A stretch of DNA of 64,000 nucleotides. Origin: Sinosporangium album (GTDB lineage: Bacteria > Actinomycetota > Actinomycetes > Streptosporangiales > Streptosporangiaceae). The stretch is taken from assembly GCF_900100605.1 (NCBI RefSeq), contig NZ_FNCN01000016.1, positions 1 to 64,000 on the forward strand, read 5' to 3'. Each line of letters begins with the position of its first letter. Position 1 is the stretch's first letter. Below, piece after piece: positions 1-64,000 of this stretch. Both the position numbers and the translations under genes were made by a program. The notes under the pieces are model-generated. The model ran no database searches and was not told the DNA's origin. It saw nothing but the letters and a program-made list of their open reading frames with translations.

Positions 1-604
1 GGGAGGGTGTGGGAGAGTAGGTCGCCGCCGGACAATTTTATATGAGAGGGGCCATCCTGTGTGGGGTGGCCCTTTTCTTGTTTTGGGGGGTTGCCCGGGG
101 TGGGGCGGCCCCCCTTTTTTTGTTGTTTTGGTGTTGTCGGTGGGGTGTGGGGTTGCCGGCGGGGTGTGGGGGGTTCTGGTTTTGTTTTGTGGGGGCCGGG
201 TGGCCCCCTTTTTTTTGTGGGGATGGAGCTGGACCGCCAAGGCGCTGAGCTGCTGTTCTAGGGGCTGGCAGAGCGAAGAGAAGGACAGCCATCGCCTTCG
301 GCGGCTCGACGACAACCTTCATCGACCCGCGGCTCTGCGCGGCCATCGCCGACCGGCTCACCGGCGGTCGGCGCGATCATCGAAACCAGAACCGATTCCT
401 GTCGGCTTGCTCGGATCCGCGTGGCGGTCGAACACGCCAATGCGGGATAACGAAGACGGGGACCTTGGACACGGCGTCTTCCTCGCGAGTAGCCCCGACG
501 CAAGCAATGCATCGGGGCTACCGGCGAGGAGGGACACCGCCTCCGAGGTCCCTCTCTCGTTGGGGACGCCCGGGTCCGCGTATGTCTATCGAGCTTGCAT
601 TCGG
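1..604. other. Gene-poor window edge, G/T-skewed
   Basis: I see no credible gene here. Bases about 60-230 are extremely rich in runs of G and T on the plus strand (several runs of five or more G and of six or more T), unlike the balanced high-GC DNA around it. Open frames in this part have proline/arginine- or glycine/tryptophan-dominated low-complexity translations and no ribosome binding site. The only structured element is the hairpin at 489-521. Confidence 0.6.
489..521 (-). terminator. Hairpin downstream of the anti-sigma gene
   Basis: A perfect 10-bp stem (GTAGCCCCGA pairing with TCGGGGCTAC) encloses a 13-base loop. It lies about 85 bases past the stop of the minus-strand anti-sigma gene and could end that transcript. 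There is no clear U tract, so this is an intrinsic-terminator-like hairpin only. Confidence 0.4.
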
Positions 605-1465
605 TCAGAAGCCGGGCGGCCGGGTCGCGTCCGGGCCCGGCACGACGCGTAGAACGATCACGCCGTCGTTGGAGGTTTCAGCCGATGAGACCGACCATCC
701 TGGATCGATGCGAGAAGCAGGCACGTTCTGCTCGTTACCACCGTCCCTGCCCCCATTCCCGGTCGGCCAGTCGAGCTCATAGGCCACCTTCAAGTCATGC
801 TTGCGCACGAGGCGCACCGCCTGTTCGACGGAGGTTCCCTGGATCTTGACACCCGCCAGCGCCTCACCCGGCCAGGTGGCATCGGCGCGGAAGGCGTACT
901 TTTCGCCGGGCTTCGCGGGACGGCCCAGGAAGAACTGCGCGGGCCCATTGATGTCCGTGGCGATGCGGAATGCCTCCAGGCATCCATTGACGTGCTCGGC
1001 GCAATCGGACACGATCGCCGCCGCGCCCGCCTCAAGGTCAGGCCTGTCGAACCCGAAGACGGGTTCTTGTTCCTGCGGCGACACGGGGACCAGCCTCACT
1101 GTGACCTCATCCAGACCGACCGTGTGGAAGGCCTTTTCCAGTTCGGCGGGCGTGGGATCACGGACGGTGATGTAGAAGGAGTACCAGTCGCCATCGCGGT
1201 CGATCGTCACGGCCTGGGTGGCATACACCTGCTCGGATGCTCCAAGCAGGGACGGCCCGACGACCAGGGCCCCGGCCAGAACGACGGTCGCCGCCAACCC
1301 GAGCAGAGCCCGGCGTGGAGTCGGCACGAAACGCCGCCGGGCCGGAACCCGCTCCAACAGGACGATCTCCGCTAGCAGCGCGTCCGCCCCCGCGGAGAAC
1401 GCGCGGCCGGCCAGATCCTTGTCCAGCACCCTCGCCCGGTCCTTGAAGATCTGGTCGTAGTTCAC
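605..1465 (-). CDS. Membrane anti-sigma-like protein (CU044_5270-like)
   Basis: This 286-residue protein has a short cytoplasmic N-terminus (VNYDQIFKDRARVLDKDL), one membrane segment near residues 52-75 (ALLGLAATVVLAGALVVG), and a long extracytoplasmic domain. I chose the GTG start at 1465 because it overlaps the stop of the upstream sigma gene as GTGA and has AGGAG just before it. An upstream ATG would run deep into the sigma gene. Position and topology suggest it binds or senses for the ECF sigma factor encoded directly upstream. I do not see the HxxxCxxC zinc anti-sigma motif, so it is not a classical ZAS protein. It resembles the actinobacterial CU044_5270 family of sigma-linked membrane proteins. 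The regulatory role is inferred from the gene pair. Confidence 0.75.
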   Translation of the reverse strand: MNYDQIFKDRARVLDKDLAGRAFSAGADALLAEIVLLERVPARRRFVPTPRRALLGLAATVVLAGALVVGPSLLGASEQVYATQAVTIDRDGDWYSFYITVRDPTPAELEKAFHTVGLDEVTVRLVPVSPQEQEPVFGFDRPDLEAGAAAIVSDCAEHVNGCLEAFRIATDINGPAQFFLGRPAKPGEKYAFRADATWPGEALAGVKIQGTSVEQAVRLVRKHDLKVAYELDWPTGNGGRDGGNEQNVPASRIDPGWSVSSAETSNDGVIVLRVVPGPDATRPPGF

Positions 1466-2010
1466 CGTGACTCCTTCTCGATGAGAGTCCGCGCTTCGAC
1501 ACAGACTGTTGGGCGGATCTTCTTCAGGGCCTTGGCGAAGCGCTTGCGGGCCCGGTGCAGGCGGACGCGGGCGGCGTTGCGCGAGCACCCCAGCACCTCG
1601 GCGATCTGTCCGGAGTCGAGCTCCTCCCAGATGGCCAGAGCCAGCAGCTCGCGATCATCGTCCGAAAGCGTGTCCATGGCCTGGCGCACCTCGTCAGGCC
1701 CGCTCAGGGGGGAGGTCGCAGGGTAGTGAGATTCGGCTTCGGCGGTGAGCTCGGCGTGCCGGGTGGCTCTGCGTCGCTCGCCACGGCGGTGGTTGGCCAG
1801 GACCCGCCGGGCCACGCCGTACAGCCAGAGAGTGCCGGCCTCGCCGTGCGGGAGCTCATCCATCCGCCGCCAGGCGATCACATAGGTCTCGGCCACGACA
1901 TCGGCCGCGTCCTCGGCGGACGAACAGCGCCGCATGGCGTAGCCGAAGATCTGCTCGTAGGTTCGCCGGTAGACGGCCTCGAACCGAGGCCGGTTGTCTG
2001 TTTCATCCAC
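1462..2010 (-). CDS. ECF-type RNA polymerase sigma factor
   Basis: This 182-residue protein has sigma region 2 at about residues 12-75 (FGYAMRRCSSAEDAADVVAE, then the WRRMDELP stretch) and a region 4 helix-turn-helix at about 115-165 (IAEVLGCSRNAARVRLHRAR). The start is GTG at 2010 with GAGGA six bases upstream. Its stop overlaps the start of the membrane anti-sigma-like gene by four bases, so the two should be translated together. Upstream on the minus strand, GAAAC (around 2050) and GTCTGA (around 2025) are spaced roughly like an ECF promoter, which would fit autoregulation, though this is weak evidence. It recruits RNA polymerase to a stress or envelope regulon that cannot be named from sequence. 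Confidence 0.92.
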   Translation of the reverse strand: MDETDNRPRFEAVYRRTYEQIFGYAMRRCSSAEDAADVVAETYVIAWRRMDELPHGEAGTLWLYGVARRVLANHRRGERRRATRHAELTAEAESHYPATSPLSGPDEVRQAMDTLSDDDRELLALAIWEELDSGQIAEVLGCSRNAARVRLHRARKRFAKALKKIRPTVCVEARTLIEKESR

Positions 2011-3684
2011 GCGTCATCCTCGTCAGACCTTTCGAACGCACAGGGGGTTTCAATCACTATGTGTCCGCGAGTGGCCGCAGAATTACAGGCCCGCACGATT
2101 CACGTTCTGCCAGCACTTCATCAGGAGCGGTTCAGAGCCCGAAAGGTCAGTGGCCGTGCGTACGCACCGTTACGGCGAGAAGCGCGCCGATGCGGACCGT
2201 GTTCAGCTGAGGTGCTGAAGTTGATGGAGGGCGAGCGGCCCAAGCAGCCCGCCCTCACACGCTCAGGGCAAAGGGGGCATGAGGCTGCGCCGACTGCAAC
2301 TGAATACCATCCCGGATCCACGGCGCGACGTGCAGGTGCTCGTGTCCCGATGCACCGGGGCGAGGCGGGGGCGGGAGGTCGGCTTCTGCGGTGGGCGCGC
2401 TGTCGGCCAGGACCCAGGTTTGCAGAAGGAGCGTGGTACGGCGGGGTGCTGGATCACTGGATCGAGGAGTGGCGGGGGCTGACTTCCTTCTGAGGCTGGG
2501 AAGCCGCTTTTCCGGGTTTCCGGGTTTCCGGTTGCGCGGTGTGGCTGGGGGCCGGGCAGGGGCAGGCGGTTGGTGGTTCGCGGGGAGTGGTGCCTGTAGC
2601 CCGATGATGTATGTGCTCTTGCCGGTTTGCGGTCTGTCTGAGGGGGCTCGGGTGATCCGCTCGGTGGACAATTGTCGGCCGCCGCGGGGGATGGTGGGGT
2701 GAATCCTGTTAACGGTGGCGATGTAAGCGGTTTCTGTGGTTCGGGGGTGAAAATGGGAGGGGTCGGTTTACCGGGGTGAGGGATTTGTTGATTTGCGGTT
2801 CCAGGGGATGGGTGGTGTGGATTATTCGGGGTGTTTGGTGTGGATGTATTGGCTTGACGGCAGGGCTTTGGTGGCGGCTTTGGGGATGGGGATAGGACTC
2901 GCTGGAGCCGTCAAAGGTTGTAGCTGATTTTGGCGTCGGCTCGGCTTACTTGCAAGTAGGCTGAGGGGAAGTCTTTGCCTCTGGGGCGGGTGTTCGGCGA
3001 CTCGCAATCAGGTGGTCCGTGATGTTTATTTTTGTATTCATCGCTGATTGTTGGGCGCTCGTGCTGCTTATTCATGGGTCGCCATGACATGCCTGCCGGA
3101 GGGGAAAGTTGGTTTTCTCTGTCGAGGTGGTGGCCGTCGATGTCGTATATGGGGGGCGCGGCGCTATAGGTCGGTCGAGGGGGTGAGGTTTATGGGGCTC
3201 GTGCCATACCTGGGGGTGGGGTCTGTGTGTCGGGCTTGTGGTCTGTAGTTCGCTGCTTCAGGCTCGGTTCTGGCCTGGTGTATTTGGGTGAGCGGCTGAA
3301 AATTTCGGCTGTGTGAATTCTTTTGCATTCGAGGCTTCTGGATGGGTCGGTCTCTGGGGGCACCCTTCGGGCTGGGTGGGGGCCCGTGGTATGGGTGGTC
3401 GTGGTAGGTGGGGTTGGTGCTGAAAATTGGTGAAATTCGGGGTGATGTGGAGGTGAGACGAAGCTCGATTGGGGGAAGGCTCGGGTGGATGTACCGCTGC
3501 GCGGTGGTTCGTGGGGTTCCTTGCCTGGGGAGGGCGAGGGTTTAACCAGGTGAAACTAGGGCGCAAGCCGTACAAACTGGAATGGGCACTGGGCGTGTCG
3601 CATGGCGAACTCCGAATCGTCGGTTACCGTCAAATGTGTCGGGACTAGCCGTATGCGGCGAGTTCCTGGGGAAAGGACAAGCCG
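2011..3684. other. 1.7-kb gene-poor stretch
   Basis: No convincing gene is visible between the sigma gene and the sepF-like gene. The plus strand is G/T-rich from about 2480 to 3560 (many GGTGG, GGGTTT and TTTG words) and lower in GC than its surroundings. Open frames here lack ribosome binding sites and the third-position GC bias of the neighbours. Short direct repeats of CCGGGTTT occur near 2515-2530. It may be a decayed region or a spacer with untranslated RNA, but I cannot support either. Confidence 0.55.
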
Positions 3685-4071
3685 ATGGGGACAGTGCGCA
3701 AGGTGGCAAGTTACCTTGGCCTGGGCGGAGCCGACGAGTATGACGACGTCTACGATGATGATGACGTCGAGTATGAAGAGTGGGCGCCCGCCTCGGAGCG
3801 TGCGGCGAAGCGATGGGGGAGTGTCAGCACGCCAAGCAAGATCTTGATGATTCAGCCGCGGAAGTACAACAGCGACGCGCCGCTGATCGGGCGGCACTTT
3901 CGGGATGGTCAGGCGGTCATCCTGGATGTCTCGGACATGCCTGCGCCGGATGCGACGCGGATGGTGGACTTCGCCGCGGGGTTGGCGTTCGGGTGCGAGG
4001 GGCGCATCGACCGGATCGCGGAGAAGGTGTTCCTGTTGGCGCCGTCCACCGTTGAGGTGGACCTTCTGTGA
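3685..4071 (+). CDS. sepF: SepF-like cell division protein (paralogue)
   Basis: This 128-residue protein starts MGTVRKVASYLGLG, a short amphipathic membrane-binding helix as in SepF. A very acidic linker follows (DEYDDVYDDDDVEYEEW, about residues 17-33). The C-terminal domain is SepF/DUF552-like (PRKYNSDAPLIGRHFRDGQA, then the stretch around DFAAGLAFGCEGRIDRIAEK). SepF tethers and bundles FtsZ at the division site in actinobacteria and Gram-positives. GGGGAAAGGA precedes the ATG. There are no ftsZ or division-cluster neighbours. It is short and stands alone, so it is more likely one of the extra SepF paralogues of filamentous actinomycetes than the main copy. Confidence 0.85.
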   Translation: MGTVRKVASYLGLGGADEYDDVYDDDDVEYEEWAPASERAAKRWGSVSTPSKILMIQPRKYNSDAPLIGRHFRDGQAVILDVSDMPAPDATRMVDFAAGLAFGCEGRIDRIAEKVFLLAPSTVEVDLL

Positions 4072-4239
4072 GCCGCGGGCGCCCTGGGCTGCTGCTGTAC
4101 GGCTGACGCGCTGTGACGACGGTCCCCGTCCATGCCGCTTGGCGACCACGATGTATGCCTTCCCCAGGCCGCAGTGGTCTCCCCCCAAGCGCAGCGGGAT
4201 GGAGCGACCGCTGCCGGCGGGCGATAGCCGCATGCGGGT

Positions 4240-5565
4240 TCAGCCGGCGCGCGGGCCTCGGCGGAGGAGGCGGGTGAGTTCGGTGAGGTCGGACGCCGCG
4301 GTTTCGGCGCGCTGTTCGGCTTCGCGCGCGTAGTCGTGCAGGGCCCACACGGCGCCTTGGGCGAGGTCGCGGAGTTCGGCTATGCGGGCTGTGACGTAGG
4401 CGTCGTCGGCGAGTCGCTGTTTTCGGCGAGCCCACAGGCGGTGGCCGGCGACGGCGGCGAGGATCGGGGCGGGTGCGACGAAGAACCACGATGCGGCCAC
4501 GCCGACGATGATGGCGACCGCGCTGAGGGCGAGCAGGACATAGGGCAGGGCGAGGCCGCCGCGCCGCGGGGTGCCCTCGGCGAGGATCGCCTGCTCGGCC
4601 GCGGCGAGGGAGTCGACATCGGGGCCTTCGGGGTGCAGCAGGATCCGGTGGCCGAGCACGGGCACGCTGACGCTGGACGGCGGCGGGTGCTGGGTGAGGT
4701 GCTGCTGCTGTTCCGCCATGGAGCGGATGGCGGAGGTGACGACGTGGAGGGCGATGGTCGTCAGGTGGGGGTCGGCGCCCGGTCGCAGGTCGTCGAGGAG
4801 GTGGCTGGCGAGGGAGGCCATGGGGGCCTCGGGGCCGGAGGCGCCGATCAGGGTGCGCAGCACCGCCAGGGGCTCGTCGTGTGACCAGGCCGCGGTGGGG
4901 CGGGCACCGCGGTTGTGCAGGGGAGCGGTGGAGTGCTCCTTGGCCTGGCGGGTCGAGGTGATCTCGATGCATCGGGCTTTGAGCCGGGTGAGCCGGGCCG
5001 ACGCCTGGGTGGGGGTGGCGATGTCGGGCACTTCCGCGAGTTCGGGGAAGTCGGACAGGGACGACGGGATGACGACGGCGGGTTCGTCCGGCACGAGGGC
5101 CCGCAGCCATTCTTCGGGTTGAGCCTGGTCTGCCACGGCCACGCCGTCGAGCTTGCGGAGCACGAAGATTTTCCCGGCCGGGCCGTATGCGCCTTTGGCG
5201 GCGGCGACCCAGAGGCCGCGTTGTCCGTGGGTGACGGGCTTGTCGACGGACAGCTCGCCGAAGGCCGTGCCGAGCCAGGAGGCGTGGATGCGGTCGCCGT
5301 AGCCCGCCACGGCCAGGGCGAGGCAGAGGAAGAGGGCTGTGCGCTGCTCGTCGCGCTGTGCGGCCTTGGCGAGGTCGGGGAGGGCGTCTTCGTTGTGGAG
5401 GAGGGCCACGAGGGCGGAGGCCGCCGGGGCGAGCCAGAGGTCGGGCACGTCGTCGAAGCTGGGGGGCGGGGGAGGCACGATGCCGTGGGCGGCGAGGCTG
5501 GCCAGCAGCGCCTCGGCGTAGCGGTGCAGCTCCGTCGCAGCCTGGGGATTCGCAGTTAGGTCCAT
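4240..5565 (-). CDS. Uncharacterised protein with C-terminal membrane hairpin
   Basis: I do not recognise this 441-residue protein. Its first ~290 residues are soluble-looking and Ala/Leu/Pro-rich, starting MDLTANPQAATELHRYAEAL, with HxxxAL-type helical stretches. Near residues 370-410 there are two closely spaced hydrophobic segments (LLALSAVAIIVGVAASWFFV, then APILAAVAG). A charged C-terminal helix follows (AEQRAETAASDLTELTRLLR). I place the start at the ATG at 5565. A TTG two codons upstream has better spacing to GGGGAG and is a real alternative. Codon use matches its neighbours. A membrane-associated scaffold or signalling role is possible, but nothing in the sequence shows a function. 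Confidence 0.7.
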   Translation of the reverse strand: MDLTANPQAATELHRYAEALLASLAAHGIVPPPPPSFDDVPDLWLAPAASALVALLHNEDALPDLAKAAQRDEQRTALFLCLALAVAGYGDRIHASWLGTAFGELSVDKPVTHGQRGLWVAAAKGAYGPAGKIFVLRKLDGVAVADQAQPEEWLRALVPDEPAVVIPSSLSDFPELAEVPDIATPTQASARLTRLKARCIEITSTRQAKEHSTAPLHNRGARPTAAWSHDEPLAVLRTLIGASGPEAPMASLASHLLDDLRPGADPHLTTIALHVVTSAIRSMAEQQQHLTQHPPPSSVSVPVLGHRILLHPEGPDVDSLAAAEQAILAEGTPRRGGLALPYVLLALSAVAIIVGVAASWFFVAPAPILAAVAGHRLWARRKQRLADDAYVTARIAELRDLAQGAVWALHDYAREAEQRAETAASDLTELTRLLRRGPRAG

Positions 5566-5839
5566 GCTCAAGCGGAGAACTCCCCAATGACGTGAGGAGC
5601 GCGCATCCCCGTCGAGCTCATGGCGGCCCGGCCCGTCGGCCGGCCTGTGGGGAGGCACACTCCAATGACCGCGCAAAGCCTAACCCGAGGAGAGGCCATG
5701 CGTGAGGTAGGCACGCCCAGAGGGGGACATGTCCGGAGGGGATCATACATAGCTCAGCAGTGACGGACGCGGCGTATGCCCAGACGGCTCTGCGGCCACG
5801 CACATCGGTCAGGGGGCCGGCGCGCGCCGTACGGCACGG

Positions 5840-5865
5840 CCGTACGGCCCGGCCGGGCCGTACGG
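5840..5865 (-). terminator. 26-bp perfect palindrome after argS
   Basis: A perfect palindrome made of CCGTACGGCCCGG and its reverse complement starts five bases past the argS stop. As RNA it would fold into a very stable hairpin without a U tract, like many actinobacterial terminators. It includes two copies of the CCGTACGG word that recurs through the window. Confidence 0.55.
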
Positions 5866-5870
5866 GGGAG

Positions 5871-7595
5871 TCACATGCGGTCGGGGACGGGGACGCCGAG
5901 AAGGGCCATGCCCGTTTCGAGCACCGTGAGGGCGTTGGCGCACTGGGCGAGGCGCGAGGCGCGGATGTCGGCGGGCACATCGGATCGCAGAATCGGGCAC
6001 TGCTCGTAGAACACGCTGAACGCGCTGGCCGTTTCGAAGAGGTATGCGCACAGACGGTGGGGTTCGACGGCCTTGGCGGTGTGTTCGACGACGCTGCCGA
6101 AGCCGAGCAGTTGGAGGGCCAGGGCCCGCTCGGCGGGGTCGGTGAGGACGATGGGCCCGCCGGCCGCCTTCGGCTCGACGCCGGCCTTGCGGAAGACGGA
6201 CCGGATCCGCGCCGTGGCGTATTGCATGTAGGGGCCGGTGTTTCCGGTGAGGCCGAGCATGCGGTCGAAGTCGAAGATGTATTCGCTGTCGTGGCTGACC
6301 GAAAGATCGGCGTATTTCACTGCGCCGATGCCCACGGCCTGAGCGATCTCATCCCGCGTGGCCTCGTCGTATCCCCGATCGCTGATCGCCGCCGCGGCGC
6401 GCTCGACGGCTTCGTTGAGCAGGTCCATCAGCTTGACGGACTCGCCGGAGCGGGTGCGGAACCTGCGGCCGTCGCTGCCGAGCATCATGCCGATCTGGAC
6501 GTGCTCGGCGGCGACGGAGTCGGGCAGCCACTCGGCCTGGCGGGCTGCGGCGAAGACCATCTGGAAGTGCAGCGACTGGTCGGCGCCGACCACATAGAGG
6601 ATGCGGTCGGCCTTGAGGTCGCGCACCCGGTGGCGGATGGCGGCGAGGTCGGTCGTGGCGTAGCCGTATCCGCCGTCGCTCTTGCGGATGATCAGAGGGA
6701 GCGGGCGGTCGTCGCTGCCGGTGAACCCGGGGGGGAACACGCACAGCGCGCCCTCGCTGATGCGGGCGACGCCGGCCTTCTCCAGCTCGTCGCAGGTGTC
6801 GGCCAGCATCGGGTTGTACATGCTTTCGCCGGCGATGTCCTTGTCCGTCAGCGTGACGTCGAGCATCGCGTAGATCTTGTTGAAGTAGCGGATCGTGGCG
6901 TCCATGAAGACGTGCCAGAGCCGGATGGTCTCGGGATCCTCCGATTGGAGGGTCACGACGCGCTGCCGTGCGCGCTGCTGGAACGCCGGGTCGGACTCGA
7001 ACTTGGCCCGGGCCGCCTGGTAGAACTCGCTGCCCTCGCCGGCTTCGAGCTGCGCCACGGCGGCGGGCTCACCCACGTCGAGCAGGTGCTCGATGAGCAT
7101 GCCGAACGGCGTGCCCCAGTCGCCGAGGTGGTTCTGCCTGATGACGGTGTGGCCGAGGAACTCCAGGGTGCGGGCCAGCGCGTCGCCCACGATCGTGGTG
7201 CGCAGGTGCCCGACGTGCATCTCCTTGGCGGCGTTGGGCGCGGAGTAGTCGATGACGATGGTTTGAGCCGCGTCCGTGTGCCCGACGCCGCCGCGCTGGT
7301 CGCCGACGAGCCGCTGGGTCTGCTCGGTGATCCACTCATCGCTCAGCGTCAGGTTGATGAAGCCGGGCCCGCTGACCTCGACGGCACCCGGGAAGTCGAG
7401 GTGGTCGACGATGCTCTGCGCAACGTCCCGCGGCGATCGTCGCAGCCGCTTGGCCAGGCTCAACGCGACGTTCGCCTGGTAGTCGGCGAACTGGGAGGGC
7501 CGGATCAGCGGATCTGCGTCGGCGTGCTCGGAACCCAGCGCGGAGGCCATCGCCCGCTGGAGGATTCCGGTGAGCACAAGCTGCGGGTCGGTCAT
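5871..7595 (-). CDS. argS: Arginyl-tRNA synthetase
   Basis: This 574-residue protein charges tRNA-Arg with arginine in the cytoplasm. The class I HIGH motif appears as HVGH in NAAKEMHVGHLRTT (about residues 121-134), after an N-terminal Add-1-type tRNA-binding domain. The catalytic core includes DLAAIRHRV and the insertion VGADQSLHFQMVF. The anticodon-binding domain ends in YEQCPILRSD, typical of ArgS C-termini. The length matches the family. It starts 18 bases after the end of the upstream P-type ATPase gene, so the two are probably co-transcribed, with plsX at the head of the run. Confidence 0.97.
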   Translation of the reverse strand: MTDPQLVLTGILQRAMASALGSEHADADPLIRPSQFADYQANVALSLAKRLRRSPRDVAQSIVDHLDFPGAVEVSGPGFINLTLSDEWITEQTQRLVGDQRGGVGHTDAAQTIVIDYSAPNAAKEMHVGHLRTTIVGDALARTLEFLGHTVIRQNHLGDWGTPFGMLIEHLLDVGEPAAVAQLEAGEGSEFYQAARAKFESDPAFQQRARQRVVTLQSEDPETIRLWHVFMDATIRYFNKIYAMLDVTLTDKDIAGESMYNPMLADTCDELEKAGVARISEGALCVFPPGFTGSDDRPLPLIIRKSDGGYGYATTDLAAIRHRVRDLKADRILYVVGADQSLHFQMVFAAARQAEWLPDSVAAEHVQIGMMLGSDGRRFRTRSGESVKLMDLLNEAVERAAAAISDRGYDEATRDEIAQAVGIGAVKYADLSVSHDSEYIFDFDRMLGLTGNTGPYMQYATARIRSVFRKAGVEPKAAGGPIVLTDPAERALALQLLGFGSVVEHTAKAVEPHRLCAYLFETASAFSVFYEQCPILRSDVPADIRASRLAQCANALTVLETGMALLGVPVPDRM

Positions 7596-7613
7596 GAGGT
7601 CAAGCGTATCGGC

Positions 7614-10088
7614 TCACCCACGCGGTTCTCCCTGCCTTCCACCGCCCTCGGTCCGCCTGCCGAGGCCGTCGGGCGCGGCCTGCGCCCCAGGGCTCACGGC
7701 GGGTGCGGGCGGGGCCGTGGGCTCGGCGGGACGCCTGTGGTTGCGTACGAGGGCGACGACGGCGGTCAGCACTCCGGCGGCGACGATGCCGAGGCCGAGG
7801 GCGGTGAGATCGTTGACCACGTCGCCCGGCTGGAGCGCGAACAGGTCACGCGTGAACGGCAGCGCCATGGCCAGCATGAACAGTCCGGCCATGGACGCCA
7901 CCAGGGCGACCCGCCACCAGGTCACGGCCCTGCCGGAGGGCGTCGTCTCGACGTACGGCCTGGCGATGAGGACCAGCACCCACCACGAGGCGACGAACAG
8001 GGTGATCACGCCCGCCGTACGCGCGAGGGTGAGATCGGGGGAGTACACGTGCGCGAGGGCGAACGACCCGAAGGTGGCCAGCGCGCAGGTCACTCCGGCC
8101 GGTACGGCAAAGCGCAGCACACGCCGTACGAACCCCGGGCGTGAGCGCTCGACGCATGGGGCGAGGGCGAGGAAGAACGCGGGGATGCCGATGGTGAACG
8201 CGTTGACCAGGGTGGAGTGGCGTGGCGCGAACGGGAAGGCCAGGCCGACGACGCCGGTGAGCAGGGATAGCACGATCGCGTAGAACGTCTTGGTCAGGAA
8301 GAGGTTCGACACCCGTTCGATGTTGGCGAGCACCCGGCGGCCCTCGCCGACGACGTGGGGGAGCGTCGCGAAGCTGTCGTCGAGCAGGACGACCTGGGCG
8401 ACGGCCTTGGTGGCCCCGCTGCCCGAGCCCATGGCGACGCCGAGGTCGGCGTCTTTCAGCGCGAGCACGTCGTTGACCCCGTCGCCGGTCATGGCCACGG
8501 TGTGTCCGCGTGACTGGAGCGCGCTGACGAACAGGCGTTTCTGCTGCGGGCTGACCCGGCCGAAGACGGTGTGGGTCTCCAGGATCTCGGCGAGTTTGTG
8601 CTGGTCGTCTTCCGGGAGGGTGCGGGCGTCGATGGCCCGGTCTCCGCCGGGGATGTTCAGGGAGGTGGCGATGGCCGCGACGGACTCGGGGTTGTCACCC
8701 GAGATGATCTTCAGGGTGACGTTCTGCTTGGCGAAGTAGGCGAGGGTCTCGGGGGCTTCGGGCCGGATGCGCTGGCTCAGCGTGACCAGGGCGGCGGCCG
8801 ACAGCGGGCCGAGCTCGTCGGGGCGGGCGAGGGCGCCGTCATCGGCCCGGCACAGGGCCAGCACGCGCAGGCCGGTGGTGGCCAGGTCGGCGGCGGCGCC
8901 GTACCCGGGGGTGCCTGGTTCGAGCAGGATGTCGGGGGCGCCGAGCACCCAGGCGCCGTGCGTCTCGAACTCGGTGCCGCTCCACTTGCGGGCGGAGGAG
9001 AACGGCACGCTGGCCCGGGCGATCCAGCCGGGGGAGTCGTCGTAGCGCGCCCGGACGGCCAGAGCGGTGGCGTTGGGCCTCGGGTCGGCGTTGGCGAGCG
9101 CCGCGAGCGCGTCGTGCACGGGAAGGCGGTCATCCAGGACGATCACCTCGGAGAGGTCCATGCCGCCGGCGGTGAGGGTGCCGGTCTTGTCGAGGCAGAG
9201 GACGTCCACCCGGGCCAGACCCTCGATGGCCGGAAGCTCCTGGATAAGGCATTTGCGACGGCCGAGGCGGATCACGCCGACGGCGAACGCGATGCTGGTC
9301 ATCAGCACGAGTCCTTCGGGGATCATCGTCACGATCCCGGCCACCGCGCTGGTGAGGGCTTCGGAGAAGGTCGTGTCGCGCCGGAGCTGACTGTAGATCA
9401 GCAGCAGGCCGATGGGGATCACGAGCCACGTGATGTATTTGATGAACTTGTTGACGCCGTCGCGAAGCTCGGAGTGGGCGAGGGAGAACCGGCTGGCCTC
9501 CTCCGAGAGCCTGGCGGCGTAGGCATCTCGCCCGACCTTGGTCGCGATATAGCCGCCGACGCCGGCCACGACGAAGCTCCCGGAGAGCACGGAAGCGCCC
9601 GGCTGCTTGTGCACCGGGTCGGCCTCGCCCGTGAGGAGCGACTCGTCGATCTCCAGCCCGTGCGAGGAGGTGACCTCGCCGTCCACGAGCAGCCGGTCGC
9701 CGGGGCCCAGCAGTACGAGGTCGCCGAGCACCACCTCCCGGGGTGGAATCTCCCGTTCGGTGTCGTCGCGGCGCACCCGCACGGGCACTTCACCTACGAC
9801 GGCGAGCCGGTCGAGGGTGCGCTTGGCGCGCACCTCCTGCACGATGCCGATGCCCGTGTTGGCTACGATGATCAGGCCGAAGAGGCTGTCCTGCCACGCG
9901 CCGAAGACCAGGATCAGCACCCACAGCACGCCGATCACCGCGTTGAACAGGGTGAAGACGTTCGCGCGGACGATGGCGCCGTAGGACCTACTCGATCTGC
10001 GGGGCAGGTCGTTCACCTGACCCGCCGCGACCCTGCGTGTCACCTCCGCAGAGGTGAGTCCTGTCCTCGTCTGTCCGCGGCTGACCAC
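7614..10088 (-). CDS. ctpE: P-type cation ATPase, CtpE-like
   Basis: This 824-residue membrane pump is of the HAD/P-type ATPase family. The phosphorylation site is DKTGTLT at residue 300, the actuator motif is TGEAD near 153, the membrane motif is PEGL at 257-260, and the hinge is MTGDGVNDVLALKDADLGVA. Hydrophobic segments lie at about 45-85, 220-240, 245-270 and in a C-terminal cluster of about six. PEGL with VNDVLALKDADLG matches mycobacterial CtpE, which is linked to calcium uptake and cell-wall integrity. The substrate here is inferred from that resemblance. It lacks N-terminal heavy-metal CxxC domains. It lies between plsX and argS on the same strand. Confidence 0.9.
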   Translation of the reverse strand: MVSRGQTRTGLTSAEVTRRVAAGQVNDLPRRSSRSYGAIVRANVFTLFNAVIGVLWVLILVFGAWQDSLFGLIIVANTGIGIVQEVRAKRTLDRLAVVGEVPVRVRRDDTEREIPPREVVLGDLVLLGPGDRLLVDGEVTSSHGLEIDESLLTGEADPVHKQPGASVLSGSFVVAGVGGYIATKVGRDAYAARLSEEASRFSLAHSELRDGVNKFIKYITWLVIPIGLLLIYSQLRRDTTFSEALTSAVAGIVTMIPEGLVLMTSIAFAVGVIRLGRRKCLIQELPAIEGLARVDVLCLDKTGTLTAGGMDLSEVIVLDDRLPVHDALAALANADPRPNATALAVRARYDDSPGWIARASVPFSSARKWSGTEFETHGAWVLGAPDILLEPGTPGYGAAADLATTGLRVLALCRADDGALARPDELGPLSAAALVTLSQRIRPEAPETLAYFAKQNVTLKIISGDNPESVAAIATSLNIPGGDRAIDARTLPEDDQHKLAEILETHTVFGRVSPQQKRLFVSALQSRGHTVAMTGDGVNDVLALKDADLGVAMGSGSGATKAVAQVVLLDDSFATLPHVVGEGRRVLANIERVSNLFLTKTFYAIVLSLLTGVVGLAFPFAPRHSTLVNAFTIGIPAFFLALAPCVERSRPGFVRRVLRFAVPAGVTCALATFGSFALAHVYSPDLTLARTAGVITLFVASWWVLVLIARPYVETTPSGRAVTWWRVALVASMAGLFMLAMALPFTRDLFALQPGDVVNDLTALGLGIVAAGVLTAVVALVRNHRRPAEPTAPPAPAVSPGAQAAPDGLGRRTEGGGRQGEPRG

Positions 10089-10140
10089 GCGCTCTCCCCT
10101 GACGGCCGTCGTGGAATACCCAGACTACGGGGGAAATCGA

Positions 10141-11184
10141 TCACCAAAGTCGGTGCGGCCGATGGGTGGTGGCGATCCGCTCGCTGATGCGTGTGACGAC
10201 GCCCTGCCGGACGAGCGTCGAGGCGAGATCGCAGGCCGCGCTGATGCCCGCGGCCCTCGCCGCGCCGTGCGCGATCACGACAGTGCCGTTCAACCCGAGG
10301 AGTACGGCACCGCCGTAATGTTCGGAGTCGAGGCGTCGGTGCAGGTCGCGGATGCGTGACCGCTGGAGGAACGCTCCGATTTTAGCCGTTGTGCTGCTGG
10401 CGATGGCTTCCCGCAGCTCACCAAAGGCGTAGCGGACGGCGCCTTCCATCGTTTTGAGCGCGACGTTGCCGGTGAAGCCATCGGTCACGATCACGTCGGC
10501 TACGCCAGTGAGCAGGTCGTGGCCCTCCACATTGCCGGTGAACTCGACGCCGGGGGCGGTGGACAGCAGCTCATGGGCACGTTTGACAAGCTTGTTCCCC
10601 TTTTCGGCCTCGCTGCCGATGGTCAGCAGGGCGACTCGGGGACGTCTGATGTTCAGGCCGGCTTCGGCGTAGGCGACCCCGAGATGCGCGAACTGCACAA
10701 GCATCTCTGGTTTGACCTCGGCGTTGGCTCCGGCGTCCAGCAGGATCGTCGGGTGGGGGAGGGTCGGCAGCATGACGGCGATCGCGGGGCGCGGCACACC
10801 GGTCAGGCCGCGAAGCCGGAGGCGCCCTGTGGCCACGACTCCCGCCGTCGATCCGGCGGAGACGACCGCCGAGGCGTCGCCCCGCCGTACGAGGTGGCAG
10901 GCGACGGCGATGCTGGAACGCGGGCGGCGCAGGCTGGCGAGCGCCCCTTCGTCCATGGCCAGGGCCTCCTCGGCGCGCACGATGGGGATCTCGGACGCGG
11001 CGCCGTGGCGTGTCAGAGCCTCGTGGAGGGGGCGGGGCGCTCCGACGAGGACAACGGATAGCCCCCGTTCCCTGACGGCGTGGACGGCTCCCGCCACGAT
11101 CTCGTCCGGGGCGTGGTCGCCGCCCATGGCGTCAAGTGCGATGGGTGCCTGCTCTGAGCCGGTGTCACCCTCGTTATCTGGCAA
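10141..11184 (-). CDS. plsX: Phosphate acyltransferase PlsX
   Basis: This 347-residue enzyme converts acyl-ACP and phosphate to acyl-phosphate, the donor for glycerol-3-phosphate acylation in phospholipid synthesis. Family motifs are visible: ALDAMGGDHAPDEIVAGA at 17-34, VSAGSTAGVVATGRLRLRGL (substrate loop), LLDAGANAEVKPEMLVQFA, and VTDGFTGNVALKTMEG. The length is slightly over the usual ~330 because of a short acidic N-terminal extension (MPDNEGDTGSEQAP). In many actinobacteria plsX follows rpmF. Here rpmF is absent and plsX starts a run with ctpE and argS. Confidence 0.96.
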   Translation of the reverse strand: MPDNEGDTGSEQAPIALDAMGGDHAPDEIVAGAVHAVRERGLSVVLVGAPRPLHEALTRHGAASEIPIVRAEEALAMDEGALASLRRPRSSIAVACHLVRRGDASAVVSAGSTAGVVATGRLRLRGLTGVPRPAIAVMLPTLPHPTILLDAGANAEVKPEMLVQFAHLGVAYAEAGLNIRRPRVALLTIGSEAEKGNKLVKRAHELLSTAPGVEFTGNVEGHDLLTGVADVIVTDGFTGNVALKTMEGAVRYAFGELREAIASSTTAKIGAFLQRSRIRDLHRRLDSEHYGGAVLLGLNGTVVIAHGAARAAGISAACDLASTLVRQGVVTRISERIATTHRPHRLW

Positions 11185-11498
11185 TCAGCCACCTCTATGG
11201 AAGAACTCTCCTCGCATCGTAGGCACGCTGCGCACCCTGATTGACCAGTGGGTAGGGCGCTGGTCTCCTTTGATCTTGAATGCCCTTGCTGTAGGCGTAT
11301 GCGGTGATCCGCCTGGGAACCGCCGGACAACACCGCGTGAGGTGTCAATCTTGGTCAGGACTTTGCATAAATGACCATGAACTGGGCTGATGCGGAAACT
11401 CTTGGTGTAACTGTACCGTCCGGGTATGTGAGTATTTTTAGTTCACAGAACATCATTGAAGGGTTTCTACCAGGCGAAACACCGAAGGGGACGGCTTA
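11185..11498. other. Divergent intergenic region plsX / KamA-like gene
   Basis: These 314 bases separate two divergently transcribed genes and should carry promoters for both. The part nearest the KamA-like gene is AT-richer than its surroundings (around 11425-11470). No hairpin, riboswitch or further gene is visible to me. Confidence 0.5.
11402..11430 (+). promoter_or_regulatory. Candidate promoter of the KamA-like gene
   Basis: TTGGTG (11402-11407) and TATGTG (11425-11430) are separated by exactly 17 bases in an AT-richer patch about 70 bases before the GTG start. The -35 element is good and the -10 element mediocre. This is a prediction by eye. Confidence 0.3.
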
Positions 11499-12818
11499 GT
11501 GATCCTGGATCAGAGGGGCGGGGACCGATTCCGGGCCTACTCCACTAAACATCTGGACGAACTCCTCCGACGCGCCGACCTCGGCGAGGAGGAGCGACTC
11601 CGGATCAGGGCGGTGGCCACCGTGCTGCCGTTCCGTACCAACACCTACGTCGTGGAAGACCTCATCGACTGGTCCAACGTGCCCTGCGACCCGATATACC
11701 GACTGGTCTTCCCTCAGGCGGACATGCTGCCTGAAGCCGATGTCGTACGGCTGGCGGCCATGCTGCGTGACGAGGTCCCCGCTCGGGAGCTCAACGCCGC
11801 GGCGCACGAGGTGCGCATGAAGCTCAACCCGCAGCCGGCGGGCCAACTCGATCTGAACATGCCGCGCCTGGGCGCGGAGCCCCTGCCGGGCATGCAGCAC
11901 AAGTATCCAGAGACCGTGCTCTTCTTCCCTAAGCAGGGGCAGACCTGCCACGCCTACTGCACCTACTGCTTCAGGTGGGCGCAGTTCGTCGACGAGCCGG
12001 AGCTGAAGATGGCCTCGGGGGACGTCGAGTCGCTGGTGGCCTACCTCCAGGCCCACCCCGAGGTGACGAGCGTGCTGCTCACCGGGGGAGACCCGATGAT
12101 CATGAGGGGGACGGTCCTCAAGCGCTACATCGAACCCCTCCTCGAACTCAAGCAACTCGAATCCATCCGCATCGGCACGAAGTCGCTCGCGTACTGGCCG
12201 CAGCGCTTCGTCACCGACCCTGACGCCGACGAGACCCTGGAGCTGTTCTCGCGGGTGACCAAGGCGGGCAAGAACCTGGCGTTCATGGCCCACTTCTCGC
12301 ACCCCCGCGAGATGGAACCCGAGATTGTGGAACGTGCCGTGTCCAGAATCCTCGACACGGGAACCGTGATCAGGACCCAGGCACCCCTGATCCGCACGGT
12401 CAACGACAGCCCTGACGTGTGGTCGGTCATGTGGCGGCGCCAAGTCACGCTGGGCATGGTGCCGTACTACATGTTCGTAGAACGTGACACAGGCCCGCAG
12501 GACTACTTCGCGGTGCCGCTGGCGAGGGCCTACGAGATCTTCCGCGACGCCTACGCGGGCGTGTCGGGGCTATGCCGTACGGCCAGGGGACCGTCGATGT
12601 CGGCCACGCCGGGCAAGGTGTGCGTGGACGGTATCGCGGAGATCGGGGGGCAGCGGGTGTTCGTGCTCCACCTCATCCAGGCGCGAGACCCGGCACTCGT
12701 GGGGAGGCCGTTCTTCGCGAGATACGACCCTCAGGCCACCTGGCTCACCGACCTCCGCCCGGCTTTCGCGGACCGCTTCCCCTTCGACGCGGTGGCGGAC
12801 AGGCGAATCTCGGCCTGA
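11499..12818 (+). CDS. KamA-family radical SAM protein (lysine 2,3-aminomutase-like)
   Basis: This 439-residue protein has a radical SAM cluster motif CxxxCxxC at C150, C154 and C157 (in KQGQTCHAYCTYCFRW). The preceding KYPETVLFFP stretch has the layout of lysine 2,3-aminomutases, and LLTGGDPMIM gives the glycine-rich SAM contact. A C-terminal TPGKV could hold the PLP-binding lysine, but it is shorter than the canonical PGGGGK. The family moves an alpha-amino group to the beta carbon through a 5'-deoxyadenosyl radical and PLP. The substrate here is unknown. The start is GTG with AAGGGG upstream. No lysine degradation or antibiotic genes are adjacent, so it seems to be a single-gene unit. Confidence 0.85.
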   Translation: MILDQRGGDRFRAYSTKHLDELLRRADLGEEERLRIRAVATVLPFRTNTYVVEDLIDWSNVPCDPIYRLVFPQADMLPEADVVRLAAMLRDEVPARELNAAAHEVRMKLNPQPAGQLDLNMPRLGAEPLPGMQHKYPETVLFFPKQGQTCHAYCTYCFRWAQFVDEPELKMASGDVESLVAYLQAHPEVTSVLLTGGDPMIMRGTVLKRYIEPLLELKQLESIRIGTKSLAYWPQRFVTDPDADETLELFSRVTKAGKNLAFMAHFSHPREMEPEIVERAVSRILDTGTVIRTQAPLIRTVNDSPDVWSVMWRRQVTLGMVPYYMFVERDTGPQDYFAVPLARAYEIFRDAYAGVSGLCRTARGPSMSATPGKVCVDGIAEIGGQRVFVLHLIQARDPALVGRPFFARYDPQATWLTDLRPAFADRFPFDAVADRRISA

Positions 12819-13418
12819 TTTGCGGCTGTCACGGTCAAGTCGGCGTCTGCCAACCGGAAAATCTGCAAGCGCTCGTCACCGTGCCTGTTTTCCCGGTGGT
12901 TTCCGGCTGTTTTCCAGCATATTGGAAAGCGGTTGTGCGTGGCGATAAGGGTTAACCGGTGAATGTGCGGTGGGGGATGGCCGGAAACGGGTCCGCATGC
13001 TGATTTTCGGCCCCGACCCGGGGTGCTCACGTCCCGGGCGAGGCTGCCTCCAGAAGGGGCTCATATGCCTCTGACCTGGTATCACGCGGCCCATAGGGTC
13101 CTTGGGTGCCGCCGCCTGCGGTGATACAAATACCCGAGCAAGTGAGCCGGAACGCACGCTCCGTGGATGGTGCCCCACGGCGAGTGCTTTTTCGTCCTCG
13201 GGTGCCCGCCTGTCGGTCGGTCGCCTCGGACAGGTGCATGGCCTGGCCGTCAGGCGGCCCTTCGGTGCGGCTCGCCGACCGGATGGAGAATGCTCAGTGC
13301 GCCACCGGTTTACGGGGGATTGATTCATGTTTCGAAGTTTCCGTCCCGATGGCAGCCACGCCTTGCGGGCCGGATGCGGAGAAAGCTGAATCGCTTAACA
13401 AGCCGGGAGGCTTTCGTC
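12819..13418 (+). other. 600-base leader region of the His-rich gene
   Basis: No gene is visible in this stretch. It is probably the 3' end of the KamA transcript plus the promoter and long leader of the histidine-rich repeat gene. Several GC-rich inverted segments are present around 12990-13035 (for example CCCGACCCGGGGTGC followed by CACGTCCCGGG). I looked for known riboswitch cores and found none. The final element is GGGAGG at 13405-13410, a strong ribosome binding site eight bases before the ATG at 13419. Confidence 0.5.
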
Positions 13419-15857
13419 ATGAATAGAGCGCTTCAGGTGGCGGTGGTAACGGCGGGCTTCGGCCTCGCTGCGGCCTTCGCCGCACCGGTCCAGGCGCAGT
13501 CCGCCTCGATCGACGGCCCGCTGCCCGGGGAGGTCACCTCCCCGATCGCGGCCGACAGGATGGCCCACCCGATGTCCCACGTCGTCACCCAGGCCCACAA
13601 GCCGGGCTCCCCGCCGCCCAGCGCGGGGATCCTGGCGCCCGCGGGCCCGATCGGCGCGGTCCAGGGAGCCGTCCGCGACCGCGAGGTGTGGGCGCACGGC
13701 ATGCCGCAGGTGTGGCGTGACATGCCCACGTCTGCCCACACCGGGGCAAACACGATGGTCCGCGACATGGCGCACGCACAGGCCATCGTTCGCGACATGG
13801 CACATGCGGGCGCGCCCGTGCGTGACATGGCGCACTCCGCGCACTCCGCGGAGGTCAAGGCTCACGAGGCCGCGCAGGTCAAGGCCCACGAGGCCGCCCC
13901 GAGCGAGGCCCGTCGGGCCGCCGCCCAGGGTGAGGCTCAGCAGGCTGCCGAGCAGAAGGAGTGGAACGCTCCGCAGCGGGCCTTCGACATCCCGGCGTCG
14001 GCCCATGTGACAGCGGTACGCGAGCAGGGACACGCGCCCATGCGTGACTCTGGCCGGTCCATGCACTCCACCTGGCAGCAGCAGCCGGAGACGCCGAAGG
14101 AGCAGGCCCGCGACATCCCGATGCACGCGCAGGCCATGCCGGAGGCGGCTCGTCCGGCCGCAGAGGCCGCGCAGCAGGCCCAGCAGGCCCAGCAGGCCCA
14201 GCCTTTCGAGCACGTGGCCAAGCCCGGTCACTTCGCGAGGGCTGAGCAGCATGTGGCCAAGCCTGAGCAGGTGCAGGCTCACCAGGGTGAGCACTTCGCC
14301 CATGGGCAGCATGTGGTTCAGGGTGAGCAGGTTCAGCGGGAGCACGTGGCCAAGCCTGGTCACGTTGTTCAGGGTGAGCATGTCGCCCAGGCTCAGCACG
14401 AGGTGGCCAAGCCCGGTCACGCGGTGCGGCCCGAGCACGTCGCGCAGGCCGAGCAGGTGCAGGCTCACCAGGGTGAGCACTTCGCCCGTGGGCAGCATGT
14501 GGCCCAGGGTGAGCACTTCACGCACGGTCAGTACGTGGCCAAGCCCGAGCACATCGTGCGGGCCGAGCAGGTGCAGGCTCACCAGGGTGAGCACTTCGCC
14601 CATGGGCAGCATGTGGCCCAGGGTGAGCACTTCACGCACGGTCAGTACGTGGCCAAGCCCGAGCACATCGTGCGGGCCGAGCAGCATGTGGCCAAGCCTG
14701 AGCACATCGTGCGGGCCGAGCAGCATGTGGCCAAGCCCGAGCACATCGTGCGGGCCGAGCAGGTGCAGGCTCACCAGGGTGAGCACTTCGCCCATGGGCA
14801 GCATGTGGTTCAGGGTGAGCAGGTTCAGCGGGAGCACGTGGCCAAGCCTGGTCACGTTGTTCAGGGTGAGCATGTCGCCCAGGCTCAACACCAGGTGGCC
14901 AAGCCCGGTCACGTGGCCAAGCCCGAGCACATCGTGCGGGCCGAGCAGCATGTGGCCAAGCCCGAGCACATCGTGAGGGCCGAGCAGGTGCAGGCTCACC
15001 AGGGCGAGCACTTCGCCCACGGCCGGCACGTGGCTCAGGGCGAGCAGGCGAAGGCCCACCAGGGTCCCGTGCCGGCGCAGCCCGTGGTGGAGGCCCACCG
15101 CGGTGCCGAGCAGGGTGTCTGGCGTCCCGGTGTTCGTGAGTGGCAGGTGGCCGCCCACATCCCGGGCATGCCCACCGCGCAGCACCGTCCCGCGGCCGAG
15201 CCGGTGAGCTGGCAGGCGGTGTGGGTGGCCAAGCCCGTGAGCGGCGTCCCCGCGATGGGTGCCGGTGACGTGTTCAAGGAGTCGGTCGAGAAGATGGCCC
15301 GCGACATGAAGTGGGCCATGCAGGACGTGGAGCGTGCCATCCACGCGCTGTCGACGTCCGTCGGCCAGGCGTCCCACGTGATGTCCGCGGTCCACGGCCC
15401 GGCCGCTGCGGCCCAGCAGGCCGCTCCGTCGGCGGCTCAGGCCGCGTGGCAGGGCGCTGCCGCCGCTCAGGCCGACCAGGTCCGCGAGATGGCGGGTCAG
15501 GCTCGGAACAAGGCGGCGTGGTCGGGCATGGTCTCGGCTCCGCAGGCCGGTGACAAGGCCGCGTGGTCGGCTGCGGCTCCGGTGGTCAAGGCGTGGGAGG
15601 CCGTCGGCCGGGTGCACGACATGGTCGCCCAGGCTCAGGTCACCGCCGCGCAGGGCCGTGACAAGGCCGCCTGGTGGGCTTCGGCCCCCGCGGCCGAGGC
15701 GTGGAACGCTGCCGGGCAGGCGCGCGACATGGCCGCTCCCGCTCGTGACAAGGCGGCGGCCCCGGTCGCCCAGCCGGTCGCGGTCAAGGAGGCTCAGGCC
15801 ATCGCCGAGGTCGCGGCACCGCTGATCAAGGCTGTCGCTCCGCAGACGGGCAGCTGA
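13419..15857 (+). CDS. Secreted histidine-rich tandem-repeat protein
   Basis: I do not recognise any known family in this 812-residue protein. A Sec signal peptide spans residues 1-26 (positive MNR, hydrophobic VAVVTAGFGLAAAFAA, cleavage after VQA). Residues ~95-145 carry RDMAHA-like motifs, and ~145-260 are Ala/Glu/Gln-rich and helical-looking. Residues ~262-550 are built from near-identical units such as HVAKPEHIVRAEQ (13 residues) and a 38-residue module with 7 histidines. The C-terminal ~260 residues carry DKAAW/KAWEA repeats rich in Ala and Trp. There is no LPxTG motif, lipobox or C-terminal membrane segment, so it is probably released or held non-covalently in the envelope. The start is fixed by GGGAGG eight bases upstream. 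A strong hairpin follows the gene. Metal binding is plausible from His density but unproven. Confidence 0.85.
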   Translation: MNRALQVAVVTAGFGLAAAFAAPVQAQSASIDGPLPGEVTSPIAADRMAHPMSHVVTQAHKPGSPPPSAGILAPAGPIGAVQGAVRDREVWAHGMPQVWRDMPTSAHTGANTMVRDMAHAQAIVRDMAHAGAPVRDMAHSAHSAEVKAHEAAQVKAHEAAPSEARRAAAQGEAQQAAEQKEWNAPQRAFDIPASAHVTAVREQGHAPMRDSGRSMHSTWQQQPETPKEQARDIPMHAQAMPEAARPAAEAAQQAQQAQQAQPFEHVAKPGHFARAEQHVAKPEQVQAHQGEHFAHGQHVVQGEQVQREHVAKPGHVVQGEHVAQAQHEVAKPGHAVRPEHVAQAEQVQAHQGEHFARGQHVAQGEHFTHGQYVAKPEHIVRAEQVQAHQGEHFAHGQHVAQGEHFTHGQYVAKPEHIVRAEQHVAKPEHIVRAEQHVAKPEHIVRAEQVQAHQGEHFAHGQHVVQGEQVQREHVAKPGHVVQGEHVAQAQHQVAKPGHVAKPEHIVRAEQHVAKPEHIVRAEQVQAHQGEHFAHGRHVAQGEQAKAHQGPVPAQPVVEAHRGAEQGVWRPGVREWQVAAHIPGMPTAQHRPAAEPVSWQAVWVAKPVSGVPAMGAGDVFKESVEKMARDMKWAMQDVERAIHALSTSVGQASHVMSAVHGPAAAAQQAAPSAAQAAWQGAAAAQADQVREMAGQARNKAAWSGMVSAPQAGDKAAWSAAAPVVKAWEAVGRVHDMVAQAQVTAAQGRDKAAWWASAPAAEAWNAAGQARDMAAPARDKAAAPVAQPVAVKEAQAIAEVAAPLIKAVAPQTGS
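14271..14912 (+). repeat. Nested near-identical coding repeats in the His-rich gene
   Basis: A 150-base block at 14271-14420 recurs at 14763-14912 with only two mismatches (near GCTCAGCACG versus GCTCAACACC). Between them lies a 114-base tandem pair (14457-14570 and 14571-14684, one mismatch), followed by two 39-base units (14685-14723 and 14724-14762, one mismatch). All units are multiples of three, so the reading frame is kept. Identity extends to synonymous positions, pointing to recent duplication or gene conversion. Confidence 0.95.
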
Positions 15858-15938
15858 CGGTCGGAGTCGGCCTTGAAGGGGTGACCTGACAGGCCGAGGC
15901 GCCGCAACACGCGCTGTGACATGCGCTGCAACACAGGG

Positions 15939-15971
15939 CCGGGGCCCAGGGACGCTGTCCCTGGGCCCCGG
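15939..15971 (+). terminator. Strong terminator of the His-rich gene
   Basis: A perfect 15-bp stem (CCGGGGCCCAGGGAC pairing with GTCCCTGGGCCCCGG) has a 3-base loop GCT and sits 82 bases after the stop codon. The next gene is on the opposite strand and ends at 15999, so the hairpin may serve both transcripts. Confidence 0.85.
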
Positions 15972-15998
15972 TTCGCCGTGTGGGCCGACCCCCCCGGG

Positions 15999-16160
15999 TC
16001 AGATGTGCGGTGCCCGGACCCAGGTGCGCCGGGCTATCTGGACCTGCAGCCGGGCCATTTGCCGGTGCAGCTCGACGAGTTGCTCGACCAGTTTGGCGCG
16101 AGGCAGCTCGGATGGGTCCTCGGCGGCCAGATGGTCGATCGCGGAAGACAGCTCAAGCAT
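15999..16160 (-). CDS. Small DUF222-like protein
   Basis: This 53-residue protein reads MLELSSAIDHLAAEDPSELP at its start, followed by a charged helix (LVEQLVELHRQMARLQVQIA). The pattern resembles the N-terminal helical part of DUF222/HNH endonuclease proteins of actinobacteria, but the nuclease part is absent. I chose the internal ATG at 16160 because GGAGGG lies five bases upstream. The longer frame starting at 16211 has no such site. It could be a stand-alone small coiled-coil protein or a remnant of a longer gene. Its function is unknown. Confidence 0.5.
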   Translation of the reverse strand: MLELSSAIDHLAAEDPSELPRAKLVEQLVELHRQMARLQVQIARRTWVRAPHI

Positions 16161-16297
16161 CGTGCCCTCCAAAGTCGCGAGCTTGTGGTGTGAGCCGACG
16201 CGTTGACGCATCGTCTCGAATAGACGTTCGAATGCTATCGGAAATCCGCGTGACCCGTTGGCATATACGACGCCGGTGTGGCGGGATCGGTTTAGCC

Positions 16298-16831
16298 TCA
16301 GGACTCGTAGATCGGCGCGATGTAGCCGCGGGCGAGGGTGTTCGCGGTGATGTTGAAGCCGACGAGGGCGGGGGGCGTGTCGCTGTCCACGCCGAGGCGG
16401 TCGACGCCGAGGGCGTGCACGGCGAACAGGTAGCGGTGCGGGGAGCCGGGCGGGGGCGCGGCTCCGCCGTACTCCTTCCTTGGGTAGTCGTTGCGGGTGT
16501 GGACCGCACCCGTGGGAAGGCCCTTGAAGTCGCCGCTGCCGGCGCCGGAGGGCAGCTCGGTGATCTCGGGCGGCAGGTCGATGAGCAGCCAGTGCCAGAA
16601 GCCGCTGCCGGTCGGGGCGTCGGGGTCGAAGCAGGTGACCGCGTAGCTCTTGGTGCCGCTCGGGGCGCCGGACCAGCGCAGGTGGGGGGAGATGTTCTGG
16701 CCCTTCATGCCCCAGTCGTTGAAGACGTGCTTGTCCGAGAGGCGTTCGCCGTCGCGGATGTCGTCGCTTTCGACGGTGAGGGCGGGGACTTCGGGCAGGT
16801 AGTCGTAGGGGATCGGCGGTTGTTTGGACAC
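16298..16831 (-). CDS. YbhB/YbcL-type PEBP (Raf kinase inhibitor-like) protein
   Basis: This 177-residue protein belongs to the phosphatidylethanolamine-binding protein fold. Visible family features are GQNISPHLRWSGAP (about residues 44-57), CFDPDAPTGSGFWHWLLIDL with the conserved DPDAP and HW (about 67-86), and GGAAPPPGSPHRYLFAVHAL in the C-terminal half. The bacterial members bind small anionic ligands, and their physiological role is mostly unknown. No signal peptide is seen, so it is likely cytoplasmic. It stands alone between a small gene and the exporter genes. Confidence 0.92.
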   Translation of the reverse strand: MSKQPPIPYDYLPEVPALTVESDDIRDGERLSDKHVFNDWGMKGQNISPHLRWSGAPSGTKSYAVTCFDPDAPTGSGFWHWLLIDLPPEITELPSGAGSGDFKGLPTGAVHTRNDYPRKEYGGAAPPPGSPHRYLFAVHALGVDRLGVDSDTPPALVGFNITANTLARGYIAPIYES

Positions 16832-16956
16832 CGTTGGCCTCCCGGCGGACGATGATCGATGTTGTGGACCATCTTGGTCGCCCGCCGGTCGGTGTACAAA
16901 CGTCGAACCGGTGCGTCAGCCTTGGGGAGTCGCGTCAGCCTTCGTTGTGGGTCGCC

Positions 16957-17787
16957 TCAGCCCTTGTTGTAGGCGGCGAGGACCGTCTCGGGGTCGCCGT
17001 CCATCCGGATCTTGCCCTTGTGCAGCCAGATGACCCTGTTGCAGGTCTCCTCGATCACGTCGAGGTTGTGCGCGACGAGGAAGACGGTGCCGGCCTCGGC
17101 GCGCATCTGCTTGATGCGCTCCTGGCTCTTGCGCTTGAATTCGCGGTCGCCGGTGGCGAGGGCCTCGTCGATGAGCAGTACGTCGTGGGTCTTGGCCGAG
17201 GCGATGGCGAAGCGGAGCCGCGCTCCCATTCCGGACGAATAGGTGGACATGGGAAATTGGACGAAATCCCCGATGCCGGAGAAGTCGACGATGGCATCGA
17301 ATCGCTGCTTGACCTGTGTGGGGTTCATGCCCATGGCGTAGCAGCCGAGGACGATGTTGCGCTCTCCGGTCAACTCGCGCATGAGAGCGGCGTTGACGCC
17401 CAGCAGGGAGGGCTGGCCGTCGGTGTAGACGGCGCCCTTGTGCGGGGGGAGCAATCCGGCGATCGCTCGCAGAAGGGTCGACTTGCCGGAGCCGTTGCGG
17501 CCGACGATGCCGATGGCGTCACCGTGGTAGGCCACGAACGACACGCCCTTGACGGCGTGGACCTCTTTCATCTGGGGGCGGCCCTGCCTGCGGAGGAGGC
17601 GCATGAGGGCGTTGGCGGCGTTGCCTTTCTCCTGGTCGGTCGTGGCGCCGTAGACGCGGTAGACGATGTGCAGGTCGTCGACGATGACCGTGGGGGTGCC
17701 AGTCGGTTCGGGGGCCGGGCGCGGCGGGGACTTCGGGGTCTGCTGGGATTCCTCCACAGGGAACAGCTCCTTGGTCAGCTCAGCCAC
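16957..17787 (-). CDS. ABC exporter ATPase for cell-surface polysaccharide (RfbE/TagH type)
   Basis: This 276-residue ATPase has Walker A GRNGSGKST, signature YSSGMGARLRFAIA and Walker B VLLIDEALATGD, followed by the switch histidine in VAHNLD. The short helical domain and the YSSGM signature are typical of the Wzt/TagH/RfbE subfamily. That subfamily exports O-antigen, teichoic acid or, in mycobacteria, galactan-type polymers across the membrane. The N-terminus is Pro-rich. The gene start overlaps the end of the permease gene by eight bases, so the two form one exporter operon. No glycosyltransferases are adjacent to identify the polymer. Confidence 0.92.
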   Translation of the reverse strand: MAELTKELFPVEESQQTPKSPPRPAPEPTGTPTVIVDDLHIVYRVYGATTDQEKGNAANALMRLLRRQGRPQMKEVHAVKGVSFVAYHGDAIGIVGRNGSGKSTLLRAIAGLLPPHKGAVYTDGQPSLLGVNAALMRELTGERNIVLGCYAMGMNPTQVKQRFDAIVDFSGIGDFVQFPMSTYSSGMGARLRFAIASAKTHDVLLIDEALATGDREFKRKSQERIKQMRAEAGTVFLVAHNLDVIEETCNRVIWLHKGKIRMDGDPETVLAAYNKG

Positions 17788-18715
17788 GGCCGTACCTCTC
17801 CTCGGCCCGCCAGAAGTACCAGAAACCGAAGAACAGCGCGAACACTGCCCAGAATACGCAAGCGAACCAGATCCACGGGCGGGGGGAGTGGTCCTGGATC
17901 AGAATGTCGCGCATGGCCTCGATATAGGCGGCGGCCGGGTTGGCGTACATGATTTCGGCGACCCATTGGGGCAGACCTGCGCTCTGGACCACCTTGTCCT
18001 GGATGGAAAAGAACACGCCGGAGGTGTACAGCCAGGTGCGCATAATGAACGGCAGGAGCTGGTTCAGGTCTCGGGCGCTCGCGCCGACACGCGCGAGCAC
18101 CAGGCTTGCGCCCAGGTTGAAGAAGGTCTGAAGCGTCAGCACGACCGGGATGAGCAGCCAGGCGAGGGTGATGGGCTCCCCAGTGATCAGCACCAGGCCG
18201 AACAGGATTCCCATAGAGATCAGGAGCTGCTGGAGCTCCTGGATGGTGTACGCCAACGGCAGTGCGGCCCGGGGGAAGTGCAGTGCCCTGATCAGCGACA
18301 GGTTGCCTGAGATCGATTTGGCACCGCCCGTCACCGAGCGCTGGGTGAAGGTGAAGACGAACATCCCGGTGATCAGGAATGCCGGGTAATTTTCGATGTC
18401 CTTGCTCGCGCCCAGGATGAGGCCGAACATCAGCCAGTAGATGAGGGCGTTGAGCAGGGGCGTCAGAACCTGCCAGAGCTGGCCGAGCGCAGAGTTGCTG
18501 TACTTGGAGACGTTGCGCGAGGTCGCGTACGTCATGATGAAGTGCCGTCGTTCCCACAGTTGGCGCAGGTAGACGGGCAGACTGGGGCGTGCGATGGCAC
18601 GCCGAAGTCCGTAGCGTTTGGCGAGCTTGGCCAGTGGCTCCTTGCCCCATGGGGGGGTGCCGCCATTCCGGCCGCCCGCCTGGGCGTCCGCGATGGCGGA
18701 TTCCGGCTGGCTCAT
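17780..18715 (-). CDS. ABC exporter permease for cell-surface polysaccharide (RfbD/TagG type)
   Basis: This 311-residue ABC-2 permease shows about six membrane segments, including LLNALIYWLMFGLILG, FLITGMFVFTF and a C-terminal IWFACVFWAVFALFFGFWYF. The cytoplasmic N-terminus carries the family stretch LWERRHFIMTYATSRNVSKY. I start at the ATG at 18715 (MSQPESAIADAQ). The longer frame to 18847 has an implausible N-terminus. With the overlapping ATPase it should form a two-gene polysaccharide exporter, as in the rfbD/rfbE pair of mycobacteria. Confidence 0.9.
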   Translation of the reverse strand: MSQPESAIADAQAGGRNGGTPPWGKEPLAKLAKRYGLRRAIARPSLPVYLRQLWERRHFIMTYATSRNVSKYSNSALGQLWQVLTPLLNALIYWLMFGLILGASKDIENYPAFLITGMFVFTFTQRSVTGGAKSISGNLSLIRALHFPRAALPLAYTIQELQQLLISMGILFGLVLITGEPITLAWLLIPVVLTLQTFFNLGASLVLARVGASARDLNQLLPFIMRTWLYTSGVFFSIQDKVVQSAGLPQWVAEIMYANPAAAYIEAMRDILIQDHSPRPWIWFACVFWAVFALFFGFWYFWRAEERYGRG

Positions 18716-19351
18716 GGCATGGACTCTATTGGATATGCGTGGGCGGGAATGCTGGACGTTGGTGCGCGCGGCTGCCGCCGCACATGGTTGGACGTGATCT
18801 CCAAGGGGAGGGGTTCCAGGGTGTTTGTGTGGATTGATCCCTGGCACCTGCGACCCCGCAGTGCCGTGTCATCTTCGTCACATCCCGCGCCCAGCCGACG
18901 GGCCGCGGCGATCGGCCACCTGATCTTGTCAGGATCGCGACGTGCGGCCCGGGGAGCCCAAGAGGACAAAGAATCCTCGGCGGGTCAACGGTAGCCCAGG
19001 ACATGGACGCGTGCGGGCATTGGCGGGAGCACTGTCCCCGGAAGGGTACCTTAACTCGTCCATTTTTATGCTGTTCGTGTCTGTTTGGGTGGTTTGTACC
19101 TGTTTGGGGCTTTATTGCCAAGCAAGCTGGTATGACGTGTGGCGCCCGACAGACGCACGTGTGACCGAACTGCAACGCGCCAGAGACTCCCTGGTGAGAA
19201 GTAGTGAGGGATGGTAGCGATCGACTGGCAGGGCGTCAGCCGGTTTGACCAGGTCAGCCAACCCGGGGACGACACCTCCCCTGGAGCGGGCCGCGTTGCC
19301 CACGGCGCGGTTCGAGGCATCGCCCACCTGTAGAGGGAGGATCTACAAACA
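18716..19351. other. Divergent intergenic region, exporter / peptide importer
   Basis: These 636 bases lie between divergent operons. I see no gene. An AT-richer section at about 19050-19125 is the likeliest promoter zone. The leader of the importer ends in GAGGGAGGAT at 19333-19342, the ribosome binding site of the lipoprotein gene. Confidence 0.5.
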
Positions 19352-20998
19352 ATGCGTGTTACTAAGGGCCTACAGCTAGTCGCCGGTACCGCGCTGTTGG
19401 CACTCGCGGTCGCCGCGTGTGGTGGCGGCAGTGGTACCCAGAAAGACGGTGCCGCCGGCGGCGGTGAGACGCCGGTCCGCATGAAGATCGGTGAACCGCA
19501 GAAGCTGTTCTACCCCGGGGACACCACTGAGACCGAAGGTTCGGAGGTCCTCGCTGCGATCTTCGCACCGTTGGTGAAGTACGACGAGAACAAGAAGCCT
19601 GTTGAGGACGTCGCGGAGTCGATCACGACGACCGACAACAAGGTGTGGACCGTCAAGCTCAAGCCGGGTTTCACCTGGCACAACGGTGAGCCCCTCATCG
19701 CGCAGAACTATGTAGATGCCTGGAACTTCGCCGCCAACCAGGACAACGGCCAGCGCAGCAGCTACTTCTTCGGCCGGGTCGACGGCTACAAGGACGTGGC
19801 CCCGGGCGAGGGCAAGACGCCCACGAGCAAGACCATGAGGGGCCTTAAGGCCGTCGACGACACCACCTTCGAGGTCACCCTCACCGACCCGTTCTCGCAG
19901 TTCAAGACGATGCTCGGCTACACCGCCTTCTACCCGCTGCCCAAGGCCGCCTTCAACCCCTCGGGCAAGGTGACCGAGGAATTCGCCAAGAAGCCGATCG
20001 GCCAGGGCCTCTTCCAGATCGACAAGCCCTACAACAAGGGCACCGACGCGACGATCGACCTGACCCGCTTCGACAAGTATCCGGGCACGAAGCCGTCGTT
20101 CACCAAGCTTCAGTTCAAGGTCTACACCAGCGCGGAGACCTCCTACAACGACCTGCGCGCCGGCAACCTCGACATCCAGGACCAGCTTCCCGCCTCCGCC
20201 ATCGCGACCGCCAAGGCCGAGCTCGGTGACCGCTACCTCGACCAGCCTGACGCGGGCATCGGCTACATCGGGTTCCCGCTCAAGTCGAACAAGGAATTCC
20301 AGAACGCCAAGGTGCGTGAGGCCGTCTCCATGGCGATCGACCGGAAGACGATCGCCGAGACCGTCTTCTCCGGCACCCGCGCCCCCGCCGACGACTTCAT
20401 CAACCCGGCCATCGACGGCTACACCCAGGGCGCCTGCAAGGCCTGCGTCTATGACCCGACCAAGGCCAAGCAGCTGTACACCGAGGCGAACGGTCCGAAG
20501 AAGCTGGAGCTCGGCTACAACAACGACGGCGGCCACAAGGAGTGGGTCGAGGCCGTCGCCAACAACGTCCGCGCCGCCCTGGGCGTCGAGGTGGTGGTGA
20601 AGCCGTTTGAGAAGTTCGGCAACATTCTCGATGACCTGGATGCCGAGAAGTACACGGGCATGTTCCGCATCGGCTGGGCCGTCGACTATCCGTCTCCGGA
20701 GAACTACCTGACCCCGCTCTTCTCGACGGGGGCCATCGGCGGCGGCGGCTCGAACCACTCGCGCTACTCCAACCCCGAGTTCGACAAGCTCGTCGCCAAG
20801 GGAGACACCGCGGCCACGCCGGAAGAGGGCATCGAGTTCTACAAGCAGGCGAGCGCGATCCTGAACAAGGACCTGCCTTACATCCCCGTCTACTTCTACC
20901 GCCTCAACTCGGCCTTCTCCCAGCACGTCAAGGGCGTCAAGATCGACCTGCTCAACCACGTCGTCTGGACCGCTGTCACGAAGACGAGTGGGTCCTAG
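19352..20998 (+). CDS. Family-5 solute-binding lipoprotein of peptide/nickel-type ABC importer
   Basis: This 548-residue protein has a lipoprotein signal peptide (MRVTKGLQLVAGTALLALAV) and a lipobox ending in Cys23 (VAACGGG). The mature part is a family-5 (DppA/OppA/NikA fold) binding protein with motifs such as TWHNGEPLIAQNYVDAW, VREAVSMAIDRKTI, and the C-terminal YIPVYFYRLNSAFSQHVKG. It captures peptides, or possibly metal chelates, outside the membrane and hands them to the permeases encoded downstream. GAGGGAGGAT precedes the ATG. A 227-base gap separates it from the permease genes, long enough for mRNA processing or a second promoter. Confidence 0.93.
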   Translation: MRVTKGLQLVAGTALLALAVAACGGGSGTQKDGAAGGGETPVRMKIGEPQKLFYPGDTTETEGSEVLAAIFAPLVKYDENKKPVEDVAESITTTDNKVWTVKLKPGFTWHNGEPLIAQNYVDAWNFAANQDNGQRSSYFFGRVDGYKDVAPGEGKTPTSKTMRGLKAVDDTTFEVTLTDPFSQFKTMLGYTAFYPLPKAAFNPSGKVTEEFAKKPIGQGLFQIDKPYNKGTDATIDLTRFDKYPGTKPSFTKLQFKVYTSAETSYNDLRAGNLDIQDQLPASAIATAKAELGDRYLDQPDAGIGYIGFPLKSNKEFQNAKVREAVSMAIDRKTIAETVFSGTRAPADDFINPAIDGYTQGACKACVYDPTKAKQLYTEANGPKKLELGYNNDGGHKEWVEAVANNVRAALGVEVVVKPFEKFGNILDDLDAEKYTGMFRIGWAVDYPSPENYLTPLFSTGAIGGGGSNHSRYSNPEFDKLVAKGDTAATPEEGIEFYKQASAILNKDLPYIPVYFYRLNSAFSQHVKGVKIDLLNHVVWTAVTKTSGS

Positions 20999-21225
20999 GG
21001 GGACTCTTTCGGAGGCGGGTGACTAATGTGCATTTTTCATTCATTTAGATGATCTCGAAGGCTGGGTAAGTCCTGATCGGGGACTGCGTAAGGCCGTTCG
21101 GAGGAACGCGGAATGTGATGGAAAATGCTTACCCGCCCTGACGGGCTCACATTTGGGGGCAGTCGCTCGGCACCGCGCACGTTTGGTGCGAGAGACTGCC
21201 CTCAAGGCATGTACGGGAGGCTTGA

Positions 21226-22167
21226 ATGGGCCGTTATGTCATAAGGCGCCTGTTGCAGGCGATACCAGTTCTGCTGGGTGCCACATTTTTGATCTTCGCC
21301 GTCGTCTTCGCTCTTCCGGGCGACCCGATCGGGGCGCTCGCCGGGGACAAGCGCATGGATCCGGCGTTCGCTGCGGTGCTGCGCGAGCAATATCATCTGA
21401 ATGATCCGCTTCTGCTCCAATATTGGCACTACATCAGTGGCGTCTTCCAGGGAGACTTCGGCACCACCTTCTCCAAGGTTCCCGTCTCCGAGCTGATGGC
21501 GGGGAAATTCCAGGTCACCATCAACCTGGCGCTGACCGCCCTCGTGCTTGAGGCGGTCATCGGCATCGGCCTCGGCCTCTGGGCCGCGCTGCGCCAGGGC
21601 AAGGCCACCGACACCGCGATCCTCGCCGTCACGCTGCTGCTCATCTCGGTGCCGGTTCTCGTCACCGGGTTCGTGCTTCAGCTTCTCCTCGGAGTTCAGC
21701 TCAAGAAGTCCACGGGAATCGACTTCTTCCCGGTCGCGGGAGCCTTTGATGGCTGGCGCAGTTATCTGCTGCCCGGATTCGTGCTCGCCGGCGTCTCCAT
21801 CGCCTACCTCACGAGGCTGACCAGAACAAGCCTGGTGGAGACGCTGCGGGCGGATTACATCCGTACGGCGATCGCCAAAGGCATGCCACGCCGCAGGGTG
21901 ATCGGCCGGCACGCGCTGCGCAACGCGCTGATCCCCCTGATCACGTATCTGGGGGCCGACCTCGGTGCGCTGATGGGCGGCGCCATCATCACCGAGACCA
22001 TCTTCAATCTGAACGGCATCGGCCAGCAGCTCTACCAGTCGGTCTATCTGAGAGAGCAACCCGTCGTCGTGGGCATCGTCACGATCCTGGTGCTGGTCTA
22101 CATCGTGGCCAACTTGATCGTTGACCTGCTGTACGCCGTGCTCGACCCGAGGATTCGCTATGAGTGA
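21226..22167 (+). CDS. Peptide/nickel-type ABC importer permease (DppB-like)
   Basis: This 313-residue inner-membrane permease starts with the DppB/OppB signature MGRYVIRRLLQAIPVLLGAT. About six membrane segments and the EAA loop follow (DYIRTAIAKGMPRRRVIGRH, about residues 205-225). The family contributes half of the transmembrane channel. GGGAGG lies close before the ATG. Its end overlaps the start of the second permease gene by eight bases, showing translational coupling. Confidence 0.94.
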   Translation: MGRYVIRRLLQAIPVLLGATFLIFAVVFALPGDPIGALAGDKRMDPAFAAVLREQYHLNDPLLLQYWHYISGVFQGDFGTTFSKVPVSELMAGKFQVTINLALTALVLEAVIGIGLGLWAALRQGKATDTAILAVTLLLISVPVLVTGFVLQLLLGVQLKKSTGIDFFPVAGAFDGWRSYLLPGFVLAGVSIAYLTRLTRTSLVETLRADYIRTAIAKGMPRRRVIGRHALRNALIPLITYLGADLGALMGGAIITETIFNLNGIGQQLYQSVYLREQPVVVGIVTILVLVYIVANLIVDLLYAVLDPRIRYE

Positions 22168-23113
22168 GACCACACCCGCGATGCCGGTCACCGCGACCGC
22201 GGCGGTCGGTTCACCGCCTCCGCCGCTCGCTCCGGAGACCAAACCCGGCTACGTCGAGAAGCCTGCGAGCCTGTGGAGCGACGCGTGGTATGACCTGCGG
22301 CGGCGTCCGCTGTTCATCATGTCGTCGATCCTGATCGCGGTCCTGGTGGTCATGGCGCTCTTCCCGAGCCTGTTCACGTCCATCAACCCGATGGACGCCA
22401 CCACCTGCCAGCTCAGTACGGCACGGCAGCCTCCGAGCGCGGCCCACTGGTTCGGCAAGGACAACCTCGGGTGCGACGTTTACGCGCGCACAATCTACGG
22501 CGCCCGCATCTCGATCATCGTCGGCATCACTACGACGATCGTGACGGCGATGGTGGGCGGCCTGCTCGGCCTGATCGCCGGTTTCGCCGGCGGGGCGACC
22601 GACTCGGTGATGTCCCGGGTGACCGAGATCTTCTTCGCCATCCCCAGCATCCTCGGCGCGCTGCTGATCCTGGCGGTGTTCCGGACGGGGAACGTGTGGA
22701 CGGTCATGCTGGCTCTCGCCGTACTGGCGTGGCCGATGACGTTCCGCATCATGCGGGCGGCGGTCATCACGGCGAAGAGCCAGGACTATGTGGTGGCGGC
22801 CAGGGCGCTCGGGGCGGGCAGCGGGCGGCTGATGTTCCGCCATATCCTGCCGAACGCCGTGACGCCGGTGATCGTCGTCGCGACCATCAACCTCGGCATG
22901 TTCATCTCGGCGGAGGCGGCCCTGTCCTTCCTCGGAGTGGGCATCCAATCGCCCGACATATCCTGGGGCGTGATGATCTCGGATGCTCGTCCGAGGTTCC
23001 TTGAGGCGGCCGGACCTCTGCTGTTCCCCGCCGCGTTCCTGAGTGTCACTGTTCTCGCGTTCATCATGCTCGGCGACGCCGTTCGTGACGCACTCGACCC
23101 GAAACTGCGTTAG
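22160..23113 (+). CDS. Peptide/nickel-type ABC importer permease (DppC-like)
   Basis: This 317-residue permease has a cytoplasmic Pro-rich N-terminus and the DppC N-terminal signature around SLWSDAWYDLRRRPLFIMSS. An extracytoplasmic loop contains HWFGKDNLGCDVYARTIYGA, and the EAA loop is KSQDYVVAARALGAGSGRLM. I start at ATG 22160, which has GAGGA six bases upstream and overlaps the DppB-like stop. An in-frame upstream ATG at 22121 lacks such a site. It pairs with the DppB-like protein to form the channel. Confidence 0.93.
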   Translation: MSETTPAMPVTATAAVGSPPPPLAPETKPGYVEKPASLWSDAWYDLRRRPLFIMSSILIAVLVVMALFPSLFTSINPMDATTCQLSTARQPPSAAHWFGKDNLGCDVYARTIYGARISIIVGITTTIVTAMVGGLLGLIAGFAGGATDSVMSRVTEIFFAIPSILGALLILAVFRTGNVWTVMLALAVLAWPMTFRIMRAAVITAKSQDYVVAARALGAGSGRLMFRHILPNAVTPVIVVATINLGMFISAEAALSFLGVGIQSPDISWGVMISDARPRFLEAAGPLLFPAAFLSVTVLAFIMLGDAVRDALDPKLR

Positions 23114-23125
23114 GAGGGGATTTCC

Positions 23126-24163
23126 ATGATGACGACACACACCGATGTGTTGCCGACCGAGGGAGGGTTGGGCAACACTCCGCTGCTCGCCGTCGACAAC
23201 CTGCACGTGGAGTTCTCCACCAGGCAGGGAGTGGTCAAGGCGGTCAACGGCGTCAGCTACGACCTCTACCAGGGGGAGACCCTGGCGGTGCTGGGCGAGT
23301 CCGGCTCCGGCAAGTCGGTGACCGCACAGGCGATCATGGGCATCCTGGACATGCCTCCGGCCCGTATCCCGCACGGCGAGATCCGTTTCCGGGGCACCGA
23401 CATGCTCAAGCTGACGGACGAGGCCCGCTCGCAGATCCGCGGACAGCGCATCGCGATGATCTTCCAGGACGCGCTGTCGGCGTTGAACCCGGTCTTCACC
23501 GTGGGGTGGCAGATCGGGGAGATGTTCCGGGTGCACCGGGGCATGTCCAAGCGGGACGCGCAGAAGAAGGCCATCGAGCTGATGGACCGGGTGCGCATCC
23601 CCGCGGCGAAGCAGCGGGTGCACGACTATCCGCACCAGTTCTCCGGTGGCATGCGCCAGCGCATCATGATCGCGATGTCGATCGCGCTGGACCCCGAGGT
23701 GCTGATCGCCGACGAGCCGACCACCGCGCTCGATGTGACCGTGCAGGCGCAGATCATGGAGCTGCTGGCCGAGCTCCAGCGCGAGAGCAACATGGGTCTG
23801 ATCCTGATCACGCACGACCTCGGTGTCGTCGCCGACGTCGCCGACAAGATCGCCGTCATGTACGGCGGGCGCATCGTGGAGAAGGCCCTGGTCCACGACG
23901 TCTACCGCACCCCGGCGCACCCCTACTCCAAGGGGCTGCTGGACTCGATCCCCCGGGTGGACCTCAAAGGTCAGGAGCTCTACGCGATCAAGGGTCTGCC
24001 GCCGAACCTCCTCGCCATGCCGCCGGGGTGCGCGTTCAACCCGCGCTGCCCGTACCGCCAGGACAACTGCGTGTCGGAGGCCCCGCCGCTCTACGAGATC
24101 AGCCACACGCGGAGCAGCGCCTGCCACTACTGGAGGGAGGTCCTCGATGGCAGCCACGAGTGA
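23126..24163 (+). CDS. Peptide/nickel-type ABC importer ATPase (DppD-like)
   Basis: This 345-residue ATPase has Walker [10 protein letters not shown], signature [16 protein letters not shown], and Walker [15 protein letters not shown]. The C-terminal oligopeptide-transport extension has conserved cysteines ([14 protein letters not shown]). Such extensions hold a cysteine cluster in DppD/OppD proteins. It energises import together with the DppF-like ATPase. The gene starts 12 bases after dppC, with AGGAGGGG as ribosome binding site, and overlaps the dppF-like gene by 17 bases. Confidence 0.94.
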
Positions 24164-25163
24164 ACCGATCCTTGAGGTGCGCGACCTCGTCAAGCACTTC
24201 GCCCTGACGCAGGGCATCCTCGTGAGGCGCCAGATCGGCGCGATCAAGGCGGTCGACGGCGTCTCCTTCGACCTGCGGCCGGGAGAGACGCTCGGCATCG
24301 TGGGAGAGTCCGGCTGCGGCAAGTCCACGCTGGCCAAGCTGCTCATGGCGTTGGAGCGCCCGACGTCCGGCTCGGTGAAGATCAACGGCAGGGACATGGC
24401 CAAGGCCCGGGGGCGCGAGCTCAAGAGCATGCGGCGCAATGTCCAGATGGTGATGCAGGACCCGTACACCTCGCTCAACCCGAGGATGACGGTCGGCGAC
24501 ATCATCGGCGAGCCGTACGAGATCCACCCGGAGGTGGCGCCCAAGGGCATGCGCCGCCGCAAGGTGCAGGATCTCCTGGAGCTCGTCGGGCTCAACCCCG
24601 ACCACATCAACCGCTATCCGCACCAGTTCTCCGGCGGACAGCGTCAGCGCATCGGCATCGCCCGAGGGCTGGCGCTCCAGCCGCAGATCATCATCTGCGA
24701 CGAGCCGGTCTCGGCGCTCGACGTGTCGATCCAGGCGCAGGTGATCAACCTGTTGGAGCGGCTGCAGAACGAGCTCAACCTGGCGTACATCTTCATCGCC
24801 CACGACCTGTCGGTGGTGCGCCACATCTCCGACCGGGTGGCCGTGATGTATCTCGGCAAGCTCGTGGAGCTCGGCGGCGACGTCGAGATCTACGATCGGC
24901 CGTCACACCCCTACACGCAGGCGCTGCTGTCGGCGGTGCCGGTGCCGAACCCCGACGGCAGGGAGAGGCGCGAGCGCATCATCCTGCAGGGCGATCCGCC
25001 GTCTCCGGCGAACCCGCCCACGGGGTGCAGGTTCCGCACTCGCTGCTGGAAGGCGCAGGACATCTGCGCCGAGCAGGAGCCTCCGCTGGAGGTCCGGCCC
25101 GCGACCGACCACCGGGTGGCCTGTCACTTCGCCGAGGTCCACGACGTGGTTCAGGCGCACTGA
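24147..25163 (+). CDS. Peptide/nickel-type ABC importer ATPase (DppF-like)
   Basis: This 338-residue ATPase has Walker A GESGCGKST, the signature FSGGQRQRIGIARGLA, Walker B IICDEPVSALDVS and the C-terminal CRFRTRCWKAQDIC cysteine motif. The N-terminal LVKHFALTQGILVRRQIGAI is typical of DppF/OppF. I chose ATG 24147, preceded by GGAGGGAGG, over upstream in-frame ATGs lying inside dppD. It is the last gene of the importer operon; a perfect hairpin follows at 25186. Confidence 0.94.
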   Translation: MAATSEPILEVRDLVKHFALTQGILVRRQIGAIKAVDGVSFDLRPGETLGIVGESGCGKSTLAKLLMALERPTSGSVKINGRDMAKARGRELKSMRRNVQMVMQDPYTSLNPRMTVGDIIGEPYEIHPEVAPKGMRRRKVQDLLELVGLNPDHINRYPHQFSGGQRQRIGIARGLALQPQIIICDEPVSALDVSIQAQVINLLERLQNELNLAYIFIAHDLSVVRHISDRVAVMYLGKLVELGGDVEIYDRPSHPYTQALLSAVPVPNPDGRERRERIILQGDPPSPANPPTGCRFRTRCWKAQDICAEQEPPLEVRPATDHRVACHFAEVHDVVQAH

Positions 25164-25185
25164 GCCGCCCGGTCGACTAGTGGAA

Positions 25186-25218
25186 GGGCCCTCCACCATC
25201 CGGACCGGTGGAGGGCCT
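25186..25218 (+). terminator. Terminator of the importer operon
   Basis: GGCCCTCCACC (25187-25197) pairs perfectly with GGTGGAGGGCC (25207-25217) over a 9-base loop, extendable by a G-U pair. It starts 23 bases past the last ATPase stop. Confidence 0.8.
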
Positions 25219-25381
25219 CATCTGTTCGTCAACCCCGATTCTCGAAGAAGAGGGTGTCGTCCGCTGGGACGGCCCCGCCCATCAGCGTCACCGTTGGCAC
25301 CACGGGGGGCCGGTAAGGACCTGGAAGTGGTTGTGGTGGTGGCCGAACAGGTGGCCGTGGACGCGGCCGGGCGAGCACGGG

Positions 25382-25786
25382 CTAGCGCGCAGCGGTGTTG
25401 TGGAAGTGGTTGTGGTGGTGGTTGTGGTGGTGACCGTGGACGTGGCCGTGGACGTGGCCGTAGTGGCCGCCGTAGTAGCCGCCGACGAGGTGGCCGCCGA
25501 CGAGGTGGGCACCGATGTGGCCGCCGCCGATGTGGCCCCCGATGATGTGGCCGCCACCGATGTGTCCGCCACCGATGTGGCCGCCGATGTGCCCGCCCTT
25601 GTAGTGGTGGCCGCCGAACACGGACTGGATCGGCGACCCGAGGAGGCCGACGTTCAGGCAGTTAGCGACACCGATGAGGTTGTTGCTGCTGCAGTTTGAA
25701 CTGATGGTGTCAGCGGTGGCGGTCGCGGCAGGGCCGAAGACCGCGAGGCCGACGATGGCGGAGCCGGCGAGAATGCGACGGATCAT
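25382..25786 (-). CDS. Small secreted Gly/His-rich protein
   Basis: This 134-residue protein has a signal peptide (MIRRILAGSAIVGLAVFGPA, cleavage likely after ATATA near residue 25). A short conserved-looking part with Cys32 and Cys43 (SSNCSSNNLIGVANCLNVGL) follows. The second half is a Gly/His tract: histidines recur every five residues at 70, 75, 80, 85 and 90 (GGGHI-type units), ending in dense HVHGHVHGHHHNHHH. I count 23 histidines between residues 60 and 129. GGGGGA lies six bases before the ATG. The Cys-Asn-rich part slightly recalls small secreted surface proteins of sporulating actinomycetes, but I cannot assign a family. Divalent metal binding or a surface-structural role is possible; both are inferences. 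Confidence 0.8.
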   Translation of the reverse strand: MIRRILAGSAIVGLAVFGPAATATADTISSNCSSNNLIGVANCLNVGLLGSPIQSVFGGHHYKGGHIGGHIGGGHIGGGHIIGGHIGGGHIGAHLVGGHLVGGYYGGHYGHVHGHVHGHHHNHHHNHFHNTAAR

Positions 25787-25922
25787 TGTGTTTCCCCCAA
25801 AGACTTCTCGGATACGGCTGCCCCGTGTCCGAGCGACTATGTGCCGCCAAGAATTATGTCCAAGCCGTTGAGCTTCTTCGGTGCGCGAATGCCATATTTA
25901 AGTCGCACGGCAAGGACATTTA

Positions 25923-27137
25923 TCAGTCCGTGACGAACGGGTTCGCGGCTTGCCTTGATTGCGACTCGCGCCCTTCCGCTCCGCTTCCCTTAGTTAACTC
26001 AGGGATGTGATCGCCCGCCATTTCCGCGGCAGCGGCGAGAGCGCCGCTCGCATCGGCGATGCCCAGGAAGGGCGGACCCCCGACGGGGCGGCGCATGGCG
26101 GACCTTTCAATGGCATTACGTACCTGAAGAGATGAAAGATGGGGATACTCTGCTCGGATCAAGGCGGCGATACCGGCGACCATTGCGGAGGCCGAACTTG
26201 TGCCGTCCCCGATGGCATAGGAGTTGGATCCCGTCGCGGTCAATATCCCGGAACCTGGGGCTAGAACCGATACATAATCCGAAACATTGGAATAGGGGGT
26301 TATTCGCAGGCGATCGTCGACCGCGCCCACAGCGAGGACATCCGGATATGCAGCCGGATAAGTGCGCCCGTTGCCTTTCGCGCCGTCGTTTCCGGCCGAG
26401 GCGACGAGTACGGCACCGCGCGTGACCGCATAGCGCACGGCGGCCGATTCGGCGGCAGAGCCCTCCTGCGAGCTGTGGCCGCCCCCGAGCGACATGTTGA
26501 TGACGGTCGCGCCGAGGTCCACCGCGCGCCGGATGCCCTCGGCCAGTGCGCCGTTGTCCCGCTGCCGCCGGGGATCGTCGCTCTCCAGCGCGACCCTGAT
26601 GGACAGGACGTTGGCGGCGGGGGCCACGCCCATCACGCCGCGGGCGTGCTCGGGGCCGTGGCCGCGGCCCGCGATCAGGCTGGCCATCGCGGTGCCGTGC
26701 CTGCCCCAGGCGTGTGCCGTACGGGCGATGCCGGTCAGGTCGGGGCCGTCGATGACGGCGCCGATGAGGTCGGGATGGGTGGAATGTATGCCGGTGTCGA
26801 GTACGGCCACGGTCACTCCCTCGCCCTTGGTGTGCCGCCAGACCTGCGGCACGTGCAGTGCGCCGAGCGCCCACTGCGCGGGGCGGGACAGGCGGTGGAG
26901 TGAGGGGAGGGAGGGGAGCGGGGTGGCTTCGGGCGGGGGGAGGGGGCCCCGGAACATGGCCGCCGCCGCGCAGAGCGGCAGCAGTATGAGCGCGGCCTGG
27001 ATGGTGCGGCGATAGGTCGAGGGGGAGGTCCGGTTGGGCTTCGGGGTGGTTCGCGGGGTGGGCTTCGGGCTGGGGGCGGTACGGCGCGCGTGGCGCGCGC
27101 CGTACCGTCGCATGCGTCGAATGCGCACGTCGATCAC
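25923..27137 (-). CDS. Membrane-anchored subtilisin-like (S8) serine protease
   Basis: This ~404-residue protease has the catalytic triad in order: Asp in VAVLDTGIHSTHPDL, His in WGRHGTAMASLIAG and Ser in GDGTSSASAMVAG, with the oxyanion Asn in ASAGNDG. A basic, Pro-rich N-terminus precedes one hydrophobic segment (IQAALILLPLCAAAAMF), so the protease domain is probably exported and tethered. There is no C-terminal membrane segment, unlike mycosins. The start is uncertain. I prefer GTG 27137 (GAGG eight bases upstream); ATG 27113 and GTG 27242 are alternatives. It diverges from the DUF3263 gene. Confidence 0.85.
   Translation of the reverse strand: MIDVRIRRMRRYGARHARRTAPSPKPTPRTTPKPNRTSPSTYRRTIQAALILLPLCAAAAMFRGPLPPPEATPLPSLPSLHRLSRPAQWALGALHVPQVWRHTKGEGVTVAVLDTGIHSTHPDLIGAVIDGPDLTGIARTAHAWGRHGTAMASLIAGRGHGPEHARGVMGVAPAANVLSIRVALESDDPRRQRDNGALAEGIRRAVDLGATVINMSLGGGHSSQEGSAAESAAVRYAVTRGAVLVASAGNDGAKGNGRTYPAAYPDVLAVGAVDDRLRITPYSNVSDYVSVLAPGSGILTATGSNSYAIGDGTSSASAMVAGIAALIRAEYPHLSSLQVRNAIERSAMRRPVGGPPFLGIADASGALAAAAEMAGDHIPELTKGSGAEGRESQSRQAANPFVTD
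27078..27106. repeat. 13-bp perfect inverted repeat in the protease 5' region
   Basis: GGTACGGCGCGCG (27078-27090) and CGCGCGCCGTACC (27094-27106) flank a 3-base spacer. It lies inside the first codons of the protease and could form an mRNA hairpin affecting translation, or be a protein-binding site. Confidence 0.6.
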
Positions 27138-27448
27138 TGGTTGGGCCTCGGTGTCCTGGGTCGCCGCGGCCGGGCGGGCGAGTTGTGAAGGGGGATCACG
27201 CACGGTGCCGGACCGCTGACGCGGCGGAACCGGCGCGCGCACATTGTGACACGAGGCTGTCGGGTGAGTCCGATGCTTCGGTAAACAAAGAGATACGTAC
27301 AGTAACGAGGCTTATGCCCGTCAAGTGCGCTATGGGGTGGGCGAGAGCCGTACGTGAACACCCGCAAATTGCCTACTACGATGGCGACGGGCCGTTCGCG
27401 TGCGCCGTGATCGCCGTGGACCGGACCGAGGAGGAGAGCGAGAACAGC
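27138..27448. other. Divergent intergenic region, protease / DUF3263 gene
   Basis: This stretch of 311 bases holds the start regions of two divergent genes. The AT-rich run at about 27275-27310 is the probable promoter area. I see no further gene. Confidence 0.4.
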
Positions 27449-27802
27449 ATGGACACCGCGCCGATCCCACCCGAAAACCCTGACAATGCGGACAACTCTG
27501 ATAATCCTGACAGTGTGGAGCAGGAGGGCAGCCCCCAGCAGACCACCGCAGAACTCACCGATCGGGAGCGGGAGATCCTCGCCTTCGAGCGCCAGTGGTG
27601 GCGCTACGCAGGAGCCAAAGAGCAGGCCATCAGGGAGAGTTTCGGGTTTTCGACGACTCGCTACTACCAGCTCCTCGGTGAGTTAATCGAGCGGCCCGAG
27701 GCGATGGCCCACGATCCCATGCTGATCAAACGGCTGCGCAGGCTGCGGGCGACGCGGCAGCGCGAGCGCACCACCCGCCGCCTCGGGACGCGCCGCACGT
27801 GA
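27449..27802 (+). CDS. DUF3263 family protein
   Basis: This 117-residue protein has an acidic, Asn/Asp/Pro-rich N-terminal 40 residues (PPENPDNADNSDNPDSVEQE). The conserved DUF3263 core follows (LTDREREILAFERQWWRYAG, then a helix-turn-helix-like GFSTTRYYQLLGELI), with an Arg-rich tail. The family is actinobacterial and probably DNA-binding, but its function is unknown. I chose ATG 27449 because the core follows directly and GAGGAGAG lies upstream. Earlier in-frame starts would add a stretch without protein-like character. Confidence 0.82.
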   Translation: MDTAPIPPENPDNADNSDNPDSVEQEGSPQQTTAELTDREREILAFERQWWRYAGAKEQAIRESFGFSTTRYYQLLGELIERPEAMAHDPMLIKRLRRLRATRQRERTTRRLGTRRT

Positions 27803-27842
27803 TGGGGATGGGACCCACGATTTCGGGGTACGGCTCGCCAAC

Positions 27843-28685
27843 ATGAGCACGCTGCCGCATCCGACCACCGAAGCCGGGGCCGCCGGACTCAGCGCGATCC
27901 TGGCCGACCCCTCCGGCGCGGTGATCGCCCTTGACTTCGACGGCACCCTCTCGCCGATCGTCGCCGATCCCGCCTCCGCGCGCATCCACCCCTTCGCCCC
28001 CGCCGCCCTCGTCGAGCTGGGCCGCCGTACCCGCGCCGTCGTGATCGTGACCGGCCGTCCCGCCGCCCTGGCGATCTCGTACGGCAGGAGCCCCGGTGGC
28101 CTCGGCCTCGACGACGTGCCGGGCCTGGTCGTCCTCGGACAGTACGGCGTCGAACGCTGGGAGAGCGACGTGGTCACCGCTCCGCCGCCGCCCGAGGGCG
28201 TGGCGCGGGCGCGCAGGGCGCTGCCCTCGGTGCTCGCCGCCCTCGGGCCGTCGCTTCGCGGCGTGTGGGTGGAGGACAAGGGGCGGGCTCTCGCCGTACA
28301 CACGCGGCGGACGCCCGATCCGCAGGGTTCGCTGGAGACGTTGCGCGCGCCGCTCGTGTCCCTCGCCGCCGAGCACGGGCTGACGGTCGAGCCGGGGCGG
28401 TTCGTGCTGGAGCTACGGCCGACCGGTACGGACAAGGGCGATGCGCTCGGCGCGTTCCTGGTGGAGAAGTCGGCGAGGTCGGTGTTGTTCGCCGGCGATG
28501 ACCTCGGGGATCTCGCGGCTTTCGCGGCGGTCCGGGGGAGTGGGCTGCCGGGTGTCACGGTGTGCAGTGGTTCGGCGGAGGTCACCGAGCTGGCGAAGCA
28601 GGCGGACCTGGTCGTCGATGGACCGTCCGGGGTCGTCGGGCTGTTGAGCGCGCTGGTGGCGGCGATAGATGGAAAATCCACGTAG
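27843..28685 (+). CDS. otsB: Trehalose-6-phosphate phosphatase
   Basis: This 280-residue HAD-type phosphatase removes phosphate from trehalose-6-phosphate to give trehalose. The nucleophile motif DFDGTLSPIV lies at about residues 35-44, motif II is VIVTGRP, and motif IV is FAGDDLGDLAAF. The cap region includes VEDKGRALAVHTRR, as in OtsB. It works with the synthase OtsA, whose gene is converging on the opposite strand about 0.6 kb away, separated by one secreted-protein gene. The length fits the family. Confidence 0.94.
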   Translation: MSTLPHPTTEAGAAGLSAILADPSGAVIALDFDGTLSPIVADPASARIHPFAPAALVELGRRTRAVVIVTGRPAALAISYGRSPGGLGLDDVPGLVVLGQYGVERWESDVVTAPPPPEGVARARRALPSVLAALGPSLRGVWVEDKGRALAVHTRRTPDPQGSLETLRAPLVSLAAEHGLTVEPGRFVLELRPTGTDKGDALGAFLVEKSARSVLFAGDDLGDLAAFAAVRGSGLPGVTVCSGSAEVTELAKQADLVVDGPSGVVGLLSALVAAIDGKST

Positions 28686-28719
28686 CGAATACCAAGCGTT
28701 TTGCAAGTTAACGCCGCTA

Positions 28720-29307
28720 ATGTCGCGGCTCATGTGGAAGAAGGCAATTGTTCTTGCGGTGGCGGCCGGCACCGCTCTCGCCGTACCCGCCCCCGCCGCG
28801 GCCTCGAGCACCAAACCCCTGCCTCTGCGTGGGGGCTTGACCCTGCAGATCCCCTCGACGTGGAAGGTCGTGACCAAGGGCGACTGGACCCGGGTGGTGA
28901 CAGGCGCGTGCGCCAAGCCCCAAGGACCGTATTTCACCAGCGGATGCCGGAGCTTCTGGGTGCTCGGCCCCAAGGTCATCAAGACTGGACACCTAGGCGT
29001 CAAGCCGTACAAGGCCGCGCAGCCCTTCTATCCCACCGGTGACCTGGGGGCCTGCCCGCAGAACGGGAAGTACGTCCAGGTTCACGGCAAACCCACCGCG
29101 ATCGGATATCGGGTGATCGGCGGCGACCGCAAGGCGCATTACCGCTCGTGGCCCGGCCGCTGCGTCGTCGACGCCACAGGGGAGCACAAGTTCTTCTTCA
29201 CACAGCGGGAATGGTTCGTCCCCAGGTCCGGCATACTCATCGTCGACCAATGGAGGACGCCCGGACTCGCGGCCATCCTGAAGTCCGCGACCTGGAGCCG
29301 GACCTAG
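28720..29307 (+). CDS. Secreted protein of unknown function
   Basis: This ~195-residue protein has a clear signal peptide (MWKKAIVLAVAAGTALAVPA, cleavage after AAA near residue 33). A mature domain of about 160 residues follows, with four cysteines in a spacing that could form disulfides (GACAKPQGPYFTSGC, LGACPQNG, GRCVVD). I start at ATG 28720; ATG 28732 four codons later is equally plausible. Its stop overlaps the stop of otsA on the other strand in a CTAG. It sits between otsB and otsA, but nothing ties it to trehalose metabolism. I do not recognise a family. Confidence 0.75.
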   Translation: MSRLMWKKAIVLAVAAGTALAVPAPAAASSTKPLPLRGGLTLQIPSTWKVVTKGDWTRVVTGACAKPQGPYFTSGCRSFWVLGPKVIKTGHLGVKPYKAAQPFYPTGDLGACPQNGKYVQVHGKPTAIGYRVIGGDRKAHYRSWPGRCVVDATGEHKFFFTQREWFVPRSGILIVDQWRTPGLAAILKSATWSRT

Positions 29308-30782
29308 AGCGCCCCGAGCTGGTCGGCGAACCACGAGCGCGGCGGCAGCGCCGTCGCCGCCGCGCGCAGCCGATCGGCTCTCTCGGCCCGCTCGGACTCC
29401 GGCATCACCAGGGCCTCGTGCAGAGCGGCTGCGGTGGCCGACACGTCGTAGGGGTTGACGAGGATCGCGTCGCCGCCGAGCTCCGCGGCGGCGCCCGCCT
29501 CGCGTGACAGCACCAGCGCCGCCCGCGCCGACAGCACCGGCCCCTCCTTGGCCACCAGGTTCATACCATCGCGGATGGGGTTGACCAGCAGGACATCGGC
29601 CAGCCGGAAGGCCGCGAGCGACCGCGCGTAGTCGTCGTGCACGTTGAGCACGAGCGGATCCCAGTCGGGGGTGCCGAATTCGTCTTCGATCTCCTGCGCG
29701 CACCGCTGCACCGCGGCGGTGTATTCGCGATATTCAGGCAGGTCATGCCGGGACGGATAGGCGAAGGCGAGATGCACCACCTTGCCGTGCCACTCCGGAT
29801 GCTCGGCCAGAAATTCGCGGTAGGCCATGAGACCCCGCACGATGTTCTTGGAAAGCTCCGTGCGGTCGATCCGGACGATCACCTGGCGGTCTCCGACCCG
29901 TTCCTTCAACGCGCTCAGCTGCGCCTCCACATCGGGCTCCGAAGCCCGAGACCACAGCTCGCGCCCGTCCACGCCGAGCGGATGCACCCCGATGCGGGTG
30001 GTTCTGCCGCCGTGGGTCACCGTACGGCTGCCGCGGTCGACCGCGGCCCCGAGCAGCGCCTCGCAGCAGTCCATGAACGCCGCCGCCCACCGGTCGCACA
30101 GGAACCCCGCCCGGTCGGCCCCCAGCACGCCCGCCAGCACCTCGGCCCCCACATCGCCCGGCAGCAGGGAGAAGTAGTCCGGCGGGGCCCACGGCGTGTG
30201 CGAGAAGTGCGCGATCCGCAGATCCGGCCGCGACTTCCGCAGCATCTCCGGCACCAGCGTCAAGTGGTAGTCCTGCACCATGACGCGCGCCCCAGGCCCG
30301 GCCTCCTCGGCGAGCGCCGCCGCGAACGCCTCGTTGTAGGCCCGGTAGGACTCCCACTCCCGGCGGAACCTGAGGTCGAACCTCGGAGAGTTGGCGGTGT
30401 CGTAGAGCAGGTGGTGGACGAACCACAGGGTCGAGTTGGCGATGGCGTTGTAGGCCCGGTGAAAGGTGGCGGGAGGGATGTCCAGCATGCGCAGCGGGCC
30501 GGTGTCATAGCCGATGCGGTCCACCCTGCCGCCGGGCGCCAGCCGTACGGCACTGCGGTCGCCCTCGGACAGCGCGGCGCATATCCATAGGACACCGGGG
30601 AAGTCTGGCGTGCTTTCGGCGGCGATTCCGGACAGGCCGGAGACCAGGCCGCCGCCACCGCGGCGGAGGGTCAGCCCTCCGTCGTCGGCCGCGGTGAAGG
30701 ACACCGGGCCCCTGTTGGAGGCCAGAAGCACCATGTCGTCCACGGAGTCGTCCACGGAATCCTCGTGTGAAGCGCTGTTCAT
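29304..30782 (-). CDS. otsA: Trehalose-6-phosphate synthase
   Basis: This 492-residue GT20 glycosyltransferase joins UDP- or GDP-glucose to glucose-6-phosphate. Family motifs include VLLASNRGPVSF with the glycine-rich RRGGGGLVSGLSG near the N-terminus, VMVQDYHLTLVPEML, HTPWAPPDYFSLLP, and the C-terminal nucleotide-sugar site NPIRDGMNLVAKE. I start at ATG 30782 (GAGGGGCAGG upstream); the longer frame has an Arg/Pro-rich, non-homologous N-terminus. With OtsB it makes trehalose, an osmoprotectant and cell-wall glycolipid precursor in actinobacteria. It diverges from the ECF sigma gene downstream in coordinates. Confidence 0.94.
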   Translation of the reverse strand: MNSASHEDSVDDSVDDMVLLASNRGPVSFTAADDGGLTLRRGGGGLVSGLSGIAAESTPDFPGVLWICAALSEGDRSAVRLAPGGRVDRIGYDTGPLRMLDIPPATFHRAYNAIANSTLWFVHHLLYDTANSPRFDLRFRREWESYRAYNEAFAAALAEEAGPGARVMVQDYHLTLVPEMLRKSRPDLRIAHFSHTPWAPPDYFSLLPGDVGAEVLAGVLGADRAGFLCDRWAAAFMDCCEALLGAAVDRGSRTVTHGGRTTRIGVHPLGVDGRELWSRASEPDVEAQLSALKERVGDRQVIVRIDRTELSKNIVRGLMAYREFLAEHPEWHGKVVHLAFAYPSRHDLPEYREYTAAVQRCAQEIEDEFGTPDWDPLVLNVHDDYARSLAAFRLADVLLVNPIRDGMNLVAKEGPVLSARAALVLSREAGAAAELGGDAILVNPYDVSATAAALHEALVMPESERAERADRLRAAATALPPRSWFADQLGAL

Positions 30783-30934
30783 GGAAACCTGCCCCTCGCC
30801 CGCCCTTGCCGAAAGATTAACCAGACTTGACCTCCGACCATAGGATGTCGTGGGGCTACGGCAGAGGGCGGCCTTCGCCGGCGGCCTCCCACACCGCAGC
30901 CTAGACGGATCACATTCACGCGACGGGACTGGCG

Positions 30935-31498
30935 ATGGCGCTGGATGACACGACCGAGGATCTGGCCCGGGACGCGGCCAGAGGCGATCACCGTGCACTT
31001 GGCGAGCTGCTCAAACAGATCGAGCCACATGTGATGCGCCACTGTGCTCGCATCCTGCCTTATCGGCAGGACGCGGAGGAGGCATGCCAGGACACCCTGC
31101 TCGCGGTCGCCCGCAACATCTCCCGCTTCGAAGGGCGTTCCCGGTTCAGCACCTGGCTGCACATCGTGACCGCCAACTGCGCGCGCACGACGTATCGCTC
31201 CCTCAAGCGGCGCGCGGCCGAGCAGTCGTCGGACGACCTGCCGACCCAGCGGCCCGATCCGAGGCGGGTCAGCGTGATCGCCGGCTCCAGGCTGGATCTC
31301 CTCGACGCGATGGAGGCGCTCGAAACCGACAAGCCCGACCTGGCGCAGGCGCTGGTGCTCCGCGACATCTGCCAACTCGACTACGCGGAGGTGGCCGAGC
31401 AGTTGGGCATCCCCCTCGGAACAGCGAAGTCGCGCATCCATCAGGCGCGCAAGTTCGTGCAGGCAGCTCTTGGCTCCGAGTATGGCATCTCGTTGTGA
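30935..31498 (+). CDS. ECF-type RNA polymerase sigma factor
   Basis: This 187-residue sigma factor has region 2 at about 25-95 (YRQDAEEACQDTLLAVARNI, then RFSTWLHIVTANCARTTY) and region 4 at about 125-180 (YAEVAEQLGIPLGTAKSRIH). No anti-sigma gene is adjacent, unlike the sigma factor at 1462-2010, so control must be elsewhere or through other means. It is divergent from otsA. The start at ATG 30935 gives the normal family length, but the ribosome binding site is weak. Confidence 0.9.
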   Translation: MALDDTTEDLARDAARGDHRALGELLKQIEPHVMRHCARILPYRQDAEEACQDTLLAVARNISRFEGRSRFSTWLHIVTANCARTTYRSLKRRAAEQSSDDLPTQRPDPRRVSVIAGSRLDLLDAMEALETDKPDLAQALVLRDICQLDYAEVAEQLGIPLGTAKSRIHQARKFVQAALGSEYGISL

Positions 31499-31598
31499 GA
31501 GCGTGACCATCTCACGTGGCGAGACGCCTCCCCGGGCATCACTACCAGCGTTGTAGAGTCTTATCGACCCGCATGCCGGGTTCACAACTTCATATTTG

Positions 31599-31740
31599 CT
31601 CATCCAGAGGGGTGGAGGGACCGGCCCTGCGAAGCCCCGGCAACCCTCCCGGACAAGGTTCTCGCGCCGATCGCGGGGTCAGCCGGGACAGGTGCCAATT
31701 CCGGCCCGCGACCAGGGTGGTCGCCGGGCGAAGATGAGGG
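31599..31740 (+). promoter_or_regulatory. SAM-I/SAM-IV class riboswitch
   Basis: The core of the S-adenosylmethionine riboswitch clan is present in order: CTCATCCAGAGGGGTGGAGG, then GGCCCTGCGAAGCCCCGGCA with ACC, then AGGTGCCAATTCC, and closing GAAGATGAGGG that pairs back to CTCATCC. In actinobacteria the SAM-IV variant is usual. I cannot separate SAM-I from SAM-IV by eye. It ends 14 bases before the threonine synthase ATG, so high SAM would be expected to lower thrC-cysO expression, probably by masking translation start. Confidence 0.92.
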
Positions 31741-31754
31741 AAAGGCCTCGCTTC

Positions 31755-33023
31755 ATGGCGCTCGCAACAACAGAGACCCCCGCAGCCGTCGATTTCGGTC
31801 CCGCCTCCGCGCTCTCCTGTCGCGAGTGCGGCACTCGCTACGATCTAGGTCCGAGCTTCGCCTGTCTGGAGTGTTTCGGCCCCCTGGAGATCGCCTACGA
31901 GTTCGGCAGGGTCACCCGCGAGCAGATCGCCGCCGGCCCCACCAGCGTCTGGCGCTATCGCGACCTGCTCCCCGTCCCCGCCGACGTCGCCGCCAAGCCC
32001 AACCTCGCCCCGGGCTGGACCAAGCTCGTCAAGGCCGACAATCTCGCCCGTGAGCTGGGACTGCGCTCCCTCCACATCAAGGACGACTCGGGCAACCCCA
32101 CGCACTCCTTCAAGGACCGCGTCGTGGCCATCGCCCTGGAGGCCGCACGCAACTTCGGCTTCCACACGCTGTCGTGCTCCTCGACCGGCAACCTCGCCGG
32201 CGCCGTCACCGCTGCCGCCGCCCGCGCCGGGCTCTCGGCCTGCGTGTTCATCCCCGCCGACCTTGAAGAGGCCAAGATCGTGATGGCCTCCGTCTACGGG
32301 GGCAAACTGGTAGGGATCGAGGGCACGTATGACGACGTCAACCGGTTCTGCTCGGAGCTGATCGGCGACCCGCTCGGCGACAAGTGGGGGTTTGTCAACG
32401 TCAACCTCCGGCCGTACTACGCCGAGGGCTCCAAGACCCTGGCGTATGAGATCGCCGAGCAGCTCGGCTGGCGCCTCCCCGAGCAGATCGTCATCCCCGT
32501 CGCCTCCGGCTCTCAGCTCACCAAGATTGACAAGGGCTTCCGCGAGCTCGTGAAGCTCGGCCTCGTCGAGGACACCCCCGTCAAGATCTTCGGTGCTCAG
32601 GCCGCGGGCTGCTCTCCGGTCTCCACCGCCTTCAAGGCCGGCCACGACGTCGTCCAGCCGGTCAAGCCCAACACCATCGCCAAATCCCTCGCCATCGGCA
32701 ACCCCGCCGACGGCCCCTACGTGCTCGACATCGCCCGCCGCACCGGCGGAGCCATCGAAGACGTCGACGACACCGAGGTGGTCGACGCCATCCGGCTGCT
32801 CGCCCGCACCGAGGGCATCTTCGGCGAGACCGCCGGCGGCGTGACCGTGGGGGTGCTGCGCAAACTGGTCGCCCAAGGCGCACTCGACCCCGACGCCGAG
32901 ACCGTCGTCCTCAACACCGGCGACGGCCTCAAGACCCTCGACGCCGTGGCCGCCCACGCCCGGCCCGCCGCCGTGATCCGGCCCTCCCTTGAGGCGTTCC
33001 GTACGGCTGTCGCCGACGCCTGA
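31755..33023 (+). CDS. thrC: Threonine synthase
   Basis: This 422-residue PLP enzyme converts O-phosphohomoserine to threonine. The N-terminal zinc-ribbon-like part has paired cysteines (LSCRECGTRY, FACLECFGPL) typical of one ThrC branch. The PLP lysine is in NPTHSFKDRVV, and SCSSTGNLAGAVTAAAA gives the phosphate/cofactor loop. The start at ATG 31755 lies just past the SAM riboswitch; an in-frame ATG at 31734 is inside the riboswitch and unlikely. It is followed by a CysO-like gene, as in other actinobacteria. SAM control fits its place at the Thr/Met branch point. Confidence 0.93.
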   Translation: MALATTETPAAVDFGPASALSCRECGTRYDLGPSFACLECFGPLEIAYEFGRVTREQIAAGPTSVWRYRDLLPVPADVAAKPNLAPGWTKLVKADNLARELGLRSLHIKDDSGNPTHSFKDRVVAIALEAARNFGFHTLSCSSTGNLAGAVTAAAARAGLSACVFIPADLEEAKIVMASVYGGKLVGIEGTYDDVNRFCSELIGDPLGDKWGFVNVNLRPYYAEGSKTLAYEIAEQLGWRLPEQIVIPVASGSQLTKIDKGFRELVKLGLVEDTPVKIFGAQAAGCSPVSTAFKAGHDVVQPVKPNTIAKSLAIGNPADGPYVLDIARRTGGAIEDVDDTEVVDAIRLLARTEGIFGETAGGVTVGVLRKLVAQGALDPDAETVVLNTGDGLKTLDAVAAHARPAAVIRPSLEAFRTAVADA

Positions 33024-33066
33024 CCCCTCGGCTCCCGATACCTCGACCGACGAAAGCGAGTGCAAG

Positions 33067-33345
33067 ATGAGCGTTTCCGTGCGCATCCCCACGATCCTCC
33101 GCACCTACACCAACGGGGCCGCCGAGGTCGCCGGTGAGGGCTCGACCCTGCGCGACGTCCTCGCCAAGCTCGACGCCGACTACCCGGGCATCGGCGCCAG
33201 AATCCTTGACGACAGCGGGAAGATCCGCCGTTTCGTCAATGTCTACGTCGGCGATGAAGACGTGCGTTTCGCCGACGGTCTCGACACCGCGACCCCCGCC
33301 GGAGTCCAGGTCTCCGTCATCCCCGCCGTCGCGGGCGGTTGCTGA
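33067..33345 (+). CDS. cysO: CysO-like MoaD/ThiS-family sulfur carrier ending GGC
   Basis: This 92-residue ubiquitin-fold carrier begins MSVSVRIPTILRTYTNGAAE and carries RRFVNVYVGDEDVRF and VSVIPAVAGGC. It resembles mycobacterial CysO, which carries sulfur as a C-terminal Gly-Gly thiocarboxylate for cysteine synthesis with CysM and the metalloprotease Mec. The end here is Gly-Gly-Cys-stop, so one residue must be removed before thiocarboxylation, or it mimics the CysO-cysteine adduct. ATG 33067 follows GAAAGCGAG. It is co-transcribed with thrC (43-base gap) behind the SAM riboswitch. No cysM or mec gene is in the window. Confidence 0.9.
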   Translation: MSVSVRIPTILRTYTNGAAEVAGEGSTLRDVLAKLDADYPGIGARILDDSGKIRRFVNVYVGDEDVRFADGLDTATPAGVQVSVIPAVAGGC

Positions 33346-34897
33346 ACCTTCATCGCTCGTCCCGTCGTGGCCGGTGGTCCTCGGACCCCGGCCACGCGCG
33401 TGTCCGGGGGGAGTCGGCGGAGGATCGGTAGAGGGGCGGTAGAGGGGCGGCGGGCAGTCGGCGTGGCGTGCCGCTGTTCCGAGCGATGCGCTGATCGCCG
33501 TCGCGTCGGCTGCCTGCTCGCGGTCCGTGTGGTGTCCGTGTCGTCGCGGGTGATGCTGGGCCGACACCCGTTGTGAGCTGCGAGGACGGCGTTCGATCCG
33601 CTGATCCGCGCCCTTTGCGGCGCCTGTCGCCCTGTGGCCCGTTCCCCTGCCCGCCTTGTTCCGGTCCTTGTTCCAGCCCTTGTTCCGGCCGCTGTGCTCG
33701 GCTGCGCGGCGGTGCTCTCGCGTGCTCTCGCGTGCTCTCGCGGTCCTCCGCGTGACCCCCTGCCCGGCTCTGGTACGGCCGGCGTACGGCCTATGGGCCA
33801 CCCTTGGGCTACGTGTCACATCGGTGGGGCTTTGGAGTCGGCGGCCGGGGGATTCGAGCCGGGACATTGGAACAGTGCAAGGGCCGTATTGGGCCCAGGG
33901 ACTAAGCCGACCCTGTCCGGTAGTCGGCCTGTGTCGTGTTCCCGAACGCCTTGTCGCTGGCAGAGGAGGAGAGTAGGCAATTCGAGGGTTCCTCTTGCCG
34001 AGTGCTTCCCGTGGACTCACTTCTTCCTCTTCTCTGCCCTCTTCTATGTACCGTTCCTCGGACAATGGTGAGCGTTTTCCGGGCCGTTCGGCGATGCATG
34101 CGGGCGCCGTCCGTGGCGGCCCGGTCGACAGCGGAGGCTCGCGTTCGTGTGCATGTCATCAGGTGGTCGCCAGGCATTAACTGAACGGGTGAGGAGTTCG
34201 TCGTCCATGCTTATGCGTGTGCTTTTGCCCGTGCTTATGCCCATGCAAGTGCGGGTGCGAATGCAGGTGCAGGTGCAGGTGCGAATGCAGGTGCAACAGA
34301 ACTTTGACGGGATCGGCCGGCGCTGTCTTCCCGGCGGTAACCACCCCCGATGCCCCTCCCCCGAGAGGGCGCTCCCCCCATCGTCCCCCTCATTGGCCGA
34401 CCGAACCATGCCTTGCGTGCGACCTTGTCGAAGCTGTCATCTGGTAAGTCCGCCACTCGACCGGCACGGCCTCTCAAGCTGAGCATTATCGCAGGTCAGA
34501 GGTGTGATGGCGACGTTATGCAGACGTGCTGGGTATGTGGCGGTGCCGTATCGGAACGTTCCAGTAAACCACCATAAGTCGTGCGATATCGCCCTTATCG
34601 GACTCTGGGGTCCGGTTGCCCTCTCGGATGCTTTTCATCGGAGGCAGTGGTTTAGGTCACATGCTACATAATGCAGTTTTTGACTAACTAAACGTCAGGG
34701 GATAATTCTCTGATCCCGCTAACCGTTCGCTGCAAGAAGTAGTTTGTGGATTGACTCTGTTGCCCCATGGGTTCCCACAGGTATGGTCGAGGGCGATCGA
34801 CGTAGCGGAGTCCGCTTCTAGCGGCTTACGCATCGGAGGTCGCGGGCCACGCAAGAGGAATGGGTGTGGTCCAGAGCCCAGTAAGAGGAGTCGGAAA
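33346..34897. other. 1.55-kb gene-poor stretch
   Basis: I see no credible gene between cysO and the cold-shock gene. Short repeats occur: three copies of CGTGCTCTCG near 33723-33752, several TTGTTCC words near 33657-33685, and CAGGTG/GTGCGAATG hexamer-like repeats at about 34230-34305. Open frames are Arg/Pro/Cys-rich without ribosome binding sites. The last ~200 bases are AT-richer and hold the likely promoter and leader of the cold-shock gene. Confidence 0.5.
34760..34787 (+). promoter_or_regulatory. Candidate promoter of the cold-shock gene
   Basis: TTGCCC (34760-34765) and TATGGT (34782-34787) lie 16 bases apart and would give an untranslated leader of about 100 bases, the usual layout for cspA-like genes. 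A second candidate, TTGACT at 34680 with GATAAT at 34701, has a short 15-base spacer. Confidence 0.35.
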
Positions 34898-35098
34898 GTG
34901 GCGCAGGGCACCGTCAAATGGTTCAACGCGGACAAGGGCTACGGCTTCATCGCGGTCGACGGTGGTAAGGATGTGTTCGTCCATTACTCGGCGATCTTGA
35001 TGGACGGTTATCGAGCACTTGAGCAAGGTCAGCGCGTCGAGTTCGAGATCACCCAGGGCCAGAAGGGGCCTCAGGCTGAATCCGTACGCACTGTCTGA
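34898..35098 (+). CDS. cspA: Cold-shock protein, single CSD
   Basis: This 66-residue RNA/DNA-binding protein has the two RNP motifs KGYGFIAV and DVFVHYSAI and the CSD start [10 protein letters not shown]. It acts as an RNA chaperone. The GTG start at 34898 is supported by AAGAGGAG eight bases upstream. The long leader is typical for temperature-responsive regulation of this family. Its length (66) is that of the standard actinobacterial CspA. Confidence 0.96.
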
Positions 35099-35676
35099 CT
35101 TGGCTGTCGTTCAGCAAGAGCGTCGCGAGATCCGATAGATCACACGGCAACGCAGTCCGTGAGGATCTATCGGCGCCTCGTTGACTCGAACATCGGGCCC
35201 GGTTCATGCGCACCCCGCGCGAACCGGGCCCCATGCATGCGACACCTGAGAGCCTCCCTCGCGCCCGAGTCGGGTCACGTTCAGCGGACCGGATTTCGGA
35301 TCGGCGCTCGGCCCGGCCCTTCGCCTTGACCGGGCCTCCTGGTCTCCGCGGCCTCCTCCTGGGGGTCGGATCCGTTCCGGGGGCCTGATCCGCCGTGAGC
35401 AACGGCGGATGGGCCTTCAGCGTCTGGAATCGCCTTCACGTGGCTGCCGCCCTGCCGTGCCGCCCTGCCGTGCCGCCCTGCCGTACCGCCCTGCCGTACC
35501 GCCCTGCCGTGCCGCCCTGCCGTACCGCTCCCCGTCTCGGGACGACTTTCCGGCCCGTCTCCCGGCGTGCCCCCCGAGGGCGGGGAGCGTGGCGTTTGGG
35601 CATGAGGTGGGAGGAATAGGACGTGGCCTGGATGTGAATTCTTGCGAGCGTTTGGGGCAGGTCAGGGGGGATGGAG
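35099..35676. other. Intergenic region cspA to groEL with 13-bp repeats
   Basis: Nothing coding is visible. Features are a low-complexity tandem array at 35444-35528 and, at its end, the two CIRCE operators (listed separately). Confidence 0.5.
35444..35528. repeat. 13-bp tandem repeat upstream of groEL
   Basis: About six copies of a 13-base unit CCGCCCTGCCGTG, with CCGCCCTGCCGTA variants, lie head to tail. The array does not keep a gene and may be a slippage product. Confidence 0.8.
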
Positions 35677-35703
35677 CTTGCACTCTCAAGGGTAGAGTGC
35701 TAA
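35677..35703 (+). promoter_or_regulatory. CIRCE element 1 (HrcA operator)
   Basis: CTTGCACTC, nine bases, GAGTGCTAA closely matches the CIRCE consensus TTAGCACTC-N9-GAGTGCTAA. HrcA binds it and represses chaperone genes until heat stress. TTGCAC within it could also serve as the -35 element of the groEL promoter. Confidence 0.92.
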
Positions 35704-35711
35704 ACAGTTCG

Positions 35712-37493
<1,782 letters not shown>

Positions 37494-37515
37494 GTCCTTT
37501 CTCTCAGCCTTCTAG

Positions 37516-37548
37516 AAAAGGTGGCCCCCGGCACCGGGGCCACCTTTT
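37516..37548 (+). terminator. Rho-independent terminator of groEL
   Basis: AAAAGGTGGCCCC pairs perfectly with GGGGCCACCTTTT over a 7-base loop, 22 bases past the stop, with a T-rich end. Confidence 0.92.
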
Positions 37549-37728
37549 CTCGCATTGTGGGTCTCGTCATGGGGGTCGGCACGCCCCCGACCCTCACGAT
37601 TCAGGCCATCGGTCACCCTCGGTGAGGGTTCCCGGCGTGGCCGAAACCGCCCGCCGACTGCCCTCCGTAGGCACGCCTCCCGTGGGCGTGAGCCGTACGG
37701 GCACGGGCTGCCGCTGCGCGAGCGGCCG

Positions 37729-39822
37729 TCAGTCCCGCAGGAGGGCGGGCAGGGGCGTCGCGTGGACGACGGTGAGGGAGGTGACGGCTCTGGTCAGGGC
37801 GACGTAGAGCCGGGCGAGGCCACGCTCTTCGGCGGCGGCGATGTCGGCGGGTTCGACGACGATGACGTGGTCGTATTCGAGGCCCTTGGCGAGGCCGGCG
37901 GGGACGAGGGTGAGCCGGTGGTCGTCGTGGGCGTCGGGGGTGAGCACGGTGTGGGGCTGCCCGGCCTCGGTGAGTGCGGTGGAGAGGGCGGGGAGGCTGT
38001 GGTCGGCCGCGATGAGGCCGATGGAGCCTTCGCGGGTGAGGACGTGGGTGACGGTGCCGGTGAGGGTGTCGGCGAGGGCTTCGGGGGCGGGGGCCTCGTG
38101 CACGCTGAGTGAGCCGGCGCCGGGGCGCAGTGACTGCGGGGGCGCGAGGTCGGGGGCGACGGCGGGGAGCAGTCTGGCCGCGTAGTCGAGGATCTCGCGG
38201 GGCACGCGGAATCCGAGGGTCAGTTCGGTGACGGTGCCGTCGTCGATGTCGAGGTGGGTGAGCACCTCCTTCCACGACCGGGTGGACCAGGGGGTGGTGC
38301 CTTGGGCGAGGTCGCCGAGCACGGTGGCGGAGCCGTTGCGGCAGCGGCGGCCGAGGGCGCGCAGTTGCATGGGGGAGAGGTCTTGGGCTTCGTCGACGAT
38401 GAGGTGGCCGATGGAGGCCGGCCGGTCGATGAGGTCGGCCAGCTCGTCGAGGAGCGACGCGTCGGCCACGGTCCAGCGGGCGGTCTTCCAGGAGCGCGGG
38501 AGTCTGCGCTGAAGTAGAAGGTCGCGTTCGTCCGGGGTGAGGGTGTCGCGGGAGGCAGCGGCCAGGAAGTCGGCGTCGGTGAACAGCCGATGCAGCACCT
38601 GTTCGGGGGTGAGCTTGGGCCACACCTGGTCGACGAGGCGCTTGACCGGCTGTGATCGCGTGACGGAGTCGTGCACCCGGTCGTCGGGGGATCCGCCTCT
38701 GCGTTCCATGCCGACGAGTACGGCGTGGGCCAGCCGCCGGGCGAGCGCCGTACGGCCTGGGCCGTAGCGGGTGGTGCCGCGCAGGCCGGCCACGATTTCG
38801 CGGACTTCGTAGTCGGCGACGCGGTAGCGGTGGGCGCCTTTGCTGAACACCAGTCCCTCGGAGGGTTTGACGACGTGCAGCCAGAGTGCGCGGCGCAGGA
38901 CGTCGGCCATGCGGGGGTCGCTTTTGAGGGCGGCGATGGCCGGGTCTTCGGGTGTCGTGTGGCCGCCGAGGAGGTCGACGACGGTGGTCTGGCCTACTTT
39001 GACCTCGCCGAGGGCGGGGAGGACGGAGGAGATGTAGGAGAGGAATGCCCGGTTGGGGCCGACGATCACCACTCCGGAGCGGGTGAGGCGTTCTCGATGG
39101 GTGAAGAGCAGGTAGGCGGCCCGGTGGAGGCCGACCGCGGTCTTCCCGGTGCCCGGTGCGCCTTGGACGCAGATGGTCTGCGCGAGGTTGGAGCGTACGA
39201 TCTCGTCCTGGTCCGGCTGGATGGTCGCGACGATGTCGCGCATCGGGCCGGTGCGGGGTCGTTCGATCTCCTCGGTGAGGATGCGGGAGGGGCCCAGGGG
39301 TTCGCCTTGGGTGAGTGGCTCGTCCTCGAAGGCGGTGATCTCTCCGCCTCTGTAGCCGAAACGCCGCCGTAGCGCGACTCCCATGGGGTCGCTCGGCCCG
39401 GCCTGGTAGAACGCGCGGGACACGGGGGCGCGCCAGTCGATGACCAGCGGTCTGCTCGCCTGGTCGTGGACGTGGCGGCGGCCGACGTAGAGCGTGGTGG
39501 GCAGGTCGTCGTCGGCGTCGCGGTCGAGCCGCCCGAAGAACAGCGGCGTGTCGGGGTGGTCGGCGAGTGCGGCGACGCGCTGGTCGAGGAGGAAGCGCAG
39601 CGTCTGCTCCGATACCCAGTCGGCCGCCGCGTCGGAGGACAGCGACTGGGCGTGTTCGCGCATGGTGCGGAGCGCTTCCCGGGACCGTGTGAGGTGGGCG
39701 CGTTCCGCGGTGAGCACGGCGTCCTCGGCGCCGGTTTCCGCGGGTGCGGCGCCATATGCAGGGGACGGCGGCGGGCTTTGCGGGTTTTCGGGTATGTCGG
39801 GGGCGAGTCGATGTCCGGACAC
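37729..39822 (-). CDS. helD: HelD-like RNA polymerase-associated ATPase
   Basis: This 697-residue UvrD-like ATPase has an N-terminal coiled-coil-type region (AERAHLTRSREALRTMREHA), then Walker A in GAPGTGKTAVGLH after the Q-motif QTICVQ. Walker B is in HLIVDEAQDLSPMQLRAL and a C-terminal motif is VALTRAVTSLTVVH. The layout matches HelD/HelR, which pries stalled RNA polymerase off DNA and, in some actinobacteria, displaces rifamycins. GTG 39822 is the start, with GAGGAGAGGA upstream. I saw no rifamycin-associated palindrome upstream, so resistance function is not supported by regulation. Confidence 0.9.
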   Translation of the reverse strand: MSGHRLAPDIPENPQSPPPSPAYGAAPAETGAEDAVLTAERAHLTRSREALRTMREHAQSLSSDAAADWVSEQTLRFLLDQRVAALADHPDTPLFFGRLDRDADDDLPTTLYVGRRHVHDQASRPLVIDWRAPVSRAFYQAGPSDPMGVALRRRFGYRGGEITAFEDEPLTQGEPLGPSRILTEEIERPRTGPMRDIVATIQPDQDEIVRSNLAQTICVQGAPGTGKTAVGLHRAAYLLFTHRERLTRSGVVIVGPNRAFLSYISSVLPALGEVKVGQTTVVDLLGGHTTPEDPAIAALKSDPRMADVLRRALWLHVVKPSEGLVFSKGAHRYRVADYEVREIVAGLRGTTRYGPGRTALARRLAHAVLVGMERRGGSPDDRVHDSVTRSQPVKRLVDQVWPKLTPEQVLHRLFTDADFLAAASRDTLTPDERDLLLQRRLPRSWKTARWTVADASLLDELADLIDRPASIGHLIVDEAQDLSPMQLRALGRRCRNGSATVLGDLAQGTTPWSTRSWKEVLTHLDIDDGTVTELTLGFRVPREILDYAARLLPAVAPDLAPPQSLRPGAGSLSVHEAPAPEALADTLTGTVTHVLTREGSIGLIAADHSLPALSTALTEAGQPHTVLTPDAHDDHRLTLVPAGLAKGLEYDHVIVVEPADIAAAEERGLARLYVALTRAVTSLTVVHATPLPALLRD

Positions 39823-40057
39823 GCGTCCTCTCCTCAGGCGTGATGGTGAACGGTCATGGAGGGGAAACTCGCCAGATTACTCGTGTCGTCCGGATGGGTT
39901 CCACCTGTTATTTGCCATGCCGTACTCGAACTGTGACTTTTGGGCCTCGTGAGCGCTGATCGTGTTCGGCCAGGTCAGAGGAGTTGTGTGGATGGGTGCT
40001 CAAAGATGGGCGGAAAAGGCGAACTAAGAATTGCCCGGCGTGGGTAGATGACCGGGC

Positions 40058-40393
40058 GTGACACGTGCACAGGTAGGGATCTCTCCCGTCATACCGACCG
40101 TGGCGAGTCTCCTGCTTGCGGTCCTGTGGGGCTTCTCGGTGTTCGCGGGGTGGGGCCTGGAGGCGTTCTGTCCCATCGAGAAGAGGGACGGCGGTTGCTT
40201 CGCGCGGTTGGGCGTGGTTGCGGCGGTATCGAGTTTGTTCGCCATGGTTGCCGGATGCTGTACGGCGGCAGCCTGGTTGGCGCCCTCTGTCCGCCGTGAA
40301 GTCGCGCGCTTCCGCGTGGCCATCGGTGTGGCGATTGCCGCATGGGTGGCAGCGGAAGGCACACTGTTCATTGGCGGAATGCTCATTCAGTAG
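40058..40393 (+). CDS. Small three-helix membrane protein, unknown function
   Basis: This 111-residue protein has three hydrophobic segments: near 10-32 (IPTVASLLLAVLWGFSVFAG), 50-72 (LGVVAAVSSLFAMVAGCCTA) and 88-108 (GVAIAAWVAAEGTLFIGGML). A Cys pair could face the outside (EAFCPIEKRDGGC). The start is GTG 40058; a ribosome binding site is weak. No family is recognised, and it is not clearly linked to its neighbours. Confidence 0.6.
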   Translation: MTRAQVGISPVIPTVASLLLAVLWGFSVFAGWGLEAFCPIEKRDGGCFARLGVVAAVSSLFAMVAGCCTAAAWLAPSVRREVARFRVAIGVAIAAWVAAEGTLFIGGMLIQ

Positions 40394-40980
40394 CCATTCC
40401 CATACTAAGCGTGATTGTGTTCAGCCTCTCGCCAAGATTCGTGGAAAAAGGCGGGCAAGCCTGGTGAATTCAGCAGATCATGGGGTATGTCGCAAGCTGG
40501 TCATCAGACCAGGCGAGGGGGTGGTTCTCTTGTCCAAGATCCGTGGTATTTCGTGGACCTAGGTCGTGAGTACTTTTCATCCTCTGTCGCGAGCCGCTAT
40601 CGGCCATGACTCGAATGTGAGCGGACTTCACGAGAGTCGTTGTGACCGTTTACGCGGCCCGTGCATGGGGTGGGGAGTGCCTTAGGTGTACGCCCAGTGG
40701 CGTGTCCCGATGACACACCCGCGGGCGGCATATCGAGCGCCTTCATCCCCCGGCGAGTCGTACGGCATTGCCGAATCAGACCAGGTCAGCGGCCTGGCCG
40801 GGTCTCGGCGTGCCGTCGGTCGTGGGTGGGATGAAGCGTTTCCTCTTCACCGGAGTGTTCACCGGAGCGTCCGATATGACGTCCGATGTGATCGCGCTCT
40901 TGTGAAGTCGGCGAGGTCGATTCCGCATGCCCGGAACCGGGCGAGAACATGCTCAAACCCCGCTACCTATGCCCCGCTAC
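40394..40980. other. Intergenic region after the XPB gene
   Basis: Nothing coding is visible in these 587 bases. A 6-bp stem hairpin lies at 40497-40512 (CTGGTC-ATCA-GACCAG). A direct repeat of about 15 bases containing CCCGCTACCTATGCC lies at about 40959-40988 and reaches into the 3' end of the XPB gene, including its stop codon. Confidence 0.5.
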
Positions 40981-42627
40981 CTATGCCTCGTCCAGCACGT
41001 CGTCCGCGTCCACGATCCGGTAGGCGTAGCCCTGTTCGGCGAGGAACCGCTGCCGGTGGGCGGCGAAGTCCTGATCGACCGTGTCGCGGCTGACGACCGA
41101 GTAGAACCGTGCCCCGCCTCCGTCGGACTTGGGACGCAGCACCCGGCCGAGGCGCTGCGCCTCCTCCTGCCGGGAGCCGAAGGTGCCCGACACCTGGATC
41201 GCGACCGAGGCCTCCGGAAGGTCGATCGAGAAGTTCGCCACCTTGGAGACCACGAGCACCTGGATCTCCTTGTCGCGGAACGCCTGGAACAGCCGTTCGC
41301 GTTCGCGCACCCGCGTCTCCCCCTTGATCACCGGGGCGTCGAGGTGCTCGGCCAGCTCGTCGAGCTGGTCGATGTATTGCCCGATCACCAGCACCTGCTC
41401 GCCGAGATGCCGTCTGACCAGCGCCTCGGTGATGCGCATCTTGGTCGGTGTCGTCGCGCAGAACCGGTAGCGCTCCTCGGCCTCGGCCATTGCGTAGCTC
41501 AGCCGTTCGTCATCGGTCAGTGTGACCCTGACCTCGACACAGTCGGCCGGGGCGATCCACCCCTGGTTCTCCATCTCCTTCCACGGCGCGTCGTAGCGCT
41601 TGGGCCCGATCAAGGAGAAGACATCCCCTTCGCGGCCGTCCTCGCGGACCAGCGTCGCGGTCAGCCCGATACGCCGCCTCGCCTGCAGGTCGGCCGTCAT
41701 ACGGAAGATCGGGGCCGGCAGCAGGTGGACCTCGTCGTAGACGATGAGGCCCCAGTCGCGCGCGTCGAACAACTCCAGGTGGCGGTAGACGCCCTTCCTG
41801 CGCGTCGTCATCACCTGGTAGGTGGCGATGGTGACGGGCCGGATCTCCTTCTTCGAGCCGGTGTACTCGCCGATCTCGTCTTCCGTCAGCGACGTGCGGC
41901 GCAGCAGCTCCTGCTTCCACTGGTGGGCCGACACCGTGTTGGTGACCAGGATGAGCGTCGTGGCCGACGCGCGGGCCATGGCCGCGGCGCCCACGATCGT
42001 CTTGCCCGCACCGCAGGGCAGCACGACAACGCCCGACCCGCCGTGCCAGAACGCGTCGGCGGCCTCGCGCTGGTAGGGGCGGAGCGTCCACCCCTCCTCG
42101 GCGAGGTCGATCGGGTGCCGCTCGCCGTCGACGTATCCGGCGAGGTCCTCGGCGGGCCACCCCAGCTTGAGCAGCGCCTGCTTCAGCGTGCCCCGCTCAC
42201 TCGGGTGCACCGCGACCGTGTCGGCGTCGACGCGTTCGCCCAGCATCGGGGCGATCTTCTTGGCCCGCAGCACCTCTTCCAGCACGGCGCGGTCGGTGCT
42301 GGTCAGCACCAGGCCGTGCACGGGGTGCTTCTCCAGCCGAAGTCTGCCGAACCGCGACATCGTCTCGGCCACGTCGACCAGCAGCGCGTGCGGCACCGGG
42401 TAGCGGCTGTGGGTGATCAGGGCGTCGACCACCTGCTCGGCGTCGTGTCCGGCCGCTCTGGCGTTCCACAGGGCGAGCGGCGTCACCCGGTAGGTGTGCA
42501 CATGCTCGGGGGCGCGCTCCAGCTCCGCGAACGGCGCGATCGCCTTGCGGCACTCGTCGGCCCTCTCGTGGTCGACTTCGAGGAGCAACGTCTTGTCCGA
42601 TTGGACGATCAGCGGGCCATCATTCAC
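40981..42627 (-). CDS. XPB-type DNA repair helicase
   Basis: This 548-residue superfamily-2 helicase has an N-terminal XPB damage-recognition-like domain (about 1-190). Walker A is PCGAGKT and the Walker B box is VYDEVHLLPAP. TATLVRED, the R-E-D-type motif of XPB, is visible, and motif VI is in RLGRVLRPKSDGG. Actinobacterial XPB (Rv0861c type) unwinds DNA 3' to 5' and is linked to nucleotide excision repair or another DNA process. It ends a minus-strand run with the DUF4190 protein and the WYL helicase-associated protein. Confidence 0.95.
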   Translation of the reverse strand: MNDGPLIVQSDKTLLLEVDHERADECRKAIAPFAELERAPEHVHTYRVTPLALWNARAAGHDAEQVVDALITHSRYPVPHALLVDVAETMSRFGRLRLEKHPVHGLVLTSTDRAVLEEVLRAKKIAPMLGERVDADTVAVHPSERGTLKQALLKLGWPAEDLAGYVDGERHPIDLAEEGWTLRPYQREAADAFWHGGSGVVVLPCGAGKTIVGAAAMARASATTLILVTNTVSAHQWKQELLRRTSLTEDEIGEYTGSKKEIRPVTIATYQVMTTRRKGVYRHLELFDARDWGLIVYDEVHLLPAPIFRMTADLQARRRIGLTATLVREDGREGDVFSLIGPKRYDAPWKEMENQGWIAPADCVEVRVTLTDDERLSYAMAEAEERYRFCATTPTKMRITEALVRRHLGEQVLVIGQYIDQLDELAEHLDAPVIKGETRVRERERLFQAFRDKEIQVLVVSKVANFSIDLPEASVAIQVSGTFGSRQEEAQRLGRVLRPKSDGGGARFYSVVSRDTVDQDFAAHRQRFLAEQGYAYRIVDADDVLDEA

Positions 42628-42726
42628 TGTGCGGACTCCAGGTCTGTACGGCTAACGCATATCCAACACCCGCGCCGACCGAATCAGTCCCGTTATCCGA
42701 AAAGACCCCGTGATCTTGGCGGTCGG

Positions 42727-43395
42727 TTAGTAAAACGTCAGCGCGAAGACGATCCACAAGACGAATCCCACGACCAAAAGCGCCGCGTTGGCGCCGATCG
42801 CGATCCACGCGCCCTTCAGGAGCCGCCGCGCGCTCGGCGGGTCCTGATCCGCTTTGTTCAAGGCGTTGATCGAGAGGATGAGTCCGATGATGCCACCGAT
42901 GCTGACCCAGCAGCTCAGCGCCAGGACGGCGCTGATCACCAGGGCGACGATGGCGTGTGTTCTGGGGCTGTTCGGATGGGGCTGCGGCGGGCCGTATCCG
43001 GAGTAGCCGTACTCAGTCGGCGGGCCGTAGGGGTTGCCGTAGTCCACGGGGCCGTGGCCGGACGGGTCGTATGGCTGGCCGTACGGCTGCGCCGCGTAGT
43101 CCGGCCGGCCGTAACCAGGGTGACCGTAACCGGGCTGCCCATAGTCGGGCTGACCGTAACCGGGTTGCCCGTAGTCCGGCTGACCGTAGTCCGGCTGACC
43201 GTAACCGGGCTCGTGGCCGTACGGCGTGCCGGGGTGCGGCGGGGGCGGGTGTCCCCCCGCCTCCGGGCCGTAGTGCGGGCCGGAGTCATAGGCGCGGGTG
43301 CGGGGCTGCTCGTGCGGCGAGCCGTACTGAGGCCCTGCGCCGTATGGACTGTTCCAAGGGTCGGGGTTGCCCTCAGGGGGCTGGCCGCTGTTCAC
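42727..43395 (-). CDS. DUF4190 membrane protein with Tyr/Gly/Pro-rich N-terminus
   Basis: This 222-residue protein has about 130 residues of low-complexity repeats of the type [17 protein letters not shown] and [12 protein letters not shown]. Two membrane segments follow ([20 protein letters not shown] and a C-terminal [17 protein letters not shown]). This is the DUF4190 arrangement common in actinobacteria, with unknown function. I chose GTG 43395 because GGAG precedes it. The repeats probably form a flexible cytoplasmic domain. It lies between two helicase-linked genes with gaps under 100 bases. Confidence 0.82.
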
Positions 43396-43484
43396 GTGGC
43401 TCCGCTTCCTGTCGCCGTGAATGGATCGCACTTAGCACGATAGTCAACATGGGTGACAGCCAGCGCGGACCTGGGCGAAAGCGA

Positions 43485-45920
43485 TCAGTCGTTGATATCG
43501 GCGATTCCGGTGATGCGGTGAAGCTGGAAGCGGTGTACGGCCGCGCGCGTCTCATCGTAAGCCGTGAGATATCCGGCCTCGATGCGTGCCGGTTCGAGGA
43601 TGCGGCTGGAGGCGTTGCCCTGTGAGTCCAGGTAGCCGATCCACACCCGGGTGCCCTGCTTGATGGCCTCTTGCAGCGCGGCGATGGTCGCGGTCGACGG
43701 CGTGCGCGGCACCTGGCCCGCCGGCGCGCCGGTCGGTTTCCGCCGGGCCAGATGGGCCGCGTCCCCCGCCCGCATCGCGCGTACGGCCGCCGCCACGACC
43801 TCGGTGGACAGCCCGGAGAACGACGAGGTGACCTTCGCCGGCGGTGCCGCTTCGGCGCGGCGGGTGTCGAGCTGGGCGATGACCACATCGCCGTCGAGGG
43901 ACTCGGCCACCGGCGCGTATCCCATGGCGCGCAGGGCGTCGACCAGCGCGACCCGCGTGGTGCGCGAGGCGATGACCGTGGGGGCGAGCCGCCGCAGCCG
44001 CAGCGGGACGGAACGTTTGTCCGCCGTGACCTGGTCGAGGAGCGCGGGGTCGTCGCACCGGATGTAGGCCGATGCCGTACCGACCCGGATGCGTCCGTGG
44101 CGACGGGCGACATCGGAGACGAGGTAGGACAGCGGTTGCGGCACGGGCGTGGCCGAATGGCTTTCCAGCATGGACAGCAGATCGCCGGCGCTGTGCCCCG
44201 CGTCGAGAGCCCGGCGGATCGACTGCTCGCCGAACCTGTAGACCGTCGCCCCTCCGGTCGACTCGACATCGGCGGTGATCGCCAGCCAGCGGTTCAGCTC
44301 GGCGGTGAGCGGCCCGGGGGCGACAGCCGTGAGATCGGCCTGAAGCAGCACGTGATCGACGGGCTCGGGCAGCAGCGGGCCGAGCAGGTCGGCCGCGGAC
44401 CCGGGCTGCCGCCGCGCGCCGTTGCCCGCCGCGGCGGCCGGGCCGGCAGAGGCGCTCCGCAGCAGGGCCGCGCCATGCGCCGCCAGCGCGCCGAGGCCGG
44501 TGACCCCGAGCACCTCAGCCTCTTTGAGGGCGAACTCCACCAGCCGGTCGCGGTTGGGCTTGCGTCTGCGGGGCTGCTCCCAGGTCAGGCGGTCGAGCAC
44601 GGCGGCCGGGGCGGGAGCGAGGCCGCGTTCGGCGTCGGCCAGCACGCCGAGCGCCGCCGTACGCACCTCCGGAGCCGCGGAGCGGCGCAGATCCGGGTGG
44701 AGGGCGTTGAGCAGCCGGTCCCGGTCGTCCCGCTCACCGACCACGCCGGGCACCCGGTCGGTGGTCAACCACGCCGACGTGAGCACGGCCCAGCGGTCCT
44801 CGGTGCTCTTGACCCGCCACATGTCGTATGCCGTCGTGGGCAGCCAGTCGCCGTCCACCCCGCCGCCCGCCGCGATCAGGCCCGCGGCGAAGGCCACCTC
44901 GACCACCAGCGCGGCGACGGCCTCCGACACGTCGAGGAGCGTCGCGACGCGCTTCAGATCGCGTACGGCGAGGCCGCCCGTGCGCAGCACCCCCGGCGGG
45001 TCGAATCCCCACCTCTCACACAGGTCCTCCACGGAGCGGACAAAGGCGAACGCCTGTGCCGCCGCCGTACGGTCGGCGAGGTCAGGGTCGCGCCGCTTCC
45101 CCGTGAGCGGGGGCGGCTCGGGCGACAGGTCGCGGTGGAGCCGTCCACCGCGCAGGAACAGCCCGACCTCCTTGGGAAGGGCCACACTCTCGTCACCGGT
45201 GGCAGCCAGCAGCCCCCTGGCCAGAAGCTCCTCGATGGGGGACTTGGCCGAGGCCGCGGTCACCTCGCGCCGCGCGTTGGGCACCCTGCCGCTGGGCGGC
45301 CCCCAGGCGAGCTCGGCGAGGGCGGCGCGTGCCTGCGGCGAGACCTCCGCCACCAGGCGTTCGACGGTGCGGAGGTCGTCGAGGACCCCCGCGAGCCGCC
45401 CGCGGGCCGCCGCGGAGTCCGCGAAAGGGGCGGGCGTGCCCGCTCCCACATCGCGGATGATCGCCTCCAGCCGCTCCTGCGGATAGTGCCGGAACACCTC
45501 CACCGCCGGCGGGCCCAGCCCCGCCGGGCTCTCCAGTACCTCCCGCACGCCCGGCGCCACGTCGAGGGCCTCGCGCCTGCCGTACACCAGAGCCAGCGCG
45601 CACAGCCTGTCCACGGCGGCCGAGACGCGTGCCGCGAGCCCGGCGCTGCGGCCGTCGCCGGGGAGGGCGCGACTCAGGGAGCAGACCAGCGCGTCCAGGG
45701 AGGTGGGGCCGCAGTGAACGGTGAGTGTCTCCACCACGGCAAGCGTGAAGCGGTCAAGCCTGTCGAGCACGCGGCCGATCGCCGAGGGGCTCGTCGCCCG
45801 CGCCGCCAGCCCCGCGAGGTGGGCGGGCACGGGTGTGACCAGCTCAGGGCGCGCCGAAGTGAGAGCGCACAACTGCTCGTCATCGCGCTCACGCAACCAT
45901 TGAATGAACTCGTCGCTCAC
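43485..45920 (-). CDS. Helicase-associated protein with C-terminal WYL domain
   Basis: This 811-residue protein begins MSDEFIQWLRERDDEQLCAL and has a winged-helix-like N-terminal part (RVLDRLDRFTLAVVETL). A central helicase-C3-type region includes DHVLLQADLTAVAPGPLTAE. A WYL-like C-terminus has VWIGYLDSQGNASSRILEPA and HRFQLHRITGIADI. Its actinobacterial relatives (Rv0862c type) sit next to XPB genes as here, and are thought to partner or regulate XPB. Residues 460-500 contain an Ala/Gly-rich linker. Direct function is unproven. Confidence 0.88.
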   Translation of the reverse strand: MSDEFIQWLRERDDEQLCALTSARPELVTPVPAHLAGLAARATSPSAIGRVLDRLDRFTLAVVETLTVHCGPTSLDALVCSLSRALPGDGRSAGLAARVSAAVDRLCALALVYGRREALDVAPGVREVLESPAGLGPPAVEVFRHYPQERLEAIIRDVGAGTPAPFADSAAARGRLAGVLDDLRTVERLVAEVSPQARAALAELAWGPPSGRVPNARREVTAASAKSPIEELLARGLLAATGDESVALPKEVGLFLRGGRLHRDLSPEPPPLTGKRRDPDLADRTAAAQAFAFVRSVEDLCERWGFDPPGVLRTGGLAVRDLKRVATLLDVSEAVAALVVEVAFAAGLIAAGGGVDGDWLPTTAYDMWRVKSTEDRWAVLTSAWLTTDRVPGVVGERDDRDRLLNALHPDLRRSAAPEVRTAALGVLADAERGLAPAPAAVLDRLTWEQPRRRKPNRDRLVEFALKEAEVLGVTGLGALAAHGAALLRSASAGPAAAAGNGARRQPGSAADLLGPLLPEPVDHVLLQADLTAVAPGPLTAELNRWLAITADVESTGGATVYRFGEQSIRRALDAGHSAGDLLSMLESHSATPVPQPLSYLVSDVARRHGRIRVGTASAYIRCDDPALLDQVTADKRSVPLRLRRLAPTVIASRTTRVALVDALRAMGYAPVAESLDGDVVIAQLDTRRAEAAPPAKVTSSFSGLSTEVVAAAVRAMRAGDAAHLARRKPTGAPAGQVPRTPSTATIAALQEAIKQGTRVWIGYLDSQGNASSRILEPARIEAGYLTAYDETRAAVHRFQLHRITGIADIND

Positions 45921-46109
45921 TCATTCCATGGTAGGAGGAACGGGACGCAGGCCAACCATCGCAATAGGGAGAGCATGCGCTTATCGTGGAGATCGGGGAT
46001 GGAGGGGCGCGGATCCCAATTCGGGGTTGATTCGACGGTCGCTCAATGCCTCGTGTGGGCATAACCTACATCCATTCACTTTCACGACAGTCTGAACGAG
46101 GTCACCCCT

Positions 46110-46508
46110 GTGCCGAGTGGCAAGGTCAAGTGGTACGACGCCGACAAGGGATTCGGCTTCCTCACCCGCGACGACGGCGGTGAGGTCTTCGTCCATTCCT
46201 CCGCACTCCCCAGCGGGGTCGACTCCCTTAAGCCCGGCCAGAAGGTCGAGTTCGGTGTGGCCGAGGGACGCCGCGGCCAACAGGCGCTTTCCGTGCGCGT
46301 CCTCGAACAGCCCCCGACACTGGCCAAGGCTCCCAGGGCCAAGGGAAAGCGGAAAAAGCCCGACGAGATGGTCGTCATCGTTGAAGATTTGATCAAGCTT
46401 TTGGACGCGATCTCCACGTCCTACCAGAAGGGCAAGCACCCCGACGCCACGCACGCGCACAAGATCGCGACGGTGCTCCGCGCGGTGGCGGACGACCTGG
46501 AGGGCTGA
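46110..46508 (+). CDS. Cold-shock protein with C-terminal extension
   Basis: This 132-residue protein has an N-terminal CSD (GKVKWYDADKGFGFLTRDDG, RNP2 at VFVHSSAL) of about 66 residues. An extra ~60 residues follow: a basic patch RAKGKRKKPDE and a helical segment (VVIVEDLIKLLDAIS, then HAHKIATVLRAVADDLEG). Most CspA proteins end after the CSD. The extension may give dimerisation or nucleic-acid binding. The GTG start follows GAACGAGG about eight bases earlier. It is divergent from the helicase-associated gene. Confidence 0.92.
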   Translation: MPSGKVKWYDADKGFGFLTRDDGGEVFVHSSALPSGVDSLKPGQKVEFGVAEGRRGQQALSVRVLEQPPTLAKAPRAKGKRKKPDEMVVIVEDLIKLLDAISTSYQKGKHPDATHAHKIATVLRAVADDLEG

Positions 46509-46531
46509 GCGAGCGCCCTTCAGGTCTGCGC

Positions 46532-46550
46532 GGAGGCCCTCCGGGCCTCC
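46532..46550. terminator. Bidirectional hairpin between converging genes
   Basis: GGAGGCCC pairs with GGGCCTCC over a 3-base loop, between the cold-shock gene (+) and the MFS gene (-). It could end both transcripts. Confidence 0.6.
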
Positions 46551-46637
46551 TGTGTGCGGGGGGCTTGCGCTGTGGGCGCGACCGGGCGGCGTGCGGAGCA
46601 CGGCCGACAAGACGTACGGCACGGCCCCGCCGTCCGG

Positions 46638-48143
46638 TCACCCGAACGGGTTGGCCAGCGGCTTCGTACGTTCGACGGTGGGTTGGTTGTCGACATCCTC
46701 CCCGTGGACGCGCGAACGAGCCGTCCGCCGGTTCGCCGAGCCCCGGCTCCGGGACAGGCGCAGCCGACGCGCGATGAGCAGCCACGCCAACGTCAGCCCC
46801 GTCACGGCGGCCACCCCGGCCAGCCCCGCCGGGCCGCGCGAGAGCAGCGACATGACCAGCCCGGCGACACCGCCCAGCACCCAGCCGAGCTGGAGGAGCG
46901 CTTCCACCACCCCGAAGGTGGACGAGCGCACCTCCTCCCCGATCTCCCGCTGCACGATCGCGTCCAGCGCCAGCTTGCCGAGTTCCTGGGCGAAAGCCGC
47001 GACCAGCGCCACGGCCACGCCGGCCCACAGGCCGAAGAGGTAGGCCGCCACCGCGGCGGTCGCGGTGCAGAGGCCGAGCGAGGCGAGCACGGCGATCTGC
47101 GGCGACCTGGCACGTATCAGGGACGCCGCGGCGGCCCCCGCCAGGCCGCCCGCGCCCGCGGCCACCGCCAGCAGGGCGATGGTGCCCTCGGCGGGGAGGC
47201 CGGGGAGATGCTTGTCCTGGACCAGGAAAAGTAGATAAAAGAGGAGGAACCCTGAGAAGACCCGGATGGCGGCGTTGGCCCTCAGTGCCTCCGATACCAC
47301 GGGACCGACCCTGAGCAGGGTGCGCCACCGCGCGATCTTCGCGCCCTCCTCGTCGACCTCGGCCTCTTCGAGATCGGGGGAGTCGATGTGGCGCGGGAGC
47401 CGTACGGCCTGGACCCCGAGCACCAGGAACAGCACCATGGCCCCGCGCAGCACCCACTCCGCCCCGAGCCAGGCCACAAGGCCCGCCCCGATGGGCAGGG
47501 CCACCCCCGCTGTGACCAGCGAGAACAGGGCAACCCTGGCGTTGGCGGTCACCAGTGTGGTGTTGGCGGGCAGCACGCTCGGCATGATCGCCGCTCGGGA
47601 CACGTTGTACGCCTTGGACAGCACCAGCACGCCCAGGGCCGCGGGGAACAGGGTGATCACGTCACCGGGGCGTACGGCGGCTGCCATCGCGAAGCACAGC
47701 AGGCCCCTGGCGAACAGGGTGCCCGCCATGACGTAGCGGCGGCCGGAACGGAAACGATCCAACACGGGGCCGACAAAAGGGGCCAGCACGGCGAACGGCA
47801 CCATTGTGATCAAGAGGTAGAGCGCCACGTGGCCGCGCGCCTCGTCGACCGGCAACCCGAAGAACAGCGTGCCTGCCAGCGCCACCGTGATCAGCGCGTC
47901 GCCCGCGCTGTGCGCGGCGGTCACCTCGATCAGACGGCCAAGCCCCGTACGGCCCGCCCCGCCGGCGTGCGTCAACCGCCGCGTCGCCCTGCCGACACTC
48001 CGTGTCGCCCCCGCGGCGCCCCGGCCGACCTTGCGCGACGTGCCCGCGGCCCCTCTCCCGGCACGCACAGTGACCCGCCCCGCCCGGGAAGCCCCTCGAC
48101 CGAAACCCCGGGCCACCTCCCCGATCTTCCGCCAGTTCATCAC
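46638..48143 (-). CDS. MFS transporter with long basic N-terminus
   Basis: This 501-residue protein has about 12 hydrophobic segments of MFS type, with loop motif PFVGPVLDRFRSGRRY. Its unusual part is the first ~70 residues: Arg/Gly/Ala-rich near-repeats such as GRGASRAGRVTVRAGRGAAG and SVGRATRRL, followed by GRTGLGRLIEV. The N-terminal stretch has no membrane segment and is strongly positive. Substrate unknown; drug efflux is a common role of this family but not shown here. The start at ATG ATG is plain. It ends at the 46532-46550 hairpin. Confidence 0.85.
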   Translation of the reverse strand: MMNWRKIGEVARGFGRGASRAGRVTVRAGRGAAGTSRKVGRGAAGATRSVGRATRRLTHAGGAGRTGLGRLIEVTAAHSAGDALITVALAGTLFFGLPVDEARGHVALYLLITMVPFAVLAPFVGPVLDRFRSGRRYVMAGTLFARGLLCFAMAAAVRPGDVITLFPAALGVLVLSKAYNVSRAAIMPSVLPANTTLVTANARVALFSLVTAGVALPIGAGLVAWLGAEWVLRGAMVLFLVLGVQAVRLPRHIDSPDLEEAEVDEEGAKIARWRTLLRVGPVVSEALRANAAIRVFSGFLLFYLLFLVQDKHLPGLPAEGTIALLAVAAGAGGLAGAAAASLIRARSPQIAVLASLGLCTATAAVAAYLFGLWAGVAVALVAAFAQELGKLALDAIVQREIGEEVRSSTFGVVEALLQLGWVLGGVAGLVMSLLSRGPAGLAGVAAVTGLTLAWLLIARRLRLSRSRGSANRRTARSRVHGEDVDNQPTVERTKPLANPFG

Positions 48144-48351
48144 AGTTTCATTATGCGGCGGTCATTCATGTCGGGTTGGGACCTGCTTTGGGTGGGTTGG
48201 TGGGGCGGTGGGAGGACGGGCGGGGGTGGGGCGATGGCTCGGGGCGGGCTGGGAGGCGTTTTTTGGGGGTGGAAGGGCTGTTGGGGGGATGTGTTGCAGG
48301 TTTGGTGTGGTGCTGGGTGCTGGCCGGTGTGGGGATGGGTGAGAATGAAGT

Positions 48352-49167
48352 GTGAGCCGTACTCGATCCCGCACCCCAGCACTCGACCAGGCATGCGTCG
48401 ACGCCGTCGAGTTGGCCCGTGTGGCCGCGCAGCAGATCGCCAGGCCGGGTGAGGTCGGCGAGCATCTGGGTTATGAGGGCGAGGGTGACCGGGTCGTCAC
48501 GCATTACTTCGCGTGCCTGGACCGCGCCTACCGGGGATGGCGCTGGGCGGTGACGGTGGCGCGGGCGTCGCGGGCGCGGCATGTGACGGTGAGTGAGACC
48601 GTGTTGCTGCCCGGGGCGGAGGCGCTGATGCCGCCGGCGTGGGTGCCGTGGAGCGAGCGGCTGCGCCCCGGGGATCTCGGGGTGGGGGATCTGCTGCCGA
48701 CGTCGGCGGACGACGACCGGCTGGCGCCGGGGTTCAGTTCCGACGACGACACCGACCACCAGATGTTCTTCGAGTACGGCCTGGGCCGTGCCCGTGTGCT
48801 TTCCCCGCTGGGGAGGGATCAGGCGGTGCGGCGCTGGCACTCGGGCGAGTCGGGCCCGCATTCGCCGTTGGCGCACGCGGCGCCGGCGCAGTGCTCGACG
48901 TGCGGTTTCTATTGGCCGCTCGCGGGGGCGCTGAGGATGGGGTTCGGGGTGTGCGCGAATGAGTACGCGCCGGACGACGGCAAGGTGGTGGCCGCCGATC
49001 ACGGGTGCGGGGCGCATTCCGAGGCGGCCGTGATGCCTCCGACTCTTGAGCAGCCGCCCCCGATCCTCGATGATCTTGGCTATGACCTGATGGAGGCCGA
49101 CGACGAGGCCACCGATCTGACCGGGTCGGTCGAAGAGGATGTGTCTGAGCCTTTCGGTCACTCCTGA
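48352..49167 (+). CDS. DUF3027 family protein
   Basis: This 271-residue protein contains the DUF3027 core WRWAVTVARASRARHVTVSE and EALMPPAWVPWSERLRPGDL. A Cys-rich part (CSTCGFYWPLAGALRMGFGV, then HGCGAHSEAA) suggests metal binding. The acidic C-terminus ends near the sacsin-like gene. The family is actinobacterial with unknown function. The start is GTG 48352 with a weak ribosome binding site. It lies 40 bases before the HSP90-like ATPase gene, a conserved neighbour pair in actinobacteria as far as I know, suggesting joint function. Confidence 0.88.
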   Translation: MSRTRSRTPALDQACVDAVELARVAAQQIARPGEVGEHLGYEGEGDRVVTHYFACLDRAYRGWRWAVTVARASRARHVTVSETVLLPGAEALMPPAWVPWSERLRPGDLGVGDLLPTSADDDRLAPGFSSDDDTDHQMFFEYGLGRARVLSPLGRDQAVRRWHSGESGPHSPLAHAAPAQCSTCGFYWPLAGALRMGFGVCANEYAPDDGKVVAADHGCGAHSEAAVMPPTLEQPPPILDDLGYDLMEADDEATDLTGSVEEDVSEPFGHS

Positions 49168-49207
49168 CGACCGGCCGACGCCCCCACCTCTTCCTGGGAC
49201 CACATAC

Positions 49208-52200
49208 ATGACCGATATTTCTGGTAGTGATGTCGCGGCCCCTGCCACAGCATCCGGTGACGACGTGTTCGGGGTCGCCCGGATGCGGGCGGCCGTGCTG
49301 GACGCCTGGTCGGCGTCGCCCGCAAGGTTTCGTGAGGACGCCAACGCCGAGGAGGACTTCGCCCTCGGCGGCTACCGCGACCGGTTGATCGTGGAGTTGG
49401 CGCAGAACGCGGCGGACGCCGCCCTGCGGGCGGGAGTGCCGGGACGGCTGCGCCTGGTGTTGAAAGACGGGGTCCTGACGGCGTCGAACACCGGCGCCCC
49501 GCTCGACGCCGCCGGTGTCGAGGGGCTGGCGACGCTGCGGGTCTCGGCCAAACACGACCAGAAGGGCGCCGCGGGCAGGTTCGGCGTGGGGTTCGCGGCG
49601 GTGGTGTCGGTCTGCGACGCCCCGCTGATCGGGTCCCGCGCGACCGGTGCCGTGCGATGGTCGCGCGAGGAGACCGCCGCGCTCGTGGCCGGCCTGCCCT
49701 CCCTGTCCGGGGTGCTGCGCGACCGCGAGGGCCATGTGCCCATGCTGCGCCTGCCGTTCGCCGCCGAGCCTCCGGAGGTGCCGGAGGGCTTCGACACGGT
49801 CGTACGGCTGCCGCTGCGCGACAAGACCGCCGAGGAGAGCGTCCGGCGGATGCTGGACGAGACCGATGCGGCGCTGCCGCTGGGCATGCCCGCGCTCGGC
49901 GTGATCGAGATCGACGTGGACGGTGACACCCGCACCGTCGCCGCCGACAACTGGCGTGTCGTCTCGGCGTCGGGGGAGTTCACCCCGGAGCAGGTGGCGG
50001 AGCTGTTCGCCGACAGGCCGACGGAGGAGCGGGCGAGGCCGTACTGGTCGGTGCGCTGGGCGGTGCCGCTGGCGGCGTCCGGTGAGCCGCTGCCCCTGCC
50101 GGCGGGCGTGCCGCCGGTGGTGCACGCGCCGACGCCCAGCGACGAGCCGCTCGACCTGCCGGCGCTGCTCATCGCGACGTTCCCCATGGCGACCGACCGC
50201 AGGCATGTGGCGAAGGGGCCGCTGACGGCGTTCCTCGTCGAGCGTGCGGCCGAGAGCTACCTGGAGCTGCTCTCCGGGCTGCCCCGCACGCCCGCGCTGC
50301 TGGGGCTGGTCCCGGGGCTGATGGGCAAGGCGGAGCTCGACGCGGACATCCGGCGCGCGATCCTGCGCCGGCTGCCCGATACGCCGCTGCTGCCGGCGTT
50401 GTCGGCCCCGGCCGAGCCGCGGGGCACCGGACCCGTGGACCCGTTCGAGCTGCTCAACGAGCCGGAGAAGACGGCGCGGCCCGCCGGCGACGAACCCGAC
50501 GGGTGGTGGCGCCCGTTCGAGGGCGCGGTGGCGGGCCGCCAGGCCACGTCGGTCGCGGGGTCGGCCGAGCTGCTCGACCTCGTGGCGCCGGTGGTGCCCG
50601 GCCTGCTGCCCGCCGACTGGCCTTCGCGCCATCCGGCGCTGACCACGCTCGGGGTCAGGCGGGTGGAGCTGGCCGAGGTGATCGAGCTTCTGTCGGGCGA
50701 CGCGGTCGAGGGCCGCGACCCGGCGTGGTGGCGTTCGCTGTACGACGTGCTGCCGGCCGACGACCCGGAGGCCATCGGCGCGCTGCCGGTCCCGCTGGCC
50801 GATGGGCGGCTGGTGCGCGGGGCGAGGGGCACCCTCGTGCTGACGGAGGGGTCGTCGTCCCTGGACCCGGCCGTGCTGGCGCCGCTCGGGCTGCGCGTCG
50901 TCCACCCCGACGCGGCCCATCCGCTGCTGTCGCGCCTCGGGGCGGCCGAGGCGACTCCGCGCACGGTGCTCGACGACCCGCTGACCCGGGCCGCGGTGGC
51001 CGAGTCGATCGACAGCGGGGAGGCCGAGCCGGTGGCGGCAGCCGTACTCGCCCTGGTGGAGGCGGCGGGGCTGACGGCGGGGGAGGCCCCGTGGCTGGGG
51101 GATCTGGCGCTGCGGAGTGAGGCCGGTGAGTTGTATCCCGCCGGCGAGCTGCTGCTGGCCGGTGGCACGCTGGCGGGCCTGGTCGAGGAGGACACGCCGT
51201 TCGGGGTGGCCGCGCCCGACCTGGTGGAGCGTTACGGGCCGCGCGTGCTGGCCGCGGCGGGGGTGCTCGACGGGTTCGCGGTGGCCAACGACACCGACGT
51301 GCTGTTCGACCTCGATGAGTGCGATCACGGGCTCGACCGCGAGGAGGAGTGGCTCGAGGCGGTGCTCGACATGATGCCCGAGCTCGACGTGCCGCCGGTC
51401 GCGCCGGAGTTCACCGCGATCAGGGACCTGGAATACGTCGCGGACTGGAAGGCCGCCCTGGCGCTGCTGACCCGTCCGCCGCTGCGCGCCGCCTTGCATC
51501 CGCTGCGCGTGGTGTCGGGGGGCGAGACCATCGAGGTCCCCTCGTATACCGCGTGGTGGCTCAGCACCCACCCGGTGCTCGGCGGGCACACGCCCACCTC
51601 GCTGCGGGTGGCCGACGGCGATCCGCTGCTGTTCGGCCTGTACGGCGAAGCCCCCGCGGGCCTCGACCCCGCGGCCCTGTCCATGATCGGTGTGCGCACG
51701 ACGCTGGCCGACCTGCTCGCCGAGCGCGGCGGCCCCGAGGAGCTGCTCGATCTGCTCGCCGATCCCGATCTCGAGGTCGACCGGGCGCAGCTCCGCTCCC
51801 TGTGGATCGCGCTCGCGGCCGTGGACCCGGCGAGGGTCGAGCCGCCGGGCGCGGTGCGGGCGGTGCTGCACGGCGAGATCGTCGTGGCCGATGCCGAGGA
51901 CGGGCATCTGGTGGGCGGCTCGGGAACGGGCGGCTCGGGAACGGGCGGCTCGGGAACGGACGGCTCTGCAACGGGCGGCTCTGGCGCGGGTGGCGCGGGA
52001 GGGCCCGTGGTGGTGGAGGCGCCCGACCTGCTTTCGCGCGTGGCGGACCGGCCGCTGCTGCTGGCGCCGTTCGATCTCGCCGAGGCGCTGTCGGAGCTGC
52101 TGGACCTGCCGCTGGCCGGCGAGGTCGTGGCGGGCGAGGTGACCTCGTCCGGCACCGTACGGCAGGTGCCGGCGGCGGTGCGCTCGCTGCTGCCGACGGC

Positions 52201-52429
52201 GCCGTCGACCTATGTGGAGCACGACGAGCTGCTGGTGGACGGCGTCCCGGCCTCGTGGAGGTTCTTCGAGGGAGCGGTGCACTGCTCGGGGGTCGACGGT
52301 CTCGCGCGCGGACTCGCCTGGGCGGCGGGCCACTGGGCCGACCGGCTGGCCGTGGCCGCGCTGCTGCGCGACCCCGACGCGGTGCCGCTGCTGCTGGCCG
52401 AGGCCGACCTCGACAGTTTGAACGGCTGA
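49208..52429 (+). CDS. Sacsin/HSP90-like ATPase protein
   Basis: This 1073-residue protein has an N-terminal GHKL ATPase fold: LIVELAQNAADAALRAGVPG (N-box), the G1 area SNTGAPLDAAGVEGLATL, and KGAAGRFGVGFAAVVSVCDA (G2). This matches the sacsin N-terminal-like HSP90 ATPase annotation. The remaining ~850 residues have no motif that I recognise, and include an in-frame Gly/Ser/Thr linker at residues ~903-927 built of five 15-base repeats. A chaperone-like function is inferred. The ATG at 49208 follows the DUF3027 stop by 40 bases. It converges on the DUF2530 gene. Confidence 0.88.
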   Translation: MTDISGSDVAAPATASGDDVFGVARMRAAVLDAWSASPARFREDANAEEDFALGGYRDRLIVELAQNAADAALRAGVPGRLRLVLKDGVLTASNTGAPLDAAGVEGLATLRVSAKHDQKGAAGRFGVGFAAVVSVCDAPLIGSRATGAVRWSREETAALVAGLPSLSGVLRDREGHVPMLRLPFAAEPPEVPEGFDTVVRLPLRDKTAEESVRRMLDETDAALPLGMPALGVIEIDVDGDTRTVAADNWRVVSASGEFTPEQVAELFADRPTEERARPYWSVRWAVPLAASGEPLPLPAGVPPVVHAPTPSDEPLDLPALLIATFPMATDRRHVAKGPLTAFLVERAAESYLELLSGLPRTPALLGLVPGLMGKAELDADIRRAILRRLPDTPLLPALSAPAEPRGTGPVDPFELLNEPEKTARPAGDEPDGWWRPFEGAVAGRQATSVAGSAELLDLVAPVVPGLLPADWPSRHPALTTLGVRRVELAEVIELLSGDAVEGRDPAWWRSLYDVLPADDPEAIGALPVPLADGRLVRGARGTLVLTEGSSSLDPAVLAPLGLRVVHPDAAHPLLSRLGAAEATPRTVLDDPLTRAAVAESIDSGEAEPVAAAVLALVEAAGLTAGEAPWLGDLALRSEAGELYPAGELLLAGGTLAGLVEEDTPFGVAAPDLVERYGPRVLAAAGVLDGFAVANDTDVLFDLDECDHGLDREEEWLEAVLDMMPELDVPPVAPEFTAIRDLEYVADWKAALALLTRPPLRAALHPLRVVSGGETIEVPSYTAWWLSTHPVLGGHTPTSLRVADGDPLLFGLYGEAPAGLDPAALSMIGVRTTLADLLAERGGPEELLDLLADPDLEVDRAQLRSLWIALAAVDPARVEPPGAVRAVLHGEIVVADAEDGHLVGGSGTGGSGTGGSGTDGSATGGSGAGGAGGPVVVEAPDLLSRVADRPLLLAPFDLAEALSELLDLPLAGEVVAGEVTSSGTVRQVPAAVRSLLPTAPSTYVEHDELLVDGVPASWRFFEGAVHCSGVDGLARGLAWAAGHWADRLAVAALLRDPDAVPLLLAEADLDSLNG
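51913..51987 (+). repeat. 15-bp in-frame repeats (Gly-Ser-Gly-Thr linker)
   Basis: Five units of the type GGGCGGCTCGGGAAC, the first three identical and the last two diverged, encode repeated Gly-Gly-Ser-Gly-Thr. They lie inside the sacsin-like gene and probably vary in number between strains. Confidence 0.9.
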
Positions 52430-52451
52430 CGCGAGGCGGACGGCCGGCGCG

Positions 52452-52745
52452 TCACACGGTGGCGGGCCCCTGCGGGGGGTCGCCACCCGGCCGTTCGTCG
52501 TCGCCCGCGCGCACCGGTGCGGCGCGGGCCGCGGCGCGGCGGTCTTTGCGGCGGATGAACCAGACCCCGAACGCTCCGCCGACGATGCCGGCCACGCATG
52601 TCCACACCCACCAGCTCTGCTCCAGGTCGGGCTGGAACACGAGCAGCACGATCAGCGCGAGCGCCCAGATCCCCGTGCCGACGAGCACGGTCGCCATGTC
52701 GTTGGTCTTCAGCGGCTCGGGGTCGGGTCGGCGCGGCTGGCTCAC
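52452..52745 (-). CDS. DUF2530 membrane protein
   Basis: This 97-residue protein has two membrane segments (LVGTGIWALALIVLLVF near 21-37 and WWVWTCVAGIVGGAFGVWFI near 45-64) and a charged Arg/Ala-rich tail (RRKDRRAAARAAPVRAG). The family is actinobacterial, function unknown. It converges with the sacsin-like gene, only 22 bases between the stops. Confidence 0.85.
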   Translation of the reverse strand: MSQPRRPDPEPLKTNDMATVLVGTGIWALALIVLLVFQPDLEQSWWVWTCVAGIVGGAFGVWFIRRKDRRAAARAAPVRAGDDERPGGDPPQGPATV

Positions 52746-52901
52746 GCATACACCCTACTTCGCCACCGTTCCCCGGCTCCGCGCCCACTCTCGGTAGGGC
52801 GCCGCGGAGTCATGATCGCGATGTGCGGTCCCGACTCACGGTGGGGGATTGGTCGCGGAGAGAGGTGAGTAGGCTCGGCGTCTGCCGGAAAACTGTGGTG
52901 C

Positions 52902-52930
52902 TTGGAGGGAATGCCATGGAAGCGTATATA
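52902..52930 (+). promoter_or_regulatory. Promoter of the MarR operon
   Basis: TTGGAG (52902-52907) and TATATA (52925-52930) are separated by 17 bases, a good sigma-70-type promoter. Transcription would start near 52937, about 14 bases before the MarR ATG, giving a very short leader. Confidence 0.65.
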
Positions 52931-52958
52931 GTTAGCAAAGGTAATGAGACATGCTAAC
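52931..52958. promoter_or_regulatory. Inverted repeat at the MarR start (probable operator)
   Basis: GTTAGCA (52931-52937) and TGCTAAC (52952-52958) form a perfect 7-bp inverted repeat with a 14-base spacer directly after the -10 box and over the start codon of MarR. This is the expected place for an autoregulatory MarR operator. Confidence 0.6.
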
Positions 52959-53412
52959 GAACCCTCCCAAGGTAAGCCCGGTCGCGAACCTGCGAAGCGA
53001 CGTCGGGTTGGCTTCCGCGCTACGAGTAACGCTGGCGCGGCTGAACAGAAGACTGCGAAGACAGTCGGCGAAGCACTCGCTGACTCCCACGCAGCTCGCG
53101 ACGCTCGTCGCGGTGGATCGGCATTCCGCGATAACCCCCGGCGAATTGGCCGAGCAAGAGAAGGTACAACCGCCCTCGATGACAAGGGTGATCGCCGCGC
53201 TGGCCGCGCGCGGCTTGGTCTCCCGCACTCCCCATCCGACCGACAGGCGGCAAGTGACCGTCACCGTGACCGAAGCCGGGCTGGCGCTGTTGAAGGAGGA
53301 GCGCCGACTCAAAGAGGCCTGGCTGGCACAGAGGTTGAAGGAGTTGACTCCCGAGGAGAGAACGGTGCTGCGGCAGGCGGCACCGATCTTGGAGAAGCTC
53401 AGCAAGATCTAG
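52951..53412 (+). CDS. MarR-family transcriptional regulator
   Basis: This 153-residue winged-helix protein has the MarR DNA-binding core: LTPTQLATLVAVDRHSAITP, LAEQEKVQPPSMTRVIAALA (recognition helix), then the wing LVSRTPHPTDRRQVTVTVTE. It is a dimeric repressor that usually releases DNA on binding a phenolic or drug-like ligand. It heads a likely operon with an MFS transporter, a 2'-5' RNA ligase-like gene and a tiny membrane peptide. An inverted repeat overlaps its start, suggesting autoregulation of the operon. Confidence 0.93.
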   Translation: MLTNPPKVSPVANLRSDVGLASALRVTLARLNRRLRRQSAKHSLTPTQLATLVAVDRHSAITPGELAEQEKVQPPSMTRVIAALAARGLVSRTPHPTDRRQVTVTVTEAGLALLKEERRLKEAWLAQRLKELTPEERTVLRQAAPILEKLSKI

Positions 53413-53438
53413 CGGACCCCGACGAACGCCGCGCGGTC

Positions 53439-54869
53439 GTGCCGAAGGCACGGCCGCGACCCGACCAAGCCGCCGAGCCTTGGCGGGAGAGTCGGCCCGG
53501 AACGGGAGCGCGGGTCGAACCTGGAAGTGACGAAACCGGTGCGGGCGACGCCGCGGACGCGGCGGTCGAGATCGCCGCGCCGGCTGCGGAGGCCGACGCC
53601 GTACCCGCTCGGGGTGGGATGTTCCGATCCCTGCGGATCTACAACTACCGCCTGTTCGCGAGCGGCGGCGTGGTGTCCAACACCGGGACGTGGATGCAGC
53701 GCACCGCGCAGGACCTGCTGATCCTCGACCTGACCAAGGGCAGCGCGGCGGCGCTCGGCCTGGCGACGACGCTGCAGTTCATGCCGCAGTTGCTGTTCGG
53801 GCTGTGGGGCGGGGGGCTGGCCGACCGCTATCCCAAGCGGCCGGTCCTGATCATCGCGCAGTCGATCATGGGTGTGCTGGCGCTGACGCTCGGCCTGCTC
53901 GTGGTGACCGGGACCGTGGCCGAATGGCACGTCTACGCGATGGCGTTCGTGGTCGGCATGGTCGCCTGTGTCGAGGTGCCGACGCGGCAGTCGTTCGTCG
54001 CGGAGATGGTCGGCAAGGCCGACCTGCCCAACGCGATCGCCCTCAACGGCTCGATCTTCAACCTGGCCCGTGTGGTCGGCCCCGCCCTAGCCGGTGTGCT
54101 GATCTACGCGCTGGGCGGGCCCGGGCCGATCTTCCTGGTGAACGCGGTGTCGTTCGCCGCGGTGATCTCCGGGTTGATCTTCATGCGCAAGGCGGAGCTC
54201 AATCCGTCGGAGCGCGTGCCGCGGGCCAAGGGGCAGCTCCGGGAGGGGCTGCGCTATGTGCTCGACCGCCCGGAACTGCTGATGCCGATGCTTCTGATCG
54301 GCTTCGTCTCCATGTTCGCGCAGAGCTTCGGCATGTCGATAGCGCTGATGGCGGGCACAGTGTTCGACGCGGGCGCCGCGTCGTTCGGGGTGGCCTCAAG
54401 CGCGTTCGCGATCGGTGCTCTCGCCGGTGCGCTGCTCGCCGCGCGCCGGGTCAAGCCGAGCAGGAAGTTGATCGTCGGGGGCGCGGTGAGCTTCGCATTG
54501 CTCCAGATGCTCTCGGCTCTCATGCCGTGGTATCCGCTTTACCTCGCCGCGCTGATCCCCGCCGGCATGGCGATGATCACCGTGAACACCGCGGCCAACG
54601 CGGCCGTGCAGATCGCGACCTCGGCGGAGATGCGTGGGCGTGTGATGGGCATATACGTCCTGGTCTTCACCGGAGGCGTTCCCGTCGGCGCCACCGTACT
54701 CGGCTGGCTCGCCGAGCTCGGCGGGCCCCGTGCCGGTGTGATGATGACCGGAGTGCTGACCTTGGCCGGCGTCGGCCTGGCCACGGCGCTCACCAAGGTG
54801 ATCACGCGCAGGAGGAGCTCACGTGCGGTTGTTCGTGGCGTTGCTGCCGCCCCGGGCGGCGCTCGCTGA
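53439..54869 (+). CDS. MFS transporter, MarR-linked
   Basis: This transporter has 12 predicted segments. The family start is MFRSLRIYNYRLFASGGVVS at ATG 53619, then TWMQRTAQDLLILDLT and the A-like motif GGGLADRYPKRPVL. I annotate from GTG 53439, which adds a ~60-residue Ala/Glu/Asp-rich cytoplasmic segment like those of relatives; ATG 53619 would give a 416-residue protein and is the alternative. It follows MarR by 26 bases and overlaps the ThpR-like gene by 47 bases. Drug or metabolite efflux under MarR control is the likely role. Confidence 0.85.
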   Translation: MPKARPRPDQAAEPWRESRPGTGARVEPGSDETGAGDAADAAVEIAAPAAEADAVPARGGMFRSLRIYNYRLFASGGVVSNTGTWMQRTAQDLLILDLTKGSAAALGLATTLQFMPQLLFGLWGGGLADRYPKRPVLIIAQSIMGVLALTLGLLVVTGTVAEWHVYAMAFVVGMVACVEVPTRQSFVAEMVGKADLPNAIALNGSIFNLARVVGPALAGVLIYALGGPGPIFLVNAVSFAAVISGLIFMRKAELNPSERVPRAKGQLREGLRYVLDRPELLMPMLLIGFVSMFAQSFGMSIALMAGTVFDAGAASFGVASSAFAIGALAGALLAARRVKPSRKLIVGGAVSFALLQMLSALMPWYPLYLAALIPAGMAMITVNTAANAAVQIATSAEMRGRVMGIYVLVFTGGVPVGATVLGWLAELGGPRAGVMMTGVLTLAGVGLATALTKVITRRRSSRAVVRGVAAAPGGAR

Positions 54870-55395
54870 GGTCGAACGGCTGGTCGCGCCGCACCGCGAC
54901 GACTGGCCGGGGCTGCGCTGGACCGACCCCGGGCTCTGGCACCTCACCCTCACATTCATGGGTGAGGTGCCGGACGGGCTCCGGCCCGATCTGGAGGTAC
55001 GGCTGGCGCGGGCGGCCTCGCGCCGCCCGCCCATGACGCTGGCGTTCGCCGGGGCGGGGGCCTTCCCGTCCCGGGGGCGCGCCCGGGTCTTCTGGGCGGG
55101 CGTCAATGGGCCACGCCCGGCCCTGACTCGGCTGGCGGAGTCCGTCGAGGCCGCCGCCCGGCGTGCGGGGGCCTCGCAGGGGGAGGCGCGGCCGTACCAC
55201 CCGCACCTCACCCTGGCCCGCACGCGGGCGCGTACCGGCGGTGAGGATGTGAGACCGCTGGTCGAGGCCCTGGAGGCGTTCGAGGGGACGCCGTGGCGGG
55301 CCGAGGAGATCCACCTCATGCGCAGCATGCTGGGACGTCCTGTGCGATATGACTCACTCGCGTCCTGGCCGCTTCGTGGCCCTAACACCGCCTAG
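54823..55395 (+). CDS. thpR: RNA 2',3'-cyclic phosphodiesterase (2'-5' RNA ligase family)
   Basis: This 190-residue 2H phosphoesterase has the two HxTx motifs: HLTLTFMGEVPD (about residues 40-51) and HPHLTLARTRAR. The N-terminus MRLFVALLPPRAALAEVERL is typical. It hydrolyses 2',3'-cyclic phosphate ends of RNA. GTG 54823 with AGGAGG just upstream is the start; the gene overlaps the MFS gene end by 47 bases, so it is translationally coupled. In relatives this MFS-ThpR pair is also adjacent. Confidence 0.93.
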   Translation: MRLFVALLPPRAALAEVERLVAPHRDDWPGLRWTDPGLWHLTLTFMGEVPDGLRPDLEVRLARAASRRPPMTLAFAGAGAFPSRGRARVFWAGVNGPRPALTRLAESVEAAARRAGASQGEARPYHPHLTLARTRARTGGEDVRPLVEALEAFEGTPWRAEEIHLMRSMLGRPVRYDSLASWPLRGPNTA

Positions 55396-55415
55396 GCGGG
55401 GTTAGGCTCCATGGC

Positions 55416-55499
55416 GTGGAACGTCCTCGCCGCTGGTTGCTGCCCACCGTCCTCGGGCTGCTCGTGCTGATCGTGGTGATCGGCGCCGCCCTGACGTGA
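55416..55499 (+). CDS. 27-residue membrane peptide (SGM_5486-like)
   Basis: GTG at 55416 opens a 27-codon frame: MERPRRWLLPTVLGLLVLIV continuing VIGAALT, a basic start and one hydrophobic helix. In Streptomyces the same spot after MFS and 2'-5' RNA ligase genes often encodes a small transporter-associated membrane peptide (SGM_5486 family). I infer it is a relative by context and shape, not by alignment. The ribosome binding site is weak (GGGGTTAGG about ten bases upstream). It may help fold or hold the transporter. Confidence 0.55.
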   Translation: MERPRRWLLPTVLGLLVLIVVIGAALT

Positions 55500-55515
55500 C
55501 CCTCGGGCCCGCCGG

Positions 55516-56484
55516 CTACCAGGCGTAGGCTTCGGGAGCGGTCTTGTAACCGGGGAAGATCTCGTCGATCCGCGTCAACGCGCCGTCGTCCAACGTGATC
55601 TTGAGTGCTCGAAGTGAGCCTTCGAGCTGGTCGAGCGTGCGCGGGCCGATGATCGGCGCGGTGACGGCCCTCTGATGGAGCAGCCAGGCCAGGCCGACGT
55701 GTGCCGGGTCCTCGCCGAGCTCATCGCAGAACGCCTCGTAGAGTTCGATTTTGTCCCGGTGTTTCTCCAACTCCTTGGTGATGAACTCCGACGCCGACCG
55801 GCCCTTGTCGGTTTTGCGGAGCACGCCGCCCAGCAGTCCGCCCGCGAGCGGACTCCACGGAATAAGGCCCACCCCGTAGTCCTCGCACGCGGGGATCACC
55901 TCAAGCTCGGGCGCGCGAACAATCAGGTTGTAATGCGTCTGCTCCGACACCAGGCCAAAGGAATGGCGCCGCCGTGCCGATTCCTGTGCTTTGACGATGT
56001 GCCAGCCCGCGAAGTTGGACGACCCCACATAGAGGATCTTGCCCTGCTGCCGCAGGACGTCCATGGCCTCCCAGAACTCTTCGAAAGGCGTGCTTCTATC
56101 GATGTGATGCGCCTGGTAGACATCGATGTAATCAGTGTGGAGGCGTTTCAACGAGGCGTCGCAGGCGCGGCGGATGTTCAGCGCCGACAGCAGGTTCTCG
56201 TTCGGCCAGTCGCCCATCGAGCCGTAGAGCTTCGTCGCGATGACGGTTTTCTCCCGGCGGGCTCCGCCTTTGGCGAACCACCGGCCGATGATCTGCTCGG
56301 TGACCCCCTCGCCTTTCTTCCAGCCGTAGACGTTGGCCGTGTCGAAAAAGTTGATTCCGAGGTCGAGGGCCCGGTCCATGATTGTGTGGGAGTCCTCTTC
56401 GGAGGTCTCCCGGCCGAAGTTCATGGTGCCGAGACAGAGCCGGCTGACCGACAGCCCGCTGCGTCCGAGGTTCACATAGTCCAT
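55516..56484 (-). CDS. Aldo/keto reductase
   Basis: This 322-residue NADPH-dependent oxidoreductase has the family signatures FFDTANVYGW (catalytic Asp-Tyr area), VYQAHHIDRSTPFEEFWEAM (catalytic His) and GLIPWSPLAGGLLGG. I start at ATG 56484 (MDYVNLGRSGLSVSRLCLGT) since the longer frame has a non-homologous head. The substrate is unknown; this family reduces many aldehydes and ketones. It is divergent from the propeller-like surface protein. Confidence 0.92.
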   Translation of the reverse strand: MDYVNLGRSGLSVSRLCLGTMNFGRETSEEDSHTIMDRALDLGINFFDTANVYGWKKGEGVTEQIIGRWFAKGGARREKTVIATKLYGSMGDWPNENLLSALNIRRACDASLKRLHTDYIDVYQAHHIDRSTPFEEFWEAMDVLRQQGKILYVGSSNFAGWHIVKAQESARRRHSFGLVSEQTHYNLIVRAPELEVIPACEDYGVGLIPWSPLAGGLLGGVLRKTDKGRSASEFITKELEKHRDKIELYEAFCDELGEDPAHVGLAWLLHQRAVTAPIIGPRTLDQLEGSLRALKITLDDGALTRIDEIFPGYKTAPEAYAW

Positions 56485-56607
56485 GAGTTTCAGCGTAGAT
56501 ACCCGGAGTGCACTCCAGGAGAGCCCACGCCGGTCCGATGTTGATCTTCTCTGTGGGAGTTCATCCTCCGGTGCGGGCATCAGCGGATAACAGGGCATGA
56601 TGGCGGC

Positions 56608-57774
56608 ATGGGGACACGACGGGGGCGCGTTTATCGCCGAGTCCGACGGATCACTGTCGCCGGGGCCCTGTCGGCCTCGGTGCTCGCCGTCTGCGCCGTC
56701 CCCGCCTTAGGAGCTTCGTCCAAGGAGTCCGCGGCGCCGTCCGAGGGGGCCGCGGGCTCTGCGGGGCCCGTGTCCTCGGCCGTGTCCTCGGCCGTGTCCT
56801 CGGCAGTCTCCTCGGCCGCGCCCGAGGAGACCGAGAAGCTCGCCTTCAGGATCACTGACAGCCGCATCGGCGAGTCGAGCGGCCTGGCCGTCTCGCCGAC
56901 GCACGACGGCGTGATCTACACCCACAACGACAGCAGCGACGGCCCCGTCTTCTACGCGCTCGGGCCGAACGGCCGCACCAAGGCGAGGTTCACGCTCAAG
57001 GGGGCCGTCGCCCGCGACTGGGAGGGCATGGCGGCCTCCGTCGAACCGGGGACCGGGCGGGGCGTGCTGTGGTTCGCCGATATTGGCGACAACTTCAACG
57101 GCGCCTGGCCGGACTACTCGGTGTACAAGGTCTACGAGCCGACGTCGATGACCGGTGGCGCGCTTGAGGCGGTCCGCTACCGCTTCCGCTACGCCGACGG
57201 AAACCGCAACGCCGAAGGCGTGATGGTGAACCCGCGCACCGGCCGGCTCTACATCGTCAGCAAGGAGTTCAGCGGCTCCATCTACGAGGCGCCGAAGCAA
57301 CTGCGCACCGACCGGGTGAACATGCTCCGCCGCGTGGGGTCGGCCCCCATCATGGCGACCGACGCCGCCTACGCCCCCGACGGGTCGAGTTTCATTATCC
57401 GCACCTATCTCTCCGCCTCGCTCTACCGCGCGCCGGATGAGCTGATCGCACGGGTGTCGATGCCCGCCGTACGGCAGGCCGAGACGATCGCCTACACCCG
57501 CGACGGAAAGGCGGTGCTCACCGGCACCGAAGGGGCCGGAAGCCCGGTTTACCGCGTTCCGCTCCCGGCGGAGGCGTATCCCACCCCGACGCCGAGCCTC
57601 ACCCCGTCGCGGGCGGCGGCCGAGAAGAGGGATGACGGGACGGACGCCGCCGCCGCGCGCGCCGACGAGGGGCAGGACGATTCCGGCGTTCCCATCGGCA
57701 TGATCGCGCTGTGGCTGGTCGTCGCCGTCGGCGCCACCGGGGTGATCGCCTTCATCGCCCGCCGCGCGCACTGA
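56608..57774 (+). CDS. Surface-anchored protein, propeller-like
   Basis: This 388-residue protein has a basic signal peptide (RRVRRITVAGALSASVLAVC) and four 12-base in-frame repeats at 56770-56817 giving a flexible Ser/Ala-rich linker (SSAV units). The domain of about 250 residues has blade-like motifs (SSGLAVSPTHDGVIYTHNDS, RDWEGMAASVEPGTGRGVLW, NAEGVMVNPRTGRLYIVSKE). A C-terminal helix (MIALWLVVAVGATGVIAFIA) near the end is followed by RRAH, so it is anchored at the membrane with the domain outside. The WEGMA and NAEG patterns recall esterase-like or SdiA-regulated-type propellers, but I cannot assign a function. Confidence 0.78.
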   Translation: MGTRRGRVYRRVRRITVAGALSASVLAVCAVPALGASSKESAAPSEGAAGSAGPVSSAVSSAVSSAVSSAAPEETEKLAFRITDSRIGESSGLAVSPTHDGVIYTHNDSSDGPVFYALGPNGRTKARFTLKGAVARDWEGMAASVEPGTGRGVLWFADIGDNFNGAWPDYSVYKVYEPTSMTGGALEAVRYRFRYADGNRNAEGVMVNPRTGRLYIVSKEFSGSIYEAPKQLRTDRVNMLRRVGSAPIMATDAAYAPDGSSFIIRTYLSASLYRAPDELIARVSMPAVRQAETIAYTRDGKAVLTGTEGAGSPVYRVPLPAEAYPTPTPSLTPSRAAAEKRDDGTDAAAARADEGQDDSGVPIGMIALWLVVAVGATGVIAFIARRAH

Positions 57775-58350
57775 GCCCGGCCGTTCGCCCGGCCGTTCGC
57801 CCGGCCGCTCGTTCCGCCGTTCGGCCGGCCGTCCGGCCGTTCGGCCGTTCGTTCCGGCCCGGTCCGTGCCTTGCCGGCCTCTGGGTTCGGCCTCGCCGGA
57901 CTTGATGGGGCATTGACTGCGAGTGAAGTGTGTCGGTCATGCGCGGTGGGCTCTTCCGGGATGCTGGGAGTGGCGCTAATTTTCGGAGATGCGTCTGTTG
58001 ATGACCTGTGCGTCCGGTTTGGTGGACTCGCACATGGTCTCGGCGTGGCGCGCCGATCGCTATGTACCAGTACTCCAGGCTGAGGGGGCATCGTCAGCGA
58101 TTGTCTACCCTGAGGGAGTTGTGGAACCGGGGCAGCCTACGCTCGTTGCACTGAATGAGGGCTTCTGTACCGGTGTCAGCCTGGGCTGGCCTATCGCGAA
58201 AGGCGGTGTCGGATTGATGGGCGTGCGCGATCTGGCGACCGTTCCAGGGGAACGTGCGGAATCGGGGCGAGGAGCGCCGGGCTCCCCGCCGCGCGGTAGC
58301 CGTTCCCGTCGGACCGTGGGAATCCGCAGGTCGGCGCGGGGGTACGTGCG
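57775..58350. other. Intergenic region with 12-base G/C repeats
   Basis: At 57779-57862 there are many copies of GGCCGTTCGCCC-like units (including GGCCGTTC variants), a low-complexity array that could form hairpins and terminate transcription of the surface protein. After that, nothing coding is supported up to the LhgO start. An open frame from 57989 has no sensible ribosome binding site or motif. Confidence 0.5.
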
Positions 58351-59634
58351 GTGAGCTCAGAACGCATCGGGGTGGTCGGGGCCGGAATCCTCGGCCTTGC
58401 CATCGCGCGTGAACTCGCACGCGAGCGGGGCGCGACGGTGACCGTACTGGACAAGGAAGACCGGATCGCCGCCCACCAGACCGGCCACAACAGCGGCGTC
58501 GTCCACGCCGGCATCTACTACACGCCCGGCTCGCTCAAGGCGAAGCTGTGCCGTGAGGGCATGGCGATGATGCGCGCCTACTGCGCGGAGCACTCCCTTC
58601 CCTATGACGAGGTGGGCAAGCTCGTCATCGCGACCACACCGGCCGAGCGGGCGGGGCTGCGGCGCATCGCGGAGCGGGCACGTGCCAACGGCGTGGCCGA
58701 CGTCGCCGTGCTGGACGGCCTGGGGCTGCGCGAGATCGAGCCGAACGCGGTCGGGGTCGGCGCGGTGCATTCGCCGCGTACGGCGATCACCGACTTCGCC
58801 GCCGTCGCCCGCCGGTTCGCCGCCGATGTCGAGGAACTCGGCGGTGGCCTGCGGCTGTCGCACCCGGTCCAGGCGATCCGCGAGACGTCGAGCGGGGTGC
58901 AGGTGCGGGCCGCCGGACAGGACTTCACCTTCGACAAGCTCGTCGTGTGCGCCGGACTCGGCACGGACGCGGTCGCGAAAATGGTGGGTCGCTCCGGGGA
59001 AATGCGCATTGTGCCGTTCCGCGGAGAGTTTCAGAAACTTACCGGATCGGCGAAAGACCTGGTGAAGGGCCTGATCTATCCGGTCCCAGATCCCCGATAT
59101 CCATTCCTAGGGGTGCATCTCACCCGTAGGGTGGACGGAGACGTGCTGGTCGGGCCGAACGCGGTCATGGCGCTCGCCTACGAAGGCTACTCCTGGGGAC
59201 GTATCGTGCCCTCGGAGCTGCGAGACATCCTGGCCTGGGAGGGCACCCGGCGCATGGCGCTCAAGCATTGGCGCACAGGACTGTCCGAGGTCTACGGCTC
59301 GCTCATCAAGGAAGCGTTCCTCGCGGGGGCGCGAAGATTCGTGCCCGCCCTCTCGGTCTCCGACCTCGCTCCCGCGACCGGGGGCGTGCGGGCGCAGGCC
59401 GTGGCGAGGGACGGCGGCCTGCTCGACGACTTCGCCATTGATGTGCACGGCCCCGTCGTGCTCGTGCGCAACGCGCCCTCCCCGGCGGCCACCTCAAGCC
59501 TGGCGATCGCCAAGCACGTGGCCGCAGTCGTCCCCCCGGCGGGGCGCGGAGGGCCGCAGGGGGCGCAAGGGGCGCCGGAACCGCGAGAACCGAGGGAACC
59601 GCGAGAACCGCGAGAGCACGGTAAGAACCATTGA
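58351..59634 (+). CDS. lhgO: L-2-hydroxyglutarate oxidase
   Basis: This 427-residue FAD enzyme oxidises L-2-hydroxyglutarate to 2-oxoglutarate. It has the FAD dinucleotide motif GVVGAGILGLAIAREL (about residues 7-22) and the family block HQTGHNSGVVHAGIYYTPGS. The C-terminal stretch FAIDVHGPVVLVRNAPSPAA is typical. The last ~20 residues are a repeated Pro-Arg-Glu tail (EPREPREPREPRE) from 9-base repeats. GTG 58351 is the start. Its stop overlaps a TTG of the response regulator frame, so the two genes are almost contiguous. Confidence 0.93.
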   Translation: MSSERIGVVGAGILGLAIARELARERGATVTVLDKEDRIAAHQTGHNSGVVHAGIYYTPGSLKAKLCREGMAMMRAYCAEHSLPYDEVGKLVIATTPAERAGLRRIAERARANGVADVAVLDGLGLREIEPNAVGVGAVHSPRTAITDFAAVARRFAADVEELGGGLRLSHPVQAIRETSSGVQVRAAGQDFTFDKLVVCAGLGTDAVAKMVGRSGEMRIVPFRGEFQKLTGSAKDLVKGLIYPVPDPRYPFLGVHLTRRVDGDVLVGPNAVMALAYEGYSWGRIVPSELRDILAWEGTRRMALKHWRTGLSEVYGSLIKEAFLAGARRFVPALSVSDLAPATGGVRAQAVARDGGLLDDFAIDVHGPVVLVRNAPSPAATSSLAIAKHVAAVVPPAGRGGPQGAQGAPEPREPREPREPREHGKNH

Positions 59635-59672
59635 CCACCGGCATTCTCCCACTAGGGGGTGAAGACAGGGAC

Positions 59673-60377
59673 GTGACCGACTCCCCGGAAGCACGACTCC
59701 TGATCGTCGAGGACGAACCCAACATCCTCGAACTCTTAGCGGCAAGTCTGAGATTCGCCGGATTTGAGGTTAAAACCGCTGGGACCGGCTTGGAGGCGGT
59801 CTCCGCCGTACAACGGCACCGGCCAGATCTCGTCGTACTCGACGTGATGTTGCCGGACATGGATGGTTTCGATGTGGTGCGCAGGTTGAGGGGCGGCGGC
59901 ACGCACACACCGGTCGTCTTCCTCACGGCGCGAGACGGCACCGAGGACAAGATCCGCGGGCTGACGCTGGGCGGCGACGACTACGTGACCAAGCCGTTCA
60001 GCCTGGAAGAGGTGATCGCGCGCATCCGCGCCGTGCTTCGCCGTACGTCGGGAGGCCCGTTCACCCCGCCGCCGCGGCTCACCTTCGCCGACGTCGAGCT
60101 GGACGAGGAGAGCCACGAGGCGTGGCGAGGCGGCAAGGCGATCGCCCTGTCGCCGACTGAGTTCAAGCTCCTGCGCTACTTCATGGCGAACGCCGGACGC
60201 GTGCTGTCGAAGGCTCAGATCTTGGACCACGTGTGGGACTACGACTTCCGGGGAGACGCCGGAATCGTCGAGTCCTACGTGTCGGTGCTGCGCCGCAAGA
60301 TAGACAACCGTGACCCCCGGCTCATCCACACCCTGCGGGGCGTGGGCTATGTGCTGCGGCTGCCGCCGGGAACGTGA
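59673..60377 (+). CDS. OmpR-family response regulator
   Basis: This 234-residue regulator has the receiver acidic pair in LLIVEDEPNILELL, the phosphorylated Asp in VVLDVMLPDMDGF, and Lys in TKPFSLEEV. A C-terminal winged-helix domain follows (SPTEFKLLRYFMANAGRVLS, RRKIDNRDPRLIHTLRGVGY). I chose GTG 59673 for its good spacing and family-typical length; a TTG at 59631 would overlap the LhgO end. It pairs with the histidine kinase whose ATG overlaps its stop (TGATG). Confidence 0.93.
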   Translation: MTDSPEARLLIVEDEPNILELLAASLRFAGFEVKTAGTGLEAVSAVQRHRPDLVVLDVMLPDMDGFDVVRRLRGGGTHTPVVFLTARDGTEDKIRGLTLGGDDYVTKPFSLEEVIARIRAVLRRTSGGPFTPPPRLTFADVELDEESHEAWRGGKAIALSPTEFKLLRYFMANAGRVLSKAQILDHVWDYDFRGDAGIVESYVSVLRRKIDNRDPRLIHTLRGVGYVLRLPPGT

Positions 60378-61798
60378 TGATCAACCGCGTCAGGCGGCTG
60401 TCGGCCCGCACCCCCCTCCGGGTCAAACTGGTCGCCGCGGTGATCGCGCTGACGGTGACCGGGCTGCTCGCGGTGGGGACGGGCAACGTCTCGCTGCTGC
60501 GGAACTATCTGGTCGAACGGGTCGACACCCGCATCGACGAGGTGGCCGACCGGGTCATCTGGCGCGTTATCCGCAAGCCGAAGGAGGACAAGCGGGTCTG
60601 GGTGCCCGACGACGCGATGGTGCGCATCACCAACGCGTCGGGCATGGAGGAGTACTTCGAGAGCGGCATCGACGTGCAGGGGCTTCCCGAGCCCCGGCTC
60701 ACCGGGGTGCCGCTGCACGAACCGCACACCGTGCGGGCCGTGTCGGGGACGCTCCTCTGGCGGGTGAAGATCCAGCCCGCCGAGGGCAACCGTACGCTGG
60801 TCGTGGCCATGACCATGTCCGAGGTCAACCAGACGACCAGCACCTTGGCGGGGTTCGAGCTGCTCGGCGGCGTTGTCGTCATAGTCCTGCTCGCCGGCAT
60901 CGGGGCGGTGATGGTCCGCCGGAGCCTGCGCCCGCTGACCGAGATCGAGCGTACGGCGGGAGCCATCGCTGCCGGGGAGCTCAGCCGACGGGTCCCCGAG
61001 GCCGCGGGCGACACCGAGGTGGGCCGGCTCGCCCGCGCGCTCAACGGCATGCTCTCCCAGATCGAGAGCGCCTTCACGGCGCGTTCCCAGTCGGAGCGGG
61101 CCGCTCGCCGCTCCGAGGAGCGCATGCGCCAGTTCGTCGCCGACGCCTCGCACGAACTGCGCACCCCGCTCACCTCCATCCGGGGCTTCGCCGAGTACTA
61201 CCGCCAGAACCCCGACGCCGACACAGACGAGCTGATGCGCCGCGTCGAGTCGCAGGCGGCCCGCATGGGCGTCTTGGTGGACGACCTCCTGCTTCTTGCC
61301 CGACTCGACCAGAAGCGGCCCCTGGACACCCACCCGGTGGACCTTCTCGCCGTCGCCGCCGACTCCATGCACGACGCACGCCTGCTCGCGCCGGAACGCG
61401 CCATCTCCCTGGAGGTTGTGGGGGACGAGGCGATGATCGTCAACGCGGACGAGACGCGGCTGCGCCAAGTGGTCGGCAACCTCATGTCCAACGCGCTCAT
61501 GTACACGCCGGAGCCCGGCGCCATCACGATCAGGGTGGGCGTGGAGCAGGAGGAGGCGTTCATCGAGGTCGCCGACGAGGGCCCCGGGCTCTCCCCGCAG
61601 CAGGCGGAACGCGTCTTCGAGCGCTTCTACCGGGCAGACTCCTCCCGCGCCAGGCGGGGCGTGGAGGACGGGGGCAGCGGGCTTGGGCTCGCCATCGTCG
61701 CGGCGATCGTCGAGGCCCACGGTGGCTCGGTCGCGCTCAAGACCACGCCGGGCTCCGGATCCACCTTCCGCGTCACCCTGCCCCTCGCCCTCGACTAG
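60377..61798 (+). CDS. Two-component sensor histidine kinase
   Basis: This ~473-residue kinase has membrane segments near 17-37 and 158-178, framing an extracytoplasmic sensor domain of about 120 residues, then a HAMP region (RRSLRPLTEIERTAGAIAAG). HisKA carries the phosphorylated His in DASHELRTPLTSIRGFAEYY. The ATPase has the N box (NLMSNALMYTP), G1 (DEGPGLS) and G2 (GSGLGLAIV). ATG 60377 shares one base with the regulator stop; GTG 60374 is an alternative start. It probably phosphorylates the adjacent regulator. Signal unknown. Confidence 0.94.
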   Translation: MINRVRRLSARTPLRVKLVAAVIALTVTGLLAVGTGNVSLLRNYLVERVDTRIDEVADRVIWRVIRKPKEDKRVWVPDDAMVRITNASGMEEYFESGIDVQGLPEPRLTGVPLHEPHTVRAVSGTLLWRVKIQPAEGNRTLVVAMTMSEVNQTTSTLAGFELLGGVVVIVLLAGIGAVMVRRSLRPLTEIERTAGAIAAGELSRRVPEAAGDTEVGRLARALNGMLSQIESAFTARSQSERAARRSEERMRQFVADASHELRTPLTSIRGFAEYYRQNPDADTDELMRRVESQAARMGVLVDDLLLLARLDQKRPLDTHPVDLLAVAADSMHDARLLAPERAISLEVVGDEAMIVNADETRLRQVVGNLMSNALMYTPEPGAITIRVGVEQEEAFIEVADEGPGLSPQQAERVFERFYRADSSRARRGVEDGGSGLGLAIVAAIVEAHGGSVALKTTPGSGSTFRVTLPLALD

Positions 61799-61802
61799 CC
61801 GC

Positions 61803-61851
61803 ACCGGCACCCGGCTTGTACCGGCACCCGGCTTGTACCGGCACCCGGCCG
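61803..61851. repeat. 17-bp direct repeats after the kinase gene
   Basis: ACCGGCACCCGGCTTGT occurs at 61803-61819 and 61820-61836, and partly from 61837 on, followed by GCCGGCCGCC. It could act as a terminator-like region. Confidence 0.75.
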
Positions 61852-61967
61852 CCGGCCGCCGACACGCTTCTGACGTGCGTCATTATCGCCTCAAATAAAG
61901 ATCACATCGGGTGAAGCCTCGACAAGGGCGGGTCGGCGGCCGGCGTCGCTCGGAGAGCATCGGCCCC

Positions 61968-63296
61968 ATGAACAGCTCACTTCCGGTGTGCGAGGCCGAC
62001 GTGCCCGCCACCGGGCGGTGCCGCGAGGGGAACACCTATGACATCGCCCCCGCCGCTCTCCCTGAGCCCGCCCCCGATCCCGTACCCGCTCACGCGGCGA
62101 CGCGGCTGCTGACGCGGCTGCGGACATCCACCGGACGGCAGAACCCCTACCCCGTCTATGCGGCATTAAGAAACCTCGGCCCGCTGCTCCCCACCACGTG
62201 GGGCGGCCTGCTGGCCACCGACTACGACACCTGCGCCCGTGTGCTGCGCGAACCGGGGTGGCTCGTGCCGAGCACCCTGTGGAAAGACCGCAACGTTCCC
62301 GGGTGGCGGAGCAGGGTGTCCCTAGCCGAGGCGGCGCGGTCCATGATGCAGTTGGACGGCTCCGCTCACGCCAGGCAGCGGACGGCGCTCGCGGGGCGGC
62401 TGTCCGCCCGTGCGGTCGCCGAACTCGGGGGTGTGATCGAGCGGGCCGTCGGCGAGCGCCTCGACGCCCTCGACGACGAGCTGCGGCGCACCGGCTGCGC
62501 CGACTACGTCCGCATCGTGTCCGACCCGCTGCCCATGACCGTGCTGTGCCTGGTGCTGGGCCTCCCCACGGCCGACGCCGGATATCTGGTGGAGGCCGCC
62601 CGGAACTACTCCTACGCCTTCGAACTGTCGCCGACGGCCGAGGAACTCGACGCCGCCGACACCGCCGCCGTGGCCATCTACGACTATGTGCGGGACGAGG
62701 CCGAGCGGCGCCGTGCCGTACCCCGCGGCGACCTGTTGAGCGACCTGGTGGAGATGGAGGACCGGGAGGGGCCGGTGGACCTCTCCTACCTCGTCGGGGG
62801 CACGCTGGTCGTCACCGGGTGGGAGACCACGGCCGCGCTGCTGAACGGCATGGTGGTGGGCCTCGGCCGCCATCCGGAGCAGGCGGCGTGGCTGCGGGCC
62901 AACCCCGGTGAGCTCGAACGGGCGTGCCGGGAGGTGCTGCGGTGGGACCCGCCCGCGCAACTCGCCAGCAGGGTCGCCGAGCACGACACCGTGCTGGCGG
63001 GGCGTCCGGTGGCCGCCGGCCAGATCGTGCACGCCCTGCTGGGATCGGCGCAGCACGACCCGGCCAATGTGGCGCGTCCGGAACAGCTCGACTTCAGCCG
63101 CGATCCCGCCCCGTCGCTGGCCTTCGGCCTCGGCCCGCACTACTGCGCCGGCTCCCGGCTCGCGCTGCTGGAAGGCGGACTGGTGCTGTCCGCCCTGCTC
63201 GAACGCTTCTCCAGGCTCACGGTCGTCGGTCAACCCGAACGGCCGCGCGGAATCGCCTTCCGGGACATCACCTCACTCATGGTGGCGTACGCATGA
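61968..63296 (+). CDS. Cytochrome P450
   Basis: This 442-residue P450 has the haem-binding signature FGLGPHYCAGSRLA (Cys ligand) and an ExxR motif in ACREVLRWDPPAQ. The I-helix reads TLVVTGWETTA, where the usual A/G before the G is Thr and the acid is Glu. The soluble N-terminus of about 50 residues is longer than usual. It hydroxylates or oxidises a small molecule using redox partners not seen here. GGAGAG lies upstream of ATG 61968. Its stop overlaps the next ATG (ATGA), so it is operonic with the enoyl-CoA hydratase-like gene, suggesting a biosynthetic or catabolic cluster. Confidence 0.92.
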   Translation: MNSSLPVCEADVPATGRCREGNTYDIAPAALPEPAPDPVPAHAATRLLTRLRTSTGRQNPYPVYAALRNLGPLLPTTWGGLLATDYDTCARVLREPGWLVPSTLWKDRNVPGWRSRVSLAEAARSMMQLDGSAHARQRTALAGRLSARAVAELGGVIERAVGERLDALDDELRRTGCADYVRIVSDPLPMTVLCLVLGLPTADAGYLVEAARNYSYAFELSPTAEELDAADTAAVAIYDYVRDEAERRRAVPRGDLLSDLVEMEDREGPVDLSYLVGGTLVVTGWETTAALLNGMVVGLGRHPEQAAWLRANPGELERACREVLRWDPPAQLASRVAEHDTVLAGRPVAAGQIVHALLGSAQHDPANVARPEQLDFSRDPAPSLAFGLGPHYCAGSRLALLEGGLVLSALLERFSRLTVVGQPERPRGIAFRDITSLMVAYA

Positions 63297-64000
63297 CCAT
63301 CATCCGGCCGCCCACGGTCACCCTCCGCAGGCAGGGCCCCGTCGCGTATCTCACCTTGGATCTGCCGCGAACCGGCAACGCCCTCAACATCCTGCTTCTG
63401 CGCGAACTCACCGCAGCCGTTCACGAACTGAACCGCGACGACGACATACGCGTGATCGTGCTGGCGGGCGCGGGCGACTGCTTCAGCGTCGGCGGCGACG
63501 TACGTGAACTGCTGGACCTGGCGGACTCCGATCCCGGCGGGCGCGCCGTACGGGAGGCCGTGGAGCGCGGGCGTGAGGCATGCCAGGCGCTGTCGGGGGC
63601 CCGCCCGATCACGCTGGCCCGGCTCCACGGCAAGGTGTTCGGGGCGGGGCTCGCCCTGGCCGTCCACTGCGACCTGCGCGTCGCGGCGGACGACGCGCTG
63701 TTCCGCCTGCCCGAGCTCTCGCTCGGCATGCCTCCCCTGTGGGGAGGCGCGGGCTTTCGCCTGATCTCCGAGATCGGCGCCAGCCGAACTCGGGAACTGG
63801 TCTACCTGTGCGACACCATCGACGGACGCACCGCGCTGACCTACGGTCTGGTCCACGGCCTCGCCACCCCGCGCGACCTCGACCAGACGGCCGACCGGTG
63901 GGCCCGCAGGCTCAGCCGCCGCCGCGATACCGCCGTGCGCCTCACCAAGACCGCGCTGCGCGCGGCCGAGGCGGCATATCGGCAGGGTGACCTGACACTC
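63293..64000 (+). CDS. Enoyl-CoA hydratase/isomerase family protein (cut by window end)
   Basis: About 236 residues are visible and the frame runs off the window without a stop. The crotonase fold shows VRELLDLADSDPG after VIVLAGAGDCFSVGGDVREL (substrate CoA loop), then LARLHGKVFGAGLALAVHCD (oxyanion region) and FRLPELSLGMPPLWGGAGFR. The family hydrates or isomerises acyl-CoA, or acts in related dehalogenase/lyase reactions. It overlaps the P450 gene by four bases, so it is coupled to it. Which reaction occurs cannot be said. Confidence 0.9.
   Translation, partial: MTIIRPPTVTLRRQGPVAYLTLDLPRTGNALNILLLRELTAAVHELNRDDDIRVIVLAGAGDCFSVGGDVRELLDLADSDPGGRAVREAVERGREACQALSGARPITLARLHGKVFGAGLALAVHCDLRVAADDALFRLPELSLGMPPLWGGAGFRLISEIGASRTRELVYLCDTIDGRTALTYGLVHGLATPRDLDQTADRWARRLSRRRDTAVRLTKTALRAAEAAYRQGDLTL

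Follow-up and report, generated by a model that had tools for sequence, protein, structure and literature searches.

The gene studied here, gene X, lies on the forward strand of a 64,000-nucleotide stretch of the Sinosporangium album genome, the whole of which we call the window. It occupies 13419..15857 (stop included), as defined by its open frame and by an orthologue in a second species, and encodes an 812-residue secreted repeat protein. The first-pass annotation had described a signal peptide followed by three unlike regions, and all of these could be located. The N-terminus, MNRALQVAVVTAGFGLAAAFAAPVQA, reads by eye as a Sec signal peptide (residues 1-26, 13419..13496, with cleavage read by eye after AQA). 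Behind it come an N-terminal mature region (13497..14201) with the motif RDMAH at residues 115, 125 and 135, a histidine-rich hexapeptide repeat region (residues 262-551, 14202..15071) and a C-terminal Ala/Trp region (15072..15854), all on the + strand. The last is helical by a low-confidence prediction and carries a DKAAW repeat (108-bp unit, 1.8 copies, 78%).

The histidine-rich region, within boundaries that we delimited ourselves, contains 47 histidines in 290 residues. The earlier count of seven histidines per 38-residue module is correct, and the module is itself built from a simpler hexapeptide, [EQG][HQY][VFIA]xx[GPA], which is six residues long in 27 of the 42 segments cut by this pattern. 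Autocorrelation of the protein exceeds that of shuffled sequences by 4.8-9.4 standard deviations at lags of 6, 12, 13 and 38. The DNA of this region holds near-exact repeats of 114 bp (2.2 copies) and 39 bp (2.9 copies), both with 97% matches, and part of the expansion is therefore recent. The GC3 of gene X is 85.6%, which fits coding, but because an antisense open frame has a similar value (81.2%), the coding strand was settled by the signal peptide and leader conserved in the relatives. Since no wall-anchoring motif was noted by eye, the protein may diffuse away from the cell. A search of its own genome at E<=1e-3 returned the self match and no paralogue.

The gene sits between two synteny anchors. 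Upstream is a radical-SAM lysine-2,3-aminomutase-like gene (11499..12818, + strand), which we take to be KamA and which has no Pfam match at E<=1e-5; downstream and convergent is a phosphatidylethanolamine-binding protein gene (PEBP, PF01161 by Pfam, 16298..16831, - strand). Beyond the PEBP gene, also on the - strand, lie ABC-transporter ATPase and membrane genes (PF00005, PF01061, 16957..18847), presumably Wzt and Wzm. The space before gene X contains two conserved blocks on the + strand, a promoter/leader element GGTGATACAAATAC at 13120..13133 (element 1), which matches GGTGATASAAATNC exactly and is alone in doing so across the 7.06 Mb of the genome, and a second leader block CCACCGGTTTACGGGGGATTGATTC at 13302..13326 (element 2), which aligns with GCCACGGCATACGGGGGTTATCGATTC of other genera. 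An extended Shine-Dalgarno sequence, AAGCCGGGAGGC, follows at 13400..13411 (+) and resembles the GAGCCGGGAAGGC of relatives; it agrees with the strong ribosome binding site claimed earlier, with GGGAGG located 8 bases 5' of the ATG. Past the stop, an 18-bp hairpin at 15936..15974 (+), within sequence that folds at -48.3 kcal/mol (z -4.35), is likely a terminator without a U-tract. The terminator of the first-pass annotation thus survives as a GC hairpin but not as a T-tailed site, since a pattern scan found neither a T-tailed terminator nor a sigma-70-like promoter around gene X; a standard -10 promoter was considered as one possible reading of element 1. The gene had also been called real and expressed. 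The conservation of its signal peptide and leader in relatives supports the first part, and by the same evidence the gene is presumably expressed.

Rfam gave four matches in 12700-16300, all far below their gathering scores and three falling on the terminator hairpin, and none at the gathering score in the loci of six relatives. In both Sinosporangium leaders the two elements are 190-191 bases apart, as compared to 73 in L114 and L117, a spacing about 117 bases wider. Even so, an alignment of nine chosen leaders brings element 1, element 2 (as an ACGGGGG block) and the Shine-Dalgarno region of Sinosporangium into register with the others. A short hairpin between the elements shows double-sided changes at two pairs, with a covariation term of just -0.28 kcal/mol. 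This suggests a leader RNA structure, to which a palindromic operator would be the alternative.

Previously the protein had been said to have no recognisable family, and this holds for the databases we searched. The best matches were at E 0.33 in Pfam (PF22021) and E 0.25 in PHROGs (phrog_10512), which we regard as noise, and there was no match in NCBIfam (E<=1), PADLOC (E<=0.01) or the sequences of the PDB (E<=1). Pfam likewise gave nothing above a cut-off for ten other relatives (eight plus two). Structure prediction gave little more. An AlphaFold2 model built from the two Sinosporangium sequences has a mean pLDDT of 34.6, with about 28 in the repeats and about 30-55 in the C-terminal helices; such low values fit disorder, and the depth of two sequences alone also gives low confidence. 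Foldseek with this poor query model returned 82 matches in the PDB at E up to 10 and none at E<=0.001. Relatives do exist, however. The search for them recommended in the first-pass annotation led to a syntenic orthologue and to a family defined by leader and signal peptide, and a named family was matched by the orthologue alone. No description of the leader-defined family was found in the open-access papers searched, most subscription journals being outside the scope of that search.

The orthologue is in Sinosporangium siamense NBRC 109515, between the same KamA-like and convergent PEBP genes. It was the sole relative found by the contig search, at the position that belongs to G001, the one further Sinosporangium genome compared. 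Identity between the two species is 93% in the signal peptide and 88% in the flanking PEBP, as against 37% in the mature part. The repeats are of different kinds, a hexapeptide in the window protein (strongest short periods 6, 12-13 and 38) and a pentapeptide in S. siamense (5 and 10). Despite this the amino acid compositions correlate at r 0.97, the top of the 33 comparisons made with the window protein.

Weak relatives were also opened individually. L010 and L023 were kept and L006 and L007 rejected. Matches with E between 1e-4 and 0.1 are probably for the most part due to chance, but from the ones that cover the signal peptide the leader-defined family was traced. Its members are marked by an upstream GGTGATA[C/G]AAAT element, a conserved signal peptide and a place between the KamA-like and PEBP genes, and gene X carries the element at 13120-13133, the signal peptide and the position. 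The signal peptide of gene X has a mean identity of 0.50 to those of 32 relatives, compared to 0.21-0.24 for four other signal peptides of its own genome, and none of 2000 shuffles reached as high a value. Among 100 Streptosporangiaceae genomes, exact GGTGATASAAATNC occurs at 19 sites in 18 genomes and the reversed control pattern at none. Fourteen of these sites are at the KamA-like/PEBP locus, three precede such a gene beside a PEBP gene, one stands before a second copy elsewhere (L154), and one (in G009) has no such gene, so that 18 of the 19 precede a gene with a family-type signal peptide. A class-wide scan for the element matched 7 of 41 Streptosporangiaceae genomes and 6 of 353 others, with 3 control hits by our own count; the six others all come from one family with small genomes.

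A leader model, R1, extended this to 92 places in 89 of 297 Streptosporangiaceae genomes and 14 of 68 genera, once per genome except for four in G076. All 30 of the places that were opened (L171-L200) precede a secreted gene with the family type of signal peptide, several of these genomes having also supplied sequences to the model. R1 has no match at E<=1e-3 in either Sinosporangium genome (G000, G001); with Sinosporangium (g1), g15 and g51 joined to it as carriers of the element, the family spans 17 genera. Ten further loci were fetched, of which nine yielded a secreted gene; the remaining one, L201, has an element with one base changed and was therefore read by eye. A chaplin-like nature of this paralogue (G076:C36) was considered and found unsupported, its only match being a spurious one to another family at E 0.024.

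The KamA-like gene has matches at E<=1e-100 in 126 of 150 Streptosporangiaceae genomes, and 80 of these together with L003 and the window gave 82 loci for comparison. No PEBP or transporter anchor was in the stretch for 26 of them, which were not counted. A secreted gene occupies the gap in 34 of the 56 anchored loci, and the other 22 yielded none. A gene here means an open frame with a signal-peptide-like start, a definition that misses decayed or oddly started genes; the loci without one include L109 with a 5-kb gap, L140 with 1.5 kb and L096 and L098 with about 870 bases. Only intact frames were counted, thus the intactness of the 34 is no evidence in itself. TGATA[CG]AA lies upstream of the gene in 31 of the 34, and the other three (L083, L091, L094) have leader model matches beside the KamA gene in their genomes. 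Mapped onto a tree built from the flanking transporter ATPase, presence and absence require 6 changes, against a shuffle mean of 17.6 with none of 500 shuffles as low. This distribution fits inheritance with several losses, and with 22 of 56 loci lacking a recognised copy, the gene seems dispensable.

What is carried behind this frame differs greatly. Comparing the mature parts of 49 members (the 34 and 15 opened later) with repeats masked, 157 of 1176 pairs are detectably similar, and the members fall into 14 unlinked classes at E 1e-3 and 16 at 1e-6. Unmasked, these numbers become 9 (222 pairs) and 10, and the two Sinosporangium proteins form their own class under all four settings. Even within a genus, 17 of 80 pairs (a count that excludes L204) are without similarity once repeats are masked, and in one of these pairs both members are paralogues from a single genome. 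The repeats themselves include Ala-Pro-Glu (L076), Gly/Ala/Pro (L099), ANVNANLTA-like (L093, L100), GGLGGVT (L104, L110), GPMNGPKGG (L204), EADPAPI (L209) and APFNGQ (L210) kinds. The correlation of composition with the window protein falls to r 0.30 across genera, and with the genera so different there is therefore no single physical property common to the family.

Our preferred explanation, to which we would give a probability of about 0.43, is that the product of gene X is an extracellular, disordered bulk polymer belonging to the matrix or to the surface of hyphae or spores, its make-up being selected rather than its sequence. The locus itself is a positionally conserved, single-gene secreted-protein locus in part of the Streptosporangiaceae, with the conserved element and leader likely to regulate expression and the conserved signal peptide expected to export the product. 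The exported part would be an intrinsically disordered, low-complexity polymer located at the surface or in the matrix, selection could act on its length, hydration and charge, and each lineage could have grown its own repeats through tandem duplication. In Sinosporangium this polymer, rich in His, Gln, Glu and Lys, would be near neutral at pH 7.5 and strongly positive near pH 5.5, and might in principle cross-link through metals. In favour of this explanation are the conserved position, element and signal peptide, the turnover of the repeats, the fast evolution of the mature part, the composition retained between the two species and the low pLDDT; the divergent compositions of other genera, the seeming dispensability of the gene and the chaplin genes elsewhere in the genome tell against it. 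A further step, which we put forward tentatively and with some doubt, is that element, leader and signal peptide together act as a standing slot behind which one lineage after another has grown new extracellular repeat polymers or acquired them by exchange. Orthologues at a single locus would then encode exported materials unrelated in sequence, the histidine-rich, pH-switching one of Sinosporangium being one such invention. The merging of some mature-part classes in the unmasked comparison weighs against this step.

The histidines themselves raise the question of whether the protein is instead a metal scavenger or store, binding extracellular Ni, Cu, Zn or Co so as to supply or detoxify them. 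The mature part has 69 histidines, those 47 in 290 residues included, with 11 HxxH and 6 HxxxH pairs, though HxH is absent by motif count. A P-type (E1-E2) ATPase gene, of a cation-moving class, is also close by (7614-10088, on the opposite strand to gene X and three genes upstream, beyond the KamA-like and PlsX-type genes), but a link to gene X would be speculative, and no Rfam family, metal-responsive or other, reached threshold. The enrichment is also local. Histidine makes up 6.9-8.8% of the Sinosporangium proteins and at most 1.7% of the other 32 members, an enrichment over the mean of 32 relatives of 14-fold in the window protein and 11-fold in S. siamense. In ten relatives sampled at this locus the count is 0-4 histidines, which argues against metal binding as the common function of the family, while L204 does have some in its repeats. 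The predicted charge follows the same division, going from -7 at pH 7.5 to +46 at pH 5.5 in the window protein and from -3 to +34 in S. siamense, with a shift of at most 4 over this range in the ten sampled relatives. The predicted pH switch is thus a trait of Sinosporangium and not of the family. Judged from such sequence properties, metal binding or a pH response of the Sinosporangium protein is plausible, but a dedicated role in metal supply or detoxification is unlikely.

A different possibility is an arms race, in which a phage receptor, decoy or predator-facing coat has its sequence turned over through recognition. The mature part does diverge more than the flanking gene. We calculated dN/dS for 21 chosen pairs, two of which have no PEBP value; distant pairs align badly, and their values are rough. 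In all 19 pairs with both values it is higher in the mature part than in PEBP (0.35-1.17 versus 0.02-0.92), the slightest excess being 0.99 versus 0.92. The gene is also missing from several lineages, and members of one genus (L076, L209, L099) show no detectable mature similarity when repeats are masked. However, dN/dS is below 1 in 19 of the 21 pairs, the exceptions of 1.17 and 1.64 are from poorly alignable pairs (43% and 31% identity), PADLOC is unmatched, and turnover of low-complexity sequence suffices to explain the pattern. We consider recognition by phage or predators an improbable driver.

It could also be that the function lies in leader and signal peptide, either through a regulatory RNA or through a fragment released from the signal peptide, with the mature protein drifting along as a passenger. 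The family does have these two parts in common, and the double-sided changes at the two leader pairs would fit. In ten pairs the pooled pS/pN is 0.081/0.019 for the signal peptide (codons 2-26) and 0.254/0.198 for the mature part, and over the nine of these that have PEBP it is 0.153/0.039 for that gene. Low synonymous divergence near the start is a less specific sign than it seems, as the sites are few and start-proximal codons are often constrained anyway. Nor is a signal peptide better conserved than its mature part as unusual as it first appeared, since in a control, the solute-binding lipoprotein at 19352, the signal peptide is about 96% identical between the two species (by eye, to the Cys) compared to 78% overall. 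Additionally, the composition is retained (r 0.97) although identity is down to 37%, which argues for a product that matters, and we find the passenger explanation quite improbable. Least probable of all is that a low-complexity gene which the cell can do without, and which lacks a strong function, is simply drifting fast. This would suit dN/dS values from 0.35 to above 1 and the 22 of 56 loci in which the gene was not found, but not the retention of element and signal peptide in 17 genera or the same retention of composition.

A conserved delivery frame with free cargo is a better description of gene X than that of the first-pass annotation, and this pattern of fixed leader and free cargo is the part of interest. 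To a homology search these proteins look like orphans without relation to one another, because databases compare another part than the conserved one, which is the control region and export signal. The locus provides a naturally occurring set of exported, low-complexity proteins that share a leader. Such a set can be used to test whether selection sees composition rather than sequence in bacterial matrix proteins, as well as how new exported repeat proteins originate. The leader, conserved and nearly single-copy, also suggests a regulator or RNA element that has yet to be described.

Among known systems, the chaplins and rodlins of Streptomyces are likewise lineage-restricted, secreted surface proteins of sporulating actinomycetes, and rodlins appear readily lost, with obvious ones reported only in streptomycetes, and chaplin-like genes are reported in Streptosporangium roseum (PMC4255298). 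Gene X itself was rejected as a chaplin, as PF03777 is unmatched at E<=1. In contrast, the same genome has nine PF03777 matches elsewhere, on two contigs and without the exact element, so that other genes already fill part of a sheath role. The Pfam family GETHR (PF05671) is matched above its cut-off by the S. siamense orthologue (E 7.4e-8, 32.1 versus 22.4 bits) and not by the window protein; we read the match as compositional, and not as a sign of common descent or function. The histidine-rich phase-separating proteins of the squid beak are also disordered histidine-rich repeat polymers (PMC6884462); they are animal proteins with other repeats, and we claim no homology but a possible likeness in how such a polymer might work. 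Cell-surface proteins of archaea and bacteria are likewise built from tandem repeats (PMC2447325). Those proteins conserve their repeat motifs from one protein to another, whereas the family of gene X conserves its leader and signal peptide across genera.

In G076, another Streptosporangiaceae genome, the profile of the conserved leader upstream of such secreted genes found four matches, the fourth of which lies at a contig end (C22). We examined two that fall outside the gap between the KamA-like and PEBP genes: L154 (G076:C56:70727), upstream of a Gly-rich secreted protein of 554 aa, and L201 (G076:C36:98804), upstream of a secreted protein of 145 aa with YGYSYGYGYSHGHGHG. Because the proteins behind these leaders are mutually dissimilar, the leader-and-signal unit can be duplicated to carry new cargo, that is, a new mature exported part.

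An antisense frame runs through the gene of the 812-aa protein (13395-15617, minus strand, 740 codons), and an antisense frame of 603 codons is open in Sinosporangium siamense too. This is likely a by-product of codon use.

The window encodes a second small His/Gly-rich product besides the 812-aa protein (25382-25786, minus strand, 134 aa), which is probably secreted and has the repeats GGHIGGGHIGG and HVHGHHHNHHH. It gave nothing against Pfam at E≤1, and in a search of 80 family genomes at E≤1e-6 the 79 others, including S. siamense, were without a match. A paralogue lies on the window's own contig (C32:106173-106394), with 81% identity across residues 1-75.

A tandem array at 35445-35528 holds 6.5 copies of the 13-bp unit TGCCGCCCTGCCG. 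Elsewhere in the S. album genome, eight consecutive matches to the chaplin domain PF03777 at G000:C14:17311-18654 (L213-L219) fall within a single open frame of 787 codons, and a chaplin with one domain is found at G000:C22:17672-17776.
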